Shown one piece after another: positions 1 to 64,000 of a stretch of DNA of 64,000 bases (within the stretch, counting starts at the first letter, position 1; each line of letters opens with the position of its first letter). The position numbers and the translations under genes are program-made. Source of the DNA: Guptibacillus hwajinpoensis. Lineage in GTDB: Bacteria; Bacillota; Bacilli; Bacillales; Guptibacillaceae. Under the pieces are notes generated by a model that did not search any database, was not told the DNA's origin, and saw only the letters and a list, made by a program, of their open reading frames with translations. The stretch spans positions 124,001-188,000 of the forward strand of contig NZ_JAIVAE010000006.1 of NCBI RefSeq assembly GCF_020171785.1. Direction: 5' to 3'.

Positions 1-996
1 GTTGAAGCATTAGCGAACATTCTTAATGGACAAGAGGTCACGGTTGATGGCATCAGTGATCCGCTCGGTCGCCCAATCAGGGCTGCATATAGTTGGGTAG
101 AATCTACATCTACTGCGATTATTGAAACAGCCTCTGCATCTGGTCTTCCGCTGCTTGAAGAAAGTGAACTAGATCCAGATCATGCATCTACTTATGGAAC
201 AGGAGAGTTAATCAAACACGCTCTCGATAAGAAAGCTCGAAAAATCATACTCGGTTTGGGTGGTAGTGCAACTGTAGACGCAGGAACGGGTTGTTTTGAA
301 GCATTAGGTGTGCAATTTCGCGATCAGAAAGGTGAGAGAATAAAGGCGAATGGAGCTACACTGGCTCATATTTCTACTATTGATCTGACATCATTAGATT
401 CTCGTCTGAAAGATGTGGAAGTGGTGGTAGCGTCTGACGTAACAAATCCTTTACTTGGAGAGGAAGGCGCTATTTCTGTGTTCGGACCACAAAAAGGTGT
501 TAGTGATATAACTAGATTTGAAGCTGGAATGAATAATTATGCAAATAGAGTGAGTGAAAAAATCGGCATGAATTTGGAGAACAGCGAGGGGAGCGGAGCA
601 GCTGGCGGGTTTGGTTTTAGCTTACTAGCTTTCTTAGATCCCATTTTTATGAGCGGATTCTCTTTAATAGCTGAACATAGCTGTCTTAAAGAACAAATGA
701 AGTCAAGTCATTTGGTGATTACAGGGGAAGGAAAGTTAGATTCCCAAACGTTATATGGGAAAGTACCTTCAGGTATTTCTGAGCTAGCTAAATCTGTTAA
801 CGTTCCTGCAATCGCTTTCGCTGGGACTTCAACAATTATAGAAGATAAAGAGAAAGGCATCATGACCGTTCTACCTATTATTGATGAACCAATGGAATTG
901 AAGGAAGCAATAAGACGAGGACCTGATTTATTATATCGTGCTAGCAAGCGCTTTATGACGCTATACCAATGGATTAGTGAAGAAAAGGGGGAATAG
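1..996 (+). CDS. Glycerate kinase, 5' end missing
   Basis: The reading frame is open from the first base, so the start lies outside the window and 331 C-terminal residues are visible. Glycerate kinases of the GarK/GlxK family phosphorylate D-glycerate with ATP in the cytoplasm. The glycine-rich GLGGSATVDAGTG motif and the later TGEGKLDSQT segment are typical of the family. The stop codon lies 3 bases before the start of a sodium:solute symporter, so the two probably form one operon for uptake and use of a small organic acid. The substrate link is inferred from context. Confidence 0.9.
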   Translation, partial: VEALANILNGQEVTVDGISDPLGRPIRAAYSWVESTSTAIIETASASGLPLLEESELDPDHASTYGTGELIKHALDKKARKIILGLGGSATVDAGTGCFEALGVQFRDQKGERIKANGATLAHISTIDLTSLDSRLKDVEVVVASDVTNPLLGEEGAISVFGPQKGVSDITRFEAGMNNYANRVSEKIGMNLENSEGSGAAGGFGFSLLAFLDPIFMSGFSLIAEHSCLKEQMKSSHLVITGEGKLDSQTLYGKVPSGISELAKSVNVPAIAFAGTSTIIEDKEKGIMTVLPIIDEPMELKEAIRRGPDLLYRASKRFMTLYQWISEEKGE

Positions 997-999
997 AAG

Positions 1000-2631
1000 A
1001 TGAGTCAATTTACAATGCTGGATTACATTGTGCTTGTAGTTTATATTCTGGGGATTGCATGGTTTGGAGCGCGTTTCGGTAAAAAGCAAAACACGACAAA
1101 AGACTACTTTCTTGGAGGAAGAAGCATCCCATGGTGGGCAATTGGACTTTCAGTTATGGCGACACAAGCGAGTGCGATTACTTTTATAGGCGCTCCTGGT
1201 TGGGGGTATGAAGGTGGACTAGAGCGCATCAATACGTTTATTAACGTACCTCTTGCAATGGCTTTTCTTATCGCAACAATTGTCCCATTTTTCTATCGAG
1301 CAGAAGTTTATACAGCTTATGAGTATTTGGAGAGACGTTTTGGAGCAGGCACACGAACATTGTCTGCAGCCCTTTTTCTAGTAGCTCGAGGACTTGCGAC
1401 TGGGGTTGTTCTATATGCACCTGCATTAGTATTATCTGTCGTAACAGGATGGGACATTAAGCTAACGATTATTTTAATGGCTGTGATCGCGGTATCCTAT
1501 ACGGTGCTTGGTGGAATCAGTGCGGTTATCTGGACTGACGTCATTCAAATGTTTGTCTTATGGTTAGGAGCTGCAATTAGTATCGTTGTTATTTTAGTGA
1601 AAGTTCCGGGCGGAATGAGTAGTATTCTTGGCAGCGCTTCAGATGCTGGTATGCTTGAATCACTCAATTTCTCGTTTGATCTTTCTGTTGAATATAGTGT
1701 TTGGGCAGGTGTGATTGGTGGTTTCTTCCTTCATGCTGCTTACTTTGGAACAGATCAAAGTCAAATTCAGCGTGTTTTAACAAGTAAGTCAATACGTGAA
1801 AGTAAGCTTTCACTCGTTCTAAGCGGGGTTCTTTTAATTCCGCAAATGCTACTTTTCCTATTTATCGGTATACTTTTGTTTGCATTCTATCAAACGTTTG
1901 GTGATCCGAATATTGATAACTTGAATGAGCTATTTCCACTATTCGTTGTAAATCAGTTACCGGCAGGAATTTCGGGTCTGATCATTGCGGGGGTTTTCGC
2001 AGCTGCTATGTCGAGCTTAGACTCAGCTCTTAATTCATTGTCAGCCGTGTCGATTCGTGACTTCTATGGTCAATTTGTGAAAAAGAATGCATCGGATGAG
2101 CACTATCTAAAGGCTTCTCGTTGGGCGACAATTTTTTGGGGAATTTACGCAACAATTTTCGCTTTCTTTGCCGCTAATCTTGGTCCGGTTATTGAAGCTG
2201 TAAATAAGATCGGCTCTTATTTCTATGGTGCACTTTTGGGAGTGTTTATCCTTGCTATATTTACAAAACGTACAAATGGAGTAGGTGCCGTGACTGGTAT
2301 TATAGCCGGGATGTTGTCCGTTTGGGGCGTTACACAGTTTGCCGAAGTATCATGGTTATACAATAATTTCGTCGGAGCGATTGTTTCGGTAGGAGTGGGA
2401 TATGTTGTTAGTCTTATTGGTGCAAAACCTAAAGCCGAGAAGCTAGCGGGCCTAACGCTGTTCGACCTAGATGATGACATACAAGAAGTATTAAAAGCTC
2501 GTTCCGAAGCTGCAACGTCTCTAAGTGATGAAGAAATTGAAGAAGAACGCCGCACATCAAGATGGCCGCTATATTTAATTGGATATTTCGTTGTTGTTAT
2601 GATTGGCCTTTATCTAATAGGGTTGATCTAG
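1000..2631 (+). CDS. Sodium:solute symporter (SSS family)
   Basis: A 543-residue polytopic membrane protein with about 13 hydrophobic segments, the usual size and layout of SSSF transporters that couple Na+ entry to substrate uptake. The N-terminal GARFGKKQNTTKDYFLGGRS stretch, followed by ATQASAITFIGAPG, is the conserved first-helix region of the family. An acidic linker near residues 490-520 precedes the last helix. The ATG is 3 bases after the glycerate kinase stop, with a GGGGGAAT ribosome site inside that gene. Substrate cannot be read from sequence; the neighbour suggests a hydroxy acid. Confidence 0.9.
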   Translation: MSQFTMLDYIVLVVYILGIAWFGARFGKKQNTTKDYFLGGRSIPWWAIGLSVMATQASAITFIGAPGWGYEGGLERINTFINVPLAMAFLIATIVPFFYRAEVYTAYEYLERRFGAGTRTLSAALFLVARGLATGVVLYAPALVLSVVTGWDIKLTIILMAVIAVSYTVLGGISAVIWTDVIQMFVLWLGAAISIVVILVKVPGGMSSILGSASDAGMLESLNFSFDLSVEYSVWAGVIGGFFLHAAYFGTDQSQIQRVLTSKSIRESKLSLVLSGVLLIPQMLLFLFIGILLFAFYQTFGDPNIDNLNELFPLFVVNQLPAGISGLIIAGVFAAAMSSLDSALNSLSAVSIRDFYGQFVKKNASDEHYLKASRWATIFWGIYATIFAFFAANLGPVIEAVNKIGSYFYGALLGVFILAIFTKRTNGVGAVTGIIAGMLSVWGVTQFAEVSWLYNNFVGAIVSVGVGYVVSLIGAKPKAEKLAGLTLFDLDDDIQEVLKARSEAATSLSDEEIEEERRTSRWPLYLIGYFVVVMIGLYLIGLI

Positions 2632-2649
2632 AGAGGGGTTATCGAAAAG

Positions 2650-3189
2650 ATGGCTTATTATATTGAACCTACAATTGACCGGCAGAAGGCTTTAAAAGCG
2701 ATGAAGCAATATACTTCGAGTTTTCTGCTGCGTATCGTTGAAAACAAAAAAGAGGTTGAATCGAGTGAACTAGTCTATCTCCCTTTCTGGATGTATGCGT
2801 ACTACCTGGAAACAACCTCATTAAAAGAGGGAATTAACGGAAGAATAGCGATTGAATCGATTTCTGAGCAAGCTGCTATTCTACCAGTGGATTATCCTCT
2901 GAAAGAAGGAAAAGTTCCTGGGGAAACCTTTGCTCATTGCTCTCCAAATCCAGAAAAGGCAAAACATGCGCTATACTGGGAAGCTTTTGGAAAAGAGAAA
3001 AAGAGAAAACAGATCCATATTTCTTTAGACGAACCTTCTAAACTCTATTTGCCCTATTGGGTAGGCTATATTAAAGGAAGCAGAAGAGAGGTTTATATGG
3101 TTGATGCGGTAACTGGGAAAGTGGATTTACCAATGAAGGACTCTTTTCTGCATCACTTGAAAAATCAATTGAAGCACAGCTCGTTATGA
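2650..3189 (+). CDS. Hypothetical protein, 179 aa
   Basis: A soluble-looking protein rich in aromatic and charged residues, without a signal peptide or clear membrane helix. I do not recognise the family. Two short segments resemble each other: LVYLPFWMYAYYLE near residue 40 and KLYLPYWVGYIKG near residue 135, each followed by a basic stretch, which hints at an internal duplication. It follows the symporter by 18 bases and is followed by a terminator that overlaps its stop codon, so it is probably the last gene of that operon. Confidence 0.7.
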   Translation: MAYYIEPTIDRQKALKAMKQYTSSFLLRIVENKKEVESSELVYLPFWMYAYYLETTSLKEGINGRIAIESISEQAAILPVDYPLKEGKVPGETFAHCSPNPEKAKHALYWEAFGKEKKRKQIHISLDEPSKLYLPYWVGYIKGSRREVYMVDAVTGKVDLPMKDSFLHHLKNQLKHSSL

Positions 3190-3202
3190 GCTGTGCTTTT
3201 TA
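3173..3202 (+). terminator. Rho-independent terminator
   Basis: Ten-base-pair perfect stem (AGCACAGCTC with GAGCTGTGCT), 5-base loop, then a T-run. The stop codon of the 179-aa gene lies at the loop/stem junction. Confidence 0.85.
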
Positions 3203-3381
3203 TTTCGGCATCCGTCAATGAATTGATTCATCAAATATGCAACTGGTCGACAAATTCTCAACGAGCAATGAGTAAATGATTAATAGATTCATAATTTTTT
3301 TAGAAAATATTGTCTAAATCATATGAAAGTAGGGAAAGAAATAATAAGTGATTTAGAAAATAACAAAAAGGGTGATGTCAT

Positions 3382-6348
3382 TTGTCGGATTCCATCCACG
3401 TAACGATTAACGGAGAGAGTGTAGCCGTATCAAGTGAAAAAAGCGTGCTTGAAGCACTTAATGAAAATAATCTGGATTTGCCTAGCGTATGCTACCATCC
3501 GAGTCTAGGGGCAATTGAAACATGTGATACTTGTATGGTGGAAGTGAACGGTGAAATTGTTAGAGGCTGTTCAACGGCTATTTCGAATGGAGATAGTATC
3601 AATACAACAGCTACACACGTTAAAGAAGCACAGAATATTGCTATGGATCGTATTCTTCATAATCATGAACTCTATTGTACTGTTTGTGATTACAATAACG
3701 GGACATGTGAAGTACATAATACAGTAAAACAAATGAAAATGAATCACCAGGCGATCCCGTTTGAACAAAAACCAGACCCAGTCGATAACTCCAATTCTTT
3801 TTACCGGTATGATCCTGATCAATGTATTCTTTGTGGCCGCTGTGTGGAAGCCTGTCAGGATGTTCAGGTGACAGAAACATTAACGATTGACTGGGAAAGA
3901 GAACGCCCACGCGTGATTTGGGACAACGATGTTCCCATTAACGAATCTTCTTGTGTTTCTTGCGGACATTGCTCAACCGTATGCCCGTGTAATGCGATGA
4001 TGGAAAAGGGGATGGAAGGAGAAGCAGGATTATTAACAAGCATTCAACAGGATACCCTTCGCCCAATGATTGAGCTAACGAAAAATGTTGAAACAGGCTA
4101 TAATTCAATCCTAGCGATCTCTGATATGGAATCCGCAATGCGAGAAAATGAGATCAAGAAAACAAAAACCGTTTGCACCTATTGTGGTGTCGGCTGTAGC
4201 TTTGATGTTTGGACAAAAGGGCGAGATATTTTAAAAGTTGAGCCACAGGTAGAGGCCCCTGCTAATGGAATCTCCACGTGTATCAAAGGGAAATTTGGCT
4301 GGGATTATGTGAACAGTGAAGAACGTTTAACAAAGCCATTGATTCGTGAAGGGGATTCATTTAGAGAAGCGGAATGGGAAGAAGCACTGAAATTGATTAG
4401 TCAAAAGTTTTCTGATGTAAAGGAAAATCATGGGGCAAATGCTCTTTCTTTTATTAGTTCATCTAAGTGTACGAATGAGGAATCCTACTTAATGCAGAAG
4501 TTTGGAAGAAGTGTGATCGGTACGAACAATATCGATAACTGTTCGCGCTATTGCCAAACTCCGGCAACGGTTGGGTTATTCCGTACAGTTGGCCACGGTG
4601 GTGATGCTGGTTCGATTAAAGATATCGAAATGTCTGAGCTTGTTATTGTCATCGGATCAAATACATCGGAATCTCATCCAGTCCTTTCAACGCGCGTGAA
4701 GCGTGCGAACAAATTGTACGGACAGAAGCTCATTGTTTCCGATCTTAGAAAACATGAAATGGCCGAGCGATCTGATCTTTTCATTCGTCCATCTTCAGGC
4801 TCTGATCTTGTCTGGCTTTCGGCAGTAACTAAATACATTATTGATCAAGGCTGGGCAGATGAAGCTTTCTTAAAAGATCGCGTTAACGGTCTTGATGACT
4901 ACATTGCTAGTCTCGAGAAATACACAATGAGCTATGCATCTGAAGTAACCGGGATCGATGAGGCGGAATTAATTCAAATCGCGGAAATGATTCACGAAGC
5001 CAAAACAACGGTTGCACTTTGGGCTATGGGTGTCACACAGCATGGCGGTGGCTCTGATGCGAGTACGGCGATCTCAAACCTCCTTCTTGTCACTGGTAAC
5101 TATGGAAAACCTGGTACAGGTGCTTATCCACTACGCGGACATAATAATGTGCAGGGTGCAAGTGATTTTGGAAGCATGCCGGATAAAATGCCTGGTTATG
5201 AAAATGTGACAGATGAAAAAGTTCGTGATAAATATGAAAAAGCATGGGGGACGCCACTCCCGGAAGAAATCGGCTTAAATAATCATGAAATGGTTGAACA
5301 CATTCATGAAGGGAAACTAAAAGCAATGTACTTAAAAGGAGAAGACATGGGAATCGTAGATTCAAACATCAATCATGTTCACGCTGCTTTTGAGAAGCTT
5401 GATTTCTTCGTTGTCCAAGATTTGTTCCTTACAAAAACGGCTCAATTTGCAGATATTGTGTTACCGGCAAGTCCTAGTCTTGAGAAGGAAGGAACCTTCA
5501 CGAACACGGAACGACGCTTCCAACGTCTTTATCAGGCGCTAGAGCCACTTGGAGATTCGAAGCCGGATTGGCAAATTATTATGGAGATTGCTAATGAAAT
5601 GGGAGCAGGCTGGGATTATGACAGCCCGAGTGACATTATGGCTGAAGCTGTTCAACTTGCAGATATGTTTGCAGGCGTTTCTTATGAGCGACTCGAAGGT
5701 TATAAGAGTCAGCAGTGGCCAGTTGCAGCAGATGGCACAGATTCACCGCTTCTATTTACAGAGGATTTTCCGTTTCCAGATGGAAAAGCAAGACTATTCC
5801 CTGTTGAGTGGACGAAGCCAATTGAATACGATGAGCAGTATGATCTTCATGTGAATAACGGTCGTCTGTTGGAACATTTCCATGAAGGAAATATGACGTA
5901 CCAAAACGAAGGCATTAAAGCGAAAACACCGAGTACGTTCGTTGAAGTTTCTCCTGAATTGGCAGAAGAAAGAGGGCTAACTGACGGAACGTTGGTGAGA
6001 TTGTCTTCGCCGTATGGCGCCGTGAAAATTAAGTGTCTTGTGACGGATCGCGTGCAGGGGAAAGAAGTTTATATTCCATTGAATGATCAGGATGATGCGG
6101 CAATTAATTTATTAACGAGTAGTTATGCCGATAAAGATACGGATACTCCTGTATATAAAGAAGTAAAAGCAAAAATGGAAATTTTAAAAGACAAAGGCAC
6201 TTCGCCCCTTCCTAAGGTGAATCATCGCTTTGGAAATCCACAGCCTCAAAAAGGTGTCATGGTTGAGCGGAAATGGGCAAGGAAAGATTATCTCTTCCCT
6301 GGAGAAATGGTGAAAAAGGAGGGCATTAATTATGGCAAAAGCCATTAA
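3382..6348 (+). CDS. fdhF: Formate dehydrogenase, alpha (catalytic) subunit
   Basis: A 988-residue molybdopterin oxidoreductase that oxidises formate to CO2 in the cytoplasm. It starts at TTG after AAAGGGTGATG. Domain order: N-terminal [2Fe-2S] ferredoxin-like domain (Cys 37, 48, 51, 63); a His/Cys3-type cluster region (Cys 99, 102, 109); two 4Fe-4S clusters (Cys 148/151/154/158 and 191/194/197/201); a further CxxCxxxC cluster near residue 265; and the molybdopterin domains. The metal-ligand position is Cys391 in SRYCQTPA, not selenocysteine. Length and order match YjgC/YrhE of Bacillus subtilis. It overlaps the following DUF1641 gene by 17 bases, as in those relatives. Confidence 0.95.
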   Translation: MSDSIHVTINGESVAVSSEKSVLEALNENNLDLPSVCYHPSLGAIETCDTCMVEVNGEIVRGCSTAISNGDSINTTATHVKEAQNIAMDRILHNHELYCTVCDYNNGTCEVHNTVKQMKMNHQAIPFEQKPDPVDNSNSFYRYDPDQCILCGRCVEACQDVQVTETLTIDWERERPRVIWDNDVPINESSCVSCGHCSTVCPCNAMMEKGMEGEAGLLTSIQQDTLRPMIELTKNVETGYNSILAISDMESAMRENEIKKTKTVCTYCGVGCSFDVWTKGRDILKVEPQVEAPANGISTCIKGKFGWDYVNSEERLTKPLIREGDSFREAEWEEALKLISQKFSDVKENHGANALSFISSSKCTNEESYLMQKFGRSVIGTNNIDNCSRYCQTPATVGLFRTVGHGGDAGSIKDIEMSELVIVIGSNTSESHPVLSTRVKRANKLYGQKLIVSDLRKHEMAERSDLFIRPSSGSDLVWLSAVTKYIIDQGWADEAFLKDRVNGLDDYIASLEKYTMSYASEVTGIDEAELIQIAEMIHEAKTTVALWAMGVTQHGGGSDASTAISNLLLVTGNYGKPGTGAYPLRGHNNVQGASDFGSMPDKMPGYENVTDEKVRDKYEKAWGTPLPEEIGLNNHEMVEHIHEGKLKAMYLKGEDMGIVDSNINHVHAAFEKLDFFVVQDLFLTKTAQFADIVLPASPSLEKEGTFTNTERRFQRLYQALEPLGDSKPDWQIIMEIANEMGAGWDYDSPSDIMAEAVQLADMFAGVSYERLEGYKSQQWPVAADGTDSPLLFTEDFPFPDGKARLFPVEWTKPIEYDEQYDLHVNNGRLLEHFHEGNMTYQNEGIKAKTPSTFVEVSPELAEERGLTDGTLVRLSSPYGAVKIKCLVTDRVQGKEVYIPLNDQDDAAINLLTSSYADKDTDTPVYKEVKAKMEILKDKGTSPLPKVNHRFGNPQPQKGVMVERKWARKDYLFPGEMVKKEGINYGKSH

Positions 6349-6862
6349 GCAAATCAAGCGTATCCAAGTTTCAGAAGAAGAGAAGCGAGCGAATGATCTG
6401 AAGGAAATTGAAGATGCGTTGATTGAAAATAAAGATGCCCTTCTTGAAACATTAAATGTGGTAGGTGGAATGAAGGAACGTGGTATACTCACTCTCTTAA
6501 ATGGTATGTTTGGTGAAGGAGATCGCGTTTTAAAAGTTATCGTTGATTTATTAAATGTTCCTGAGAATACAACTGCATTAAAAAACCTTATGCTTCTCTT
6601 TGGGGCAGCTGGTAAAATTAACGTGCAGGATCTGGAACCCTTATTATTAAAAGTAAATGCGGGGATTGAGAATGTAGCAGAGCATTCAGAGGGAATGGAG
6701 AAAACAGGGTATTTTGATCTACTTCGTGCCCTAAAGGACCCTGAAATTAACCGATCGCTTACCATTCTGATGACCTTTTTAAAAGGGATGGGGAAAGATA
6801 CGGAGAACGAAGAGAAGGTCAATGATAAGTCACGCACATCTGAAATGAGACAAGATATTTAG
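6332..6862 (+). CDS. DUF1641 protein, formate dehydrogenase partner
   Basis: A 176-residue acidic, largely helical protein of the DUF1641 type (YjgD/YrhD of B. subtilis), which regularly follows the formate dehydrogenase alpha gene. The ATG lies 17 bases inside the end of that gene, preceded by AAAAAGGAGGG, so translation is coupled. The hydrophobic glycine-rich region VVGGMKERGILTLLNGMFG near residue 50 is the conserved part of the family. Its biochemical role is not established; the overlap argues that it acts with the dehydrogenase. Confidence 0.88.
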   Translation: MAKAIKQIKRIQVSEEEKRANDLKEIEDALIENKDALLETLNVVGGMKERGILTLLNGMFGEGDRVLKVIVDLLNVPENTTALKNLMLLFGAAGKINVQDLEPLLLKVNAGIENVAEHSEGMEKTGYFDLLRALKDPEINRSLTILMTFLKGMGKDTENEEKVNDKSRTSEMRQDI

Positions 6863-6873
6863 CCTATTGCTTC

Positions 6874-6905
6874 AAAAGCCCCGCTATCATTGGCGGGGCT
6901 TTTGA
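6874..6905. terminator. Bidirectional terminator between convergent genes
   Basis: Perfect 11-bp stem (AAAAGCCCCGC / GCGGGGCTTTT) with an 8-base loop. A-run and T-run flank it, so it can end both the DUF1641 gene and the minus-strand VanZ-like gene, whose stop lies in the loop. Confidence 0.85.
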
Positions 6906-7378
6906 CCGTGTTTTTTCTTTTGTGAGAAAATGAGAAAAAGCATGAGGATAAGCAGGATACCGAGCAAATCTGGAACAAAAACATCAATTAAATGACCCGT
7001 TCTTCCTTCAACGAGACTTTGATGAAATTCATCAAACAGCGCATAAAGAAATGCCAGGATTGAGCCAAGGAAAATCGGTGCTTTTTTATTCTGCTCTTTT
7101 AATGCCATGATACATAAAAATGCGAGCAGACCGAACGAGACAACATGGGCACCTTTTCTAAGAAAAAACTCGACGTATTCATATGGCGCTGACGGTGTAA
7201 CAAGCGCCCCATCATAAGTGAATGCAATCGGAGGCAAGTCCTCCTCTTGAATCGAGACCATTCCCTTAAAAAAGGGTTTCACATCTTGCTTTTGATAAGG
7301 GGTATGGGACGATATGAAAAGAATAACCATCATCGCAATGGCCAAAAAAGAAAACTTCCTCTTCGTTATGAATTTCAT
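6887..7378 (-). CDS. VanZ-like membrane protein
   Basis: A 163-residue protein with an N-terminal hydrophobic segment, an extracytoplasmic loop and three further helices. The FLRKGAHVVSFGLLAF and YALFDEFHQSLVEGRTGHL segments are the conserved VanZ-like motifs (K-x-x-H in one helix, DE-x-x-Q before the next). VanZ of Enterococcus gives low-level teicoplanin resistance; the role of chromosomal homologues in Bacillus is not settled. It is monocistronic, convergent with the formate dehydrogenase genes. A second VanZ-like gene lies near 11.3 kb. Confidence 0.85.
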   Translation of the reverse strand: MKFITKRKFSFLAIAMMVILFISSHTPYQKQDVKPFFKGMVSIQEEDLPPIAFTYDGALVTPSAPYEYVEFFLRKGAHVVSFGLLAFLCIMALKEQNKKAPIFLGSILAFLYALFDEFHQSLVEGRTGHLIDVFVPDLLGILLILMLFLIFSQKKKHGQKPRQ

Positions 7379-7555
7379 CTATTTTCCACTTTCTTTCTTA
7401 AGCAATTTAATCCCTATCATACCGAAAATCATGCATAATAGGGAGTGGTTTATAGAAAAAATGTTAACTTTTTGTGTTGATCAAGTGAATGTGGCCTGAA
7501 ATGATTCAGGCGCACTTATACTAAAAAGGAAATCATAATGAAAAGGAGATTTGTG

Positions 7556-8887
7556 ATGAAAATCGCTGTAATTGGTGCTGGCTATGTCGGTTTAGTCACA
7601 GGCGTTAGTCTTGCTGAAATAGGACATTGTGTCACGTGCATTGATAAGGACCATATGAAAGTATCGATGATGGAAGATGGTCATTCACCAATCTACGAAC
7701 CTTACTTAGAAGATATGATGAGAAGAAATTTGCGAAAGGGTCGGCTCCAATTCACTACTTCTCATCAGGAGGGTTTTGACGGAGTGGAAGTGATCTACAT
7801 TGCTGTAGGAACTCCCCAGCTTCCTGATGGAACAGCTGATTTACAATACATTGAACAGGCTGCTTACGATATTGCAAGCTCATTCCAAAATAATGTTATT
7901 GTTGTTACAAAAAGTACGGTCCCAGTTGGAACGAATGCCCGAATAAAAGAATTAATTGAGAGTATGTCAATAAATGAAATAAAAGTCGACATTGTTTCAA
8001 ATCCCGAATTTCTTAGAGAAGGATCAGCTGTTTCCGATACGTTTCATGGGGATCGCATTGTCATTGGAGCGGATAATCAGGAAGCAGCTAGTGTGTTAGA
8101 ACGAATCAACGAACCATTTGAACTGCCGATTTATCACACCGATCTTAATAGTGCAGAAATGATTAAGTATGCGTCCAATGCGTTTCTTGCTACAAAGATT
8201 AGCTTTATTAATGAAATTTCTGCAATTTGTGAAAAGGTAGGGGCAAACGTTGAGGATGTTGCGCTTGGCATGGGAAAAGATCGTCGAATTGGTGAGCAGT
8301 TTCTTAAAGCGGGAATTGGCTATGGTGGCTCCTGTTTTCCAAAAGATACGAACGCGCTCGTGCAATTGGCTGGCAACAATCAGCATAACTTTAAATTACT
8401 TAAGTCAGTGATTGAAGTGAACCATACTCAGCAAAAGAAATTAATTGAAAAAACCGTTGAGGCAGTGGGAGAACTACAAGGGAAAAGAGTAGCCTTACTA
8501 GGGCTCGCTTTTAAACCTAACACTGACGACATGCGGGAAGCAGCGTCTATTCCGATTGCGCATGCTTTAAAGAAGCACGGCGCTGAAATCATTGCTTATG
8601 ATCCAATTGCCATGGCGAATGCAAAAAAACATTTACCAGAAGATGTCCTCTATAAAGCTTCGTTAATCGAAGCGTTAGAAGAAGCAGACGTGGCGCTGAT
8701 TCTAACGGAATGGAATGAAATTAAGACACTTGACTTAAGTAACTATGTGAAGTGGATGACTTCTCCTATTATTGTTGATGGTCGAAATTGTTATTCGTTA
8801 GGTGAAGTAGAGAAATATCCCATCCACTATGTGTCAATCGGCCGTCCTACAATGAATCAACGAAACAAGTCTTTTTCTATTAATTAA
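7556..8887 (+). CDS. ugd: UDP-glucose 6-dehydrogenase
   Basis: A 443-residue cytoplasmic enzyme that oxidises UDP-glucose to UDP-glucuronate with two NAD+. The Rossmann motif GAGYVGLVTGVSLAEIGH opens the protein and the catalytic Cys260 lies in GYGGSCFPKDTNAL. An upstream in-frame ATG at 7538 exists, but AGGAG at 7544-7548 lies between the two and is spaced 7 bases from the ATG at 7556, so I choose the latter. It resembles TuaD, which supplies teichuronic acid synthesis in B. subtilis, but no teichuronic genes are adjacent. It may feed the polysaccharide locus 18 kb downstream. Confidence 0.93.
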   Translation: MKIAVIGAGYVGLVTGVSLAEIGHCVTCIDKDHMKVSMMEDGHSPIYEPYLEDMMRRNLRKGRLQFTTSHQEGFDGVEVIYIAVGTPQLPDGTADLQYIEQAAYDIASSFQNNVIVVTKSTVPVGTNARIKELIESMSINEIKVDIVSNPEFLREGSAVSDTFHGDRIVIGADNQEAASVLERINEPFELPIYHTDLNSAEMIKYASNAFLATKISFINEISAICEKVGANVEDVALGMGKDRRIGEQFLKAGIGYGGSCFPKDTNALVQLAGNNQHNFKLLKSVIEVNHTQQKKLIEKTVEAVGELQGKRVALLGLAFKPNTDDMREAASIPIAHALKKHGAEIIAYDPIAMANAKKHLPEDVLYKASLIEALEEADVALILTEWNEIKTLDLSNYVKWMTSPIIVDGRNCYSLGEVEKYPIHYVSIGRPTMNQRNKSFSIN

Positions 8888-8926
8888 TGAGGTTAACAGC
8901 TTATGCTGCTTATCTCATTATTTTTT
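8887..8926 (+). terminator. Probable terminator after ugd
   Basis: A 14-bp stem with two internal mismatches around a TTAT loop, followed by an ATTATTTTTTT tail. Confidence 0.55.
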
Positions 8927-9066
8927 TGTATGTTAACAGTTAAATGTCTCGAGTTCAGAATATTAATACTTGAAAAAATCATTTACTTTGGTAAAATATG
9001 TTTGTTGGTATGCTTAGAAGGATAACAACTAGCATTTTTTTAAATGCGATTGAATGGAGTGATAAG

Positions 9067-9219
9067 ATGGTAGAGAAAACATGTGACAAATGTCAAAAGC
9101 CTTCGTATAGTAGCAATTATCAAGGAGAATGGATTTGTCCTTATTGCGGAAAAGATCTTACAAAAATCCTGGCAAATAATGAGGATTATCTTTATAGTGC
9201 AGAAACACTAAAGAAATAA
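9067..9219 (+). CDS. Small zinc-ribbon protein, 50 aa
   Basis: A 50-residue protein with two CxxC knuckles (CDKCQK and CPYCGK) about 21 residues apart, a typical zinc ribbon. The ATG at 9067 has TGGAGTGATAAG in front of it; the longer frame from 8998 lacks a ribosome site. The acidic C-terminal tail is unlike known ribosomal zinc ribbons. Function unknown; it may bind nucleic acid or a protein partner. Confidence 0.65.
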   Translation: MVEKTCDKCQKPSYSSNYQGEWICPYCGKDLTKILANNEDYLYSAETLKK

Positions 9220-9311
9220 TTTTTGTTTTAAAATGGTAGTTAACCAAACAGAAGCGAATCACTGGTCCTTAATATGACTAGATTAAAGTTGCTCAAAAAG
9301 GATTGTGTGAT

Positions 9312-9728
9312 ATGGGAGAATTTATTAAGTTGATTGTGGCGATTGTTAATGAGTTTCATGACATTGTCATTGGTATCATGAACGGGATGGGTTTTTCGGT
9401 CACTGATAAGGATCTCCATTTCTGGATCATTGGTTTAATGGGAATGGGAGGATTTGTCGTTGTCCAATTTATATTTCGTTTGCTTTCAAAATGGAGCATC
9501 ACAGCCATTTCCTTCATTTATACACTAACAGTATTGCTCGTGATCGTCTTTGCCATTGAGATTCAGCAGAAAATCACTGGCAGAGGAAATATGGAATTTG
9601 CCGATGCAGTAGTAGGGTTACAGGGATTTATCGTTTTGTTCCTCGTCTATTTAGCCATTCGCCTTCTGTTCATGGGTGTAAAAAGGTTACATAAATCAAC
9701 CACAACTAAGAACACACGAAGTAGATAA
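9312..9728 (+). CDS. Small integral membrane protein, 138 aa
   Basis: Four hydrophobic segments (about residues 5-25, 35-55, 62-82 and 98-118) and a basic C-terminal tail indicate an integral membrane protein with a cytoplasmic C-terminus. The AAAGGA site fits the ATG at 9312 better than the TTG at 9303, which it abuts. I do not recognise the family; general size resembles small holin-like or YvlD-like proteins but no diagnostic motif is present. It is followed immediately by a terminator. Confidence 0.7.
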   Translation: MGEFIKLIVAIVNEFHDIVIGIMNGMGFSVTDKDLHFWIIGLMGMGGFVVVQFIFRLLSKWSITAISFIYTLTVLLVIVFAIEIQQKITGRGNMEFADAVVGLQGFIVLFLVYLAIRLLFMGVKRLHKSTTTKNTRSR

Positions 9729-9750
9729 CCTAAAGGGGTTATCTTTTTTT
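9724..9750 (+). terminator. Terminator after the 138-aa membrane protein gene
   Basis: Seven-bp stem GATAACC / GGTTATC overlapping the stop codon, followed by a run of T. Confidence 0.75.
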
Positions 9751-9758
9751 CATAATAA

Positions 9759-9786
9759 AAAGAAGAGAACGATCGTTCTCTTCTTT
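9759..9786 (-). terminator. Perfect 28-nt palindrome, likely terminator of the minus-strand gene
   Basis: A perfect self-complementary 28-mer centred on GATC, directly downstream of the minus-strand 45-aa gene; read on the minus strand it ends in CTTTTTATT. With no loop bases it could also be a protein-binding palindrome. Confidence 0.55.
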
Positions 9787-9791
9787 CGGGA

Positions 9792-9929
9792 TTAGTAAGT
9801 CATTTGCGTGAGAAAGGCAATAGCCGCTCCAATGACGATAGCAGACACAGGTAGCAAAAGATAAATCATCTTCTCCTTACGCTGTCTTCGATATTGGATT
9901 TCTTCAGGCGTTAGCCATGTTTCTTTCAT
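9792..9929 (-). CDS. Small single-pass membrane protein, 45 aa
   Basis: A 45-residue protein: charged N-terminal half (MKETWLTPEEIQYRRQRKEK) followed by one transmembrane helix. The ATG at 9929 has a strong GGGGGAGATTTGATT site on the minus strand; the longer frame to 10040 has none. A gapless alignment with the minus-strand frame at 10454-10612 gives 21 identities over 45 residues, so the two are paralogues. I know of no function; the PEE-x-x-Y and RKEKM motifs define the pair. Confidence 0.75.
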   Translation of the reverse strand: MKETWLTPEEIQYRRQRKEKMIYLLLPVSAIVIGAAIAFLTQMTY

Positions 9930-10363
9930 AATCAAATCTCCCCCTGGTTCTTGCTGAAATCGCAGCGGAGGCCGTATTCGGCAGCTGGCTGACTGTCGGA
10001 TAAAACAGTCCGTGAAGTCCCTATAGCTTTGCGTCATCACTTTTCAATGATTTTGCCATTCTCGTACGATTCGAACATTTATAAGTAGTCATCAAGTAAA
10101 CGGTGTCATGAAAAAGTAAAAATTGTCGAAAAATGACTTCAATTCTAAGTATAACCTATTCTGTTTACCGTGTATATTGGGAAAATGCTGATAAACTGCT
10201 TTCCTTTATGAAGATTTTGTAAAGAAGGTTTCCCAATGTCGGATGGAATCGTCTCGATTAAAATAATAATCGTTTTACAGTAAATACGATCGGCTTTTTC
10301 ACCCATTTACGCATGAAAAAATCATGATAGATAAGACTAAAAGTGGAAGGGAGGTTGGTCTTA
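9930..10363. other. 434-bp gap without a convincing gene
   Basis: AT-rich intergenic DNA between the 45-aa minus-strand gene and the 36-aa plus-strand gene. It must hold divergent promoters for both. I see no structured RNA or ORF with a ribosome site. Confidence 0.5.
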
Positions 10364-10474
10364 ATGAAAAAGCGAAAAGCACAATCGAACGCTGCGTTAA
10401 CGAATAATCAAACTCCTAAAGAGAGTATTCCAAACCCTGAAGCACCTAGACGATCACGAAAAAAGGAAAGCTGA
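10364..10474 (+). CDS. Small basic protein, 36 aa
   Basis: A 36-codon frame with a strong GGGAGG site 9 bases before the ATG. The product is very basic and hydrophilic (MKKRKAQSN at the start, RRSRKKES at the end) with an Asn/Pro-rich middle. This composition is reminiscent of minor small acid-soluble spore proteins, but I cannot assign it to a known one. Its last 21 bases overlap the tail of the opposing 52-aa gene. Confidence 0.6.
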   Translation: MKKRKAQSNAALTNNQTPKESIPNPEAPRRSRKKES

Positions 10475-10612
10475 ATCATATGATCTTTTTGTTAGAACAG
10501 CAATGGTTATTCCTAATAAAATCGTTAACAGACGAAGGGCAAGGAAAAGCATCTTTTCCTTGCGCTTTTTTTGATAGTAAACTTCTTCAGGGGCTTTCCA
10601 TTTCCGCTTCAT
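10454..10612 (-). CDS. Small single-pass membrane protein, 52 aa, paralogue of the 9792-9929 gene
   Basis: A minus-strand frame encoding 52 residues: charged N-terminus, one membrane helix and a short tail. It aligns without gaps to the 45-aa protein at 9792-9929 with 21 of 45 residues identical, including MK, W5, PEE, Y13, RKEKM, G34, IA and LT. That similarity argues strongly that it is or was a real gene. Weak points: only a poor ribosome site (ACCGGG) precedes the ATG, and an 11-bp hairpin followed on the plus strand by GCTTTTTT lies inside it. It may be a decaying copy. Confidence 0.6.
   Translation of the reverse strand: MKRKWKAPEEVYYQKKRKEKMLFLALRLLTILLGITIAVLTKRSYDSAFLFS
10539..10570 (+). 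terminator. Hairpin with T-tract, possible terminator of the 36-aa gene
   Basis: Perfect 11-bp stem GCAAGGAAAAG / CTTTTCCTTGC, 3-base loop, followed by GCTTTTTTT. It sits 65 bases beyond the 36-aa gene but inside the opposing 52-aa frame, where it encodes the conserved RKEKM region, so it may be partly coincidental. Confidence 0.5.
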
Positions 10613-10813
10613 ACGAGCCCGGTCTATTATCTTTACAGAAAATTAGGTAACTAAAGTAGAAGATGTCATGGAACTGTATAATTAAGTTATCGGCTCACAT
10701 GCCTAATGGTTTTAGGATAATTTGTCGATTTATAAGAAATAATCGTTATGACCTACTTTTTTTCAATAATTTAGGTTGTTACTTAGGTTAAAAGTTGGAG
10801 GGAGAAACTCACG

Positions 10814-11269
10814 ATGCCTGTCATCTATTTAGAAACACTTATTGATGCACCAGTTCAAGCGTGTTTTGATTATGCGCGAAATGTCGAGGCGCATGTGAAA
10901 AGTACAGAGCAAACAAAGGAAAAAGCGATTGAGGGAGTAACAGAAGGATTAATGGAGGAAGGGGATACCGTTACATGGGAAGCCACTCATTTTGGAGTGA
11001 AGCAACGGTTAACAGCTAAAATTACAGGGATGAATGAACCCGACTGGTTTATTGATGAAATGACAAAAGGTGCATTTAAATCGTTTGTTCATACCCATCG
11101 CTTTGAAGATCTGAACGGTGTAACGCTAATGATCGATCAATTTGCATATAAAGCGCCTTTGGGGATTTTAGGCAGTATCGCTAACGGTCTCTTTCTTAAA
11201 AAATATATGAAGAACCTTCTAGAAAAAAGAGCTGCTAAGTTAAAGGAAATGGCAGAAGCATCCGTATAA
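10814..11269 (+). CDS. SRPBCC family (START-like) protein
   Basis: A 151-residue cytoplasmic protein that fits the SRPBCC ligand-binding fold: an opening strand with IYLETLIDAPVQACFDYARN, repeated beta strands, the FEDLNGVTLMIDQFAYKAP segment, and a long C-terminal helix ending in KNLLEKRAAKLKEMAE. Such proteins bind hydrophobic ligands or act as cyclases; the ligand here is unknown. The ATG follows GGAGGGAGAAACTCACG. The next gene, VanZ-like, starts 52 bases later and may be co-transcribed. Confidence 0.85.
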   Translation: MPVIYLETLIDAPVQACFDYARNVEAHVKSTEQTKEKAIEGVTEGLMEEGDTVTWEATHFGVKQRLTAKITGMNEPDWFIDEMTKGAFKSFVHTHRFEDLNGVTLMIDQFAYKAPLGILGSIANGLFLKKYMKNLLEKRAAKLKEMAEASV

Positions 11270-11321
11270 ACGACTCCTATTCAGGTAAGACTGTAATGTG
11301 CTTGAAAAGGAGGCGGAGGAT

Positions 11322-11807
11322 ATGACTTTATCTCGTACAATTGTGATGGTGAGTATCCAGCTCTGGCTCGGTATCGGATTTGTTCTTTCGTGTATCGCCT
11401 CACTTACATTACTTGGACATGAGCCTGCGCCGATTATTGTTAACGGACTTGCGCAGCTTATCCAAACAAGAGAACTTCAGTATGGTCCATTAACAGTAAG
11501 TTTATTAAACAATGGCGAAAGTGGTTTTGCTCATTTTATCATACGAAAAATCGGTCATTTTTTTGTTTACAGCTTTTTAGCAATTTGCTTGTTTCACTTA
11601 TTTAAAGCGAGAGACTCCATTTATAGTATAATCCTTGTCCTTTTAATTGTTACATTTATTGCGGTGACAGATGAATTTATACAAGCGTTTATGCCAAATC
11701 GGACAGCGCTCTTAACAGACGTATTCGTTGATATAGCGGGGTGCCTACATAGTATCTTCCTCATGAAATTGTGGTATTTATGCCGGTTACAGAAAGCTCT
11801 TGCATAG
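11322..11807 (+). CDS. VanZ-like membrane protein (second copy)
   Basis: A 161-residue protein with four hydrophobic segments and the VanZ-like motifs FIIRKIGHFFVYSFLA and AVTDEFIQAFMPNRTALLTD. An AAAGGAGGCGGAGG site fixes the ATG at 11322 rather than the upstream GTG. It shares architecture and motif spacing with the protein at 6887-7378 although overall similarity is modest. Role in Bacillus unknown; glycopeptide or envelope-stress functions are suggested only by analogy to VanZ. Confidence 0.85.
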   Translation: MTLSRTIVMVSIQLWLGIGFVLSCIASLTLLGHEPAPIIVNGLAQLIQTRELQYGPLTVSLLNNGESGFAHFIIRKIGHFFVYSFLAICLFHLFKARDSIYSIILVLLIVTFIAVTDEFIQAFMPNRTALLTDVFVDIAGCLHSIFLMKLWYLCRLQKALA

Positions 11808-11820
11808 CAAGAGCTTTTGT
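11794..11820 (+). terminator. Terminator after the second VanZ-like gene
   Basis: Perfect 10-bp stem AAGCTCTTGC / GCAAGAGCTT around the stop codon, followed by TTGTT. Confidence 0.75.
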
Positions 11821-12015
11821 TATGAGCAAAAGTAACGTTTTCAGGTGTGTTTATAGGTTAAATTACCTAGTTTTTTCGACATTAATTATAGGTATTCTAT
11901 GTTATTTTTGTAAGATTCGTCATTTAGTGACTATTTTAATGTAAAAATTATGCTAAAGTGTTAAAAAGGGAGAATAGAACTAATATTTTCTTAAAAAATC
12001 TTAGGGGGAAAAGAT

Positions 12016-14253
12016 TTGAAACTTTTGACGTCACTTTTGGTTGGCATTTTAGCATTTTCTTTGTCGATGCATGGTGTGCAGGCAGCGGGAGAAACAGTTA
12101 CCGTTAAACTAGTAAACTATGTGAAAGATACGACGGTTTTAAAGTTCAATGTAACAGGAAGTTATCAAATTCAAGGTAGTGAAATTGAAATTGAAAGTTC
12201 CAACGCGGGGGAGTACAGTGTCAAAGCTGAATCAGGCGATGTGGTGCTTTACCGAGGAAACACAAAGTTAGCTAACTTTGGGAGTGCAATGACGCTTGTA
12301 CCTACCATCACAAATGCGATGGATAGCTTTGTCGCAATCGGTGATAAAAGGTATCTAGGTGAAATGAAATTTACGGTTGATGGGAAATACATTCGTCCCA
12401 TTAATACACTTCCGATGGAAGAATATTTAAAAGGCGTAGTGCCTAGTGAAATGCCAGCTTATTGGGGAACGAACGGAGGAATGGAAGCTTTAAAAGCACA
12501 AGCAGTTGCGGCGAGGACATTTGCATTTCCTCGAAAAGATAACTTGACGGATAGCCAGTCTAGTCAAGTTTATAAAGGCTATGATTGGTATTCAACTACA
12601 AATATTGCCATTAATGAAACTGCAGGAAAAACACTAAAAAGTGGTGACACGTACATAGGTGCTTTTTATTCCTCTACAAATGGTGGTATGGTGATGTCGA
12701 ATACAAATTCGTGGGGGAGCAAGTTAATTCCTTACCTTCAAACAAAAGCCGATCCGTATGACGCTAAACTATCGCCATACGATAGTTGGAATTATACAAT
12801 AGGGAAAAAACAAATCGACACTGGTCAATTGGATTTGAAAAATCCTGAATCCTGGTGGACTAAGACGAATGAACTGAGCTCTGATGCGGCAGAAATTACG
12901 AATATGAAATCTTGGCTCAAAAAAGAAGGTAAAATCAACTCAACGGATGAAATTAAAATTACAGAAATAACGAATCTTACTTTTACTCTTCCACCATTTA
13001 CTTCTAATGATATTTTAAAAGGAAGCATGACATTCAAGTACTTCCTCAAAAAAGATAGTGGTTTTGATAAAGATGAAAAAGGTTTGTTAAAAGAGCATAC
13101 GATGAAGATTGAAGATACATCCTATAATCTTCGCTTTATGATTGGCACTTCAATTATGAAAAGTCCTTATATCCAACAAATTGATGCAAAATCCGACTCT
13201 TATGTAGTTAATGGAAGTGGCTTTGGACATGGGATTGGCATGAGTCAATATGGTGCTTATCAGCAGTCAAAAGAAGGTCGCACATTTGATGAAATCTTAT
13301 CTTTCTATTATCCGAATACGAATTTAGTGCAAGAAGAAACGACGATTACATCGGAAAGATTGTATGGAAAAAGTCGTTATGATACGAGTGTGGCCATTTC
13401 GAAATACGGGTGGCAGAACCATTCTGAAGTTGTTGTAATTGGTCGCGGAGATGTTGCCATTGATGCTTTAACGGGGAGTGTACTTGCCAAAAAGTACAAT
13501 GCGCCATTGCTATTAACACCTTCTAACGCTTTACAAGAAAGTGTGGAACAGGAAATAGATCGCCTTCAGCCGAAGAAAGTTTATATTCTAGGCGGTACAG
13601 GTGCTGTTTCTGAAAATATCAAATCGACTTTAGAGAAAAAGCTTTATGTACAAGAAGTGGAGCGTGTCAGTGGAAAGGACCGCTACGCGACTGCCGTAGA
13701 AATTGCTGAAGAAGTGGGCGGGTTTAATCAGGCGATCCTTGCTTCAGGAAATGACTCTTCACCAGATGCTCTATCAATTGCTTCTTATGCAGCTGCAAAA
13801 CAAATTCCAATCTTGCTAACCGGTCAAAAGGCGTTGAGTGATTATACAAAGAACTATGTAGAAACCACCAACATTACACAGGCAACCTTAATAGGTGGCA
13901 CAGGTGCCATTTCTGATTCTATTAAAAGTGGTCTTGAGAATTCAGGAGTCAATACACTTCGAATTTCAGGAAAAGATCGCTATTTAACAAGTGTCGAGGT
14001 TGCAAAAACATTAGACTTTGAAAACTCGAACTTATTCTTTGCTAATGGTGATGTATTTATTGATGCACTGCCGGGCTCTTCTCTGGCAGCAGCCATGGGT
14101 GCTCCAGTGATTTTAACTCAAAAAGAGAAATTACCAGCAAGTGTAAGTCGTTATCTTGATGAAAACAAAGCTGCCCAAAGTATGTATTTGCTTGGGGGAA
14201 CGGGAGCCATATCTGAAGGCGTTATGAACGACATTTTTCAGAAGATAAACTAA
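12016..14253 (+). CDS. Secreted SpoIID/LytB-domain protein with three CWB2 repeats
   Basis: A 745-residue exported protein starting at TTG behind TTAGGGGGAAAAGA. A signal peptide covers about residues 1-23. A SpoIID-type peptidoglycan lytic transglycosylase domain follows, seen in YLKGVVPSEMPAYW (with the conserved Glu), LKAQAVAARTFAF and GSGFGHGIGMSQYGA. From about residue 447 to the end there are three cell wall binding 2 repeats, each opening with a GKxRYxT motif and closing with GGTGAxS. The protein probably cuts glycan strands while held to a wall polymer. It is monocistronic. LytB/SpoIID family function is known; wall anchoring through CWB2 is inferred. Confidence 0.92.
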   Translation: MKLLTSLLVGILAFSLSMHGVQAAGETVTVKLVNYVKDTTVLKFNVTGSYQIQGSEIEIESSNAGEYSVKAESGDVVLYRGNTKLANFGSAMTLVPTITNAMDSFVAIGDKRYLGEMKFTVDGKYIRPINTLPMEEYLKGVVPSEMPAYWGTNGGMEALKAQAVAARTFAFPRKDNLTDSQSSQVYKGYDWYSTTNIAINETAGKTLKSGDTYIGAFYSSTNGGMVMSNTNSWGSKLIPYLQTKADPYDAKLSPYDSWNYTIGKKQIDTGQLDLKNPESWWTKTNELSSDAAEITNMKSWLKKEGKINSTDEIKITEITNLTFTLPPFTSNDILKGSMTFKYFLKKDSGFDKDEKGLLKEHTMKIEDTSYNLRFMIGTSIMKSPYIQQIDAKSDSYVVNGSGFGHGIGMSQYGAYQQSKEGRTFDEILSFYYPNTNLVQEETTITSERLYGKSRYDTSVAISKYGWQNHSEVVVIGRGDVAIDALTGSVLAKKYNAPLLLTPSNALQESVEQEIDRLQPKKVYILGGTGAVSENIKSTLEKKLYVQEVERVSGKDRYATAVEIAEEVGGFNQAILASGNDSSPDALSIASYAAAKQIPILLTGQKALSDYTKNYVETTNITQATLIGGTGAISDSIKSGLENSGVNTLRISGKDRYLTSVEVAKTLDFENSNLFFANGDVFIDALPGSSLAAAMGAPVILTQKEKLPASVSRYLDENKAAQSMYLLGGTGAISEGVMNDIFQKIN

Positions 14254-14260
14254 GTTACTG

Positions 14261-14292
14261 GTCACCTTCTCATATTGAGAAGGTGACTTTTT
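14261..14292 (+). terminator. Terminator after the SpoIID-like gene
   Basis: Perfect 11-bp stem GTCACCTTCTC / GAGAAGGTGAC, 5-base loop, T-run. Confidence 0.9.
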
Positions 14293-14413
14293 CCTAACGA
14301 GAAAATATTTTTAGTGAAGATATGGTATGATTTAAATAATTGATCAAGAGTAGTGTATTTTCGGAATAAATCAATTTTGGTGGTAGAATAGTCAATTAAG
14401 AGGAGGGGATTTT

Positions 14414-14701
14414 TTGCACGAAAAGAAAGAAATTGAAATCCTTTGCGATGCCTTGAGAACCTATTGGAATGAACACCCAGAAAAAAGTCTTGGGCATTTA
14501 TTGAAAGACCTTCATGATAAGTATGAACATAATGAAGCATTCACCGAAACGGCTGACAGTAAATGGTTGCATTGGATGCTTGAAAATAGTAAACAGCGCG
14601 ATATTATTGAGAAAAAATATCGCAATCAATCACAAATTAAGGATTTAGAAAAACACATTCGTCCGGAACTCATTGAAGTGATTCGACGTTTTGTTGATTA
14701 A
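14414..14701 (+). CDS. Hypothetical 95-aa helical protein
   Basis: A short, charged, all-helical cytoplasmic protein. It starts at TTG with an AGGAGGGG site 6 bases upstream. The N-terminal pattern (ALRTYWNEHPEKSLGHLLKD) is loosely similar to the E. coli YihD/DUF1040 type, but I cannot confirm that. It is a single gene ended by a strong terminator, between a wall hydrolase and an oxidoreductase, and nothing around it points to a role. Confidence 0.7.
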   Translation: MHEKKEIEILCDALRTYWNEHPEKSLGHLLKDLHDKYEHNEAFTETADSKWLHWMLENSKQRDIIEKKYRNQSQIKDLEKHIRPELIEVIRRFVD

Positions 14702-14705
14702 TGAA

Positions 14706-14745
14706 AAGAGCCGGCCTCGTTATACGAGGCCGGCTCTTGTTTTCC
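14706..14745 (+). terminator. Strong terminator
   Basis: Perfect 15-bp GC-rich stem, positions 14706-14720 with 14724-14738, TAT loop, TGTTTT tail. Confidence 0.92.
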
Positions 14746-14903
14746 TTATAATCAAAAGGGGGGATTAAAGGGATTACTTAATGTTTCGGTTTATAACATG
14801 TTACGTTGGGGGTAGATGAAAGGTAAATAGAAACATCATCAGGGAAGTTTACTCAACATAATGGTAAAATTAGTAATAAGTACATAGAAGGGAAGTGCAT
14901 GAA

Positions 14904-15896
14904 ATGGGATTGAGAATTGGAATAATGGGGACGGCGAATATTGCAAGGAAAGCGGTAATCCCTGCGATTCAAAACGCTAGTGGTGCTGAAGTTGTGAGCG
15001 TAGCAAGTGGCAGTGGCAAAGCCAAAGAATTTGCAGAGGAAATGAGCATTCCACATTATCATGACAGTTATGAAGCGATGTTGGAGGATGATTCAATTGA
15101 CGCAGTCTATATTCCGCTTCCAAACACGCTTCACAAAAAATGGACCATTGCAGCTGCTGAGAAAGGGAAACACGTTCTTTGTGAAAAACCAGCGGCAATT
15201 ACAGCTCGTGATGCGATGGAGATGGTGGAAGCTTGTGAAGAAAATGGCGTTATATTTATGGAAGCCTTTATGTATCAATTCCACCCTCAGCACGAAGTTG
15301 TAAGGGATGTAATCGCGTCCGGTGAAATTGGTGATGTAAAGCATATGCGTGCGAATTTTTCATTTTATCTGGGTGATAAACCTAATAACATTCGCCTCAG
15401 CAGTGAACTAGGTGGGGGAAGCATTTGGGACGTGGGATGTTATTGCATTCATTCGTCGCGGTTCATCATTGGCAACGAACCACTTAAAGTCTACGCTGAA
15501 GCAGCTATTCCGGAAGGTGGAGGCGTTGACCTTTCTGCTTCAGGCATCTTAACATTTGCGAACGGCGTCACGGCTTCGTTTGATTGTAGTTTCGAACGCC
15601 AGATGAGCAATTCTTATGAGATTCTTGGTACAAAAGGAAGCATTCGTCTACCGTACGCTTACCGCCCTGATGCTCAGGGAGCAAATGGAACGATTCAAAT
15701 TAAGAATAGTGAAGGCAAAGTGAGAGAAGAAATAGTTGAAGGTGAGCAATATACGCTTATGGTCGAACACTTCGCAAACTGTGTTCAAAACAATCAAACG
15801 CCGTTATATTCCGGTGAGGCGACAGTGAATAACTTAAAAGCTATTGAAGCTTGCTATGAATCGATTAAACAAAATCGCCCAGTAGAACTGGTTTAA
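14904..15896 (+). CDS. Gfo/Idh/MocA family oxidoreductase
   Basis: A 330-residue NAD(P)-dependent sugar or polyol dehydrogenase. The N-terminal Rossmann fold is shown by RIGIMGTANIARKAVIPAI and the family EKP motif by HVLCEKPAAIT; the C-terminal alpha/beta domain carries GGGSIWDVGCYCIHSSRF, which includes the usual catalytic-site region. The GAAGGGAAG site suits the ATG at 14904 better than the GTG at 14895. Substrate cannot be deduced. It converges on the HAD phosphatase gene. Confidence 0.9.
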   Translation: MGLRIGIMGTANIARKAVIPAIQNASGAEVVSVASGSGKAKEFAEEMSIPHYHDSYEAMLEDDSIDAVYIPLPNTLHKKWTIAAAEKGKHVLCEKPAAITARDAMEMVEACEENGVIFMEAFMYQFHPQHEVVRDVIASGEIGDVKHMRANFSFYLGDKPNNIRLSSELGGGSIWDVGCYCIHSSRFIIGNEPLKVYAEAAIPEGGGVDLSASGILTFANGVTASFDCSFERQMSNSYEILGTKGSIRLPYAYRPDAQGANGTIQIKNSEGKVREEIVEGEQYTLMVEHFANCVQNNQTPLYSGEATVNNLKAIEACYESIKQNRPVELV

Positions 15897-15906
15897 TACA
15901 GAAAGA

Positions 15907-15935
15907 AAGCACATTGGATTAGCCAATGTGCTTTT
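15907..15935. terminator. Bidirectional terminator
   Basis: Perfect 11-bp stem AAGCACATTGG / CCAATGTGCTT, 5-base loop, between the convergent oxidoreductase and HAD genes. Confidence 0.85.
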
Positions 15936-16695
15936 CTAATATTTCCTTGGTCCCGTCTGCATAGGAAGCTTCACTTGAAACAGAAGTGATGTTATCTTCT
16001 TCTGGCGTCTCGCCCTCACCAACCCAGTAAAATGTAATGTTCTCTAATTCATGCTCTCTTGCGGTTACAGCCATCACCATGTCACCACTACTATCTCCAA
16101 AAACAAATACTTCCTCAGCTGATTGAATTTCATCAAGTATCCACGTAGCTCCAATTTTCTTGGATAAATCGGGATGAATCACATCGACCCCATAAGTCGA
16201 GACAGCGGTTTTGTTACCCGATTCAGAAGAAATCGATTGTACGTCATCTGCGTATTCCTGAAGCGATTCGCGAGTTTTCTTTAAATGTTCCTTATCTCCA
16301 GGATCACCGTGCACGGCTTCAACCGTACCCATGGATTCTTTCGTTTGGTCCCATTGAATCAGACCTTCATACTTCTCTTCCTGACTTACTTTGTATAACT
16401 TGTCTTTCACTTCATCAGAGATCACATATTCTTCATCCAAATCCCATGAAGAAATATCTGTTCCGCGTCCTTTTATAGCACCGTGTTCAGATACGCAATA
16501 AAGGGAAGACCAGTCAATGTCATCATCAAAGAGAGGAAAAAGATGATCAGAAAGCCATCCTCTCGAACGACCGGTCACAAAAGAAAGGATGTGCTCATCT
16601 TTTGCTAATTGTTCAATCAGTTTTACAACATCTTCATCTGGTCTAGCGTTTTCATCTGTTAAAACGCCGTCAACATCAAACATATAAAAAGCCAT
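15919..16695 (-). CDS. HAD superfamily hydrolase (phosphatase)
   Basis: A 258-residue cytoplasmic HAD-type phosphatase. Motif I is FDVDGVLTDE (Asp nucleophile and DxD acid/base), motif II is SFVTGRSRG, and motif IV is VFVFGDSSGDMVMAV. The large middle cap region (about residues 85-190) suggests a type II cap, as in sugar-phosphate phosphatases of the Cof/MPGP group. The ATG is preceded by AGGAGTGTGCGAAC on the minus strand. Substrate unknown. It sits alone, downstream of the regulator-peptide cassette on the same strand but behind that cassette's terminator. Confidence 0.85.
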   Translation of the reverse strand: MAFYMFDVDGVLTDENARPDEDVVKLIEQLAKDEHILSFVTGRSRGWLSDHLFPLFDDDIDWSSLYCVSEHGAIKGRGTDISSWDLDEEYVISDEVKDKLYKVSQEEKYEGLIQWDQTKESMGTVEAVHGDPGDKEHLKKTRESLQEYADDVQSISSESGNKTAVSTYGVDVIHPDLSKKIGATWILDEIQSAEEVFVFGDSSGDMVMAVTAREHELENITFYWVGEGETPEEDNITSVSSEASYADGTKEILEKHIG

Positions 16696-16762
16696 GTTCG
16701 CACACTCCTATTCTAGTTAAACTATGATTAGTATAGCGTTATGGAGGGAGATGGGGCAAATA

Positions 16763-16790
16763 AAAACCCGGCAGAATTGAGCCGGGTTTT
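16763..16790 (-). terminator. Terminator of the regulator-peptide operon
   Basis: Perfect 10-bp stem AAAACCCGGC / GCCGGGTTTT, 8-base loop. On the minus strand it is followed by TTTATTT and lies 5 bases past the peptide gene stop. Confidence 0.85.
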
Positions 16791-16794
16791 CGTA

Positions 16795-16932
16795 TTAGAT
16801 ATGAATTTCAGTTTTAGATGGGCTTGAGTCAGGTACTCTGTCGTGAGAATCAGGTACTCTGTCGTGGTTACCTAGAGTAACAACTCCTACTAAGCTAGTA
16901 ATAAGTAGTGCATTTACAATTAACTTTTTCAT
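16795..16932 (-). CDS. Secreted signalling-peptide precursor with tandem HDRVPDS repeats, 45 aa
   Basis: A 45-codon gene 14 bases downstream of the RNPP-type regulator and on the same strand, with AAAGGGAG before the ATG. The product has a Lys-Lys start and a hydrophobic signal segment (about residues 4-21), then two exact tandem copies of HDRVPDS (residues 23-29 and 30-36) and the tail SPSKTEIHI. The DNA of the two copies differs only at two synonymous third positions. This is the layout of Phr, PapR and NprX precursors: exported by Sec, cut outside, re-imported by Opp, and bound by the TPR regulator. The inner DRVPD resembles the PhrI pentapeptide DRVGA. Function is inferred from context; the ORF itself is clear. 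Confidence 0.8.
   Translation of the reverse strand: MKKLIVNALLITSLVGVVTLGNHDRVPDSHDRVPDSSPSKTEIHI
16829..16866. repeat. Tandem direct repeat, 21-bp period
   Basis: Two identical 17-bp blocks (16829-16845 and 16850-16866) with a 21-bp period inside the peptide gene. The period equals seven codons and produces the doubled HDRVPDS. Confidence 0.95.
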
Positions 16933-16946
16933 GTTTTTCTCCCTTT

Positions 16947-18209
16947 CTAATTCATGATTTTTTTCCTGGCATCGTTCGCTAACCTAAAATAAAAACTTGA
17001 ATTTTTATATTGGCCATTATTAAAATAATGGTCTGCCAGCATTTCACCGTACTCTGAAACATAGTACCAACGTGTTTTTTCCTCAAAGTATTTAACTGCA
17101 TCTTTAAGGATTAACTCTTGATTTTCACTCTGCTTGTTACTAAGTTTTAAAATCAAGATTTTAAAATGGTGGATATATTCTAGGTACTCTGTTTTTGTAA
17201 CTAGCACCATACCATCATTAATTGATTTACGAGCGAGATCAAAGTTACCGCTTTTAATATACTCTGAAGCAATTAAATATAAAGTCTTAGCGCGATCTTC
17301 AATTTCGTGCACTTCACTATTTTGTAAAGCTAATTGATAGTATTTTAAAGCCAAATCCGATTCGTTTTGGCAAGAGTATACATACCCAAGGTCATGGTAA
17401 ATAATACTCTTAAGTCGTTTATCATTAAAAGATTCTGCATATTTTTGTGCATTTTGGAAGTGATGTTCGGCTTCTCCATAATTTAAGATAACTCTATTGT
17501 TTACTCCTAAAAGAATTTCAGTGTCTGAAGCTCTTTTGAAATTGTATTCTTTATTAAACATTTCAAGGCATTTTATTGCAAGGTTATTAGATAAAGTAAT
17601 TTGACTAAGACGATTGTGTACAAGTGCTTGTTGATAGTAAAATTCTGCCCATTCTGCAGAATTTGATTTCATCGAAGTAAGAAGAAAATGAGCTTTTTTG
17701 TACTGTTCACCAGCTTCTTTAAATTTACTATTTTGGTAGTAGTATAAGCCTAAAAAGTAAAAATAATAGAATTCAAGTTGCTCAGATAGTCTTTCTTGTA
17801 CGTGATACAACCTCTCAAGAATATCATTCGCTTTATCAGTTTCTCTAAATAAAATATGATACCTAAACGATAAAAGAAGATATTTCGTCAGCATATCAGG
17901 ATCTTCCACGCCGTCAATTTCTTCATCTATCAGTTTCTTGTAACTAACAACTTCCTCAAAGTTTCTTAGACGCATTTCTTTGTACCAGGAGTCTAAATCA
18001 TTGTGAAGCCTGTTCATTTTATCCTCATCATCAACCTGATCTAGAGAAACGCCTAACTCTTTACAAAGATGTCCAACAAGTTCTTCACTTGGCTGGGCAA
18101 GACCGTGTTCGATTTTACTTAAATACGGAATAGAACAGATTCCGGAAGCGAGTTGTTCTTGCGTGATGCCTTTCATCTGCCTGAAGTATCGGATTTTTGC
18201 TCCAATCAT
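16947..18209 (-). CDS. RNPP-family quorum-sensing regulator (HTH + TPR)
   Basis: A 420-residue cytoplasmic regulator. Residues 1-60 are an XRE-type helix-turn-helix (KIRYFRQMKGITQEQLA, then IPYLSKIEHGLAQPS). The rest is a series of about eight to nine tetratricopeptide-like helix pairs rich in Tyr, Phe and Leu. This is the domain order and length of NprR and, with a shorter TPR part, PlcR; Rap proteins lack the DNA-binding domain. The TPR superhelix binds a short re-imported peptide, most likely the product of the gene immediately downstream. It is transcribed divergently from a 57-aa gene and from the CWB2 protease beyond it, which are candidate targets. NprR activates a protease gene in Bacillus cereus group strains, an analogous arrangement. 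Confidence 0.9.
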   Translation of the reverse strand: MIGAKIRYFRQMKGITQEQLASGICSIPYLSKIEHGLAQPSEELVGHLCKELGVSLDQVDDEDKMNRLHNDLDSWYKEMRLRNFEEVVSYKKLIDEEIDGVEDPDMLTKYLLLSFRYHILFRETDKANDILERLYHVQERLSEQLEFYYFYFLGLYYYQNSKFKEAGEQYKKAHFLLTSMKSNSAEWAEFYYQQALVHNRLSQITLSNNLAIKCLEMFNKEYNFKRASDTEILLGVNNRVILNYGEAEHHFQNAQKYAESFNDKRLKSIIYHDLGYVYSCQNESDLALKYYQLALQNSEVHEIEDRAKTLYLIASEYIKSGNFDLARKSINDGMVLVTKTEYLEYIHHFKILILKLSNKQSENQELILKDAVKYFEEKTRWYYVSEYGEMLADHYFNNGQYKNSSFYFRLANDARKKIMN

Positions 18210-18256
18210 TCTTTGCTTCCTTTCTCCTAGAACTATTTGATTACAGTTTACTAAAA

Positions 18257-18274
18257 ATTCTCAGAAAAGAGAAT
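18257..18274. promoter_or_regulatory. Inverted repeat in the regulator promoter
   Basis: ATTCTC-N6-GAGAAT, 48 bases upstream of the regulator start. It is a possible autoregulatory operator; no binding data. Confidence 0.35.
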
Positions 18275-18371
18275 AGTTTTGAGGTTGGGAAATATAAAAA
18301 GAATTTGCATGATTATCACGCTAAATCCGAACGATGTTTCCCAATATTTCATAATGCAATGATCGATACTT

Positions 18372-18396
18372 TATGGTATATATTAACTATAACATA
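18372..18396. promoter_or_regulatory. 25-bp imperfect palindrome before the 57-aa gene
   Basis: TATGGTATA-N7-TATAACATA, arms matching at 8 of 9 positions, ending 6 bases before the ribosome site of the 57-aa gene. The TATG...CATA ends recall the PlcR box, so it is a candidate operator for the divergent RNPP regulator. Confidence 0.4.
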
Positions 18397-18413
18397 CAGG
18401 ATGGAGGAGAAAA

Positions 18414-18587
18414 ATGGAAGATCGTTTTAAAAACTTAGAAATCTTAATTGCGAATTTGATTCAAATTGTTGGCACGTTAAGAAAAGATCAGTCGGAATTA
18501 GAAGAACGCTACGCCTCACTTCAATCATCGTATGAACAATTGGTAAACGACCACGTAAGGAAAGAAACACAATCCTCTCTAAGTTAA
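18414..18587 (+). CDS. Small coiled-coil protein, 57 aa
   Basis: A 57-residue helical protein with a heptad-like pattern (LEILIANLIQIVGTLRKD then ELEERYASLQSSYEQL), probably a short coiled coil. An excellent GGAGGAG site precedes the ATG by 4-5 bases. It is divergent from the RNPP regulator, with two palindromes in the shared 204-bp promoter region, so it may be under that regulator's control. Function unknown. Confidence 0.7.
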   Translation: MEDRFKNLEILIANLIQIVGTLRKDQSELEERYASLQSSYEQLVNDHVRKETQSSLS

Positions 18588-18697
18588 GACTTCTTTAACC
18601 TCTCAGCGCAACTTCCAAAAATTTCTCATAAACACCTTTCAATTCTTCTGCCTTTTCATTATCCTAAAACTAGCATGGAACTTTAGGGGGAAAAGAA

Positions 18698-20746
18698 TTG
18701 AAGAAGAGTAACATTTTTCTTGTTATTTTCACATTGAGCTTTATTTTGCTTTTAACACCACAAGTTGAAGCAGAAGAAACTGTCAATGTGATTGTGAAAT
18801 ACTCAGAATCTAGTGATCGAGTGAAGGCTCAGTCGATTTCCAGTCAGTTTGATACGATTGAAGCACCGAAGTCAGAAAGTAAAAAGCTTATAAAAGAATT
18901 GGAAAGTCTACCGAATGTGCAATACGCTGAAGAAGATGTACCTGTTTATTTAATGGGTTCAACGCCTGTAAATGATCCTGGATATACTAAGCAAATGTCC
19001 TCTTTTCAGGAAATGTCTGTTGAACAAGCATGGATGAAATATGTACGATCTGATGAAATCACTGTTGCCGTTTTAGATACCGGTGTCGATCTCGATCACC
19101 CGGAATTAGCTAGTAATCTTGCTAATGGAATTAATCTCGTAACTCCTTCTAAAACACCAGACGATGAAAATGGCCACGGTACGCACGTTGCGGGGTTGAT
19201 CGGTGCAGAAACGAATAATGGAGTGGGGATATCTTCTATCTCCCGCGGGGTCAAGATCATGCCGATTAAAGTGATGGAAGGTACGACAGGACAAATGTCC
19301 ACAGTCATTCAAGGCATTGAATATGCCGTTTCTCATGGAGCAGATGTGATTAATTTAAGTCTTGGTACATACAGCAATATGAAAGCAATGAGTGATGTGA
19401 TTCAAATGGCGGCTGAGAGTGGGGTAGTCGTTGTGGCAGCAGGTGGAAATGATAATCAAAATCGGGTTATTTATCCTGCCGCATATAAGTCGACGATCGC
19501 AGTAGCATCAACCCAAACGGGAACGAATGAAAAAGCCTCATTCTCAAATTGGGGAGCAGAGATCGATCTTCACACTCCAGGTACGGATATTTATAGCACG
19601 TGGCTAAACTCATACGAAACAGATAGTGGGACGAGTATGTCCACAGCGCTTGTAAGCTCAGCAGCTAGCATGATTTTACAAAACAGTCCATTTTTAACGA
19701 GTGCTCAGGTAAAAGATGTGCTCACTTCGAGTACCGATCCAATCAGTAAGTTGGAGGGAATGGGAAGTGGACGCTTGAATGTCTCTTCCGCTTTAGAATA
19801 CGTTGAAACGAAAAATAGAATTTATGGCAAAACGGCCGTTCACACAGCTGTTGCGGTTTCTAAGCACGGTTGGGATAAATTAAATCAAAAACAGGTTACC
19901 TTAAATGGTGAAAACATGGATGGGAAATTCGTGATTTTAGCAAGTGGCTTAACCTTTCCAGATAGTCTAGCAGCAGCCCCTTTATCGTCTTATCTAGATG
20001 CGCCGATATTGCTTCAGCAAACGAATGCTTTAGCTGAGGCTAATATAGAAGAACTAAAGAGACTAAAGGCTACTCACGTTGTTATTGTAGGAGGATCTGG
20101 TGCTGTATCCGAAGTAGCAGAGAATGAATTAAAGCAATTAGGTATTCACACACTTCGATTATCAGGAAAAGATCGATATGCTACTGCAGTTGCTATTAAT
20201 CATGCTATTCCTTTTGAAACAGAAGAAGCAATGATCGTTTCGGGAGAAGATTTTCCTGATGCTCTTTCCATTGCTCCATACGCTGGAAGGTATGACTACC
20301 CCGTATTATTTGTTCAAAAAAACAAGGCGCCAGCCGTTGTGAAGTCTTATCTCAATTCTAAAGAAATTCGTCATGCTTATGCCATAGGTGGTACAGGGGC
20401 GATGTCTAACGAAACGATGGAATCTCTCCAGATTCCTTACAATAGAATTAGTGGAGAAGATCGCTACGCAACGAATTACAAGGTTATTAAACAGTTTGGT
20501 TTAGAGGAAGAATCACTGTATATTGCCACTGGTACGAACTTCCCTGATGCATTAGTGGGAGGAGCTCTGGCTACTAAAGTAGAAAGCTCAGTTATGTTAA
20601 CTCATCCACGAAAAATGCTAGCTAGTGTGAATGAAGAATTAACCTATTTAAGAAATAAAGGATTCCAAGATTATCACTTTCTTGGAGGTTATGGTGCTGT
20701 TTCTCCCCAAATTGCCTGGAAAATTGATAAAAAACTACTGTACTAG
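18698..20746 (+). CDS. Secreted subtilisin-like serine protease with three CWB2 repeats
   Basis: A 682-residue exported S8 peptidase starting at TTG behind TTTAGGGGGAAAAG. A signal peptide (about 1-25) and an inhibitor_I9-like propeptide with the EEDVPVYL cleavage region come first. The catalytic triad is Asp127 (AVLDTGVD), His160 (NGHGTHVAG) and Ser313 (DSGTSMSTALV); the oxyanion Asn is in AAGGNDN. The active-site serine context is GTSMSTAL instead of the usual GTSMATPH. Residues 372-682 are three CWB2 repeats that should hold it to the wall. It lies next to the peptide-regulator cassette and is a plausible target. Confidence 0.92.
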   Translation: MKKSNIFLVIFTLSFILLLTPQVEAEETVNVIVKYSESSDRVKAQSISSQFDTIEAPKSESKKLIKELESLPNVQYAEEDVPVYLMGSTPVNDPGYTKQMSSFQEMSVEQAWMKYVRSDEITVAVLDTGVDLDHPELASNLANGINLVTPSKTPDDENGHGTHVAGLIGAETNNGVGISSISRGVKIMPIKVMEGTTGQMSTVIQGIEYAVSHGADVINLSLGTYSNMKAMSDVIQMAAESGVVVVAAGGNDNQNRVIYPAAYKSTIAVASTQTGTNEKASFSNWGAEIDLHTPGTDIYSTWLNSYETDSGTSMSTALVSSAASMILQNSPFLTSAQVKDVLTSSTDPISKLEGMGSGRLNVSSALEYVETKNRIYGKTAVHTAVAVSKHGWDKLNQKQVTLNGENMDGKFVILASGLTFPDSLAAAPLSSYLDAPILLQQTNALAEANIEELKRLKATHVVIVGGSGAVSEVAENELKQLGIHTLRLSGKDRYATAVAINHAIPFETEEAMIVSGEDFPDALSIAPYAGRYDYPVLFVQKNKAPAVVKSYLNSKEIRHAYAIGGTGAMSNETMESLQIPYNRISGEDRYATNYKVIKQFGLEEESLYIATGTNFPDALVGGALATKVESSVMLTHPRKMLASVNEELTYLRNKGFQDYHFLGGYGAVSPQIAWKIDKKLLY

Positions 20747-20773
20747 CTTCGATAAACTTCGAAGCTTTTTTCT
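20745..20773 (+). terminator. Terminator after the 682-aa protease gene
   Basis: Seven-bp stem AGCTTCG / CGAAGCT overlapping the stop codon, 8-base loop, T-run. Confidence 0.75.
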
Positions 20774-20855
20774 TTTATTACCGTGTTTTTTCACAAAACA
20801 ATAAGAAATAGTGTCATAGAATTATATATTTTGTAAAAAATTACACATTTATTTG

Positions 20856-20884
20856 TTGACGGACATAAAAAACAAGATTAAACT
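20856..20884 (+). promoter_or_regulatory. Possible sigma-A promoter of the large protease gene
   Basis: TTGACG, 17-base spacer, TAAACT, 86 bases upstream of the start at 20970. Confidence 0.45.
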
Positions 20885-20969
20885 GAAAATGCAGAAAATT
20901 TTCTAAAATAAATCAGGGGAGGGATATTTTAGCAGCGTTTTTATAACAATACTGGGGGGAAATACACGA

Positions 20970-23900
20970 ATGACATTTAAGAAAAAGTTTATTACGGTTT
21001 TTGCTGGCGCGACCTTATTGGCATCATCGTTCTCTAACGTTGGATACAATCCTGATGTAGCGGAAGCTGCCTTACAAGAAACAAAGAAGTTTAAACCAGC
21101 TATTTCACAAGAGATTTCAGCTCTTGCTTTTAGTGATGCTGCGGTACAAGAGTTGATTGTTGTCACAAAAGGAAAGAAAGACCTTTCTTCGCAACTTGAA
21201 AAAATGGGTGTTAAAGTACTTGATAACCATAAGAACTATGTCTACTTAACAGAAATTCCAACTAATAAAGTAATGGAAGTTTATGGACTTGATGACGTAG
21301 CGTCACTTGGTAAAAACGGAACGGTTGAATTGGAAAAGACATTCGATGACCCTGAAATAGCACCTATTAATGAAGCTGCAGAAGAAGTAGTTGGCCCCCA
21401 AACAGAAGAAACACATGATGCCACAGGTGTGGATGAATTCCATAATAAATATGATGGCTCTGGAACGAGAGTCGCCATTATTGACTCGGGTCCAGACCCA
21501 GGTCATGAAGCTTTCACTGAAAAGCTTGCTGAGGGATACTTTGGTAAATCTAAAATCGTCGGTGTGCATGATTACACGATTGGAGACCAAACGAATGAAA
21601 GAGATTCAGATTTTCCACTTGCTGAAGGCGATGTGATTTTCGACAACACAGTTGATGAGGGGGATTCGTTTACTGTTGGAGAAGATACATATAAGACAAA
21701 CGGGATTGATGCCTCGGATGACGAGTATCATTTCGGCTTTCTGGCGCCTGACCTGAATTCAGGTGACCTAAATGCCGATGGTGAAATGACGGAAGACCAC
21801 GATGAGGATGTAGAAGGTAACGATGCAGATAAATTTGGTGTGCTAATGGTTGATGATAAAGTTTACATTGATAAAGATAATGACATGGACTTCGCTGATG
21901 AAATTCCTTATGCGAACAATCAAGCTGGTACATTTGATGTCAATGTAGAGGATGAGTTGGTTGGAGCTAATTTCCGCATCAATTCATTAGATTCAGAGAA
22001 TCCATTTGTGAATATTTTCTTTGATGTCAACGGACATGGCACTCACGTATCGGGTATAACAGCAGCTAATGGGCCAGCAAGATCGAACGAAACAGGAGCT
22101 GTTGCTAAAGATGGTGTTGCGCCAGGAGCAGAGCTAGTAGGTCTTAAAGTATTTAAAGCTGAAGGTGGAGCGGCTAGTTATAGCATCATGTCAGCGATGG
22201 TAGATGCTGCCCTACCAGAATCTCTAGGCGGGTATGACGCAGATGTTGTTAATATGAGTCTAGGTTCTTTACCTGATTTAAATGACGGCACAGATGCAGA
22301 TGACGAGTTAGCAGATCTATTATCTGAAGAATTTGGTACGATGTTTGCTATGTCAGCAGGAAACGAAGGACCTGGGGCTGATTCAGTAGGTTCACCAGGA
22401 ACGAGTACAGCTTCGATCTCTGTAGGTGCACACATGGATGAAGAAATGTGGGCAACCGAATATGACGCTTATCCGTTTGGAAAGAACGCTGATGGCACGC
22501 CAAAAGAAGGGGACGGCCTTTGGTACTTCTCTTCTAATGGTCCAAGGGAAGATGGTATGCAAAAACCTGATATTGTTGCGCCAGGAGCATCATTTGCTTC
22601 TTATCCAGCACAATTAGGTAATTATGCAGTACTTCAAGGTACAAGTATGTCAGCACCTTACGTAGCAGGCGCACTTGCTCTTTTGAAACAAGCTACTGAA
22701 AAAGACAGGGTTCCTTTTGATTACGAATCAGCACGTGAAGCGTTAATTCAAACTGCGCAGCCACTTGAAGGGTATGAACGTTCTCAGCAGGGTGCTGGTT
22801 TAATTGATATCCCTGCTGCCTATGAATATTTGAAAAACAACTTTATTAATGATGTAAAAGAAGTGAATGTCCAAGTTTACCACGGTGAAAAAGTTTCAGG
22901 TGGTCCAGGGCTATACGTAAGAAATCAAGAAATACCGGAAAAAGTAGAAGTTCTTATTGAAAACCCTACTGATGAAACAAAAGAATTAACAATTAAGCCA
23001 AGTGAAAGTTGGTTTACTCCATCTAAGAAGGCGATTACGCTTAAAGCGGGTCAAAGTGAGAAAATTACTGTTACTTATGATAAGGACCAGCTTCAGGTTG
23101 GTAGAAACGAAGGAACGCTAGTCATTGATGATAAGGCGACGGCTTATGTTGAAGCGCGCTCTTATCAAACGATTATTGTTGGAGAAGAATTTACTTCAGA
23201 AAACAAATATCGTTTTAGTGATCAAGGAGAAGTACAATCTTCTAAAACCGAACACTATTACTTTGACGTAAAGCCAGGAATGGAAGAAATCCGTTTCGCC
23301 CTTTCTGCTCTTCAGGAAAATGGTGAATATCAAGGTCGAGTAAGAATGTTAGTACATGACCCGGATGGTAAGCAAGTAAGTGAATATCAAGGATATGCCG
23401 GTTATGGACCAAAAGCGTCTTCCCTTAAAGTAGAAGAAAATGTTTTTGAAAGTCCTAAAGCCGGTGTGTGGGAAGTAGCGGTCTACGGTACGATTGCTCC
23501 TGAAGAAGGTAAAGAAGTAAACAAATTTAACTTCGAAGCTTTTGTACAAGGTGTTGTAGCTACTCCAGGCGAAGTTGACCTTGGTTCTGTCGCTCCAGGT
23601 ACAAAGACAACAAAAGAAGTGAAATTCGAAAATTATCTTTCAGGTGCTAAAAAAGTAAAAATCGAAACTGGCGATTTTAGTAAGGCAGAATCAAGTAAAA
23701 GTCGCATTGAAGTTCCAAATAAAGATTATTATTTGGAAGAGTTGAAGCTCGAAAATAATATTTCTTTAGAGGTAGCAACTTCGAATCCGAAAGATCCAGG
23801 TGATGACGTTGATTTAGAATTTTATAAGAAAACAAAAGATGGGTATGTACCGGTAGCGTCTTCAGGTGATGCTTCTTCTGATGAAAAAGTAAATATGAAA

Positions 23901-25136
23901 GCGCTAGAAGATGGTACTTACCTGGTAGCTGTTTTTGGTTATTCGTCTAGTGACGGAAAAGCAACAGAAGTTGATCTTACAATAACGGAAGAACGAGTTC
24001 TAAATCCTGGTGAAGAAGGTCTGGGTGAACTATCCGCTACTAATAAAACTTTCGATCTAGGTATTGGGAAATCACTTAAAACCGATGTGAAGATTACAAC
24101 ACCAGATGCATCTGGTGATTACACAGCGGGCGTATTCTTAAAGGATGCTGTTACTGACGAAGTTCTTTCAATTCTACCTGTATCTGTTGATGGCGGAGTA
24201 GTGGATGTTATTAAAGGTTCAGACCGCGAAGCGACTGCTATTGAAGTATCAAAAGAGATGTATCCTGATGGTTTCACTGAGGAAGATAGTAAAACTGTGG
24301 TTATCACGACTGGATACGACTTCCCAGATGCTTTATCAGCTGGTCCACTAGCAAGTGCGTATGAAGCACCAGTTCTTCTTGCAGGACCTAAAGGGAAACT
24401 GTCAGAAAAGGTTAGATTAGAAATCTCACGTCTAGGTGCTGAAAATGCCGTAATTGTTGGTGGTACAGGTGTTGTCTCCGACGATGTACTTCTTCAACTT
24501 GCTGAGCTTGGAATCAGCACAAAAAATGTTGAACGTTTATCTGGTAAAAGTCGTTTCGATACGAACTTAGCCATTGTAAACCACTTACAAGAAAAGAATG
24601 GTTATGTAGGAAAAGGCGTGTTTCTTGCGACTGGTATGAACTATGCAGACGCACTTAGCGCTGCTGGTATTGCTGGCGAGAAGCAAATGCCAATTGTGCT
24701 TACAGATGGAAAGAAATTATCTAAAGAAGCAAAAGAAATTCTTAAAGGTGAAGCTGTGTATGTTCTTGGAGGTACAGGAGCAATTTCTGACACTGTTTAT
24801 AATGAAGTAGAAAGCATTGCTTTTGATACGATGAGATTGAAAGGGAAAAATCGTTATGGTACTTTAGCAGCGATTCAAGAGGAGTTTGCTGACGCTACGG
24901 ATACGTTATATGTAGCAAGTGGTCAAACTTTCCCTGACGCACTTTCTTCAGCACCACTCGTATCTATGAACAAAGGAACGCTAGTTTTGGTTCAAAAAGA
25001 TGATGTTCCAACAGAAGTTGAGTCTTTCCTAACAAAATATCTGTATACGAATGATATTAAATCTGTGAAAGTATTAGGTGGAAATGGAGCAGTAAGTGAA
25101 GTAGCGAAAGACGAGTTGCAAAAGTTAGTCAAGTAA
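20970..25136 (+). CDS. Very large secreted S8 serine protease with three CWB2 repeats
   Basis: A 1388-residue exported protease. It has a signal peptide (about 1-35), a propeptide, and the catalytic Asp172 (AIIDSGPDPGHEAF), His356 (NGHGTHVSG) and Ser559 (GTSMSAPYVAG). The Asp-to-His distance is about 184 residues against roughly 30-40 in subtilisin; the insert is very acidic and has calcium-loop-like segments (DLNADGEMTED, DKDNDMDFADE). A long Asp-His insert is a feature of tripeptidyl-peptidase II-like subtilases. Beta-rich domains fill residues 600-1075, and three CWB2 repeats occupy 1080-1388. It ends with a strong terminator and is probably monocistronic. Confidence 0.92.
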   Translation: MTFKKKFITVFAGATLLASSFSNVGYNPDVAEAALQETKKFKPAISQEISALAFSDAAVQELIVVTKGKKDLSSQLEKMGVKVLDNHKNYVYLTEIPTNKVMEVYGLDDVASLGKNGTVELEKTFDDPEIAPINEAAEEVVGPQTEETHDATGVDEFHNKYDGSGTRVAIIDSGPDPGHEAFTEKLAEGYFGKSKIVGVHDYTIGDQTNERDSDFPLAEGDVIFDNTVDEGDSFTVGEDTYKTNGIDASDDEYHFGFLAPDLNSGDLNADGEMTEDHDEDVEGNDADKFGVLMVDDKVYIDKDNDMDFADEIPYANNQAGTFDVNVEDELVGANFRINSLDSENPFVNIFFDVNGHGTHVSGITAANGPARSNETGAVAKDGVAPGAELVGLKVFKAEGGAASYSIMSAMVDAALPESLGGYDADVVNMSLGSLPDLNDGTDADDELADLLSEEFGTMFAMSAGNEGPGADSVGSPGTSTASISVGAHMDEEMWATEYDAYPFGKNADGTPKEGDGLWYFSSNGPREDGMQKPDIVAPGASFASYPAQLGNYAVLQGTSMSAPYVAGALALLKQATEKDRVPFDYESAREALIQTAQPLEGYERSQQGAGLIDIPAAYEYLKNNFINDVKEVNVQVYHGEKVSGGPGLYVRNQEIPEKVEVLIENPTDETKELTIKPSESWFTPSKKAITLKAGQSEKITVTYDKDQLQVGRNEGTLVIDDKATAYVEARSYQTIIVGEEFTSENKYRFSDQGEVQSSKTEHYYFDVKPGMEEIRFALSALQENGEYQGRVRMLVHDPDGKQVSEYQGYAGYGPKASSLKVEENVFESPKAGVWEVAVYGTIAPEEGKEVNKFNFEAFVQGVVATPGEVDLGSVAPGTKTTKEVKFENYLSGAKKVKIETGDFSKAESSKSRIEVPNKDYYLEELKLENNISLEVATSNPKDPGDDVDLEFYKKTKDGYVPVASSGDASSDEKVNMKALEDGTYLVAVFGYSSSDGKATEVDLTITEERVLNPGEEGLGELSATNKTFDLGIGKSLKTDVKITTPDASGDYTAGVFLKDAVTDEVLSILPVSVDGGVVDVIKGSDREATAIEVSKEMYPDGFTEEDSKTVVITTGYDFPDALSAGPLASAYEAPVLLAGPKGKLSEKVRLEISRLGAENAVIVGGTGVVSDDVLLQLAELGISTKNVERLSGKSRFDTNLAIVNHLQEKNGYVGKGVFLATGMNYADALSAAGIAGEKQMPIVLTDGKKLSKEAKEILKGEAVYVLGGTGAISDTVYNEVESIAFDTMRLKGKNRYGTLAAIQEEFADATDTLYVASGQTFPDALSSAPLVSMNKGTLVLVQKDDVPTEVESFLTKYLYTNDIKSVKVLGGNGAVSEVAKDELQKLVK

Positions 25137-25148
25137 TTGGAAGAACGA

Positions 25149-25183
25149 GTAGCTTTGATCTTCGGATCAAAGCTACTTTTTTT
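25149..25183 (+). terminator. Strong terminator with TTCG tetraloop
   Basis: Perfect 12-bp stem GTAGCTTTGATC / GATCAAAGCTAC capped by TTCG, seven T. Confidence 0.95.
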
Positions 25184-25328
25184 GGCTAAATAGAGACTGT
25201 GAAAGAAATATCATGAATTTGTTTTAATCATGCCGAATCCTGTTTATTTTAATAGAAGGTTTCTATATAATTTATATTTAGGAAAGTATTAGAAAAGATG
25301 GCTAATCAAGGGGTTTTAGGGGGAAGGT

Positions 25329-26105
25329 ATGAAAAAGTTTTTATTACTCTTTTTATTTATTATTTGTGTAAGTGGTATTTTATTAGGGAAAATGCACTGG
25401 GAGAACAAGATAGAAACGATGAGTATTAAAGCTAATGCGAAGGAAACTCAAAAGTCAACAGTAGCAGATGAGAAGGCAGGAAATAGCTTAGATGGTGCTA
25501 TGTCCAATTTCTCAAAGGAATTAAAAGAATTGGTACAAAAAAAGGTGTCAGATAATAAGTCTATCACTATCGCAGCAGTCGGTTCAGATGCTACTTCTGA
25601 TGGTGATGATTCTTGGCCATCTATTTTGCAAAGCGAATTGGATGAAAGCTATGGGAAAGAGGTTTTCTCCATTAATGTAAGATCACTCGGAGATAAAAAC
25701 TCATTAGAAGCCATGAGAATAATAAGAGAAGAAGGAGTAGAAACAACTCCTGATGTCCTTCTACTGGAACCATTTCTCCTTAAGGATAATGGAGAAATTC
25801 GTATTGAGGATTCACTAGATGCTATTACAAGTATCATTTCCACTTATAAAAATGTGAATGAAGATATGATTATTATTCTACAACCTTCAAATCCATTATA
25901 CGATTCCAAATACTATCCTCTCCAAGTAGATCAATTAAAGAAGTATGCTAAAGACAATGATTATCTTTATCTTAATCACTGGAATGAATGGCCAAATCAG
26001 GATAGTGAAAAGATGGCGGAATATTTGACGGAAGAGAGTGAACCTAACAAAAAGGGTCACCAGGTTTGGGCGGATTACCTAGTTGGTTATTTTACAGGTC
26101 AATAA
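25329..26105 (+). CDS. Exported SGNH/GDSL-like hydrolase
   Basis: A 258-residue protein with an N-terminal uncleaved or cleavable membrane segment (residues 2-20). Block I of SGNH hydrolases appears as AAVGSDATSDGDDSWPSIL, in which the usual Gly-Asp-Ser order is replaced by Gly-Ser-Asp; the C-terminal block V looks like EPNKKGHQVWADYL with the catalytic His. Such proteins at polysaccharide loci often remove or add acetyl groups on the polymer. It is preceded by TTTAGGGGGAAGG and opens the polysaccharide region, but a terminator separates it from the next gene. Confidence 0.75.
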   Translation: MKKFLLLFLFIICVSGILLGKMHWENKIETMSIKANAKETQKSTVADEKAGNSLDGAMSNFSKELKELVQKKVSDNKSITIAAVGSDATSDGDDSWPSILQSELDESYGKEVFSINVRSLGDKNSLEAMRIIREEGVETTPDVLLLEPFLLKDNGEIRIEDSLDAITSIISTYKNVNEDMIIILQPSNPLYDSKYYPLQVDQLKKYAKDNDYLYLNHWNEWPNQDSEKMAEYLTEESEPNKKGHQVWADYLVGYFTGQ

Positions 26106-26161
26106 GAGAAACTCATCTTTCATATTCATTGCTCCATTTTCTAACGAGTACCAAATCGACA

Positions 26162-26192
26162 AAATATCTGCACTTTTGCAGGTATTTTTTGT
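26162..26192 (+). terminator. Terminator after the SGNH-like gene
   Basis: Stem of about 10 bp with one G-U pair (AATATCTGCA / TGCAGGTATT), then TTTTTTG. Confidence 0.75.
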
Positions 26193-26256
26193 TTCGTTCT
26201 GTAATCATTTATTAGCAATCTTTACTTTCTTTTAACAATGTGTTCCAGTAAAACGA

Positions 26257-26284
26257 TTGATATTGTGAAAATTTAATATACAAT
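26257..26284 (+). promoter_or_regulatory. Candidate sigma-A promoter of the polysaccharide operon
   Basis: TTGATA, 16-base spacer, TACAAT, 110 bases upstream of the first sugar-nucleotide gene. Confidence 0.55.
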
Positions 26285-26394
26285 AACAATAGTAGAAATT
26301 TTATATATGTTAAGGGTTTCCGACTCTAAACATAATTTGTCATAATGTGTAGAAAACTATCATTAGCATGTTATTTAAAGGAGACATTTATTTT

Positions 26395-27411
26395 ATGAAT
26401 TTTGCAATTGTAGGATGCGGTCACATTGCCAAGAAGCATGCAGAAGCCATTATGCACGCTGAAGGAGCAAGTTTATTCGCCGTATGTGATACGGTTACAG
26501 AGAAGATGGAGCCATTCATTAAAGAATATAATATAGAAGGTTATCACAACTTTGAAGAACTCATCGCAAATGATTCAGTAGATGTCATTAATATTTGTAC
26601 ACCAAGTGGCTTTCATGCTGACCTGGCTGTTAAAGCGGCAAACGCCGGGAAACATTTAGTAGTAGAAAAGCCCATTGCTCTTACTCTTGAAGATTCTCAG
26701 AAAATCATTGATGTTTGTAAAGAAAATAACGTGAAGCTCTCTGTTGTTCACCCGAATCGATTTCGTCCTGTGATGATAGAGATAAAGGAATTAATGAATC
26801 AAGGAAAGTTAGGTAAATTAAGCCACGCTAATGCAACGGTTAGGTGGAATCGGAATCAAGAATATTACAATCAAGCTCCCTGGAGAGGTACTAAATCATT
26901 AGATGGTGGCGTTTTGATGAATCAGGCGATACATAATTTAGATTTAATCCTTTGGCTGATGGGTGATGTTGACGAAGTTTATAGTATGAGTGCGACACGA
27001 CTTCGCGACATTGAAGCAGAAGACGTTTCTACAGGCGTAGTTAGATTTAAAAATGGCTCTTTAGGTGTGATTGAGGCAGCAACAACTATTTATCCACAGA
27101 ACTTAGAAGAGACCATTAGTCTTTTTGGGGAAACTGGGACAGTGAAAATAGGTGGCCGTAATGCGACATTTATTGAGCATATCAATATTGAAGATTTAGA
27201 TGATCAAGAAAGTAATACCTTAATTGAAAAAATAAAAGCAGATCCGTTTGGTAAACCGGGTCATCAATGGATTATAGAAGATATGGTGAAAGCCATTGTA
27301 GAAGATAGGTCTCCAGTTGTGACTGGTGAAGATGGTAAAAAGGCGTTATCACTTGTCCTAGCACTATATGAATCATCAGATCAAAATACTCCTATAAAAG
27401 TTCAGGACTAA
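26395..27411 (+). CDS. UDP-N-acetylglucosaminuronate 3-dehydrogenase (WbpB/WlbA type)
   Basis: A 338-residue Gfo/Idh/MocA oxidoreductase: Rossmann motif NFAIVGCGHIAKKHAEAI, VVEKPIALT, and NQAIHNLDLILWLMG with the catalytic-site His. AAAGGAGA suits the ATG at 26395; the frame's earlier ATG at 26368 has no site. In Pseudomonas and Bordetella this enzyme oxidises C3 of UDP-GlcNAcA. The neighbours at 27429 (6-dehydrogenase), 33449 (aminotransferase), 34582 (acyltransferase) and 28849 (2-epimerase) complete the pathway to UDP-ManNAc3NAcA, which is why I favour this substrate. Confidence 0.85.
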   Translation: MNFAIVGCGHIAKKHAEAIMHAEGASLFAVCDTVTEKMEPFIKEYNIEGYHNFEELIANDSVDVINICTPSGFHADLAVKAANAGKHLVVEKPIALTLEDSQKIIDVCKENNVKLSVVHPNRFRPVMIEIKELMNQGKLGKLSHANATVRWNRNQEYYNQAPWRGTKSLDGGVLMNQAIHNLDLILWLMGDVDEVYSMSATRLRDIEAEDVSTGVVRFKNGSLGVIEAATTIYPQNLEETISLFGETGTVKIGGRNATFIEHINIEDLDDQESNTLIEKIKADPFGKPGHQWIIEDMVKAIVEDRSPVVTGEDGKKALSLVLALYESSDQNTPIKVQD

Positions 27412-27428
27412 TTAGAGAGAAATGAGGT

Positions 27429-28766
27429 ATGACCGTGGTTAATGCTCAATTAAATACTCAGGCGCAGGAACTGTTATCTAAAATTGAAAACAAGACAGCA
27501 ACGATTGGAGTTGTTGGGTTAGGGTATGTTGGATTGCCCCTTGCCGTTGAAAAAGCGAAAGCTGGCTATAACGTTATAGGGTTTGATGTTCAGGAGAAGC
27601 GAGTAGGCCAGGTGAATGAAGGCATCAATTATATTGGTGATGTTGTAGACGAGGAGCTTGCAGAGTACGTTGAGAAAAAACAATTAATTGCTACAACAGA
27701 CTATTCAAGAATTGCTGATGTAGACGCTGTGGCCATCTGTGTTCCAACGCCACTCGATATCTATCGTCAACCAGACACTTCTTACGTGGAAAGTTCGTCA
27801 CAGGAGATCGCAAAACACCTTCATAGTGGCATGCTTGTTGTTCTAGAAAGTACAACTTATCCAGGTACAACGTTAGAAATACTAAAACCAATCTTAGAAG
27901 CAACAGGGCGTGTTTGTGGAGAAGATCTTTTTATTGCATACTCCCCAGAACGAGTCGACCCAGGTAATAAGATTTATAATACGAAGAATACACCGAAAGT
28001 GGTCGGTGGAATTACCCCTTCCTGTACGGCCGTAGCCTCCGCAATGTATCGAAATGTATTAGAAGGGGAAGTGCATGAAGTATCTAGTCCATCTGTAGCT
28101 GAGATGGAAAAGATTCTCGAAAATACATTCCGTAACATTAATATTGCCCTCGCTAACGAAATGGCTATCCTATGTAATAAGATGGATATTGATGTATGGG
28201 AAGTTATTGATGCAGCTGCTACGAAACCTTATGGGTTTATGCCGTTTTATCCAGGTCCAGGTCTTGGCGGACATTGTATCCCAATTGATCCTTTTTATCT
28301 CACTTGGAAAGCGAGAGAATTTGATTACCACACTCGATTAATTGAGACTGCGGGAGAAATTAATAATAGTATGCCTGATTTTGTCATTGATCGCTGTATG
28401 CAAATTCTAAATAAAGATAAAAAAGCATTGAATGGTGCAAGAGTAGTTGTACTTGGTGTAGCTTACAAAAAAGATATTGAAGACGTTCGAGAATCACCTG
28501 TCCTTCCAATTTTAAACCAACTAGAGGAAGCAGGGGCTGATTGGATTGTAGCAGACCCACACGTAAAGTCGTTTAAACTTTCTGAAACAGTCTCTGAAAC
28601 CGTGGCCCTTGATGTGGAACTTCTTGAAAATGCTGATCTAGTGTTACTTGCAACGGATCACTCTTCCTTTGATTATGAGATGATCGCTACTCATAGCCCA
28701 GTGTTGTTTGATACAAGAAATGCATTTAAAAACGTTACAAAACCAGAGAAATACTACAAACTATAA
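27429..28766 (+). CDS. UDP-N-acetylglucosamine 6-dehydrogenase (WbpA type)
   Basis: A 445-residue nucleotide-sugar dehydrogenase: GVVGLGYVGLPLAVEKAKAG at the NAD site, YSPERVDPGN, and catalytic Cys283 in GLGGHCIPIDPFYLTWKA. The PERVDPG and HCIPIDP signatures mark the WbpA/WecC subgroup that oxidises C6 of N-acetylated UDP-sugars, not the UDP-glucose subgroup seen at 7556. WecC (UDP-ManNAc) is the alternative, but the following 3-dehydrogenase, aminotransferase and acyltransferase genes favour UDP-GlcNAc. The start is 18 bases after the preceding stop. Confidence 0.88.
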   Translation: MTVVNAQLNTQAQELLSKIENKTATIGVVGLGYVGLPLAVEKAKAGYNVIGFDVQEKRVGQVNEGINYIGDVVDEELAEYVEKKQLIATTDYSRIADVDAVAICVPTPLDIYRQPDTSYVESSSQEIAKHLHSGMLVVLESTTYPGTTLEILKPILEATGRVCGEDLFIAYSPERVDPGNKIYNTKNTPKVVGGITPSCTAVASAMYRNVLEGEVHEVSSPSVAEMEKILENTFRNINIALANEMAILCNKMDIDVWEVIDAAATKPYGFMPFYPGPGLGGHCIPIDPFYLTWKAREFDYHTRLIETAGEINNSMPDFVIDRCMQILNKDKKALNGARVVVLGVAYKKDIEDVRESPVLPILNQLEEAGADWIVADPHVKSFKLSETVSETVALDVELLENADLVLLATDHSSFDYEMIATHSPVLFDTRNAFKNVTKPEKYYKL

Positions 28767-28784
28767 AACAAACTAATTATAAAT

Positions 28785-28815
28785 GGCGTAGATGGAATTC
28801 ATCTATGCCTTTTAT
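28785..28815 (+). terminator. Hairpin inside the polysaccharide operon
   Basis: Ten-bp stem with one G-U pair (GGCGTAGATG / CATCTATGCC), loop GAATT, tail TTTTATT. It could attenuate transcription between the dehydrogenase and epimerase genes. Confidence 0.55.
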
Positions 28816-28848
28816 TCAGAGAAAGAAGATTGAAGGGAGTAAGTTGAT

Positions 28849-29901
28849 ATGAAAATTATGACGGTTTTAGGTGCAAGACCGCAATTCATTAAAGCGGCAC
28901 CTGTGTCTCGAGAACTAAGAAAAGTACATACGGAACTTATTATTCATACCGGTCAGCATTATGATGCTAATATGTCTGATATTTTCTTTGAAGAGCTAGA
29001 AATTCCAAAACCAGATTTTCACCTTGGAGTAGGTTCAGGCAATCACGGGAAACAGACGGGTGAAATGCTTGCAAAAATCGAAGAGATTCTTGTTGATGAA
29101 AAGCCTGACTATTTACTTGTCTATGGTGATACAAATTCGACCCTTGCTGGAGCTCTCGCAGCTTCTAAATTACATATTCCGGTCATTCACATTGAGGCTG
29201 GATTAAGAAGCTTTAATAAGAAAATGCCTGAAGAAATTAATCGAATTATGACGGATCACGTGTCAGACTTACTGTTTTGTCCTACTAAAACAGCCGTACA
29301 AAATCTGAAAGATGAAAATATTCTTGAGAACGTTTTTAATGTAGGTGACGTGATGTATGATGCAGTTGATTATAACCTGAAGCTAGCAGAAGATAAATCT
29401 GAAATTCTAGAAAAACAAAAGTTAACTTCGAAAGAATATTATTTAATCACAGTTCATAGAGCGGAAAATACAGACGACCACGAAAAAATGAAAGATATTT
29501 TAGAAGCTTTTACACAAATTAAGGGTGACAAAGTGTGGCCTATCCATCCTAGAACGAGAAAAGTGATTGAAGATCAAGGATTTGATTTAACAGAAGTACC
29601 AGGGCTACATGTTATTGATCCGGTTGGATATCTAGACATGCTAACACTTGAAAACAACGCTCGAAAGATCATTACCGATTCTGGTGGCGTACAAAAAGAA
29701 GCTTATTTCATGCAAATTCCATGTATTACTATGAGAGAACAAACAGAGTGGGTCGAAACACTTGAAGGAAATGCCAATATACTTGTAGGAACTGACCCTA
29801 AGAAAATCGTGTCAGCTGTTGAGAAAACAGTAGCTCCAATTTACCAAGATTTGTTTGGCGATGGAAAAGCATCCGTGCATATTTCTGACATGATTCGATA
29901 A
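28849..29901 (+). CDS. UDP-N-acetylglucosamine 2-epimerase family (WbpI/WecB type)
   Basis: A 350-residue non-hydrolysing 2-epimerase: GARPQFIKAAPVSREL, HTGQHYD, YGDTNSTLAGA, HIEAGLRSF, PEEINRIMTDH and DSGGVQKEA are all present. WecB acts on UDP-GlcNAc; the WbpI subgroup acts on the diacetamido uronic acid and gives UDP-ManNAc3NAcA. The operon context supports the second role, but sequence alone cannot exclude the first. The start follows GAAGGGAG. Confidence 0.88.
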   Translation: MKIMTVLGARPQFIKAAPVSRELRKVHTELIIHTGQHYDANMSDIFFEELEIPKPDFHLGVGSGNHGKQTGEMLAKIEEILVDEKPDYLLVYGDTNSTLAGALAASKLHIPVIHIEAGLRSFNKKMPEEINRIMTDHVSDLLFCPTKTAVQNLKDENILENVFNVGDVMYDAVDYNLKLAEDKSEILEKQKLTSKEYYLITVHRAENTDDHEKMKDILEAFTQIKGDKVWPIHPRTRKVIEDQGFDLTEVPGLHVIDPVGYLDMLTLENNARKIITDSGGVQKEAYFMQIPCITMREQTEWVETLEGNANILVGTDPKKIVSAVEKTVAPIYQDLFGDGKASVHISDMIR

Positions 29902-29929
29902 GCTTTTGAGCAGACAAGGATGAGATTAA

Positions 29930-31147
29930 ATGAACATCATATTACTAAGTCAACACTTTCCGCCAGAAATTGGTGCACCACAAATACGTCTTTATGAAGT
30001 AAGTAAAGAACTTCAGAAAAGAGGTCATCAAGTAGAGGTCATCACTGCATTTCCTCATCATCCTCATGGCATTATACCTGAGAAGTATAAAGGGAAATTT
30101 TACGAAAAAGAAAAATATGAAACAATTACCGTTCATCGAAGCTGGATTTACCCTTCTCCAAAAGGAAGCTTTTGGAGAAGGCTAATTTCCTATTTTTCAT
30201 TTACATTTAGCGCTTTTTATTCAGTCGTAAAAGCTAAAAAAGCTGATGTGATTATTTGTAATTCTCCACCTCTATTTCTCGGTATTACGGGATATGTTGC
30301 TTCAAAAATGAAAAAAGCTAAATTTGTATTTAATATTGCAGATATTTGGCCAGAATCAGCAGTGGAATTAGGGATTGTTAAGAATAAAACATTTATTCGT
30401 TTCGCAGAACGATTGGAATTGTTTCTTTATCGTAAATCTTGGAAATTAGCGGCGGCCACTGAAGGGATACAAAGTTACTTAATTCAAAAGGGGAAGTCAA
30501 AGTCAGATGTATTTGTTCTTCCAAATGGAGTGAATACCGAATCTTTTCAACCAGAAGCGCCTAGTGAGACGTGGATGAATAAGTTAAACCTGACGAATAA
30601 GACAGTCTTTACATTTGCAGGTAGATTAGGGTACGCGCAGGGGTTAGATTCAATTCTCAAAGCTGCTAAAATCGTACAAGAGAAGGATTCAACTATTCAA
30701 TTTCTCCTAGTGGGAGATGGGCCAGAGAAACAAAATCTCGTAGACCTTTCTAAAGAGTTAGGGTTAACAAATACCTTGTTTCATGATTCTGTACCAGTGA
30801 CAGAAATGCCCAAAGTTTTTTCAGTAACGGACTATAGCATCGTTTCTTTAAGAAACCTAGAACTTTTTAAAGGGGCGAGACCTTCAAAGATTTTTCCAGC
30901 GCTATCAACGGCTACACCTGTCTTGTACTGTGGCGCAGGAGAGAGCGCTCAATTCTTGGAAAATGAGAAGTGCGGAATTATCGCTGAACCCGAAAATGTA
31001 GAAGATATAGCAATGAAAATACTTGAAAGTGCTTCTTTACCTGAAGGTGAGAAAAAACTGTTAGGGAACAACGGACGTCAGTTTGTGTTAAGGGAGTATT
31101 CTTGGCAAACGATTGTTGATGATTTATTGTTGAACATCAAACAATAG
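29930..31147 (+). CDS. Glycosyltransferase family 4
   Basis: A 405-residue retaining GT-B enzyme with a WcaI/WbuB-like N-terminus (LLSQHFPPEIGAPQIRLYEV), a membrane-associating hydrophobic-basic region near residues 80-105, and a C-terminal nucleotide-sugar domain with FTFAGRLGYAQGLD and a shortened EX7E-type region (LELFKGARPSKIFPAL). It acts at the cytoplasmic membrane on an undecaprenyl-linked acceptor. The donor is not predictable; WbuB homologues transfer FucNAc or QuiNAc-type sugars. Confidence 0.88.
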   Translation: MNIILLSQHFPPEIGAPQIRLYEVSKELQKRGHQVEVITAFPHHPHGIIPEKYKGKFYEKEKYETITVHRSWIYPSPKGSFWRRLISYFSFTFSAFYSVVKAKKADVIICNSPPLFLGITGYVASKMKKAKFVFNIADIWPESAVELGIVKNKTFIRFAERLELFLYRKSWKLAAATEGIQSYLIQKGKSKSDVFVLPNGVNTESFQPEAPSETWMNKLNLTNKTVFTFAGRLGYAQGLDSILKAAKIVQEKDSTIQFLLVGDGPEKQNLVDLSKELGLTNTLFHDSVPVTEMPKVFSVTDYSIVSLRNLELFKGARPSKIFPALSTATPVLYCGAGESAQFLENEKCGIIAEPENVEDIAMKILESASLPEGEKKLLGNNGRQFVLREYSWQTIVDDLLLNIKQ

Positions 31148-31164
31148 CCGATAGGAGGTTTACT

Positions 31165-32322
31165 ATGCATGTTTTAATTGTACCTTCTGGCTATCCAATG
31201 GAAGGCAAGCCATATAGAGGAGTTTTTTACAAAGAGCAAGCGATGGCATTGAGCAGAGCGGGGTATCAGGTAACTGTTGCTTTTCCTGAGATTTGGAGTT
31301 TGAAGTCTTTTAATAAGAACGTACTTAAAGGATCAAGAAGTAAGGAAGTAGAAGATGGGGTATTAACCTATCGCTATAAAGGTTATAACTACTTTGCAAA
31401 TGCACCATATAGTACTGAAATGATCTATAAAAAACGCTTAAGAGCAATGTATAAAGACATTGTAAAAGAAGTAGGTGTACCCGATGTCATTCACGCCCAT
31501 TCTTGTTTATGGGGAGGTTTTGGGGCTGCTGCGATAAGTCGCGATGAAAATATTCCATTGATTATTACGGAGCATTCTTCTGCCTTTGGGAGAAATATGT
31601 TAAAGCCCTATCAAAAAAAACTAGCACAAAAGGCTTTTAGTCAAGCGGATAGATTATTGGCAGTAGGACCTGGGTTAAAAAGAGATATGGTTTCCTATAC
31701 GACTCAACAAGTGGACATCGTTCCAAATTTTATTGATATGTCTGATGCTAGACCGAAAAAGAACAGGGAATCTAAAGAACCGTTTCGACTATTGGCTGTT
31801 GCGAATTTAAATGCAAATAAAGGTCTTGATTTACTTATTCATGCCTTTCATCATGCATTCCCTCATGGAGATACAGAATTACGTATAGGTGGGATGGGCG
31901 AAGAAAAAGATAAGTTACAACGCCTCATTAATGAGCTTGATCTTGAATCGAGAGTTACACTTATTGGAACGCTTTCAAGGGAACAGGTGAAGAAAGAAAT
32001 GCAGCTTGCCGATGTATTCGTTTCATCCAGCTACTATGAAACATTTGGTGTAGTATTGGTAGAGGCTTTATCTGTTGGAACGCCTATTATTGCAACAGAT
32101 AGTGGTGGTCCAAGCATGATTGTGAATGAGTTAAATGGGATTTTAGTTCCTACTGGCGAAATTCATCAACTTTCTCAAGCTCTAATTTATATGTCCCAAC
32201 ATTATAAAAAATATGATCCTAATCTTATTCATGAAGATTGCAAAGAAAGATTTGGCGAGGAAGCTGTGATTTCTATGTTAACCAATATTTATAGCAAGTT
32301 AGTTCAAGCTGAAAGTAGGTAG
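31165..32322 (+). CDS. Glycosyltransferase family 4
   Basis: A 385-residue GT-B enzyme. N-terminal acceptor domain opens with LIVPSGYPMEGKPYRGVFYK; the C-terminal domain has ANLNANKGLDLLIHAF and the EX7E motif as SSYYETFGVVLVEALSVGTP. AGGAGG is ideally spaced from the ATG. It is one of three consecutive GT4 genes that should build the repeat unit after the first sugar-phosphate. Donor and linkage unknown. Confidence 0.9.
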   Translation: MHVLIVPSGYPMEGKPYRGVFYKEQAMALSRAGYQVTVAFPEIWSLKSFNKNVLKGSRSKEVEDGVLTYRYKGYNYFANAPYSTEMIYKKRLRAMYKDIVKEVGVPDVIHAHSCLWGGFGAAAISRDENIPLIITEHSSAFGRNMLKPYQKKLAQKAFSQADRLLAVGPGLKRDMVSYTTQQVDIVPNFIDMSDARPKKNRESKEPFRLLAVANLNANKGLDLLIHAFHHAFPHGDTELRIGGMGEEKDKLQRLINELDLESRVTLIGTLSREQVKKEMQLADVFVSSSYYETFGVVLVEALSVGTPIIATDSGGPSMIVNELNGILVPTGEIHQLSQALIYMSQHYKKYDPNLIHEDCKERFGEEAVISMLTNIYSKLVQAESR

Positions 32323-32329
32323 GAGAGTA

Positions 32330-33430
32330 ATGAAAGTATGTCATCTAACATCTGTTCATTCTCCTCACGATATCAGAATTTTCATTAAAGAATGCAGATC
32401 TCTCAATATGGAAGGGTACGATGTGACTTATATCGTTCCGAATGCAACATCTGAAACAAAAGATGGTGTGAAGATTATTGGCATTCCTTCTGATGCAACG
32501 AATGAGAGGAGCAGAATGATCAAAACAACGAAAGCTGTTTACGAAGCGGCTCTCAAGGTAAATGCAGATATCTACCATTTTCATGATCCAGAACTCATAC
32601 CAACTGGTCTTAAATTAAAGCGTAAGGGGAAAAAAGTGATCCATGATATTCACGAGGATGTTCCGAGACAAATATTGGAAAAGCAGTGGATTCCTTCCCC
32701 TTTGCGTAAAAGTATCAGTGTTGTTTTTGAACGGTATGAAAATTATGCTGCCCAAAAATTTGACGCAGTCATTGCTGCTACACCCTATATTTGTGAACGA
32801 TTTAAAAAAATCGGAGCAAATGCCTATAATGTCAATAACTATCCTATTCTTAGTGAACTCTACGCTCCTGATACGGACTGGTCTAACAAAAATTCAACAG
32901 TATGTTTTATAGGGGGCATTACAAAGGTAAGAGCTGCACATGAAATGGTTCAAGCTATCGAAAAAACGAATGCACAGTTAATATTTGGTGGAAATATTGC
33001 CCCACAGCAACTTAAGGTTGATCTTCAATCCTATAAAGGATGGAGTCAGGTGAAAGACTTAGGTTTTGTAAACCGAGAAATCGTGGCGGATGTCATGTCG
33101 GAATCCCTAGCCGGACTCGTTCTTTATCATCCACTTCCAAACCATATAAATGCCCAGCCCAACAAAATGTTTGAATATATGTCTGCAGGTATTCCAGTCA
33201 TCGGTTCTGCATTTCCTCTGTGGAAAGAAATAATCGAAGGCAACAGATGTGGGATTTGCGTGAATCCCCTTGAACCAAACGAAATCGCTCAAGCGATAGA
33301 ATGGATGACGGCGCATCCTGAAGAAGCTGAGGTGATGGGCAAAAATGGAAGGAAGGCAATCGAAGAGCAATATAATTGGGAAAAAGAAAGCACAACATTA
33401 ATTAGTATCTATAAAAGTTTATCAAAATGA
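32330..33430 (+). CDS. Glycosyltransferase family 4-like
   Basis: A 366-residue GT-B enzyme. The N-terminus reads CHLTSVHSPHDIRIFIKECR, typical of a WfgS/YpjH-like group, followed by YHFHDPELIP and IHDIHEDVPRQI; the C-terminal domain has PNKMFEYMSAGIPVIGSAFP in place of the classic EX7E. It starts 7 bases after the previous stop, its AGGAGAG site lying within the end of that gene. Donor unknown. Confidence 0.87.
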   Translation: MKVCHLTSVHSPHDIRIFIKECRSLNMEGYDVTYIVPNATSETKDGVKIIGIPSDATNERSRMIKTTKAVYEAALKVNADIYHFHDPELIPTGLKLKRKGKKVIHDIHEDVPRQILEKQWIPSPLRKSISVVFERYENYAAQKFDAVIAATPYICERFKKIGANAYNVNNYPILSELYAPDTDWSNKNSTVCFIGGITKVRAAHEMVQAIEKTNAQLIFGGNIAPQQLKVDLQSYKGWSQVKDLGFVNREIVADVMSESLAGLVLYHPLPNHINAQPNKMFEYMSAGIPVIGSAFPLWKEIIEGNRCGICVNPLEPNEIAQAIEWMTAHPEEAEVMGKNGRKAIEEQYNWEKESTTLISIYKSLSK

Positions 33431-33448
33431 ATGAAAGAAGGGTCTATA

Positions 33449-34558
33449 ATGAAAGTACCAATGCTTGATTTAACCGAACAATATCAATCACTTAAAGGTG
33501 AAATCGGTGTTGCTTTAGAAGAAGTAATGTCGAGTGCACGTTTCATTCTCGGAGATAATGTGAAAAAACTTGAAAGTGACGTAGCAGAATTTAGTCATGC
33601 TGCTCACAGCGTTGGCGTTGCAAACGGAAGCGACGCTCTACATATTTCTTTATTAGGTTGTGATGTAGGTGAAGGCGATGAAGTGATTTGTCCTGCTTTT
33701 ACTTTTTTTGCAACTGCGGGTGCCATTGCACGTGCTGGCGCGACACCGGTATTTGTTGATATTGATGAGAAGACTTTTAATATTGATCCGAAAAAGGTTG
33801 AAGAGGCTGTAACGGATAAAACGAAAGCCATTATTCCCGTTCATTTATATGGTCAGATGGCTGATATGGATGCTTTGAAGGCTATTGCCGATAAACACAA
33901 TCTAGCTATTATTGAAGATGCAGCCCAGTCAATTGGATCTGAGTATAAAGGTAAAAAAGTAGGGGAGCTTGGTACAACGGCTACATATAGCTTTTTCCCT
34001 ACAAAAAACCTTGGGGCATATGGGGATGCTGGGATGATCATCACGAATAATGATGAAGTAGCTGAGAAAATGCGCGTGATTCGCGTGCATGGCAGTAAAC
34101 CGAAATATTACCATCATATTCTAGGTTACAACAGTCGTCTTGACGAGCTTCAAGCTGCTATTTTAAATGTAAAGTTTCCACATCTAACGGATTGGAACAA
34201 ACAACGAATCGAGAAAGCGGAACGTTATACAGCATTATTAAATGAGCGTCTGGGTGACACAGTTACAACACCTTTTGTTGAGGAACATAACTATCATATC
34301 TTCCATCAGTACACCATTCGAGTCCCTAAGCGGGATGAACTTCAGGCATACTTGAAAGAGCAAGGTGTCGCTACAATGATTTATTATCCAAAACCGCTAC
34401 ACCTGCAACCAGTATTTTCAGATCTTGGTTATAAGGAAGGCGATCTACCAGTTACGGAAAAGGCTTGTCAGGAAGCCATTTCTCTTCCAATGTTCCCTGA
34501 ACTTAAAGCAGAGCAGCAGGAATATGTTGTGGATATGATTAGCAAATTTTTTAACTAA
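33449..34558 (+). CDS. DegT/DnrJ/EryC1 sugar aminotransferase (WbpE type)
   Basis: A 369-residue PLP enzyme that transaminates a keto sugar nucleotide. The Schiff-base lysine is Lys186 in FFPTKNLGAYGD; EDAAQSIGSEYKGKK and HGSKPKYYHHILGYNSRLDE are family hallmarks. AGAAGGG selects the ATG at 33449, not the ATG at 33431 directly after the previous stop. With the 3-dehydrogenase upstream it should make UDP-GlcNAc3NA from the 3-keto uronic acid, as WbpE does. Confidence 0.9.
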   Translation: MKVPMLDLTEQYQSLKGEIGVALEEVMSSARFILGDNVKKLESDVAEFSHAAHSVGVANGSDALHISLLGCDVGEGDEVICPAFTFFATAGAIARAGATPVFVDIDEKTFNIDPKKVEEAVTDKTKAIIPVHLYGQMADMDALKAIADKHNLAIIEDAAQSIGSEYKGKKVGELGTTATYSFFPTKNLGAYGDAGMIITNNDEVAEKMRVIRVHGSKPKYYHHILGYNSRLDELQAAILNVKFPHLTDWNKQRIEKAERYTALLNERLGDTVTTPFVEEHNYHIFHQYTIRVPKRDELQAYLKEQGVATMIYYPKPLHLQPVFSDLGYKEGDLPVTEKACQEAISLPMFPELKAEQQEYVVDMISKFFN

Positions 34559-34581
34559 ATAAGAAAGAAAGGGGAACAAAA

Positions 34582-35292
34582 ATGGATCCAATAAAAGTAG
34601 GACAGCATGTAGTAATCGGCGAAAATGTAACCTTCGGTGAAAATGTCGTGATTGGCCATAATGTGATTATTTATGATGGTGTACAAATCGGGAACGGTGT
34701 GATGATCCAGGATAACGCGATCATTGGAAAACAACCAGCACGTGCAAAGAATTCGATCCTTCCAGAGGTAAAACAATTGCCAGCAGCCATCATCGGCTCT
34801 GGATGTACAATTGGAACTTCTTCTATTATTTATGCTAATGCGGTCCTTGCAGATGATGTCTTTGTAGCTGATCTAGCAACGATACGTGAGCGTGTAACAA
34901 TTGGAGAGAAAACAATTGTGGGGCGTGGAGTAGCTGTTGAGAATGACTGTAGAGTTGGCGTGAAATGCAAGTTAGAAACAAATGCCTACATTACTGCGTA
35001 CTCAGAACTTGGCGATTACGTTTTTGTTGCTCCTTATGTCGTTACAACAAATGATAATTATTTGGCAAGGTCATCTGAACGATATGACCATTTCAAAGGT
35101 GTAACAATCCATGATGGTGGAAGAGTTGGCGCCAATGCAACGATCCTCCCTGGCAAAACAATTGGTAAGGATGGAACGGTGGCAGCGGGAAGTGTCGTGA
35201 CTAAAGACGTGGAACCAGAAATGCTTGTCGTTGGCTCACCGGCCAAACCATTGCGCCAGGTCCCAGAGAGTCAATTATTGCGCAATCAATAA
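34582..35292 (+). CDS. Left-handed beta-helix N-acetyltransferase (WbpD type)
   Basis: A 236-residue acyltransferase built of hexapeptide repeats ([IV]GxxxxI pattern, for example VIGENVTFGENVVIGHNVII near residue 12, VGANATILPGKTIGKDGTV near residue 180). It ends with VGSPAKPLRQVPES, common in sugar O/N-acetyltransferases. Following the aminotransferase by 23 bases, it is the likely 3-N-acetylase of the UDP-ManNAc3NAcA route. Longer than Pseudomonas WbpD, with a split repeat region around residue 55. Confidence 0.85.
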   Translation: MDPIKVGQHVVIGENVTFGENVVIGHNVIIYDGVQIGNGVMIQDNAIIGKQPARAKNSILPEVKQLPAAIIGSGCTIGTSSIIYANAVLADDVFVADLATIRERVTIGEKTIVGRGVAVENDCRVGVKCKLETNAYITAYSELGDYVFVAPYVVTTNDNYLARSSERYDHFKGVTIHDGGRVGANATILPGKTIGKDGTVAAGSVVTKDVEPEMLVVGSPAKPLRQVPESQLLRNQ

Positions 35293-35303
35293 GCACAAGG
35301 TGT

Positions 35304-35399
35304 GTTAGAGTTTGCTCTATACGTCACTTACATTCTACTAGGAAAAGGTTACATTTTTTGAGAAAACCTTTATCATGAGAAGTATAGAGCAGATCTAAC
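35304..35399 (+). other. Extended imperfect hairpin upstream of the LCP gene
   Basis: Outer arms GTTAGA...TGCTCTATAC (35304-35322) pair with GTATAGAGCA...TCTAAC (35382-35399), giving 16 pairs broken by small bulges; an inner 7-bp stem AAAGGTT/AACCTTT (35344-35350 with 35365-35371) lies inside. The structure ends about 10 bases before the ribosome site of the LCP gene and lacks a T-run, so it may act on translation or mRNA stability. Confidence 0.5.
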
Positions 35400-35420
35400 A
35401 GATGAAAAGAGGCGTTTGTT

Positions 35421-36401
35421 TTGTCAAAAAATAAATCAAGAATCAGAAGACGTCGAAAGCGTTCATTGTTTCGGAATCTTTTTTTTCTTATTTTGTTCGT
35501 TGTCATGATCGTCGTTGGTTATGGTGCATACGTAGCAGTTGAAGGGTATCAGGCGTCTAAAAAGACTTATAATGAGCTAGAGAGAGGAAAACAGTCAGCG
35601 CTTCGAGATAAAGCAGTGGAAATTAGCAAAGATCCTTTCTCCATCCTTTTAATGGGGGTTGAAGATTATTCAACTGGAGGCGAGCATGGGCGTACTGACA
35701 CATTAATCCTTCTAACCCTTGATCCTCAGAAGGAAACAGCCAAAATGGTGAGTATCCCCCGGGATACAAGAGTAGAGATTATCGGTAGAGATTCTATGGA
35801 TAAAATAAATCATGCGCATGCATTTGGTGGCCCGGATATGACAATTAATACGGTTGAAAGCTTCTTAGACATTCCCATTGATTATTATGCAAAGGTGAAT
35901 TTTGAAGGATTTAAAGGTGTTATTAATGAAATCGGTGGAGTAGAAGTGGATGTACCGTTTGATTTTTGGGAGTATAGTGACGAAGTAAATCGAAAGAAGA
36001 TCCAGTTTACCGAGGGCCAAATGGAGCTTGATGGTGAAGAAGCACTGGCATATGTTCGCATGCGAAGATTTGATAGTGACTTTGGAAGAAGTGATCGTCA
36101 GCGTCAAGTCATTAACGCCGCCCTTGATAAAACTTTATCTGTTAAGAACTTATTCAAACTTGATGAAATCGCTGATCACTTGAGTGGAAATATTGAAACA
36201 AACTTAACCGCAACAGAGCTATTTTCGCTTCAGAAAAAGTTTACAAAGCTAAATTCTGCTGATATTGAAAACCTCAAATTTACTGGGCAAGATGCTCGAA
36301 TAGACGGTGTATATTACTTTGAACCAAATGAAGAGAATGTTGCTGAAATAAAGCAAGTTTTAAAAACGCATTTGAATCATGAAAACACATCTATGGAATA
36401 A
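35421..36401 (+). CDS. LytR-CpsA-Psr (LCP) family ligase
   Basis: A 326-residue protein with a very basic N-terminus, one membrane helix (about residues 17-37) and an outside LCP domain: SILLMGVEDYS, GRTDTLILLTLD, MVSIPRDTRVEI, and EEALAYVRMRRFDSDFGRSDRQRQV with the conserved Arg residues. LCP enzymes transfer undecaprenyl-linked glycopolymers to peptidoglycan. Position inside the polysaccharide locus implies it anchors this polymer to the wall. It starts at TTG after AGAGGCG. Confidence 0.92.
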   Translation: MSKNKSRIRRRRKRSLFRNLFFLILFVVMIVVGYGAYVAVEGYQASKKTYNELERGKQSALRDKAVEISKDPFSILLMGVEDYSTGGEHGRTDTLILLTLDPQKETAKMVSIPRDTRVEIIGRDSMDKINHAHAFGGPDMTINTVESFLDIPIDYYAKVNFEGFKGVINEIGGVEVDVPFDFWEYSDEVNRKKIQFTEGQMELDGEEALAYVRMRRFDSDFGRSDRQRQVINAALDKTLSVKNLFKLDEIADHLSGNIETNLTATELFSLQKKFTKLNSADIENLKFTGQDARIDGVYYFEPNEENVAEIKQVLKTHLNHENTSME

Positions 36402-36420
36402 TTCCCTAGATGTGTTTTTA
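36382..36420 (+). terminator. Terminator after the LCP gene
   Basis: Twelve-bp stem AAAACACATCTA / TAGATGTGTTTT with a 13-base loop, followed by T residues. Confidence 0.75.
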
Positions 36421-36491
36421 TGGAAAATGTTCATTTGTGGCTGTTGAGAAATGAAACGGCAATGATTAATTTTTACCGAGGAGCAACAAAC

Positions 36492-37970
36492 ATGAGCAAT
36501 AAAGAACAATCCTTTTTTCATGATTTAGTGTACTACGCAATTACATACATTGTACCGATGATCGTTGGTTTTATGCTCGTACCGATTTTTACTAGCAATT
36601 TCACTACAGCTGAGTATGGCCAATATAGCTTAATTAATGCCTCAGTTGGGTTATTAGGAATAATATCGGTTAACTGGATAAATGTTGCTTTTATTCGTTA
36701 CTATACAAATGATGAAAAGGACCCAAAAGAAAAACAGTTAATAACCGTTTCAATTGTTGCGTTAACGGCGATTATCTCAATAATAGCGATTCTCCTCTAC
36801 ATCATGAGTGCATTAGGAGTAGTTAATCGCATTATTCCAAGCGAATATCTTTGGTTAACAATTGTGCTTTTGTTCTCTGCAAATTTGCACTCTTTCTTCT
36901 TTTCGTACCTTAGAGCAAATCGAAAAGCGAGATTTGCGACAATCTTAACCACAATTACCATTCTCATTCGATTTGGGACGTTTCTATTGTTATTGAGCAA
37001 TTTCAATTTAAGCATCGGTGCGATTCTTTTAGCGACGATCGTATCAGATATCATTTATACAGTTGTCGTACTAATAAAAGAAAAGAAGCACATGCGAATC
37101 ATAAAAATGACTTCTTTAGACCTGGCGTATGTGAAAGAATATTTTCTTTATGGATTACCTTTTATTTTAATTCTTGGTGTACACTGGCTGTTAACTTTGT
37201 CCGATCGTTATATGCTTGAGTTTTTAAGAGATAGTAGTGAAGTAGGAATTTACTCTATTAATTATTCATTTGCACAACAAATCATGATGCCGCTTATTAC
37301 GATCTTCATGTCGACCGCTGAACCGATTTTATTTAGAAAACACCGTACGGGTACGACTACTGAAGTGAATCGTGTTTTAAATAACATTTTTAAGTACTTT
37401 TTTATGCTCATTCTTCCAGCCGTTATCGGTCTATCCGTCGTATCAAATCACATCACTTCGCTTTTTATTAAAAATGATTTCCAAGAAGGCTTTGTAATTA
37501 TTCCGATTGTGTCATTTGGTTTCTTGTTTCTTGGAATAAGACAATATTTAAATAAAAGCCTTGAGCTTGTTAAGAAAAGTAAGGAAATCGCCAATATCTC
37601 ACTTGTAGCAGCAGGAACGAACATTGTGTTAAACCTTATCTTTATACCACTGTACGGGTATATGGGGGCTGCTTGTGCGACATTAATCGCTTATTTTGTC
37701 TATTTCGCACTATCCTATTATAAAACAAATCATCTCACTGATTTAAGAATTAAATTCTCTTCTGATCATATTAAGATTATACTTGCATCTTCGATCATGG
37801 GAGTAGGCGTATTTCTTGGGAATTACCTTCCAATCGAAAACGTTCCATTTCTATTGGCGATACAAATAAGTATAGGAGTATTCTTGTACCTCATTTCATT
37901 ATGGATGATGGGTGTGATTACGGAGGAAAAGAACAAGCTCATAGGAAGATTGAAAAGGAAAGGCAGTTGA
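36492..37970 (+). CDS. Wzx-type polysaccharide flippase
   Basis: A 492-residue polytopic protein with about 14 hydrophobic segments of the polysaccharide_synt/MATE-like group, which flips the lipid-linked repeat unit to the outside. The N-terminal YAITYIVPMIVGFMLVPIFT and YGQYSLINASVGLL segments are typical. A GAGGAG site fixes the ATG at 36492; the earlier ATG at 36420 lies in the terminator. The end overlaps the start of the GNAT gene by 4 bases. Confidence 0.9.
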   Translation: MSNKEQSFFHDLVYYAITYIVPMIVGFMLVPIFTSNFTTAEYGQYSLINASVGLLGIISVNWINVAFIRYYTNDEKDPKEKQLITVSIVALTAIISIIAILLYIMSALGVVNRIIPSEYLWLTIVLLFSANLHSFFFSYLRANRKARFATILTTITILIRFGTFLLLLSNFNLSIGAILLATIVSDIIYTVVVLIKEKKHMRIIKMTSLDLAYVKEYFLYGLPFILILGVHWLLTLSDRYMLEFLRDSSEVGIYSINYSFAQQIMMPLITIFMSTAEPILFRKHRTGTTTEVNRVLNNIFKYFFMLILPAVIGLSVVSNHITSLFIKNDFQEGFVIIPIVSFGFLFLGIRQYLNKSLELVKKSKEIANISLVAAGTNIVLNLIFIPLYGYMGAACATLIAYFVYFALSYYKTNHLTDLRIKFSSDHIKIILASSIMGVGVFLGNYLPIENVPFLLAIQISIGVFLYLISLWMMGVITEEKNKLIGRLKRKGS

Positions 37971-38989
37971 ACGAATCATTGACCCAAAATAACATCTCCT
38001 ATCGTTTATATGAAGAAGAGGATTACCACAAATATGTGAACCTATATAAAAGAGTTTTTAATAAGGAAATCTCCTTAAGCTATTTCCAATGGAAATTTAA
38101 TAACGTTCACAATCCAGCCGTTATCTTTTGTGCCTTTAATTCGGAAAATGAGATGGTAGGTTCTCGCGTTGTTTTATTAACTGACCTTTGTCGAGACGAG
38201 CAAATGATTAAAGGTGCACAATCCGTCGATTCTATGGTAGATGGAACTTATAGAGGAATGGGGATTTACAAGAAGTTAAATCAAATGGCAATTGAGCATT
38301 TGACAGAGATGGGCGTACAGAAAATTATGACGTTCCCCAATCAAAATTCATTTCCTCCATTGAATAAATTAGGGTGGGAAGAAATCTATTCAATTTCAAA
38401 TCGAATGAAAATATTGAATTACAAACACCTCTTTCCTTCAATCCCTGTTCTTAAACAGTTGTTAACTGTAAAAGATAACATGTATAAAAACAATCGCCTG
38501 CCACCGAACATGACCATTTCAGAAGTAAGGCAGTTTGATGATGAAATTGTTGATTTTATTGAAACTTCATTGAAAACTCGAATCCATCAAAGGCGAAGTA
38601 AAGAATTTTTAGAGTGGAAATACAGCGAGAAACCAGAATCAGAATATGAAAAATTAGTAGTAGAAGTGGACCGTGCGATCGTTGGATTTTTCATAATACG
38701 AAAAAACAAGCATGGTCAGAGAATTGTAGGAACAATATTGGAATGTGTTATGAGAGAAGAGGTAAATCAGAAGAAAATCATGCGAGTTCTTTTAGCTTAT
38801 TTGCGCTCTAAGAGTTTCGACATTGTAAAAATATGGTCATATGAGAAAAGTGAAGTGAATTTTTCGTTTTTAAGTTTAGGTTTTTTAAAGCGAAAAACCG
38901 CAATCAAATTCGCTGTAAATCAACTTAACGATGATCAGAATGACTTCGGAGACTGGTATATAAGCGCTGGAGATGCGGATACAGCGTAG
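37967..38989 (+). CDS. GNAT-fold acyltransferase
   Basis: A 340-residue protein with an N-terminal GNAT domain: GSRVVLLTDL, then GAQSVDSMVDGTYRGMGIYK, the acetyl-CoA-binding R/Q-x-x-G-x-G/A-like loop. A second half (about residues 190-330) looks like a duplicated, weaker GNAT fold. The start is TTG at 37967, overlapping the flippase stop as TTGA, with AAAGGAAAGG before it. Next to a PIG-L deacetylase, it may add an acyl group to an exposed amine on a sugar. Role inferred. Confidence 0.75.
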   Translation: MNESLTQNNISYRLYEEEDYHKYVNLYKRVFNKEISLSYFQWKFNNVHNPAVIFCAFNSENEMVGSRVVLLTDLCRDEQMIKGAQSVDSMVDGTYRGMGIYKKLNQMAIEHLTEMGVQKIMTFPNQNSFPPLNKLGWEEIYSISNRMKILNYKHLFPSIPVLKQLLTVKDNMYKNNRLPPNMTISEVRQFDDEIVDFIETSLKTRIHQRRSKEFLEWKYSEKPESEYEKLVVEVDRAIVGFFIIRKNKHGQRIVGTILECVMREEVNQKKIMRVLLAYLRSKSFDIVKIWSYEKSEVNFSFLSLGFLKRKTAIKFAVNQLNDDQNDFGDWYISAGDADTA

Positions 38990-39007
38990 AGAGAGGGAGG
39001 AAAGAGG

Positions 39008-39934
39008 ATGCTTTCAACGTTAAAACGAAGCCTTAAACCGTTACTATTAAAAACATATAACAGTAGGAATAACAAATTCTCTAAGGATTTTATTAATTCC
39101 AATAGAGAAAGAATAGAAGAAAGAAATCAACTTATAACAAGCCTTCCGGGCGAAAAAATTCTTGTGTTAGCTCCACATGTAGATGATGATATGATCGGGT
39201 GTGGCGGGGCGATTTTAAAGTATTTAAAAGAAGGAAAAGAAGTTCATATTGCTTATCTAACTCAGAGCAACAAGCGCGGTTCGATAGGTTTGCAAGGCGA
39301 AGAGATTATGATAGAGCGGAAAAGAGAAGCGGAGACCGTTGCAAAGAAAATTGGACTTCCACTAAATCATTTACACTTTTTAAGCGCCAGTGATTCAGAA
39401 TTATTAACAACAGATTTGACTGAAGAATTAGGTTCTATGATGAGTCGATTGAATCCAGATGTTGTATTCTTCCCTTCAATTATTGATACTCATACTGATC
39501 ATTATGCTGTTAGTAAAAAGCTTTATGAGTTAGCGAAGGAACAAAATGGAGTATTAGATCATGTTTATTTAATGATGTATGAAGTACAAAATCCGATTTC
39601 TCCCGTTTATTCTAATCGGATTCTTGATATTACAGAAGTGTATAATGAGAAAGTGAGTTTGTTGCACTACTACAAATCTCAGCAAACTCGATTTTATTTT
39701 CTACCAATTATGAATCATTTGAATGGGTTGGTTTTTGGTGAGGGCAAAAAAGCTGAAGTGTATATTGAAACTAATATTCAGGACTACCTTAATTTTGTCG
39801 AAAAACACTTTGGTGATAACGAGTATTACTTTCACTTGAAACCTCAGTTAATTGGGCATCGCGATCATCGTAATACGATCCCAACATACAACAATATCCT
39901 TGAATCAAAGAAAGTATTGAATGAATTAATCTAG
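39008..39934 (+). CDS. PIG-L family N-deacetylase
   Basis: A 308-residue LmbE/PIG-L protein. The zinc motif is VLAPHVDDDMIGCGGAI (usual PHPDDE, here PHVDDD) and the second is DTHTDHYAVSKKL. No signal peptide, so it acts in the cytoplasm on a sugar nucleotide or a lipid-linked sugar. With the preceding GNAT gene it could exchange an acetyl group for another acyl group. Ends 148 bases before the polymerase gene. Confidence 0.87.
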   Translation: MLSTLKRSLKPLLLKTYNSRNNKFSKDFINSNRERIEERNQLITSLPGEKILVLAPHVDDDMIGCGGAILKYLKEGKEVHIAYLTQSNKRGSIGLQGEEIMIERKREAETVAKKIGLPLNHLHFLSASDSELLTTDLTEELGSMMSRLNPDVVFFPSIIDTHTDHYAVSKKLYELAKEQNGVLDHVYLMMYEVQNPISPVYSNRILDITEVYNEKVSLLHYYKSQQTRFYFLPIMNHLNGLVFGEGKKAEVYIETNIQDYLNFVEKHFGDNEYYFHLKPQLIGHRDHRNTIPTYNNILESKKVLNELI

Positions 39935-40081
39935 ATAGGTACGTTCAATTGAAAGGATATAAATGCAAAGCATGTTGAAAAATGTTATATGAAGTGATTT
40001 AATTTGATTGTTCGACAAATTCCTGTCAAAAGATTCACGCATTTGCCGAATCGATATAGACATAAGGAGGAGGTGAATCAA

Positions 40082-42244
40082 ATGAATGGGATGCTTTATT
40101 TGTTTCGAAAGACGTTTAGTCAAGTCGTTATTGCAGTACTTCTTTCTGCTCTAGTGAGTTTTCTATTAGCCCCTGAATTACTGATTCAAAACAAGAAATT
40201 AGCTGCCATTACAGCAGTCGGTATTCTATTTGTTCTCACACTTTTGAAGTTGATCAGACAAGGTGTCTTCTCATCTCTATCGTTTAAAGATTCTGTTATG
40301 TATTTTCTAATTGCGAGTTCTTTTATTGGACCCGCTATAGTCCTAAATATAGGTCCAATAGGTCTTTTTCCTTTTAGAGTATTTTATCTATTGATCATTG
40401 GAATAAGTACAGTGATCTACATACGAAATAAATCTTTTTTCGATTGGGGATCAATTAGAACGAAGCCAATATTCGTTTTCCTTATTTTCTGGTTCTTGTA
40501 TGCATGTCTCTCTCTTACATGGGCGCCGTCCATAACATACGGAATTAGAAATCTCTTCTATCTTTTTACAGGATTATCACTCATTGTGTTAGTTACTTTC
40601 TATTTTAAAGAGATGAAAAATTATTTGGCTTTTTTCTATATATGGATTGTTGTCTACATTGGACTTATAGGTCTTGGACTGTGGAACCATTTTACAGAGC
40701 AACATCTTAGCTTATCACGCATCAACGACTTACCATACTATATGCAGGGAGTACCAACAGCTGTTTTTGGCAATGAAAATGACTACGCAAGCTATCTCGT
40801 GATAAGTATGTTCTTTGTCTGGTTTTTCATGAAACATCGTCGTCCTCTTCTGATAAAACTAATTGGGCTTACTTTAATTGTTATAACCATTTATCTCATT
40901 TACCTTACGAATTCCAGAGCCAATTATATTTCAATCCTTATCGGTTTTGGAGGATGGTTTATTCTTTACAGTGAAAAAACAACAAGAAGGATTCTTGTAT
41001 TCAGTGGTGTATTATCTGCCATAGCCGTATCATTCATATTCTATAATAAAGTTATAACGTTACTGACAAACTTCATTTCAACTAATTTCCAGCGAAGTGA
41101 AGGAGGCTCTCTTGATATACGAGCGAACATCTTGAAAAACGTTCAATATTATTTTGCAGAAAGTATGGGTTTTGGCGTAGGAGCGGGTAATGCTGATTTT
41201 TTCTTGAAGAATGAGCCGATTTTTCCGATTGGAGTCTTTTCCAATGTACATAATTGGTGGGGAGAAATTCTAGTCAACTACGGGGCCATCGTATTTGGTG
41301 GATACCTTGCGATGTACCTTTCCTTACTCATTTTACTCTATCGAATTTCTAAGAGAACGATGGATAAAAATGAAAAAATGATTGCTCAAACGTTGACCAT
41401 TAGTCTAATCGTGTTTGCTATGGCGAGTATTAGTCCAAGTTCCGTACTTACTTTAAATTATCACTGGATGCTTTTCGCTTTTAGTATTGGGTTTATCACT
41501 TATTATTTCAGGAATACGAAAGTTACCCAACAAACAATTAATGAGCCACCTAGGGGTGCAGGAGGTAACAAAGAAATGTTAAAAAAATATTCAAAAACGA
41601 TTAGTGAAAGGTTTAAAAAGTATTTCTGGTTATTTTTACTATTACCTATACTCACTGCTGGTATTTCTTATGTATTAGAATATTCATCTCCAGTGAGTCA
41701 TTCAGCTAAATCGGAAATCGCACTTGGGAATTTTGAATATGACAGAATCACTGAGCCAGTAACTGTGAAGGACTTTTTAACGAATGTAGCTTACCTTAGA
41801 CAATTAGATGAAGAATATGGTTTATCAATGCCAGTTGAGGATATTGCCGATAATTTGGTTGTTGGTGAAGAGCCTGGTAAATTATTAACTCTACGCTTGG
41901 ATGGTAATGATGAAAAGTTAGTCTCAGATACATTAATGGAGATTACACAAGCATTTATTTCTGAAAGCGATAAAGTAAAAGAGGAGCGTACCGCTTTCTT
42001 TAATGAGAAGATCAAAAGACTTCAAGAGCTACCAGATAGCCCAGAATCAATGGTAGACAAGGAACAGTTCATCTATGAGTTACAATTAAATTTAATGAAC
42101 ATGCGGGACACCGTGATCAATAAGCCTGTCACCGTTTCAACAACGGCTGGCGATCCGCTCCAAAGGACAATTTTCGGCTTGTTAATCGGTATTGCGCTTA
42201 GTGTTACTCTTTTACTTATTCCAGAATTCTTGAGAAAAGATTAA
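40082..42244 (+). CDS. Wzy-like polymerase fused to a Wzz-like chain-length domain
   Basis: A 720-residue membrane protein. Residues 1-480 have about 12 hydrophobic segments and an O-antigen-ligase/polymerase pattern, including the loop with NEPIFPIGVFSNVHNWWGEI. Residues 499-720 are a Wzz/polysaccharide copolymerase domain: TM1 (YFWLFLLLPILTAGISYVL), an extracytoplasmic coiled-coil region, and TM2 (TIFGLLIGIALSVTLLLIP). AAGGAGGAGGTG fixes the ATG at 40082. Inside, GGAGGT lies 9 bases before an in-frame ATG at 41576, the first codon of the Wzz part, so that domain may also be made alone. I know polymerase and Wzz as separate proteins in most systems. Confidence 0.82.
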   Translation: MNGMLYLFRKTFSQVVIAVLLSALVSFLLAPELLIQNKKLAAITAVGILFVLTLLKLIRQGVFSSLSFKDSVMYFLIASSFIGPAIVLNIGPIGLFPFRVFYLLIIGISTVIYIRNKSFFDWGSIRTKPIFVFLIFWFLYACLSLTWAPSITYGIRNLFYLFTGLSLIVLVTFYFKEMKNYLAFFYIWIVVYIGLIGLGLWNHFTEQHLSLSRINDLPYYMQGVPTAVFGNENDYASYLVISMFFVWFFMKHRRPLLIKLIGLTLIVITIYLIYLTNSRANYISILIGFGGWFILYSEKTTRRILVFSGVLSAIAVSFIFYNKVITLLTNFISTNFQRSEGGSLDIRANILKNVQYYFAESMGFGVGAGNADFFLKNEPIFPIGVFSNVHNWWGEILVNYGAIVFGGYLAMYLSLLILLYRISKRTMDKNEKMIAQTLTISLIVFAMASISPSSVLTLNYHWMLFAFSIGFITYYFRNTKVTQQTINEPPRGAGGNKEMLKKYSKTISERFKKYFWLFLLLPILTAGISYVLEYSSPVSHSAKSEIALGNFEYDRITEPVTVKDFLTNVAYLRQLDEEYGLSMPVEDIADNLVVGEEPGKLLTLRLDGNDEKLVSDTLMEITQAFISESDKVKEERTAFFNEKIKRLQELPDSPESMVDKEQFIYELQLNLMNMRDTVINKPVTVSTTAGDPLQRTIFGLLIGIALSVTLLLIPEFLRKD

Positions 42245-42248
42245 AAGA

Positions 42249-42286
42249 AAAAACAGGCTTTGAATTTATTCAAAGCCTGTTTTTTC
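42249..42286. terminator. Bidirectional terminator
   Basis: Long stem of about 15-17 bp (AAAAACAGGCTTTGAAT with its complement), A-run and T-run on either side, between the convergent polymerase and tagO genes. Confidence 0.9.
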
Positions 42287-43352
42287 AATTGATTAGGGTA
42301 AGCAATTTCTTAATCGTGGTAATGAGGGGAGTACGCTTATTATTTAACTGACCAACTAATTCAGAAGTGAATTGAATCATAAATAACAGCAAGATGATGA
42401 TGAAGAAAGATCCCCATAACGTTGATGATGTAAAAACTACAGCAGCAACCCCACAAGAAATCCCCATTACATAAATCATTAATACCGTTCCTCTATGTCC
42501 AAATCCTAGAGCTAACAAATTATGATGAAGGTGTGCCTTGTCTGGAGCAGATATATTTTGTTTGTTTTTAATACGTCTAAAGATGGCGAAAAATGTATCG
42601 AAAATAGGAATGGCAAGAATTAAGACGGGCAATAGAAAACTAAAAATAGCGACACTCTTGAAAAAGCCGATCACAGATAAAATGGAGATCATGTATCCAA
42701 GAAATAATGCCCCGGTATCTCCCATAAATATTTTAGCAGGATGGAAATTAAACACCAGGAATCCAATAGAACCGCCAATTAATACAAGAGAAATCGCTGC
42801 AACGTATAGACTGTTGTTTAAAATCGCTACGGCAAAAATTGAAGAAAGAGCAATGGTTGAAACTCCAGCAGCCAATCCGTCCAGTCCATCAATAAGGTTT
42901 ATGGCGTTCGTTACCCCGACAATCCAGAGAATTGTAACAACGTAGCTGGCCATACCGAGTTCAATTTTACCTATAAAAGGCAGAGAAACGAACTCAATTG
43001 TAAGACCAGAGCTAACCACAAGAATGGCGGCTAATATCTGAGCAATAAACTTAACCTTCGCTGATAGGGTATATTTATCATCAAGAACACCAACAATGAT
43101 GATGATAACGGCACCTAGAATGAGGCGTAATGGTGTATCAAAAAATTGTGATAAGTAAAGATAACCGAAGAAGAAACCAATAATGATCGCTAGTCCACCT
43201 AATCTTGGCATTAACTTCTTATGAACTTTTCGGTTATTTGGCTGATCAACTACCCCGATTTTTATAGCGAATTTAATAACTAATGGGGTAATCGCAATGG
43301 TTGTTACGAGTGCAATTAAGAATGCGATGCTTAGGTCAAGCCAGGTTGGCAT
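42285..43352 (-). CDS. tagO: Undecaprenyl-phosphate GlcNAc-1-phosphate transferase (TagO/WecA family)
   Basis: A 355-residue polytopic enzyme of the MraY/WecA family that makes GlcNAc-PP-undecaprenol, the first step for wall teichoic acids and many capsules. Key cytoplasmic motifs: NAINLIDGLDGLAAG, NFHPAKIFMGDTGALFLG (catalytic Asp and Mg site) and DKAHLHHNLLALG. Its position near yvyE and degSU is the same as tagO in B. subtilis. As the only initiating transferase in view, it probably serves the adjacent polysaccharide locus too. Confidence 0.93.
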   Translation of the reverse strand: MPTWLDLSIAFLIALVTTIAITPLVIKFAIKIGVVDQPNNRKVHKKLMPRLGGLAIIIGFFFGYLYLSQFFDTPLRLILGAVIIIIVGVLDDKYTLSAKVKFIAQILAAILVVSSGLTIEFVSLPFIGKIELGMASYVVTILWIVGVTNAINLIDGLDGLAAGVSTIALSSIFAVAILNNSLYVAAISLVLIGGSIGFLVFNFHPAKIFMGDTGALFLGYMISILSVIGFFKSVAIFSFLLPVLILAIPIFDTFFAIFRRIKNKQNISAPDKAHLHHNLLALGFGHRGTVLMIYVMGISCGVAAVVFTSSTLWGSFFIIILLLFMIQFTSELVGQLNNKRTPLITTIKKLLTLIN

Positions 43353-43545
43353 TTTTTCACCTACTTTATCAGCATTTATGACACATTTCCCTTTATAGCA
43401 GAATTGAAAACGCGTACTATGCTATTTCGTATTATCTTAGTTATATGCTTCGACAAAGATCACATACTTCATTATGATATCAAAAATAATGTCAAATGAG
43501 GGAAAAAGTTTGTAAATTAATTATGAATTTTACCTCTATTTCTTT

Positions 43546-44184
43546 CTAATTATCGACATCTACTTCGATATAAGACTGATCATGAATAGTAACTTCACAT
43601 TTTCCACTTGTTAAATTCGTAATCCATTCTGTAAAAAGTTCCTCGTCCCCACTATTTACTAAAACGGTGAACGATACATTCTCCAAATAAGCAATTTCAT
43701 CTAATAAATAATTCGATGAACGGATTTCGTTTTCGACTTTACCTAGTAAAGTATAATCAATTTGAGTCGTTATTTTCGTCATCAACTTTCGCTCAACGAT
43801 TCCAGTTGCGTTTAGCCCTTCGGAGACAGATTGGCCATACGCACGAATTAAACCGCCTGCACCAAGTTTAATGCCACCAAAGTAACGGGTAACGACTACA
43901 GTCGTGTCTTTTAGCTTGCGTTTTTTTAGCACTTCAAGCATTGGCACACCAGCCGTGCCAGATGGTTCACCATCGTCGTTTGCTTTCTGAATCAAATCCT
44001 GTTCACCAATTAAGTAGGCGGAGCAATTGTGTGTGGCACTAGCGTGTCTTTTTTTGATGGATTGAATAAATGCTTGAGCTTCTTCTTCTGTTGGTGTTCG
44101 TTTGACATGAGCGATAAAGCGAGATTTTTGTATCACAATTTCGTTTTCTCCCTCAGTTTTAACGGTATAATATGAAGTAAGCAT
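43546..44184 (-). CDS. yvyE: YigZ/IMPACT family protein
   Basis: A 212-residue protein with an N-terminal UPF0029 (IMPACT) domain: QKSRFIAHVKRTPTEEEA, HNCSAYLIG, NDDGEPSGTAGVPMLEVL, and VVTRYFGGIKLGAGGLIRAYG; a ferredoxin-like C-terminal domain follows. GGAGG before the ATG at 44184 fixes the start; the frame's extension to 44259 has no site. Function in bacteria is unclear. Gene order with tagO and degS is as in B. subtilis. Confidence 0.9.
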   Translation of the reverse strand: MLTSYYTVKTEGENEIVIQKSRFIAHVKRTPTEEEAQAFIQSIKKRHASATHNCSAYLIGEQDLIQKANDDGEPSGTAGVPMLEVLKKRKLKDTTVVVTRYFGGIKLGAGGLIRAYGQSVSEGLNATGIVERKLMTKITTQIDYTLLGKVENEIRSSNYLLDEIAYLENVSFTVLVNSGDEELFTEWITNLTSGKCEVTIHDQSYIEVDVDN

Positions 44185-44302
44185 AGAAATAACCTCCAGA
44201 TATTCCTTGCACATTCCTGTGAATGAAAGGGATTTGTATCTTATCATCGAATAGTACATAGGGAAACATTGTTATTTAAGAGTGAAAAATAAGGAGTTCC
44301 TT

Positions 44303-44365
44303 ATGCGTCCTTCTTATTATAAGTTTCTTAAATTAATCCATCAAATATATATCCTCAAGTCATAA
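44303..44365 (+). CDS. Possible 20-aa leader peptide upstream of degS
   Basis: A 20-codon frame (MRPSYYKFLKLIHQIYILKS) with AAGGAG 6 bases before its ATG. It is basic and amphipathic. It could be a leader peptide or a chance frame; nothing else supports it. Confidence 0.25.
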   Translation: MRPSYYKFLKLIHQIYILKS

Positions 44366-44456
44366 ACAGACGGTCACATACGAATTTTGTAAAAGAAGTA
44401 CTTTTGGACTATCTTTTCTAAACGTCCGTCCCTTGAAGGAATGGAGGGGTAAGAGC

Positions 44457-45608
44457 TTGGATTTTCAAAGGCTTGATCCAAATTCATTAGATGTCATTCT
44501 TGACAGGACAATGGAGAGTATTAATAGTAGTAAATCAAAACTGTTCGAAATTGGAGAGCTTTCTCATGACGAGTGCCAAAAGGTTAATAATCAACTACAA
44601 TTATTAAAAGAAGAACTGGAAACCGTACATCGCCTAAGACAAGAAAGGCTACAAATGGACCGTGTGGCCCGTGCAGAGCTTGTAAAGATCAGTAAGAACT
44701 TTCAGGACTACAAAGAGCCAGAAATTCGAAATGCCTATGAAAAGGCCTCAGAAGCGCAAATTAAGCTTTCGGTTAGTATGGAAAAGGAAACGCGGCTAAA
44801 AGATCAAATTTCGGATCTCGAACAACGTATTTCTTCTCTTCAAAACACCTCGGATAAAGCGGAGTCATTTATGAGCCAAATTTCAACCGTTCTTAGTTAT
44901 CTTGGCGGAGAACTAAGACAATACGGTGAGGTGATCGAGGATGCTAGGCGAAAACAAGAATATGGACTTAAAATTATTGAAGCACAGGAAGAAGAAAGAA
45001 AGCGCCTATCACGAGAAATTCATGATGGACCTGCCCAGGTTCTTGCAAATGTCTTATTACGTTCACAATTAATTGAACGGATTTATGAGAAAAAGGGTAA
45101 AGATGAAGCGTTCAAAGAGATCAGAGACATGAAATCTTTGATTGAGGATGCGTTAAAAGAAGTTAGGCGTCTTATTTATGACCTTCGTCCAATGGCGCTT
45201 GATGACCTTGGTTTAGTGCCAACATTGTTAAAGTATTTAAATAAAGTAGATGATCGATCAGAGGCAACCATTTACTTTGATTATGATGAGGGGATCCAAA
45301 GGCTTCACGTTCGCCTAGAAGCGGCTATATTTCGACTTGTTCAAGAAGCTGTTCAAAATGCCCTTAAGCATGCTGAAGCAACTGAAATAACTGTTGACCT
45401 GAAACTTGATGGTGATAAGATTGTGGTAACCATTCAAGATAATGGAATTGGTTTTGATGTGAACATACGTAAAGATCAATCATTTGGATTAATCGGAATG
45501 AAAGAACGTGTTGGATTATTAAATGGGACGATTCAGGTTCAATCAACGCCAAACAAGGGTACATATATACTGATAAGAATCCCGATACATGAACAGGAGG
45601 GCGTGTAA
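44457..45608 (+). CDS. degS: Sensor histidine kinase DegS
   Basis: A 383-residue cytoplasmic kinase of the DegS/DegU system controlling exoenzymes, competence and biofilm genes. It has an N-terminal coiled-coil sensor domain (residues 1-160), the HisKA_3 box EEERKRLSREIHDGPAQ with phosphorylatable His189, as in B. subtilis, and a C-terminal HATPase (QEAVQNALKHAEA, QDNGIGFD, FGLIGMKERV). GGAGGGG 7 bases upstream of TTG fixes the start. The following degU gene begins 3 bases after the stop. Confidence 0.96.
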   Translation: MDFQRLDPNSLDVILDRTMESINSSKSKLFEIGELSHDECQKVNNQLQLLKEELETVHRLRQERLQMDRVARAELVKISKNFQDYKEPEIRNAYEKASEAQIKLSVSMEKETRLKDQISDLEQRISSLQNTSDKAESFMSQISTVLSYLGGELRQYGEVIEDARRKQEYGLKIIEAQEEERKRLSREIHDGPAQVLANVLLRSQLIERIYEKKGKDEAFKEIRDMKSLIEDALKEVRRLIYDLRPMALDDLGLVPTLLKYLNKVDDRSEATIYFDYDEGIQRLHVRLEAAIFRLVQEAVQNALKHAEATEITVDLKLDGDKIVVTIQDNGIGFDVNIRKDQSFGLIGMKERVGLLNGTIQVQSTPNKGTYILIRIPIHEQEGV

Positions 45609-45611
45609 GAG

Positions 45612-46316
45612 ATGTATGCAGCAAAGACCAAAACTAAAATTATTATTATAGATGACCATCGCTTGTTCCGCGAAGGTGTTAAGCGTATTTTGGATATGGA
45701 AGATGATTTCGAAGTGATTGCTGAAGGTGATGATGGAGACGAAGCGCTTCGTCTTGTTGAAGAAAATAAGCCTGATGTTGTTTTAATGGATATTAATATG
45801 CCACATGTAAACGGCGTTGAAGCTACGAGACAGCTGATCGAACAAGTGCCTGAAACTAAGGTTATTATTTTATCGATCCATGATGACGAAACGTACGTCA
45901 CCCACGCGGTAAAGACTGGTGCTGCGGGCTATTTATTAAAAGAGATGGATGCAAATTCGCTAGTTGAAGCCGTTAAAGTTGTCGCTTCTGGAGGAGCTTA
46001 CATTCATCCAAAAGTGACGCATAATCTTGTGAATGAGTATCGTCGACTCGCTACGGAAGGAAAAAGACCTTCTACACAAATTGGGTATAAGGAAGTGGAG
46101 TACCGCAAACCGCTACACATTTTGACACGACGAGAATGTGAAGTGCTGCAGTTACTTACAGATGGAAAAAGCAATCGCTCGATCGGTGAAGATCTTTACA
46201 TTAGTGAGAAAACAGTAAAAAACCACGTATCGAATATTTTGCAGAAAATGAACGTAAATGACCGAACGCAAGCCGTCGTAGAGGCAATCAAAAAAGGCTG
46301 GGTAAAGGTGCGCTGA
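45612..46316 (+). CDS. degU: Response regulator DegU
   Basis: A 234-residue NarL/FixJ response regulator. The receiver domain has [19 protein letters not shown] and phospho-acceptor Asp60 in [16 protein letters not shown]; the C-terminal LuxR-type HTH has [18 protein letters not shown] and [19 protein letters not shown]. It is phosphorylated by DegS and activates secreted protease and competence genes in Bacillus. In this window the CWB2 proteases are possible targets (inference only). Confidence 0.96.
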
Positions 46317-46332
46317 TGCGCGCCTTTTTTTT
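46304..46332 (+). terminator. Terminator after degU
   Basis: Ten-bp stem AAAGGTGCGC / GCGCGCCTTT (one G-U pair) around the stop codon, then a long T-run. Confidence 0.88.
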
Positions 46333-46351
46333 ATAAATAAAAAGAAGACAA

Positions 46352-46380
46352 AAAAAGAACCTCGAAGTGAGGTTCTTTTT
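46352..46380 (-). terminator. Terminator of the NlpC/P60 gene
   Basis: Perfect 12-bp stem AAAAAGAACCTC / GAGGTTCTTTTT, 5-base loop, just past the minus-strand stop. Confidence 0.88.
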
Positions 46381-46387
46381 GTATGCA

Positions 46388-47314
46388 TTATACGCGTTTT
46401 GCTCCAAGGTAACGTGGTGCCCAGTAAGAGTTATCCATGCTGCTAATTGTTACTCCGTAAGAAGAAGAAGAGTGGATGAACTGACCGTTACCGATGTAAA
46501 TTCCAGCGTGGGATGGGCCAGATTTGTATGTTTCAAAGAACACAAGATCTCCAACAGAAGGAGAAGAAACTTTATCTGTTGCGTCCCAAATGCTAGCTAC
46601 AGTACGTGGAATGGAAGTTCCAGCTTTATTATATACGTATTGTAAGAAGCCGCTGCAGTCGAATCCAGATGGAGAAGTTCCTGCCCAAACATAAGGTACA
46701 CCCATGTATTGCTTCGCGATTGACACGACAGAAGAGTTAGATGTTGATGCACTCTTTACTTGTGAAGACGAAGATGAGCTAACCGAAGAACCATTAAGAG
46801 CTGCAAATGTGTTTGAACCAGCAATTCCATCTACGCTAAGCCCGTTAGCACTTTGGAAATTACGAACAGCTTGTTGTGTAATGGAACCATAAATGCCGTC
46901 TACAGAATAGCTGTAATAACCTTTAGACTTAAGCTGGTTTTGTAGGCTTGTTACACTTGATCCGCGGTCACCATAACGAAGTGTTCCGCTATATGTATTC
47001 GAAGAACTACTTGATTTAGAAACTGCTGCGCCTTTTAATGCGCTTACTGTTTGTGGTCCAACAACGCCATCAACGCCAATTCCTGCACTGCGCTGAAAGT
47101 CACGAACGCCTTCTTCAGTAATGTTGCCAAAATATCCTGTTGCTGTATGGTAGTCAAAATAACCTTTATCGTCAAGAACGTTTTGAAGTTCAGTTACGTC
47201 AGAGTTGCTCATGCCATTGTATAGGGTACGGTCGCCTAAAGCTGCTTCACTTACGTTTGGTGCTAGCAAAAGAGTACCTGCGAGTGTAGTAGTGATCACG
47301 ACTTTCTTAAACAT
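46388..47314 (-). CDS. Secreted NlpC/P60 endopeptidase with two peptidoglycan-binding domains
   Basis: A 308-residue exported hydrolase: signal peptide (1-26, ending SEA), two PG_binding_1 domains (about 30-87 and 110-165, each with a YFG/IYG-x-IT-x-x-A/GVR-x-FQ motif), a Ser-rich linker, and an NlpC/P60 domain with catalytic Cys in SGFDCSGFLQYVY and His in PSHAGIYIGNGQFIHSS. It should cut D-Glu-DAP type stem-peptide bonds. It sits between degU and degV on the opposite strand, an insertion relative to B. subtilis order. Confidence 0.92.
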   Translation of the reverse strand: MFKKVVITTTLAGTLLLAPNVSEAALGDRTLYNGMSNSDVTELQNVLDDKGYFDYHTATGYFGNITEEGVRDFQRSAGIGVDGVVGPQTVSALKGAAVSKSSSSSNTYSGTLRYGDRGSSVTSLQNQLKSKGYYSYSVDGIYGSITQQAVRNFQSANGLSVDGIAGSNTFAALNGSSVSSSSSSQVKSASTSNSSVVSIAKQYMGVPYVWAGTSPSGFDCSGFLQYVYNKAGTSIPRTVASIWDATDKVSSPSVGDLVFFETYKSGPSHAGIYIGNGQFIHSSSSYGVTISSMDNSYWAPRYLGAKRV

Positions 47315-47496
47315 ATTGTAATTCCCCCTGATTTATAAGTTTAAACCTTTTATTTTCTCTATCACGATTGCTAGTTTACATGATTGAGATAACAGGACGA
47401 TGAATATAAGGTTACAATCATGTAACAGAAACCCTGCCTAATTTACTAAAACATTCATTTTGCGACATTTATATTAAAAAATATGGGGGATAATGG

Positions 47497-47525
47497 TTGA
47501 CAAAATATGTGAAAAATACTATAAG
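47497..47525 (+). promoter_or_regulatory. Sigma-A promoter of degV
   Basis: TTGACA, 17-base spacer, TATAAG, 99 bases upstream of the degV start: close to consensus. A small CTTATT/AATAAG hairpin directly follows the -10. Confidence 0.75.
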
Positions 47526-47623
47526 CTCTTATTGGCAATAAGGGGGAAATGCTCTATCATTAACTTGAATGGGTTTAATGAAAACTAGTTGAAATATTTA
47601 ATAGATTGAAAAGAGGCGTTTAT

Positions 47624-48472
47624 ATGAAAACAGTTGCTATTGTAACAGATAGTACCGCTTATATACCTGAATCGATGCTAACCGAGTACGAAATAACGAT
47701 GGTACCACTTAGCGTGATATTTGATAACGAATCATATTTAGAAGAAAAAGAAATTCAAGCAGATGATTTTTTTGAAAAGGTGAAAAAGGAAAATATTCTA
47801 CCTAAAACCTCACAGCCTTCGATCGGAAGTTTTGTTGAAACGTATGAAACATTGGCGCGTACACACGATGAAATAATCACCATTACGTTATCGAGTGGTA
47901 TTAGCGGTACGTACCAGTCCGCCAATTCAGCTGGCGATATGATTGAAGGGGCAGACGTATACGTTTTTGATTCTGAAATCAGCTGTATGATGCAAGGGTT
48001 TTATGTTTTGGAAGCGGCCCGTATGGCTCAAGATGGATTTGGAAGTAAAGAGATCCTAAGTAGACTTCAAAAAATTAAGAGTCAGGGAACGAACGCTTAT
48101 TTTCTTGTCGATGATCTTAGTCATTTGCATAGAGGAGGACGGTTAAATGCCGCGCAGCTTGTTGTCGGGAGTCTTCTTCAAATAAAGCCAGTGCTAACCT
48201 TTGAGGATAAACAAATCGTACCGTATGAAAAAATTAGAACGCGAAAAAAAGCGCTCAATAAAATCATGACGCTATTTGATGAGGCGGCAAGAGGTGGCGA
48301 CCTGATAAATGCGACATTAATTTATTCAACAAACAAGGATGAAGCAGAAAGTCTAAAAGCTGAACTAGAAGAAAAGTATACGAATGTAAACATCATTTTA
48401 AGTTACTTTGGCCCTGTTATAGCAACTCACCTTGGGGAAGGTGCGCTTGGCCTGGGCTGGTACCGCGTATGA
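47624..48472 (+). CDS. DegV family fatty acid-binding protein
   Basis: A 282-residue cytoplasmic protein of the DegV/FakB type that binds a fatty acid for the FakA kinase. Motifs: IVTDSTAYIPESM at the N-terminus, PKTSQPSIGSFVETYE, ITLSSGISGTYQSA (binding Ser/Thr), and the late THLGEGALGLGWY. Identified as the homologue of yviA, which lies at the same place in B. subtilis. The AGAGGCG site fixes the ATG at 47624, not the TTG at 47606. Confidence 0.92.
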   Translation: MKTVAIVTDSTAYIPESMLTEYEITMVPLSVIFDNESYLEEKEIQADDFFEKVKKENILPKTSQPSIGSFVETYETLARTHDEIITITLSSGISGTYQSANSAGDMIEGADVYVFDSEISCMMQGFYVLEAARMAQDGFGSKEILSRLQKIKSQGTNAYFLVDDLSHLHRGGRLNAAQLVVGSLLQIKPVLTFEDKQIVPYEKIRTRKKALNKIMTLFDEAARGGDLINATLIYSTNKDEAESLKAELEEKYTNVNIILSYFGPVIATHLGEGALGLGWYRV

Positions 48473-48500
48473 TCATGAAATTGTATATGGAAGCAAATCA

Positions 48501-49988
48501 ATGAGATTTGCTTCCGATTTATTCAACAATAAGGAGATTATCGTACCTGAATTTCTTTATCAGTCTTCTAAGCTCCCCGAATTTTTCCCGATTAGCCACT
48601 ATCCTTCCCTCCCTCAACTACCAATCAATCAGCGGTTTAAACCGAATAGGAAGATCATTCATTTTCTTTCAGGAAGACATTTATTGCGAGATGAAATCCC
48701 CTTTTCCCTTCAAGAACTTCATGCCCACTATGTTAATGGCTATCTTCAATTAGAGCCTGGCATTCAAACACTTCATGGAAGAGAGATGTGTATGCGATGT
48801 GGGAATCATACATTTTCATCATTTTCTTGTGCAAGGTGTCAAAGGGCGAGCTGCCAATATTGTCGAAATTGCATCATCATGGGGAAAGTTACCTCTTGTT
48901 CCCCCTTGTATTCCGCACCGAGCCGCCAGTATGAACCAATAGAAAACCTAACGTTACAGTGGTTCGGGAAGCTATCTGAAGGGCAACAAGAGGCATCTCA
49001 TGCAGTGATTAGGGCTATTCAAAACAATCATTCGGTTCTTATTTGGGCCGTTTGTGGCAGTGGTAAAACAGAAGTGCTTTTTCATGGATTGGCATATGCC
49101 CTTTCTCAACATAAATCGGTATGTATAGCTACTCCAAGGACAGATGTTGTTTTAGAGTTAGCCCCACGATTGCAAAAAGTCTTTCCAGGACTTACGGTTT
49201 CTCCGCTCTATGCGGGACATTCAGACCCCAATTCTTCTTTTGTTATCTCAACCACTCACCAGCTCATTCGATTTAAGAATTGTTTTGATGTCATGATTAT
49301 TGATGAAGTAGATGCTTTTCCATATAGCGTTGATCCATCTCTCCGCTTTCATGTAAACAAAGCACGAAAACAAAGTGGGTCACTCATTTATCTAACAGCA
49401 ACACCATCTAAAAGCTTTTTAAATCAAGAAACACTAAATGTGGTGCGAATTCCTTCTCGGTATCACGGCTATCCATTACCAGTTCCTACTTTACAATGGA
49501 GCGGGAATTGGCGAAAGAAAATTGAAAAAGGGCAGATTCCTTATACTCTGATAGATTGGATTAAAAAACAAATGAATGCTCAAAAACCAGTATTGCTGTT
49601 TTTTCCTTCCATCAAAATCATTGAAAAAGTAAAATGCGTTTTTGACGAACAGCGGCTTCTTTGTGAAGCCGTTCACTCAGAGGATCCAAACCGCACTGAA
49701 AAGGTTCTTCAGTTTCGAAGGAGAGAAATTCCGATCTTACTATCTTCTACCATACTTGAACGCGGGATAACGATTGAGAATATTGCAGTAGCTGTAGTAG
49801 GAGCGGAGGATGGTGTTTTTACAGAAAGTGCTCTCGTACAAATTGCCGGAAGAGCTGGAAGAAGCGCTTCTTATCCAGAAGGAGATGTTACATTTTTTCA
49901 TTACGGTAAAACAAATGCGATGATAGCGGCAATACGGCATATTCGAAAAATGAATCAGGAAGCGGAGGAGAAAGGGTGGCTACATTAG
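48501..49988 (+). CDS. comFA: ComFA, ATP-dependent helicase-like competence protein
   Basis: A 495-residue DEAD-type translocase for uptake of transforming DNA. It has a four-CxxC zinc region (CMRCGNH, CARCQRASCQYCRNC, near residues 95-130), Walker A AVCGSGKTEVLFHG, DEAD-box IIDEVDAFP, TATPSK and a C-terminal helicase motif VQIAGRAGRS. The ATG at 48501 has GGAAG 7 bases upstream; the frame extends back into degV but without a site. comFC overlaps its end by 13 bases. Confidence 0.93.
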   Translation: MRFASDLFNNKEIIVPEFLYQSSKLPEFFPISHYPSLPQLPINQRFKPNRKIIHFLSGRHLLRDEIPFSLQELHAHYVNGYLQLEPGIQTLHGREMCMRCGNHTFSSFSCARCQRASCQYCRNCIIMGKVTSCSPLYSAPSRQYEPIENLTLQWFGKLSEGQQEASHAVIRAIQNNHSVLIWAVCGSGKTEVLFHGLAYALSQHKSVCIATPRTDVVLELAPRLQKVFPGLTVSPLYAGHSDPNSSFVISTTHQLIRFKNCFDVMIIDEVDAFPYSVDPSLRFHVNKARKQSGSLIYLTATPSKSFLNQETLNVVRIPSRYHGYPLPVPTLQWSGNWRKKIEKGQIPYTLIDWIKKQMNAQKPVLLFFPSIKIIEKVKCVFDEQRLLCEAVHSEDPNRTEKVLQFRRREIPILLSSTILERGITIENIAVAVVGAEDGVFTESALVQIAGRAGRSASYPEGDVTFFHYGKTNAMIAAIRHIRKMNQEAEEKGWLH

Positions 49989-50698
49989 ACCGATGCTCAT
50001 TGTGTGGAGAGGATACTAGCAATCAACTTTCATGGCAGCTTTTGTTTAGAAGGAAAAACAATCTTCCTTGCTGTGAAACGTGTCGAAATCAACTTCTTCC
50101 TATTGTAGGGCCACTTTGTTTAAAATGCGGGCGTTCACTTCAACAAATCGAATCTAGGTTTGTTGAAGGAAAACAATGTTCTGACTGTGTGAGATGGGGA
50201 GAAAGGGGATGGGATGAGGTCCTTACTCATAACAAATCCTTTTTCGAGTACAATGATTTTTTGAAGAAAATTCTTGCGCTTTATAAATTTAGAGGAGATG
50301 TTGAAGTAGGAAGAGTATTCTCAAGTTTAATCCATCGTGAGTTAAAAAGTTCTTATTCGTTCATAGATCAAGTCATCCCAATGCCTGCAAGTGAGGAGAG
50401 GATGTATGAAAGAGGGTTTAATCAATGTGAGGTGTGGATCGAGGGCACGAGATTTGTTCAAGACTCTCCATTAATGAGAACAAAAAATGAAGAGAAGCAG
50501 AGTAAACGTACCAGAGAAATGAGGATAAACCGTGAAAAAGAAATGTTCCAAATCGTAGAAGGGGCAAATGTAGTGGGGAAAAAGCTTCTTTTACTGGATG
50601 ATATTTATACGACAGGAACGACGATCCATTATGCAGCATTTACACTTAAAAATGCGGGGGCATCTAACGTTTATTCACTTACATTAAGTAGGGGATAA
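49976..50698 (+). CDS. comFC: ComFC, phosphoribosyltransferase-like competence protein
   Basis: A 240-residue protein with an N-terminal zinc finger (CSLCGED, CCETC, CLKCGR) and a C-terminal PRTase fold with the signature LLLDDIYTTGTTIHYAA. It starts at GTG inside comFA with a GGAGGAGAAAGG site. B. subtilis has comFB between the two genes; here it is absent. ComFC works with ComFA in transformation. Confidence 0.92.
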   Translation: MATLDRCSLCGEDTSNQLSWQLLFRRKNNLPCCETCRNQLLPIVGPLCLKCGRSLQQIESRFVEGKQCSDCVRWGERGWDEVLTHNKSFFEYNDFLKKILALYKFRGDVEVGRVFSSLIHRELKSSYSFIDQVIPMPASEERMYERGFNQCEVWIEGTRFVQDSPLMRTKNEEKQSKRTREMRINREKEMFQIVEGANVVGKKLLLLDDIYTTGTTIHYAAFTLKNAGASNVYSLTLSRG

Positions 50699-50753
50699 GG
50701 TTGTGTCGATAACTTTTATAGAAAGCGCCTTCATTCGAGTTTAATCAACAAAA

Positions 50754-50780
50754 AAACCCCTTTGACAGGGTTTAGGCTCC
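50754..50780. terminator. Weak hairpin after comFC
   Basis: Six-bp AAACCC / GGGTTT stem. The T-run is better on the minus strand, so termination of comFC here is uncertain. Confidence 0.35.
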
Positions 50781-50838
50781 CACGTATAGTAAATGTATGG
50801 CACTGCCATGAAGATTTCTGAAGGGAATGTTGAACAAG

Positions 50839-51039
50839 ATGCAGGGAAAAGTAAAATGGTTTAACAATGAAAAAGGTTTTGGATTTATCGAAAGAGAAGA
50901 TGGCGACGACGTATTTGTCCATTTCTCAGCAATCACTGGTGAAGGATTCAAGTCTCTAGAAGAAGGTCAGACAGTTGAATTCGAGATTGTTGAAGGCGCT
51001 CGTGGGCCACAAGCTGCTAATGTAGAAAAAGTATCTTAA
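50839..51039 (+). CDS. Cold-shock protein
   Basis: A 66-residue OB-fold RNA chaperone: [16 protein letters not shown] contains RNP1 and [10 protein letters not shown] is RNP2. The usual CspA/B/C family start is MQGKVKW, so I take the ATG at 50839 with AAGGGA 12 bases upstream; the in-frame ATG at 50827 abuts that site. It lies exactly where B. subtilis has its flagellar block, between comFC and hpf. Confidence 0.93.
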
Positions 51040-51053
51040 TTAAACAAACGCTT

Positions 51054-51085
51054 AAAGCCCTATCCAATTGGATAAGGGCTTTTTA
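51054..51085 (+). terminator. Terminator after the cold-shock gene
   Basis: Eleven-bp stem with one bulge (AAGCCCTATCC / GGATAAGGGCTT), AATT loop, T-run. Confidence 0.85.
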
Positions 51086-51273
51086 TTTTTCCATTTTTTA
51101 AGAAGAATGTGAGATAAAAAAGGAAGTAATGAGTAGCGTTGTTAAAAATTGTCGTATTTTAGGATGTTTTGTGAAAAAAACGTAAAAATAAATGAGTTTT
51201 TTTAAAGTTTATAGAGGGGAATGATATGGGTATAACGAATAATAGAGGTATAGCATGGAAGGAGGAGTGCCAC

Positions 51274-51840
51274 ATGATGAATTTCAACATCCGTGGTGAA
51301 AACATTAAAGTTACACCTGCAATGAGAGAATACACTGAGAAGAAGGTAAGTAAACTTGAAAGGTATTTCGATACTCCACCTAATTCTGATGTTCATGTAA
51401 ATATGAAGGTTTATAACGATCAGCAAATGATCGAAGTTACGATTCCAATGCCAAACCTTCTACTTCGAGCAGAAGAAGAGCATCAGGATATGTATGCAGC
51501 AATTGATTTGGTTGTTGAGAAACTTGAGCGTCAAATTCGCAAACATAAAACGAAAGTTAATCGCAAATTCCGTCAGGAAGGTAGCGTAAAATATATGTTC
51601 CGCGATGAACTTAACCCAACAACGACGAGTGTCGCTGAAGCTGACATGGATGAGGATGATGATCTGCAAGTTGTCAAAACGAAGCGATTTACATTTAAAC
51701 CAATGGACGTAGAAGAAGCCATTCTTCAAATGGACATGCTAGGTCATAGCTTCTTCGTCTTCTCAAACGCAGTGACAGGAAGCACTGGTGTTGTCTATCG
51801 CCGTAAAGATGGAAAATACGGCCTAATCGAACAAGACTAA
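51274..51840 (+). CDS. hpf: Ribosome hibernation promoting factor, long form
   Basis: A 188-residue long HPF (YvyD), which dimerises 70S ribosomes into 100S in stationary phase. The N-terminal S30AE domain begins MNFNIRGENIKVTPAMREY and the C-terminal dimerisation domain has KRFTFKPMDVEEAILQMDMLGHSFFVF. GGAGGAG selects the ATG at 51274. A further in-frame ATG at 51226 also has a site (GAGGGG), which would add 16 residues. Confidence 0.95.
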   Translation: MMNFNIRGENIKVTPAMREYTEKKVSKLERYFDTPPNSDVHVNMKVYNDQQMIEVTIPMPNLLLRAEEEHQDMYAAIDLVVEKLERQIRKHKTKVNRKFRQEGSVKYMFRDELNPTTTSVAEADMDEDDDLQVVKTKRFTFKPMDVEEAILQMDMLGHSFFVFSNAVTGSTGVVYRRKDGKYGLIEQD

Positions 51841-51972
51841 CGAATAAATATAAACTAGGGCAGGGGGATAACCTCTGCTCTTTACTTATGTAAGAAAATT
51901 TTTTCTTTCTTTCATTAATATAGTATTTCAGACTGCGAGCTTTTTTTACTTTCTTGTGCCTCTCGCAACTAA

Positions 51973-52000
51973 TTGTTAAAATAGCTACATAGTATATAAA
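51973..52000 (+). promoter_or_regulatory. Candidate sigma-A promoter of secA
   Basis: TTGTTA, 16-base spacer, TATAAA, 57 bases before the secA ATG. Confidence 0.5.
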
Positions 52001-52056
52001 ATTCTAAGTATAGTTATATGATAGCACTCTACTGACAACAAAAGAGGAGCGTTTCT

Positions 52057-54570
52057 ATGAAAGGTTTATTACGGAAGATTATACCAAACGGCAATGAACG
52101 TCAGATAACCCGCCTGCAAAAGATTGCAGATCAAGTGGAAGCTTTTTCAGATCAAATGAAGCAGTTATCAGACGATCAGCTTCGTAACAAAACGGAAGAA
52201 TATAAAGAACGAATTGAAAAAGGTGAAAAGCTCGATAAAATGTTACCAGAAGTGTATGCCACTGTACGCGAAGCATCAGATCGCGTTCTAGGTATGCGCC
52301 CGTTCCCTGTACAAATTATGGGAGCAGCCGCCCTCCATGAAGGAAACATTGCTGAAATGAAAACAGGTGAAGGTAAAACGCTAAGTGCGACAATGCCTGT
52401 CTACCTTAACGCGTTAACTGGTAAAGGCGTTCACGTTATTACGGTCAACGAATACCTTGCGAAGCGTGATGCGGAAGAAATGGGTGAACTTTACCATTTC
52501 CTTGGTTTAACAGTAGGATTAAACATTAGCGGTCTTTCAAAAGAAGAGAAAGCAGAAGCGTATGCTGCAGATATTACGTATGGAACAAATAATGAATTTG
52601 GATTTGACTATTTACGAGACAACATGGTCCTATACAAAGAAGAGATGGTACAGCGCCCTCTTCATTATTCCATTATCGATGAAGTTGACTCTGTCCTAAT
52701 AGATGAAGCGAGAACACCGCTTATTATTTCTGGTAGTGCAGAGAAATCCACAACGCTATACATTCAAGCCAATCAATTTGTTAGAACGTTAAAAGAAGAA
52801 GATGACTATAATGTCGATATTAAAACAAAGAATGTCCAATTAACCGAAGATGGGATTACTAAAGCAGAGAAATTCTTCTCAATTGAAAACCTCTATGATT
52901 ACAAGCATGTTCAATTGAATCATCACATTAACCAGGCGATGAAAGCGAACTTCATTATGCAGCTTGATATGGATTATGTCGTTCAGGATGAAGAAGTGGT
53001 GATTGTTGACTCCTTTACTGGTCGTTTGATGGCGGGCCGCCGCTATAGTGATGGGCTTCACCAGGCGATTGAAGCAAAAGAAGGTTTAGTCATTCAGCGT
53101 GAAAGTATGACGCTTGCAACAATTACATTCCAAAACTACTTTAGAATGTATGAGAAGCTTTCTGGGATGACTGGTACTGCGAAAACAGAAGAAGAAGAAT
53201 TCCGTAACATATACAATATGAATGTTATTGCAATTCCGACAAATAAACCAATTGCTCGAATGGATTATCCAGATCTTGTGTACAAATCAACGAATGGTAA
53301 GTTCCAGGCCCTTGCTAGAGAAATTGAGGAGCGCCATAAAAAGGGACAACCTATATTAGTTGGTACAGTTGCAGTTGAAACTTCAGAGTTAATCTCACAA
53401 TTCTTAAAGAAACGTGGCATTCCACATAACATCTTAAACGCAAAGAACCATGCGCGAGAAGCGGAGATTATTGAGTCTGCAGGCCAAAAAGGTTCTGTTA
53501 CGATTGCAACGAACATGGCAGGGCGAGGAACAGACATCAAGCTTGGAGCTGGCGTATTAGATCTTGGTGGTCTTTTCATTCTAGGCACAGAACGTCATGA
53601 AAGTCGTAGAATTGATAACCAGCTGCGTGGACGTTCAGGTCGTCAAGGTGACCCTGGTGAATCACGGTTCTACATTTCAATGGAAGATGAACTGATGAGA
53701 AGATTCGGTTCAGATAATATGATGAACATGATGAACCGCCTCGGAATGGAAGAGGACCAGCCGATTGAATCGAAGCTCGTATCGAGAGCTGTCGAATCAG
53801 CTCAAAAACGCGTTGAAGGAAACAACTATGATGCACGTAAACAGCTTCTTCAATACGATGATGTCATGAGACAGCAGCGTGAGATTATTTATGCTCAGCG
53901 TGCGGAAGTACTTGAGTCAGATAATTTACGCGAGATTGTTGAAACAATGCTAACCTCTGTCATTACGCGAATTGTAGATGCTCACACAGGTGATGAAGAC
54001 ATTCAAGAAGAGTGGGATCACCAGGCTATCCTTGATCATGCGAAAGGAATTTTCCTTCAGGAAGGTCAAGTAACAGTGAAAGATATTAAAGCCCTTGATA
54101 AGGAAGAAATTGTAGAACTTCTCGTTGAGAAAATGAAAGTAAACTACGATGACAAAGAAGCAGAGTTTGAACCTGAACGCATGCGTGAATTCGAAAAAGT
54201 GATTCTTCTTCGCAGCGTGGATCGCAAATGGATGGATCACATTGATGCGATGGATCAACTGCGCCAGGGTATCCACCTAAGAGCTTACGGACAGAACGAT
54301 CCTCTTCGTGAATATCAATTCGAAGGATACGAAATGTTCGAAGATATGGTTACTGAGATCGAAGAAGAAGTATCGACCTATATCATGAGAGCTCAAATTG
54401 AAAGCAATTTGAAGCGAGAAAAAGTAGCAGAAGGAAAAGCCGTAAATCCAAAAGAAGAAGTAAGTTCGAAGCCAAAACCTGTGAAGAAAAAACAGGACAT
54501 CGGTAGAAACGACCCTTGCCCTTGTGGAAGTGGCAAGAAATATAAGAATTGTCACGGCAAAGCAGAATAA
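52057..54570 (+). CDS. secA: SecA, protein translocase ATPase
   Basis: An 837-residue motor of the Sec pathway. NBD1 has Walker [12 protein letters not shown] and DEAD-like [17 protein letters not shown]; the preprotein cross-linking domain, NBD2 ([28 protein letters not shown]) and the helical scaffold follow; the C-terminus is a zinc-binding tail [16 protein letters not shown]. Length matches B. subtilis SecA (841). An AGAGGAGCG site precedes the ATG. RF2 follows, as in B. subtilis. Confidence 0.98.
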
Positions 54571-54575
54571 TGCCG

Positions 54576-54603
54576 GGCAGGTGTTCAAAGCTGAACACCT
54601 GCC
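54576..54603 (+). terminator. Perfect hairpin between secA and prfB
   Basis: Eleven-bp stem GGCAGGTGTTC / GAACACCTGCC, 6-base loop, followed by TATTC only. More likely an attenuator or mRNA-processing structure than a full terminator. Confidence 0.45.
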
Positions 54604-54642
54604 TATTCTATGTAAAATAACGAAAAACTTGAGGTGCAAACG

Positions 54643-55753
54643 ATGGAAATGCATGAAATTAGAAGCGAACTAAATACAATTGAAACACGACTAAATGATT
54701 TTAGGGGGTCTCTTTGACCTCGAAAATAAGAGAGCCCGGATTGATGAACTAGATATTCAGATGACAGATCCAGACTTCTGGAATGACCAGAATGCTGCTC
54801 AAAAAGTGATCAACGAATCCAATTCGTTAAAAGAAGCAGTAAATGAATTTGATTCACTTCAAGAAAATTATGAGAACCTTGAAGTTTCTTATGAATTAGT
54901 GAAGGAAGAGAACGATCAGGAGCTATTTGAAGATCTTGAAGTTGAAATTAAGGATCTAAAAAAAGCGGTGAATCAATTCGAATTAACGCTTCTGTTAAGT
55001 GAAGAACATGATAAGAATAACGCCATCCTTGAACTACACCCAGGTGCAGGCGGTACGGAATCTCAGGACTGGGCATCGATGCTTCTTCGGATGTACACAC
55101 GTTATGGCGAGAAAAAAGGTTTTAAAGTGGAGACACTTGATTATCTTCCAGGCGATGAGGCAGGCGTGAAAAGCGTTACCCTAAACTTTAAAGGTCATAA
55201 TGCTTACGGCTATTTGAAAGCTGAAAAAGGCGTTCATCGCCTTGTTCGTATTTCACCTTTTGACTCAAGTGGTCGACGTCACACATCGTTTGTTTCTTGT
55301 GAAGTGATGCCTGAATTTAACGATGAAATTGAAATTGATATTCGTACCGAAGATTTGAAAATTGATACGTATCGTGCAAGTGGAGCTGGCGGACAGCACA
55401 TTAATACGACGGACTCTGCTGTTCGAATTACGCACCTTCCAACAAATGTTGTTGTGAGTTGTCAGGGAGAACGCTCACAAATAAAAAACCGCGAACAAGC
55501 GATGAAAATGTTGAAAGCAAAGCTATATCAACTAAAAATTGAAGAACAAGAAGCGGAGCTTGATGAAATTCGCGGCGAGCAAAAAGAAATTGGTTGGGGT
55601 AGTCAAATTCGTTCATATGTTTTCCACCCCTATAGTATGGTGAAGGACCATCGTACAAATATGGAAGTCGGAAACACTCAATCTGTCATGGATGGGGATC
55701 TTGATCCTTTTATCGATGCGTTCTTGCGATCTCGTTTAAATGATCATAATTAA
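54643..55753 (+). CDS. prfB: Peptide chain release factor 2 with programmed +1 frameshift
   Basis: The gene is 54643-54714 joined to 54716-55753. The 24-codon first frame ends in CTT followed by an in-frame TGA at 54715-54717, preceded by the internal Shine-Dalgarno-like AGGGGG: the classical RF2 autoregulatory shift site. A +1 slip at CTT gives a 369-residue protein, the normal size. The long frame contains the GGQ motif ([15 protein letters not shown]) for peptidyl-tRNA hydrolysis and the stop-codon reading SPF motif ([15 protein letters not shown]). When RF2 is scarce, TGA is read slowly and the shift rises. Confidence 0.97.
54703..54717 (+). other. prfB programmed frameshift site
   Basis: AGGGGGTCTCTTTGA: internal SD-like element, slippery CTT and TGA stop. 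The spacing of 3 bases between AGGGGG and CTT matches the known site. Confidence 0.95.
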
Positions 55754-55755
55754 GG

Positions 55756-55788
55756 AAAAGCCCTTCTGCCGAAAGAAGGGCTTTTTCC
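55756..55788 (+). terminator. Terminator after prfB
   Basis: Perfect 12-bp stem AAAAGCCCTTCT / AGAAGGGCTTTT, T-run. Confidence 0.92.
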
Positions 55789-55974
55789 TATTTTAACAGG
55801 AAATACTTGCAATGATGATTTGAAGGAAATGGGGCAAAGTAAGAAAGAATAGAAGAGCACTTCAACCTGATAACGCGCTGCTACAATGCGGTTTACACCC
55901 TATAAACCCGGTGATATACTACGAAAGGCTTTGGCTTATGGATAAGCAGTGACGAAAATCATAGAAGTAAGTGA

Positions 55975-56859
55975 GTGAGTAGAGTTATGATAGCAACGTT
56001 AGCGAAGTTTACAGCGAGAAAAGTTTCACCTTATCATCGGATATTGGAATATGTAAGCGTTATGGTTGGGTCAGCCATCGTAGCGATCGCCTTTAATCTT
56101 TTCCTTCTTCCTAATAGTATTGCTTCTGGTGGAGTGAGTGGAATCAGTACAATTACAAAAGGGGTTTTTGATTGGAAACCAGCTTATGTACAGTGGGCAT
56201 TTAACATCCCGTTGTTTATTAGCGGCTTGATTTTTCTTGGTAAAAAATATGGTCCCAAAACATTGGTGGGAACACTTTTCCTCCCTTTTGTCGTAAAGTT
56301 AACTGAAAATGTTGAACCCGCGACAACCGACCCTTTATTAGGTGCTTTGTTCGGTGGTTTAGGTGTCGGTATTGGTTTAGGAATTGTGTTTAGAGGAAAA
56401 GCCTCAACAGGTGGGACTGATCTTGCTGCTCAGATCGTGAATAAGTATACGGGCGTTTCACTTGGTACGTGTGTCTTTATGATTGATGGGCTGATTGTCG
56501 TGGCATCAGCATTTGTCTTTAGCCTTGAAGAAGCTCTTTATGCCCTGATTGCGATGTACTTAACAGGTAAAACGATTGATGTTGTTCAGCTGGGTCTTGG
56601 TTACTCAAAAATGGCCCTCATTATTTCAGATAAAGAAGAAGAGTTGCGAGAAGGAATCATTACTGTCATTGATCGAGGAGTAACGAGAATATCTGGTCAG
56701 GGTGGTTACACAAACGATAAACGACCAATCCTTATGGTGGTTGTAGCGCAAAATGAAGTTACAAAGCTAAAAGAGCTAGTAAAAGGCGTTGATCCGTCAG
56801 CGTTTGTTATTGTTTCGAATGCAACTGAAGTGTTAGGAGAAGGTTTTAAAAGAGAATAA
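55975..56859 (+). CDS. YitT family (DUF161/DUF2179) membrane protein
   Basis: A 294-residue protein with five to six membrane helices (ITTI-like N-terminal region VGSAIVAIAFNLFLLPNSIA, GLGVGIGLGIVFRGKASTGG) and a soluble DUF2179 domain at the C-terminus (GVTRISGQGGYTNDKRPILM). It is the homologue of yvjA, at the same place in B. subtilis. Start uncertain: GTG at 55975 or ATG at 55987, neither with a good ribosome site. Transport substrate unknown. Confidence 0.88.
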   Translation: MSRVMIATLAKFTARKVSPYHRILEYVSVMVGSAIVAIAFNLFLLPNSIASGGVSGISTITKGVFDWKPAYVQWAFNIPLFISGLIFLGKKYGPKTLVGTLFLPFVVKLTENVEPATTDPLLGALFGGLGVGIGLGIVFRGKASTGGTDLAAQIVNKYTGVSLGTCVFMIDGLIVVASAFVFSLEEALYALIAMYLTGKTIDVVQLGLGYSKMALIISDKEEELREGIITVIDRGVTRISGQGGYTNDKRPILMVVVAQNEVTKLKELVKGVDPSAFVIVSNATEVLGEGFKRE

Positions 56860-56900
56860 CCCGGTAATAGTATAGAAAAAGATTGGAAAAGGGTGGAATT

Positions 56901-57275
56901 ATGAAGAAATGGATCGGGATTTTATTTGCAGTTGTCTTACTTTTTAGCCTTGCAGCGTGTGGTGGAGGAAACAGTGAAAATGAAAGCAGTAATGACAGTT
57001 CTTCAAACAACGCTTCTGAAAATGCAGAAGAGTCGTCCGGAGAATATGATGCATCAGCTGCAGAAGCGACTTATCAAACGAATTGTTTGAGTTGTCATGG
57101 TGAAAACCTTCAAGGGAAAGTAGGTCCAAAGCTTTCGGACATAGGCTCTCGGTTATCAAAAGATGAAATCCTAGCGGTGATACAGAATGGGAAGGGCCAA
57201 ATGCCTGGAAACATTCTAAGAGGAGATACAGAACAAGAAGAAAATTTAGCTTCTTGGCTAGCGGATATGAAATAA
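56901..57275 (+). CDS. cccB: Cytochrome c-551 type lipoprotein
   Basis: A 124-residue exported electron carrier. Signal peptide with lipobox SLAACGG (Cys about 21), an Asn/Ser/Glu-rich linker, then a class I cytochrome c domain with haem motif CLSCH and the axial Met in GKGQMPG. The AAAAGGGTGG site fixes the ATG at 56901. It donates electrons on the outer face of the membrane, probably to a cytochrome oxidase. Same position as cccB in B. subtilis. Confidence 0.93.
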   Translation: MKKWIGILFAVVLLFSLAACGGGNSENESSNDSSSNNASENAEESSGEYDASAAEATYQTNCLSCHGENLQGKVGPKLSDIGSRLSKDEILAVIQNGKGQMPGNILRGDTEQEENLASWLADMK

Positions 57276-57281
57276 TGGTGA

Positions 57282-57307
57282 AAGCACTCGAATAGAGTGC
57301 TTTTTTG
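57282..57307 (+). terminator. Terminator after cccB
   Basis: Perfect 9-bp stem AAAGCACTC / GAGTGCTTT, 5-base loop, T-run. Confidence 0.85.
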
Positions 57308-57471
57308 ATACGCTAAAATAATAACCTTTTTTACATCCAACCATCCATTTATTATCTCCCGAAATATAGAGCGAAATTGTGTAAGATTCTATTGATTATT
57401 AATGCATTATTGCAGAAGATGTCATATTGAACGTTCTTGAAACAAAAATGTAATAAAAATTTGTCTTAAAA

Positions 57472-57493
57472 TAGCGAATTTGTTTGTTATAAT
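57472..57493 (+). promoter_or_regulatory. Extended -10 promoter of ftsEX
   Basis: TGTTATAAT (TATAAT at 57488-57493) with a weak -35, about 100 bases before ftsE. The 320-bp gap from 57276 to 57595 otherwise shows only the cccB terminator. Confidence 0.55.
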
Positions 57494-57595
57494 ATCTTCA
57501 GATGTAAAGGAACTAATTCAAAAACGAACTATCAATAAGAACCTTACTCCTAAGAATTTGCATCGAGAATTTAAGCAAGTAGGAAGTGGTACAAT

Positions 57596-58282
57596 TTGAT
57601 CGAAATGAAAGATGTTTGGAAAACGTATAACAATGGCATTAAAGCGATTAACGGAATTGATATTAAGATTGATAAAGGCGAGTTTGTTTACATAGTTGGG
57701 CCAAGTGGTGCTGGTAAATCTACCTTTATGAGAATGATGTACCGGGAAGAAAAGGCTACAAGTGGAACAATCGTTATTAATGGAAAAGACGTTGGCAAAT
57801 TAAAGAATAAGCATGTGCCTAAGCTACGCCGCGAAATCGGCGTTGTTTTTCAGGATTTCAAGCTTTTACCAAGGCTAACAGTTTATGAGAACGTCGCTTT
57901 TGCTCTTGAAGTCATCGAAGAAAGCAAAGCAAATACGCGCAAGAGAGTCATGGAAACGTTGAGTCTCGTTAATTTGAAAAACAAAGCAAGATTCCTTCCG
58001 GACGAACTTTCTGGAGGAGAACAGCAGAGGGTTTCAATAGCAAGAGCGATCGTCAATAACCCTCACATTCTGCTTACAGATGAACCAACGGGGAATCTGG
58101 ATCCAGAAACAGCATGGGGCATTATGGATATACTTGATCAAATCAACAATCGCGGTACAACTGTTATTATGGCAACCCATAATAAAGATATTGTGAATAC
58201 ATTCAGAAAACGTGTTATTGCAATTGATGGTGGTTTAGTAACCCGTGATGAAGCAAGAGGTGAATACGGGTATGAAAATTAA
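57596..58282 (+). CDS. ftsE: FtsE, ATPase of the FtsEX complex
   Basis: A 228-residue ABC ATPase: Walker A GPSGAGKST, signature LSGGEQQRVSIARAI, Walker B ILLTDEPTGNL. With FtsX it drives a cell wall hydrolase across the membrane in cell elongation or division. It starts at TTG after AGGAAG, as the homologous N-terminus MIEMKDVWK requires. ftsX overlaps its end by 11 bases. Confidence 0.96.
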   Translation: MIEMKDVWKTYNNGIKAINGIDIKIDKGEFVYIVGPSGAGKSTFMRMMYREEKATSGTIVINGKDVGKLKNKHVPKLRREIGVVFQDFKLLPRLTVYENVAFALEVIEESKANTRKRVMETLSLVNLKNKARFLPDELSGGEQQRVSIARAIVNNPHILLTDEPTGNLDPETAWGIMDILDQINNRGTTVIMATHNKDIVNTFRKRVIAIDGGLVTRDEARGEYGYEN

Positions 58283-59165
58283 AACGTTTGGTCGACACGG
58301 AAAAGAGGGTTTTAAGAACCTTGGACGAAATGGCTGGATGACTTTCGCTTCTATTTCTGCAGTGACCGTTACGCTCCTTCTCGTTGGGGTGTGTCTCGCG
58401 CTGCTTCTGAATTTAAAAGCATTTGGGGATCAACTTGAGAGCGATGTTGAAATCAGTGCGTTCATCGATTTAACTGCGAAGCAAGACCAGCAGGATGAAC
58501 TAAAGGAAAGCATTGAGAACATTTCAGGAGTTGAAACAGTTACTTTTCAATCTAAAGAAGAAGGATTGGATAATTTAATTGAGAACCTCGGAGATAATGG
58601 AGAGGTTTTTGAATCGCTAAAAGAAGAAAATCCTCTAAGCGATGCGTTCTTAGTTAAAACCACGGATCCTCAAGATGTTAATGATGTGGCAAAACAAATT
58701 CAGCAGCTAGATAATGTACAAGACGTTGAATTTGCTGAAGACACGGTTAATCGACTGTTTAAAGTACTTGAAATTGCACGAAATGTTGGACTAGCACTTG
58801 TCGTTGGATTACTATTCACAGCAATGTTCCTCATTTCTAACACAATTAAACTAACAATTGTTGCCAGAAGTCATGAAATTGAAATTATGAAACTAGTAGG
58901 AGCGACTAATTGGTTTATTCGCTGGCCGTTTCTAATAGAAGGTATTCTGATCGGGATCTTCGGCTCAATTATTCCAATAGGAATTCTAATCTATGGATAC
59001 TACTATTTAATTGAGTTAATAGCGAATCGTTTTCCGACTTTATTTATCGATTTACTACCAGTAACACCGTTTGTCTATCAGCTATCTGGGTTGTTAATTG
59101 TCCTCGGTGTCATTATTGGCGTATGGGGAAGTCTTACGTCAATGCGTAAATTCTTAAAAGTTTAA
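58272..59165 (+). CDS. ftsX: FtsX, membrane subunit of the FtsEX complex
   Basis: A 297-residue permease-like protein with four helices: TM1 after residue 25, a large extracellular domain (about 50-170) that binds the partner hydrolase, then three C-terminal helices around AMFLISNTIKLTIVARSHEI. GAGGTG selects the ATG at 58272; the frame extends 9 codons further up without a site. Cotranscribed with ftsE and probably with the M23 gene that follows. Confidence 0.95.
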   Translation: MKIKTFGRHGKEGFKNLGRNGWMTFASISAVTVTLLLVGVCLALLLNLKAFGDQLESDVEISAFIDLTAKQDQQDELKESIENISGVETVTFQSKEEGLDNLIENLGDNGEVFESLKEENPLSDAFLVKTTDPQDVNDVAKQIQQLDNVQDVEFAEDTVNRLFKVLEIARNVGLALVVGLLFTAMFLISNTIKLTIVARSHEIEIMKLVGATNWFIRWPFLIEGILIGIFGSIIPIGILIYGYYYLIELIANRFPTLFIDLLPVTPFVYQLSGLLIVLGVIIGVWGSLTSMRKFLKV

Positions 59166-59218
59166 ATGAAAAGAGTAACAGATAAATAGATTGATCTATT
59201 TTGGGGGAGGAACAAAGA

Positions 59219-60586
59219 TTGAAGCAAAAAATAATGGCAACAGCTCTAACAATAACACTAGGATTAAGTGGACTGTCAGCAGCACTTCCACAAACAGCTA
59301 GTGCAGAGAATCTTGATGAACAACTTAATAATGTTAAAGAAAAGCAGTCGTCAAATGAAAAAGAGTTGCAGAAAAAGGAATCTGAACTTGCTGATGTAAA
59401 AGCAGAGCAAGAAGACGTTCAAGCGGAAATTGAGAAGCTTAACAAAGAAGTAGCTGAAACTGACGAAAAAATCACAGCAAAAGAGCAAGAAATTAAAGAA
59501 ACAAATACTGAAATTGATCAATTAAAAGATGAAATTAAAGCATTGGAAGAACGCATTGCTGAACGTGATAAACTTCTGAAAGACCGTGTTCGTTCCATGC
59601 AACAAAACGGTGGCGGAACGGTTGACTACATGGAAGTGCTTCTAGGAGCAACAGATTTCAGTGATTTAGTAGAGCGCGTTCTTGCTCTAAATACGATCGC
59701 CGATCAAGATAAGAAAATTCTTGAAGAGCATAAAGCAGACAAGGAAGCCGTTGAAGAAAAGAAAGCTCAAGTGGAAGATAAGTTAGCTTCTCTTGAAGAA
59801 AATAAAGCAGAGCTTGAGGATCTTAAAGCAGATCTTGATTCTAAAAAAGCACAAAAAGATAAGTTAATGAAGTCTCTTGAAGAAGAAGAAGGCGAACTTC
59901 ATAACCACATGATGGACTTAAATGAAACGGCTGAAATTCTTTCTGCCCAAGAAACAGCTGTCAAACAAGAAATCAAACGTGCGGAAGAAGCAGCTCGTAA
60001 AGCTGAAGAAGAGCGCAAAGCAGCTGCAGCTAAAGCGGCAAAAGAAAAGGCTGAAGCAGAAGCAGCGGCAAAAGCTAAAAAAGAAGCAGCTTCAAGCTCA
60101 AGTAATTCCAGCAGTTCAAGTAACTCAAGCAGTTCAAACTCAGCACCGGCGCCAACACCAGCACCAGAACCGGCACCAGCACCATCAAGTAACGCATCTT
60201 TCATTAAGCCTGCAGCAGGTCCAATTACATCTGGACTAGGACAACGTTGGGGCACATTCCATGCGGGAATTGATATTGCTCAAGGTGGCAGTAACCCTGT
60301 ATCAGCGGCAGCTGATGGTACTGTGTTAAGATCTTATCACTCAGATTCATACGGTAATGTAGTGTTCATCACACATAGTATTAACGGACAGATGTACACG
60401 ACTGTTTACGCTCATTTACAAAATCGCGCAGTATCTACTGGTCAAACGGTAAGTCAAGGCACTTATTTAGGTACAATGGGTAACTCCGGACATTCTACTG
60501 GACAACATTTACACTTTGAAATTCACAAAGGTTCATGGAATTCCAGTAAGTCTAATGCCGTTGACCCAATGAACTACATTCGATAA
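59219..60586 (+). CDS. Coiled-coil M23 peptidoglycan hydrolase (EnvC-like)
   Basis: A 455-residue exported protein starting at TTG with GGGGGAGG upstream. A signal peptide (1-30, ending ASAEN) is followed by a long EnvC/CwlO/PcsB-type coiled coil to about residue 290, a low-complexity Ser/Asn and Pro/Ala linker, and a C-terminal M23 LytM domain with zinc ligands His348 and Asp352 (FHAGIDIA) and His432 (GQHLHFEIH). The intact metal site suggests an active endopeptidase. Lying 53 bases after ftsX, it is the probable FtsEX-controlled hydrolase; in B. subtilis that role belongs to CwlO, which has an NlpC/P60 domain. Confidence 0.92.
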   Translation: MKQKIMATALTITLGLSGLSAALPQTASAENLDEQLNNVKEKQSSNEKELQKKESELADVKAEQEDVQAEIEKLNKEVAETDEKITAKEQEIKETNTEIDQLKDEIKALEERIAERDKLLKDRVRSMQQNGGGTVDYMEVLLGATDFSDLVERVLALNTIADQDKKILEEHKADKEAVEEKKAQVEDKLASLEENKAELEDLKADLDSKKAQKDKLMKSLEEEEGELHNHMMDLNETAEILSAQETAVKQEIKRAEEAARKAEEERKAAAAKAAKEKAEAEAAAKAKKEAASSSSNSSSSSNSSSSNSAPAPTPAPEPAPAPSSNASFIKPAAGPITSGLGQRWGTFHAGIDIAQGGSNPVSAAADGTVLRSYHSDSYGNVVFITHSINGQMYTTVYAHLQNRAVSTGQTVSQGTYLGTMGNSGHSTGQHLHFEIHKGSWNSSKSNAVDPMNYIR

Positions 60587-60679
60587 ACGGATTATCCTGT
60601 ATTATCCATTTTCCTTTCCCCTCACAGTCTGAGATGGAAACATAATGAAAACAACTGAATCATATAGTACAATAAGATG

Positions 60680-60717
60680 AAAAGGCATCGCATCGTTATG
60701 ATGGGGTGCCTTTTCCT
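60680..60717 (+). terminator. Terminator after the M23 gene
   Basis: Imperfect stem AAAAGGCA...GCATC / GATG...GTGCCTTTT followed by TCC; weak T-run. Confidence 0.6.
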
Positions 60718-60740
60718 TCAAATCAGAAGAGGTGAGTACA

Positions 60741-62186
60741 ATGAAGATACAGGGGAAAGTTGTGGCTTTGCTTGTCTTGATCGCCCTCGTTATCGGTTCA
60801 GGTGGTACATATGCAGCCTTTACGCTATTTCAGGACGAGCCTGAAGGAAGCGCCAAATCTTTAACGCTTGGATCAGGAAATGAAATAGAGTCAGAAGAGC
60901 TAACGAAAATTAATAAAGCTTATGAGTTAATTAAAGATCGCTATGTGAGCGATATTGATCAGAAAGATCTGTTAGATGGGGCCATTAAAGGGATGGTGGA
61001 TACGCTAGAAGATCCTTATTCTGTTTATATGGATCCAAAGACAGCTGAGCAATTTAGTCAATCGCTTGGTTCTTCTTTTGAAGGAATTGGAGCAGAGGTG
61101 AATATGATGGATGGAAGAGTCACCATTGTATCCCCTTATAAGGACTCTCCAGCGGAAAAAGCAGGTCTTCGTCCAAACGATAAAATTATGACAATTGATG
61201 GCGAAAGCACGGAAGGACTGGATTTATATGATGCGGTTCTAAAAATTCGTGGTGAAAAAGGAACGGTTGTGACACTTGGTGTTCTACGTCCTGGGGCTTC
61301 AGAAGTGATGACGGTGGAAGTGACTCGTGACGAAATTCCAATCGAGACAGTCCATGCGGACACCATCAAAGAAAATGGGAAGACAATCGGTGTCTTACAA
61401 GTAACGTCCTTTTCAGAAGATACTGCTAAAAGTTTCTCTAAAGAATTAGAAAAGCTCGAAGATCAGGGAATCGACGGTCTTGTCCTGGATGTTCGAAATA
61501 ATCCGGGTGGTCTTTTGAATGTCGTTTCAGATATGGCTGAGGAACTGATTCCGAATGATAAGCCATATGTTCAAATAGAAGATCGTGAGGGTGAGAAGCA
61601 GGGATCTGTTTCTTCTCTTGAAGAGAAAAAAGACTATCCAATCGTAGGACTTATTGATCGTGGTAGTGCTTCAGCTGCAGAAATTCTCGCTGGTGCGCTG
61701 AAAGAAGCTGGCGGCTATGATTTGGTCGGTGAGTCTTCATTTGGTAAAGGAACGGTTCAATCGACGGTGGACCTTGGAGATGGTAGCAACATTAAATTAA
61801 CGATGTTTAAATGGTTAACACCTGATGGTAATTGGATTCACAAAGAAGGAATTGAGCCTACAGTTGAGGCGAAACAGCCTGATTACTTCTATGTTAATCC
61901 ATTGTCTTCTGAAAAAACACTATCGTTTGATCAAAACAATGAACAAGTGGAATCTGCTCAAGTGATGTTAAAAGGACTTGGATTTGAACCAGGTCGAACA
62001 GATGGCTACTTCAGTGATAAAACAGTTACAGCTGTAAAAGCTTTTCAACGTTCGAATGATATAAATGTATCGGGTAAAATAGACGAAAAGACGGCTCAAA
62101 AACTTCAGGAGAATATTATTGATTCCATTCGCAATCCTGATAACGATGTGCAGCTCGAAACAGCAGTTGAGCTTCTTACGAAATAA
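60741..62186 (+). CDS. ctpB: CtpB, C-terminal processing protease (S41)
   Basis: A 481-residue exported or membrane-anchored serine protease. An N-terminal hydrophobic segment (7-28), a PDZ domain (about 95-180, with GIGAEVNMMDGRVTIVSP), and the S41 catalytic Ser in DRGSASAAEI and Lys in SSFGKGTVQ; a C-terminal PG_binding_1 domain (VESAQVMLKGLGFEPGRTDG). CtpB cleaves SpoIVFA at the forespore membrane in B. subtilis. GAAGAGGTG fixes the ATG at 60741. Confidence 0.93.
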   Translation: MKIQGKVVALLVLIALVIGSGGTYAAFTLFQDEPEGSAKSLTLGSGNEIESEELTKINKAYELIKDRYVSDIDQKDLLDGAIKGMVDTLEDPYSVYMDPKTAEQFSQSLGSSFEGIGAEVNMMDGRVTIVSPYKDSPAEKAGLRPNDKIMTIDGESTEGLDLYDAVLKIRGEKGTVVTLGVLRPGASEVMTVEVTRDEIPIETVHADTIKENGKTIGVLQVTSFSEDTAKSFSKELEKLEDQGIDGLVLDVRNNPGGLLNVVSDMAEELIPNDKPYVQIEDREGEKQGSVSSLEEKKDYPIVGLIDRGSASAAEILAGALKEAGGYDLVGESSFGKGTVQSTVDLGDGSNIKLTMFKWLTPDGNWIHKEGIEPTVEAKQPDYFYVNPLSSEKTLSFDQNNEQVESAQVMLKGLGFEPGRTDGYFSDKTVTAVKAFQRSNDINVSGKIDEKTAQKLQENIIDSIRNPDNDVQLETAVELLTK

Positions 62187-62221
62187 TCGTAAGAAGGAAT
62201 TGAACGGTTGATGTCGAAGCT

Positions 62222-62252
62222 ATTCCGCAGGAAAACCTGCGGAATTTTTTTT
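62222..62252 (+). terminator. Terminator after ctpB
   Basis: Perfect 10-bp stem ATTCCGCAGG / CCTGCGGAAT, AAAA loop, T-run of 8. Confidence 0.93.
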
Positions 62253-62339
62253 CGAATTTCTCTGTTTGCAGTCGCTTTGCTCTGCATATTGATTTATGAC
62301 TTCTAGATAAATAGGAACTTACGCATGGAGGATTACTAA

Positions 62340-63530
62340 ATGGACACTTTTGGCCTATCTATACTTAAAGGGATTATAAGCTTTTTTCTACATCCCCTCA
62401 CGTATATCACAATCATCGGAGCATTTCTTCTTGGGAGGTCACGAGTAAAACGTGACCGCAGAGATTTTCATACGAGAGTGCACGATGTGCTGGATGACGT
62501 CGTGTTTGCTATCGTACCTTGTTTAATCATTGGAGCTGCCTTTTTGCTCTTTAATCTGTTTCTAGGTCTAACAGTTCCTTTCAGTACGACGGTCGTCATG
62601 AGCATTGCAGCATTATTACTTTTAATCACAGGACAAATTCGTTTTTTGTCTCCAGCTTTTGTTATGATTCTTCCAGTTTTTGCGGCGTTGTTTTATACGC
62701 CACGTGATCTTGGCAACAATACGTTGAATAGGATGCAAGAAGGGATTGGATCAGTTTCGCTTGTAGCGCTCGCCCTTTTAGTTGGGCTTCTAGTCTTTAT
62801 CGAAGGGTTCTTAATTGCTACGAACGCCGGGAAGCAGACTTCTCCAAGACTTGTTGAAAGTAAGCGTGGTAAGATTGTAGGATCCCATGAAATGCAGAGA
62901 TTATGGCTTTTACCATTGTTTCTTTTTCTTCCGGTAGGTAATGTTGAATCTCTTTCTTGGTGGCCACTTCTGGATTTCGGTAACGAGACCTATGCCTTTC
63001 TTCTCCTTCCGTTCCCAATTGGTTTTCGAAAACTTATTCACCATGCCCTACCGCTTCCTGAAATGAAAACTAACGGTAGACAAGTTGCTCTTCTAGGTGC
63101 TGGAACACTGATCCTTGGTATAATCAGTTATTTTCTCGACAACGAGTGGGTCGCTTTAACTGCGATTGGCTTAGTCATAGTAGGACGAGCTGGAATATTA
63201 CTTCTTCATCGTGGTAAAAACAAGCCCGCCTATTTTAATGAGCGAAATGAAGGCTTAGTCATTTTAGGAATCATTCCTGGGTCTCCAGCCGATCAAATGA
63301 GTCTACAGGTTGGTGAAGTGATTTCAAAAGTAAATGGTCTTTCATTAGGGAAAGGCGTCGACTTCTATACAGCACTTCAACGGAATGCCGCCTTTTGTAA
63401 ATTAGAGGTTCTCGACATTAATGGAGAGATAAGGTTCGAACAAAAAGCACTTTATAACAATACGCATCATGAACTTGGTTTATTGTTCGTAAAAGAAAAT
63501 CGCTTTGAGGATCAGGAAGAAGCCCAATAA
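62340..63530 (+). CDS. minJ: MinJ-like PDZ membrane protein
   Basis: A 396-residue protein with about eight membrane helices and a C-terminal PDZ domain (GLVILGIIPGSPADQMSLQVG, residues 305-380). It matches MinJ (YvjD), which bridges DivIVA and MinD at the cell pole and septum. Gene order after ctpB is as in B. subtilis. An ATGGAGGATTACTAA region supplies the ribosome site. Confidence 0.9.
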   Translation: MDTFGLSILKGIISFFLHPLTYITIIGAFLLGRSRVKRDRRDFHTRVHDVLDDVVFAIVPCLIIGAAFLLFNLFLGLTVPFSTTVVMSIAALLLLITGQIRFLSPAFVMILPVFAALFYTPRDLGNNTLNRMQEGIGSVSLVALALLVGLLVFIEGFLIATNAGKQTSPRLVESKRGKIVGSHEMQRLWLLPLFLFLPVGNVESLSWWPLLDFGNETYAFLLLPFPIGFRKLIHHALPLPEMKTNGRQVALLGAGTLILGIISYFLDNEWVALTAIGLVIVGRAGILLLHRGKNKPAYFNERNEGLVILGIIPGSPADQMSLQVGEVISKVNGLSLGKGVDFYTALQRNAAFCKLEVLDINGEIRFEQKALYNNTHHELGLLFVKENRFEDQEEAQ

Positions 63531-63540
63531 TATTGATTGA

Positions 63541-63574
63541 AAAAGAAGAAGGTATCTGCCTTCTTCTTTTTTTT
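63541..63574 (+). terminator. Terminator after minJ
   Basis: Perfect 12-bp stem AAAAGAAGAAGG / CCTTCTTCTTTT, 6-base loop, T-run. Confidence 0.92.
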
Positions 63575-63791
63575 TCTGCAAAACGTGTTCAAAAAAGTTA
63601 AACCTTCTTTTTGAAAAAAATGTCTAAATTTCTATGCCATTTTGTTATAGGGTCTATTCAAGAAATATATGGAAGAGTCAGAATCGACTGAACACCTGCA
63701 TGGTTGCGTTTACACGGATTTTGACAGTCTTGTTTGTTCAGAAATCCCTTGCTACAATTTGATCATTCTTAACGTAAAGGAGCATGTCACA

Positions 63792-64000
63792 ATGACTGGA
63801 GAAACTCATCTACAGCAACAATTGATGGATCTCAATGCGAGAGAAATGAAGTTGCTTCAGAAGTTTGAAATAGAGCGTGAAACGATTATGAGTCAAATGA
63901 ATGGCAGCACTTCGGTAGTAACAGAAGCCCCAACAAAGGAAGTTGTGAAAATCTTGGAACGGTCACAAGTCGGTATGGGACCTCTTTACCTCTCGGATTT
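63792..64000 (+). CDS. Hypothetical protein, 3' end beyond window
   Basis: An open frame of at least 69 codons starting at ATG with AAAGGAG 9 bases upstream and running off the window. The visible part is helical and Glu/Gln-rich (LQQQLMDLNAREMKLLQKFE). It is not recognisable; no comparison with B. subtilis neighbours of minJ gave a match. Confidence 0.55.
   Translation, partial: MTGETHLQQQLMDLNAREMKLLQKFEIERETIMSQMNGSTSVVTEAPTKEVVKILERSQVGMGPLYLSD

What the first reader, a model, noticed from the sequence alone, without database searches (positions are those of the whole stretch)
16795..18209. Unannotated quorum-sensing cassette: RNPP regulator with a tandem-repeat peptide pheromone
Seen: a 420-aa HTH+TPR regulator is followed after 14 bases by a 45-aa gene with a Sec-type signal segment, then two exact copies of HDRVPDS and a short tail. 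The two copies differ only at two synonymous positions, and one terminator ends the unit. Known: NprR, PlcR and Rap systems use this order of regulator then exported peptide, and mature peptides are 5-8 residues; Phr peptides often carry a basic residue at position 2, as in DRVGA (PhrI). Inference: DRVPD, DRVPDS or HDRVPDS is the signal, doubled to raise yield per precursor or widen processing.
Basis: partly seen in the sequence, partly recalled or inferred. Interest (0 to 1): 0.88.

Follow-up and report, generated by a model that had tools for sequence, protein, structure and literature searches.

The report
Cell-density signalling switch with doubled pheromone
A spore-forming bacterium carries a known type of cell-to-cell signalling pair, a receptor gene followed by a small gene that encodes the same short peptide twice, and a shared 60-base DNA mark suggests that the receptor switches on secreted protein-degrading enzymes.

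Summary
On the minus strand a 420-aa HTH+TPR regulator (16947-18209) is followed after 14 nt by a 45-aa secreted-type ORF (16795-16932) with two HDRVPDS copies and a terminator. All 15 family genomes have both genes, with 1-3 copies of H[DE][RK][VFL]P[DEQ]S. Of 92 homologues examined, 79 have such an ORF, 38 with repeats, up to 9 copies. The receptor is NprR-like (best profile hit NprR; tetramer residues matched; peptide contacts mostly not). Repeated NprR propeptides are published, so the cassette is a new member of a known kind.

Added here: a candidate operator, TTGGGAAA-N44-TTTCCCAA. Fourteen genus genomes hold 75 sites; 72 have N44 though N30-60 was allowed; reversed control zero. Of 397 genomes, all 60 with two or more sites have such a receptor. 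Sites precede M4 proteases, subtilases and a c-di-GMP-riboswitch gene (one in this window). 113 of 202 receptor-positive genomes lack the exact operator. I found no published form in the searches named; one key paper is not held. Binding, maturation and activation are untested.

The parts
16947..18209 (-). Receptor/regulator gene, 420 aa: N-terminal HTH (about residues 2-60), RapH_N-like region and TPR superhelix
   Evidence: HTH_3 E 2e-10, RapH_N E 6e-7, TPR_2 E 8e-10; best PDB hit of the family profile NprR 4gpk, E 4e-48
16795..16932 (-). Pheromone precursor gene, 45 aa, starts 14 nt after the receptor stop
   Evidence: counterpart in 15 of 15 orthologues
16870..16932 (-). Signal-type segment, residues 1-21 (MKK + hydrophobic core), no cysteine
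   Evidence: sequence; hydropathy 2.7; no signal-peptide predictor was available
16846..16866 (-). HDRVPDS copy 1 (residues 23-29)
16825..16845 (-). HDRVPDS copy 2 (residues 30-36)
16755..16794 (-). Intrinsic terminator of the unit
   Evidence: -18.8 kcal/mol, z -4.9; not listed by the simple scan
18285..18344 (.). Candidate operator TTGGGAAA-N44-TTTCCCAA in the divergent intergenic region upstream of the receptor gene
10177..10236 (.). Second candidate operator in the window, upstream of the riboswitch-led 45-aa gene
9977..10067 (-). c-di-GMP-I riboswitch (RF01051) between the second operator and its gene
   Evidence: 71.5 bits, gathering 35, E 4.7e-12
9792..9929 (-). Small gene (45 aa, MKETWLTPEEIQY..., hydrophobic C-terminal half), predicted target of operator plus riboswitch
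   Evidence: similar genes beside the operator in L152, L168, L180
18698..20746 (+). Neighbouring divergent secreted-type subtilase with CWB2 repeats; possible target or pheromone-maturing protease (inference)
   Evidence: Peptidase_S8, CW_binding_2
20970..25136 (+). Second neighbouring subtilase with PPC and CWB2 domains; same inference

Best explanation
This is an NprR-like quorum-sensing cassette of the RRNPP kind. The 45-aa precursor is exported, cut outside the cell into one or two identical peptides within HDRVPDS, re-imported, and bound by the TPR domain of the adjacent receptor. By analogy with NprR-NprX, the peptide-bound receptor forms a multimer and binds a long-spacer operator, TTGGGAAA-N44-TTTCCCAA, at its own locus and at a small regulon: in this genome an M4 protease, an uncharacterised gene, a small gene under a c-di-GMP-I riboswitch and (one mismatch) a LysM protein; in relatives also subtilases, urocanase and others. 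At many targets the operator abuts the place expected for a -35 element, which suggests activation. Shown: gene order, conservation, repeat, receptor family, the operator sequence, its fixed spacing and its association with the receptor. Inferred: secretion, maturation, binding, multimer, activation. Speculative: unliganded receptor restraining Spo0F, and the proteases maturing their own pheromone.
For: Downstream secreted-type ORF in 15 of 15 orthologues, with the heptapeptide conserved and changing together in both copies (HDRVPDS x2 in four genomes, HDKVPDS x2 in three). 79 of 92 homologues examined have such an ORF, 38 with repeats. A profile of 15 receptors hits NprR best (4e-48), then RapI (7e-43). 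NprR Y223 and F225 (tetramer) align with Y222 and F224. Operator: both boxes upstream of 15 of 15 orthologues, with one base changed in G009 and one extra spacer base in G001; 75 sites in 14 genomes, 72 with N44, reversed control 0; 60 of 60 genomes with two or more sites have a receptor match (Fisher 1.7e-20). The receptor is the only RapH_N protein found in its genome. Targets: M4 protease and subtilases. Best -10-like hexamer most often at +23 after the operator (about 12 of 32 sites, next best 3).
Against: No experiment; no usable structure (AF2 model pLDDT 60). The single receptor sequence hits RapI, not NprR, best. Of the NprR peptide-pocket residues named in PMC4970707 only R126 is kept (R122); W167, H201, Y165, N306, D309 and R343 are F163, R200, S161, D305, K308 and a Tyr, read by eye; the dimer residues N407 and Y410 are Ser and Phe. 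13 of 92 homologues showed no small ORF under the filter. 113 of 202 receptor-positive genomes lack the exact operator; 6 of 95 operator-positive genomes lack a receptor match; the reversed control is positive in 17 of 397 genomes. With two mismatches allowed the own genome gives 8 sites against 4 in the control, so the three two-mismatch sites count as chance. At receptor genes of two other families the operator lies 18-21 nt before the start codon, which would suit repression. Species and orthologous sites are not independent. The order sample holds no SKPDIVG-type NprX, so the operator was not checked at the classical NprR target.
Confidence: 0.84

Rival explanations
1. Receptor and peptide are a signalling pair, but the operator belongs to a different transcription factor that controls the receptor gene and protease genes as well.
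For: No binding data; 6 of 95 operator-positive genomes have no receptor match, all with a single site; 113 receptor-positive genomes lack the exact operator.
Against: All 60 genomes with two or more sites have a receptor match; the operator lies upstream of receptor genes in several families; a 60-bp dyad with a long spacer fits a multimeric TPR regulator; a neutral protease (nprA) is a known NprR target.
Confidence: 0.13
2. The 45-aa product is not a pheromone but another small secreted peptide (antimicrobial, adhesin-like or cell-wall peptide) that happens to lie behind the regulator.
For: No maturation or binding evidence; 13 of 92 homologues showed no such ORF under the filter, though one of them (L025) has one with DELYPDP x3 that the filter missed.
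Against: Adjacency is kept in 79 of 92 homologues; the short repeat is the conserved part; peptide sequence changes with receptor lineage; same layout as published RRNPP pairs.
Confidence: 0.05
3. The pair signals, but the doubling has no function of its own: copy number drifts, and one copy suffices. (Compatible with the best explanation.)
For: Orthologues with one copy (G005, G012, G014) or a decayed second copy (G002, G013).
Against: In seven of the eight two-copy orthologues the copies are identical in protein although 11 of 14 codons vary across species; up to 9 copies elsewhere. In two phage Rap systems both copies are produced and active (PMC11343458, abstract and passages).
Confidence: 0.3

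Closest known systems
NprR-NprX of Bacillus thuringiensis
   Same: HTH plus TPR receptor followed by a small exported precursor; Y223/F225 tetramer residues matched; a neutral protease among the targets (nprA reporter in PMC4970707, passages; that nprA encodes a neutral protease is recalled)
   Different: Pheromone HDRVPDS-like and doubled, not SKPDIVG; most NprR peptide-pocket residues differ; no published operator sequence could be compared
Repeated NprR propeptides of the RRNPPA survey (PMC9765709, section 7 read, other passages seen)
   Same: Several copies of the mature peptide in one precursor: 17 of 17 atypically large NprR propeptides; up to six copies across AimR, NprR, PlcR and Rap
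   Different: Neither this genus nor its peptide is named in the parts seen; six peptide strings gave 0 papers
Phr105 and Phr3T duplicated propeptides (PMC11343458, abstract and passages)
   Same: Two pheromone copies in one precursor, cut by extracellular proteases
   Different: Rap receptors (no HTH), encoded by phages
AimR-AimP arbitrium (PMC6458997, passages)
   Same: RRNPP regulator on an inverted-repeat operator with an unusually long spacer
   Different: AimR: 6-bp boxes, 25-bp spacer, binding lost with peptide; here 8-bp boxes, 44-bp spacer

Membership tests
RRNPP receptor-propeptide pair (criteria as listed in PMC10075063, passages) | Receptor of 250-500 aa with TPRs | tested here: met
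   420 aa, TPR_2 and TPR_12 above cut-off
RRNPP receptor-propeptide pair | Adjacent gene for a small propeptide | tested here: met
   45 aa, 14 nt downstream; 15 of 15 orthologues
RRNPP receptor-propeptide pair | Propeptide exported by Sec | tested here: inconclusive
   basic start and hydrophobic core by hydropathy; no signal-peptide predictor run
RRNPP receptor-propeptide pair | Mature peptide binds the TPR domain | not testable with these tools
   needs a binding assay or complex structure
NprR-NprX | HTH domain plus Rap-like N-terminal TPR region and TPR superhelix | tested here: met
   (HTH_3, RapH_N, TPR above cut-offs)
NprR-NprX | Closer to NprR than to Rap | tested here: inconclusive
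   profile: NprR 167.7 bits, RapI 150.4; single sequence: RapI 68.5, NprR 43.3; no tree built
NprR-NprX | Tetramer-interface residues Y223 and F225 | tested here: met
   Y222 and F224 in the alignment (numbers)
NprR-NprX | Spo0F-contact residues D107, Y118, E188, Y223 | tested here: inconclusive
   D103, F115 (RapH F58 position), E186, Y222 are candidates; alignment uncertain by one residue at some of them
NprR-NprX | NprX-pocket residues R126, Y165, W167, H201, N306, D309, R343 | tested here: not met
   one of seven kept (R122), by eye; so I call it NprR-like, not NprR; a different pheromone may explain it
NprR-NprX | Peptide-dependent activation of a neutral protease gene | tested here: inconclusive
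   exact operator 75 nt before an M4 gene in this genome; expression not tested
Rap-Phr | No HTH domain | tested here: not met
   HTH_3 present
PlcR-PapR | PlcR-type regulator | not tested
   no PlcR reference compared; no PlcR among the PDB hits
AimR-AimP | AimR family profile | tested here: not met
   PF22871 not among the matches at E <= 1

The most novel reading that the evidence does not exclude
NprR-like receptors of several families in this order share a dyad operator, TTGGGAAA-N44(+-1)-TTTCCCAA, with box centres 52 bp apart (about five helical turns) and an A/T centre. It abuts the -35 position of secreted-protease genes, so a receptor multimer reads DNA with a fixed long-range ruler. 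In the window's genus the same operator also drives a conserved gene whose leader is a c-di-GMP-I riboswitch, so cell density and c-di-GMP would be combined on one transcript.
Probability: 0.73. Interest if true: 0.68.

Novelty: new member of a known kind. Interest (0 to 1): 0.52.

Why it matters
The cassette itself is a well-supported member of a studied kind. Its value is that a candidate operator can be read straight from the genomes, so the direct regulon of many uncharacterised receptors becomes a list that can be tested. It points to secreted proteases as a main output, the enzyme class that matures such pheromones in B. subtilis (PMC11343458, passages), hence a possible positive loop, and to a junction between quorum sensing and c-di-GMP. 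The series of 1, 2 and 3 copies within one family is a natural experiment on why pheromones are duplicated.

Tried and rejected
Rejected: Rap (an HTH is present), AimR (no profile match), chance repeat, spurious ORF. Led nowhere: AF2 model of the receptor from four sequences (pLDDT 60, pTM 0.45), so no fold search was made; plasmid and phage searches found only relatives under 60% identity, the 5 phage records with partial matches only; the genome-contig scan found 3 loci but gave names (Pseudalkalibacillus hwajinpoensis, Bacillus sp. NTK071, Alkalihalobacillus macyae); NprX pattern 0 of 397 genomes; promoter scan 9 found against 7.8 in shuffles; text search for the octamers and NprR-operator terms hit 2,139 papers, of which only the 25 listed were seen, none showing an NprR-operator term.

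Limits: the reference window:16947-18206:- used in several calls leaves out the start methionine; residue numbers here are for the full 420 aa. Genome counts and control-positive genomes were typed from the tables; the totals 202 and 95 agree with those tables. Operator lengths were counted by hand. The list of sites is truncated by the tool. Homologue loci: 95 taken, three dropped before the count (L026, L027, L028: weak or partial matches), 92 counted. Target regions fetched: in the genus 39 regions holding 40 of the 75 sites, plus one region with a one-mismatch site; the other 35 sites (13 of them at receptor genes) were left out; outside the genus 18 regions with 21 sites, picked by me from the truncated list.

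Full report
Observation. The window lies at G000:C6:124001-188000 of a 4.24-Mb genome. The closest named relatives found are Pseudalkalibacillus hwajinpoensis (receptor 95% identical), Bacillus sp. NTK071 (84%) and Alkalihalobacillus macyae (83%). The 420-aa regulator, the 14-nt gap, the 45-aa ORF and the two HDRVPDS copies with two synonymous differences are as described, on the minus strand. A strong terminator hairpin follows, although the simple scan did not list it. A 7-aa exact repeat was reached in 0 of 20,000 shuffles.

Conservation of the pair. All 15 genomes searched in the family, the window's own included, have a full-length orthologue (55-100% identity), and all 15 have a small secreted-type ORF 11-18 nt downstream. 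Copy number: two identical copies in seven (HDRVPDS in four, HDKVPDS in three), two near-identical in one (HDRFPDS/HDRVPDS), three in two (HEKFPES, HERFPDS), one in three (HEKFPQS), and one plus a decayed second in two (HDRVPDS, HDRLPES). The change R to K appears in both copies together. Over eight gap-free orthologues the repeats vary in 11 of 14 codons but 3 of 14 amino acids; the signal segment in 19 of 21 codons and 11 of 21 amino acids. Beyond the family, 202 of 397 genomes of the order have a receptor match at E <= 1e-25. I took 95 homologue loci, dropped three weak or partial ones, and of the remaining 92 found a secreted-type ORF starting within about 60 nt of the receptor stop in 79; 38 of these carry repeats, 2 to 9 copies. 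76 of 79 hold [DE]-x(1,2)-P after residue 18, against 54.5 expected from shuffles, so that motif alone is weak evidence. The filter missed at least one ORF (L025, DELYPDP x3).

Receptor family. Pfam gives HTH_3, RapH_N and TPR. The single sequence hits RapI best; a 15-sequence profile hits NprR best (167.7 bits against 150.4 for RapI). NprR Y223 and F225, of which F225 is described as needed only for the DNA-binding tetramer (PMC4970707, passages), correspond to Y222 and F224 here. Spo0F-contact positions may correspond to D103, F115, E186 and Y222, with an alignment uncertainty of one residue at some of them. Of seven residues of the NprX pocket or its lock, read by eye from the printed alignment, R126 alone is kept (R122); W167, H201, Y165, N306, D309 and R343 are F163, R200, S161, D305, K308 and a Tyr. 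The dimer residues N407 and Y410 are Ser and Phe (RapF also has Phe at the second). I therefore call it NprR-like and do not file it as NprR itself. No tree was built. It is the only RapH_N protein found in its genome.

Candidate operator. Alignment of the regions upstream of the 15 orthologues showed two boxes, TTGGGAAA and TTTCCCAA, 44 bp apart; G009 has TTAGGAAA and G001 has one more spacer base. A search of the 14 genus genomes for the boxes with any spacer from 30 to 60 found 3-9 sites in every genome, 75 in all; by hand count 72 are exactly 60 bp long, two are 59 and one is 67; the reversed control pattern found none. In 57 distinct 60-bp operators of the held loci the centre is TTAA-like with hardly any G or C, and an A/T tract lies on either side. 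In 397 genomes of the order (spacer 40-49) 95 have a site, in 37 genera; 89 of the 95 have a receptor match and the other 6 have one site each; all 60 with two or more sites have a receptor match (Fisher 1.7e-20). Of 75 sites listed before the list was cut, 65 are 59-61 bp long (45 are 60) where 56-65 were allowed. The reversed control is positive in 17 of 397 genomes. 113 of 202 receptor-positive genomes lack the exact operator. Allowing two mismatches in the window's own genome gives 8 sites against 4 in the control, so only the four exact sites and the one-mismatch site are taken seriously. Species are related, so the P values overstate independence.

Targets. In the 40 genus regions fetched (41 sites, one with a mismatch) the gene downstream of the site is an M4 protease at 10 sites, a subtilase at 13, an uncharacterised gene of 301-322 aa at 5, an O-methyltransferase at 5 (four of them on the other side of the uncharacterised gene's site), and a urocanase at 4 (one representative of each group run against Pfam, two for the subtilases; the uncharacterised gene has no Pfam match). 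One site lies upstream of an AimR-like gene (L173). In G000 the sites are at the receptor, the M4 gene, the uncharacterised gene, the riboswitch-led gene and, with one mismatch, a LysM gene whose counterpart in G014 has an exact site. In 18 regions from other families (21 sites) 13 sites precede a subtilase-like gene by resemblance and three a histidine-kinase-like gene; Pfam was run on ten proteins there: nine suspected subtilases are all Peptidase_S8 (one of these reads towards its site) and one is a histidine kinase. At least one of those sites, inside a 409-aa ORF (L201), looks like chance. In most target groups the operator is followed at once by TACAAA, TAACAA or a similar string, and the best TATAAT-like hexamer starts most often 23 nt after it (about 12 of 32 sites; next best 3; the sites within a group are related), as expected if the inner box abuts the -35 position of an activated promoter. 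At receptor genes of two other families the operator lies 18-21 nt before the start codon instead, which would suit repression.

Second operator and riboswitch in the window. The site at 10177-10236 is followed on the minus strand by a c-di-GMP-I riboswitch (9977-10067) and a 45-aa gene (9792-9929). Six relatives searched for it (L152, L158, L168, L172, L179, L180) all have a c-di-GMP-I-type riboswitch at the same place. Next to the mismatched site in G000:C15 a c-di-GMP-II riboswitch leads the divergent gene.

Neighbourhood. In 6 of 8 relatives examined the cassette sits beside two divergent secreted-type subtilases; in L120 the locus is rearranged and in L124 different. NprE, Bpr and, for PhrA and PhrC, subtilisin-type proteases are implicated in pheromone maturation in B. 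subtilis (PMC11343458, passages), so proteases controlled by the receptor could feed back on the signal. This is inference.

Against the literature. Repeated NprR propeptides are published: 17 of 17 atypically large ones, and up to six copies across four subfamilies (PMC9765709, section 7); function of duplicated copies has been tested in two phage Rap systems (PMC11343458, abstract and passages). NprR-NprX is described as a tetramer suggested to bind two DNA sites (PMC4970707, passages); AimR uses two 6-bp boxes with a 25-bp spacer (PMC6458997, passages). I found no NprR operator sequence in the listings of searches (listings only, 43 cut at 25 of 2,139), nor in the passages of PMC3325205 and PMC4970707; the 2013 NAR structural paper is not held and may contain one. 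The cassette is therefore a new member of a known kind; the operator and its pairing with c-di-GMP riboswitches are the part that may be new. Confidence in the best explanation and in the novel case was lowered slightly (0.85 to 0.84, 0.75 to 0.73) on rechecking the pocket residues and the two-mismatch control.

Noticed in passing
window 9792-10236 (minus); also L152, L158, L168, L172, L179, L180: Candidate operator followed by a c-di-GMP-I-type riboswitch and a small gene; kept in six relatives, in four of which (L158, L168, L179, L180) a urocanase gene lies on the other side of the operator.
   Followed up: partly
L151 (G000:C15:29300-35300): A one-mismatch operator lies between a LysM protein gene and a c-di-GMP-II riboswitch that leads a 214-aa gene resembling an HD-domain protein (resemblance by eye, not tested).
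   Followed up: partly
window 18257-18274: Between operator and receptor start there is a perfect ATTCTC-N6-GAGAAT repeat, exact in 10 of the 15 orthologues aligned, resembling a CodY-type box (motif recalled, not tested).
   Followed up: no
window 12016-14253, 18698-20746, 20970-25136: Three large secreted-type proteins cluster around the cassette; two are subtilases with CWB2 repeats, the first looks like a SpoIID-type protein with similar repeats (by eye, not tested).
   Followed up: partly
L173 (G005:C2:90400-96400): An AimR-like gene (PF22871, E 1.6e-58) has the same operator 84 nt upstream of its ORF: one peptide-sensing regulator perhaps under another.
   Followed up: no
L192, L194, L197: Outside the genus the operator precedes a PAS-histidine kinase gene (Pfam on L194; the other two by resemblance), a possible tie to a phosphorelay.
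   Followed up: no
propeptides at L044, L046-L050, L052, L063: In these many-copy precursors many repeat units end in a string like L-x-L-A or L-A-A just before the next pheromone, as if each copy carried its own signal-peptidase-like cut site (by eye).
   Followed up: no
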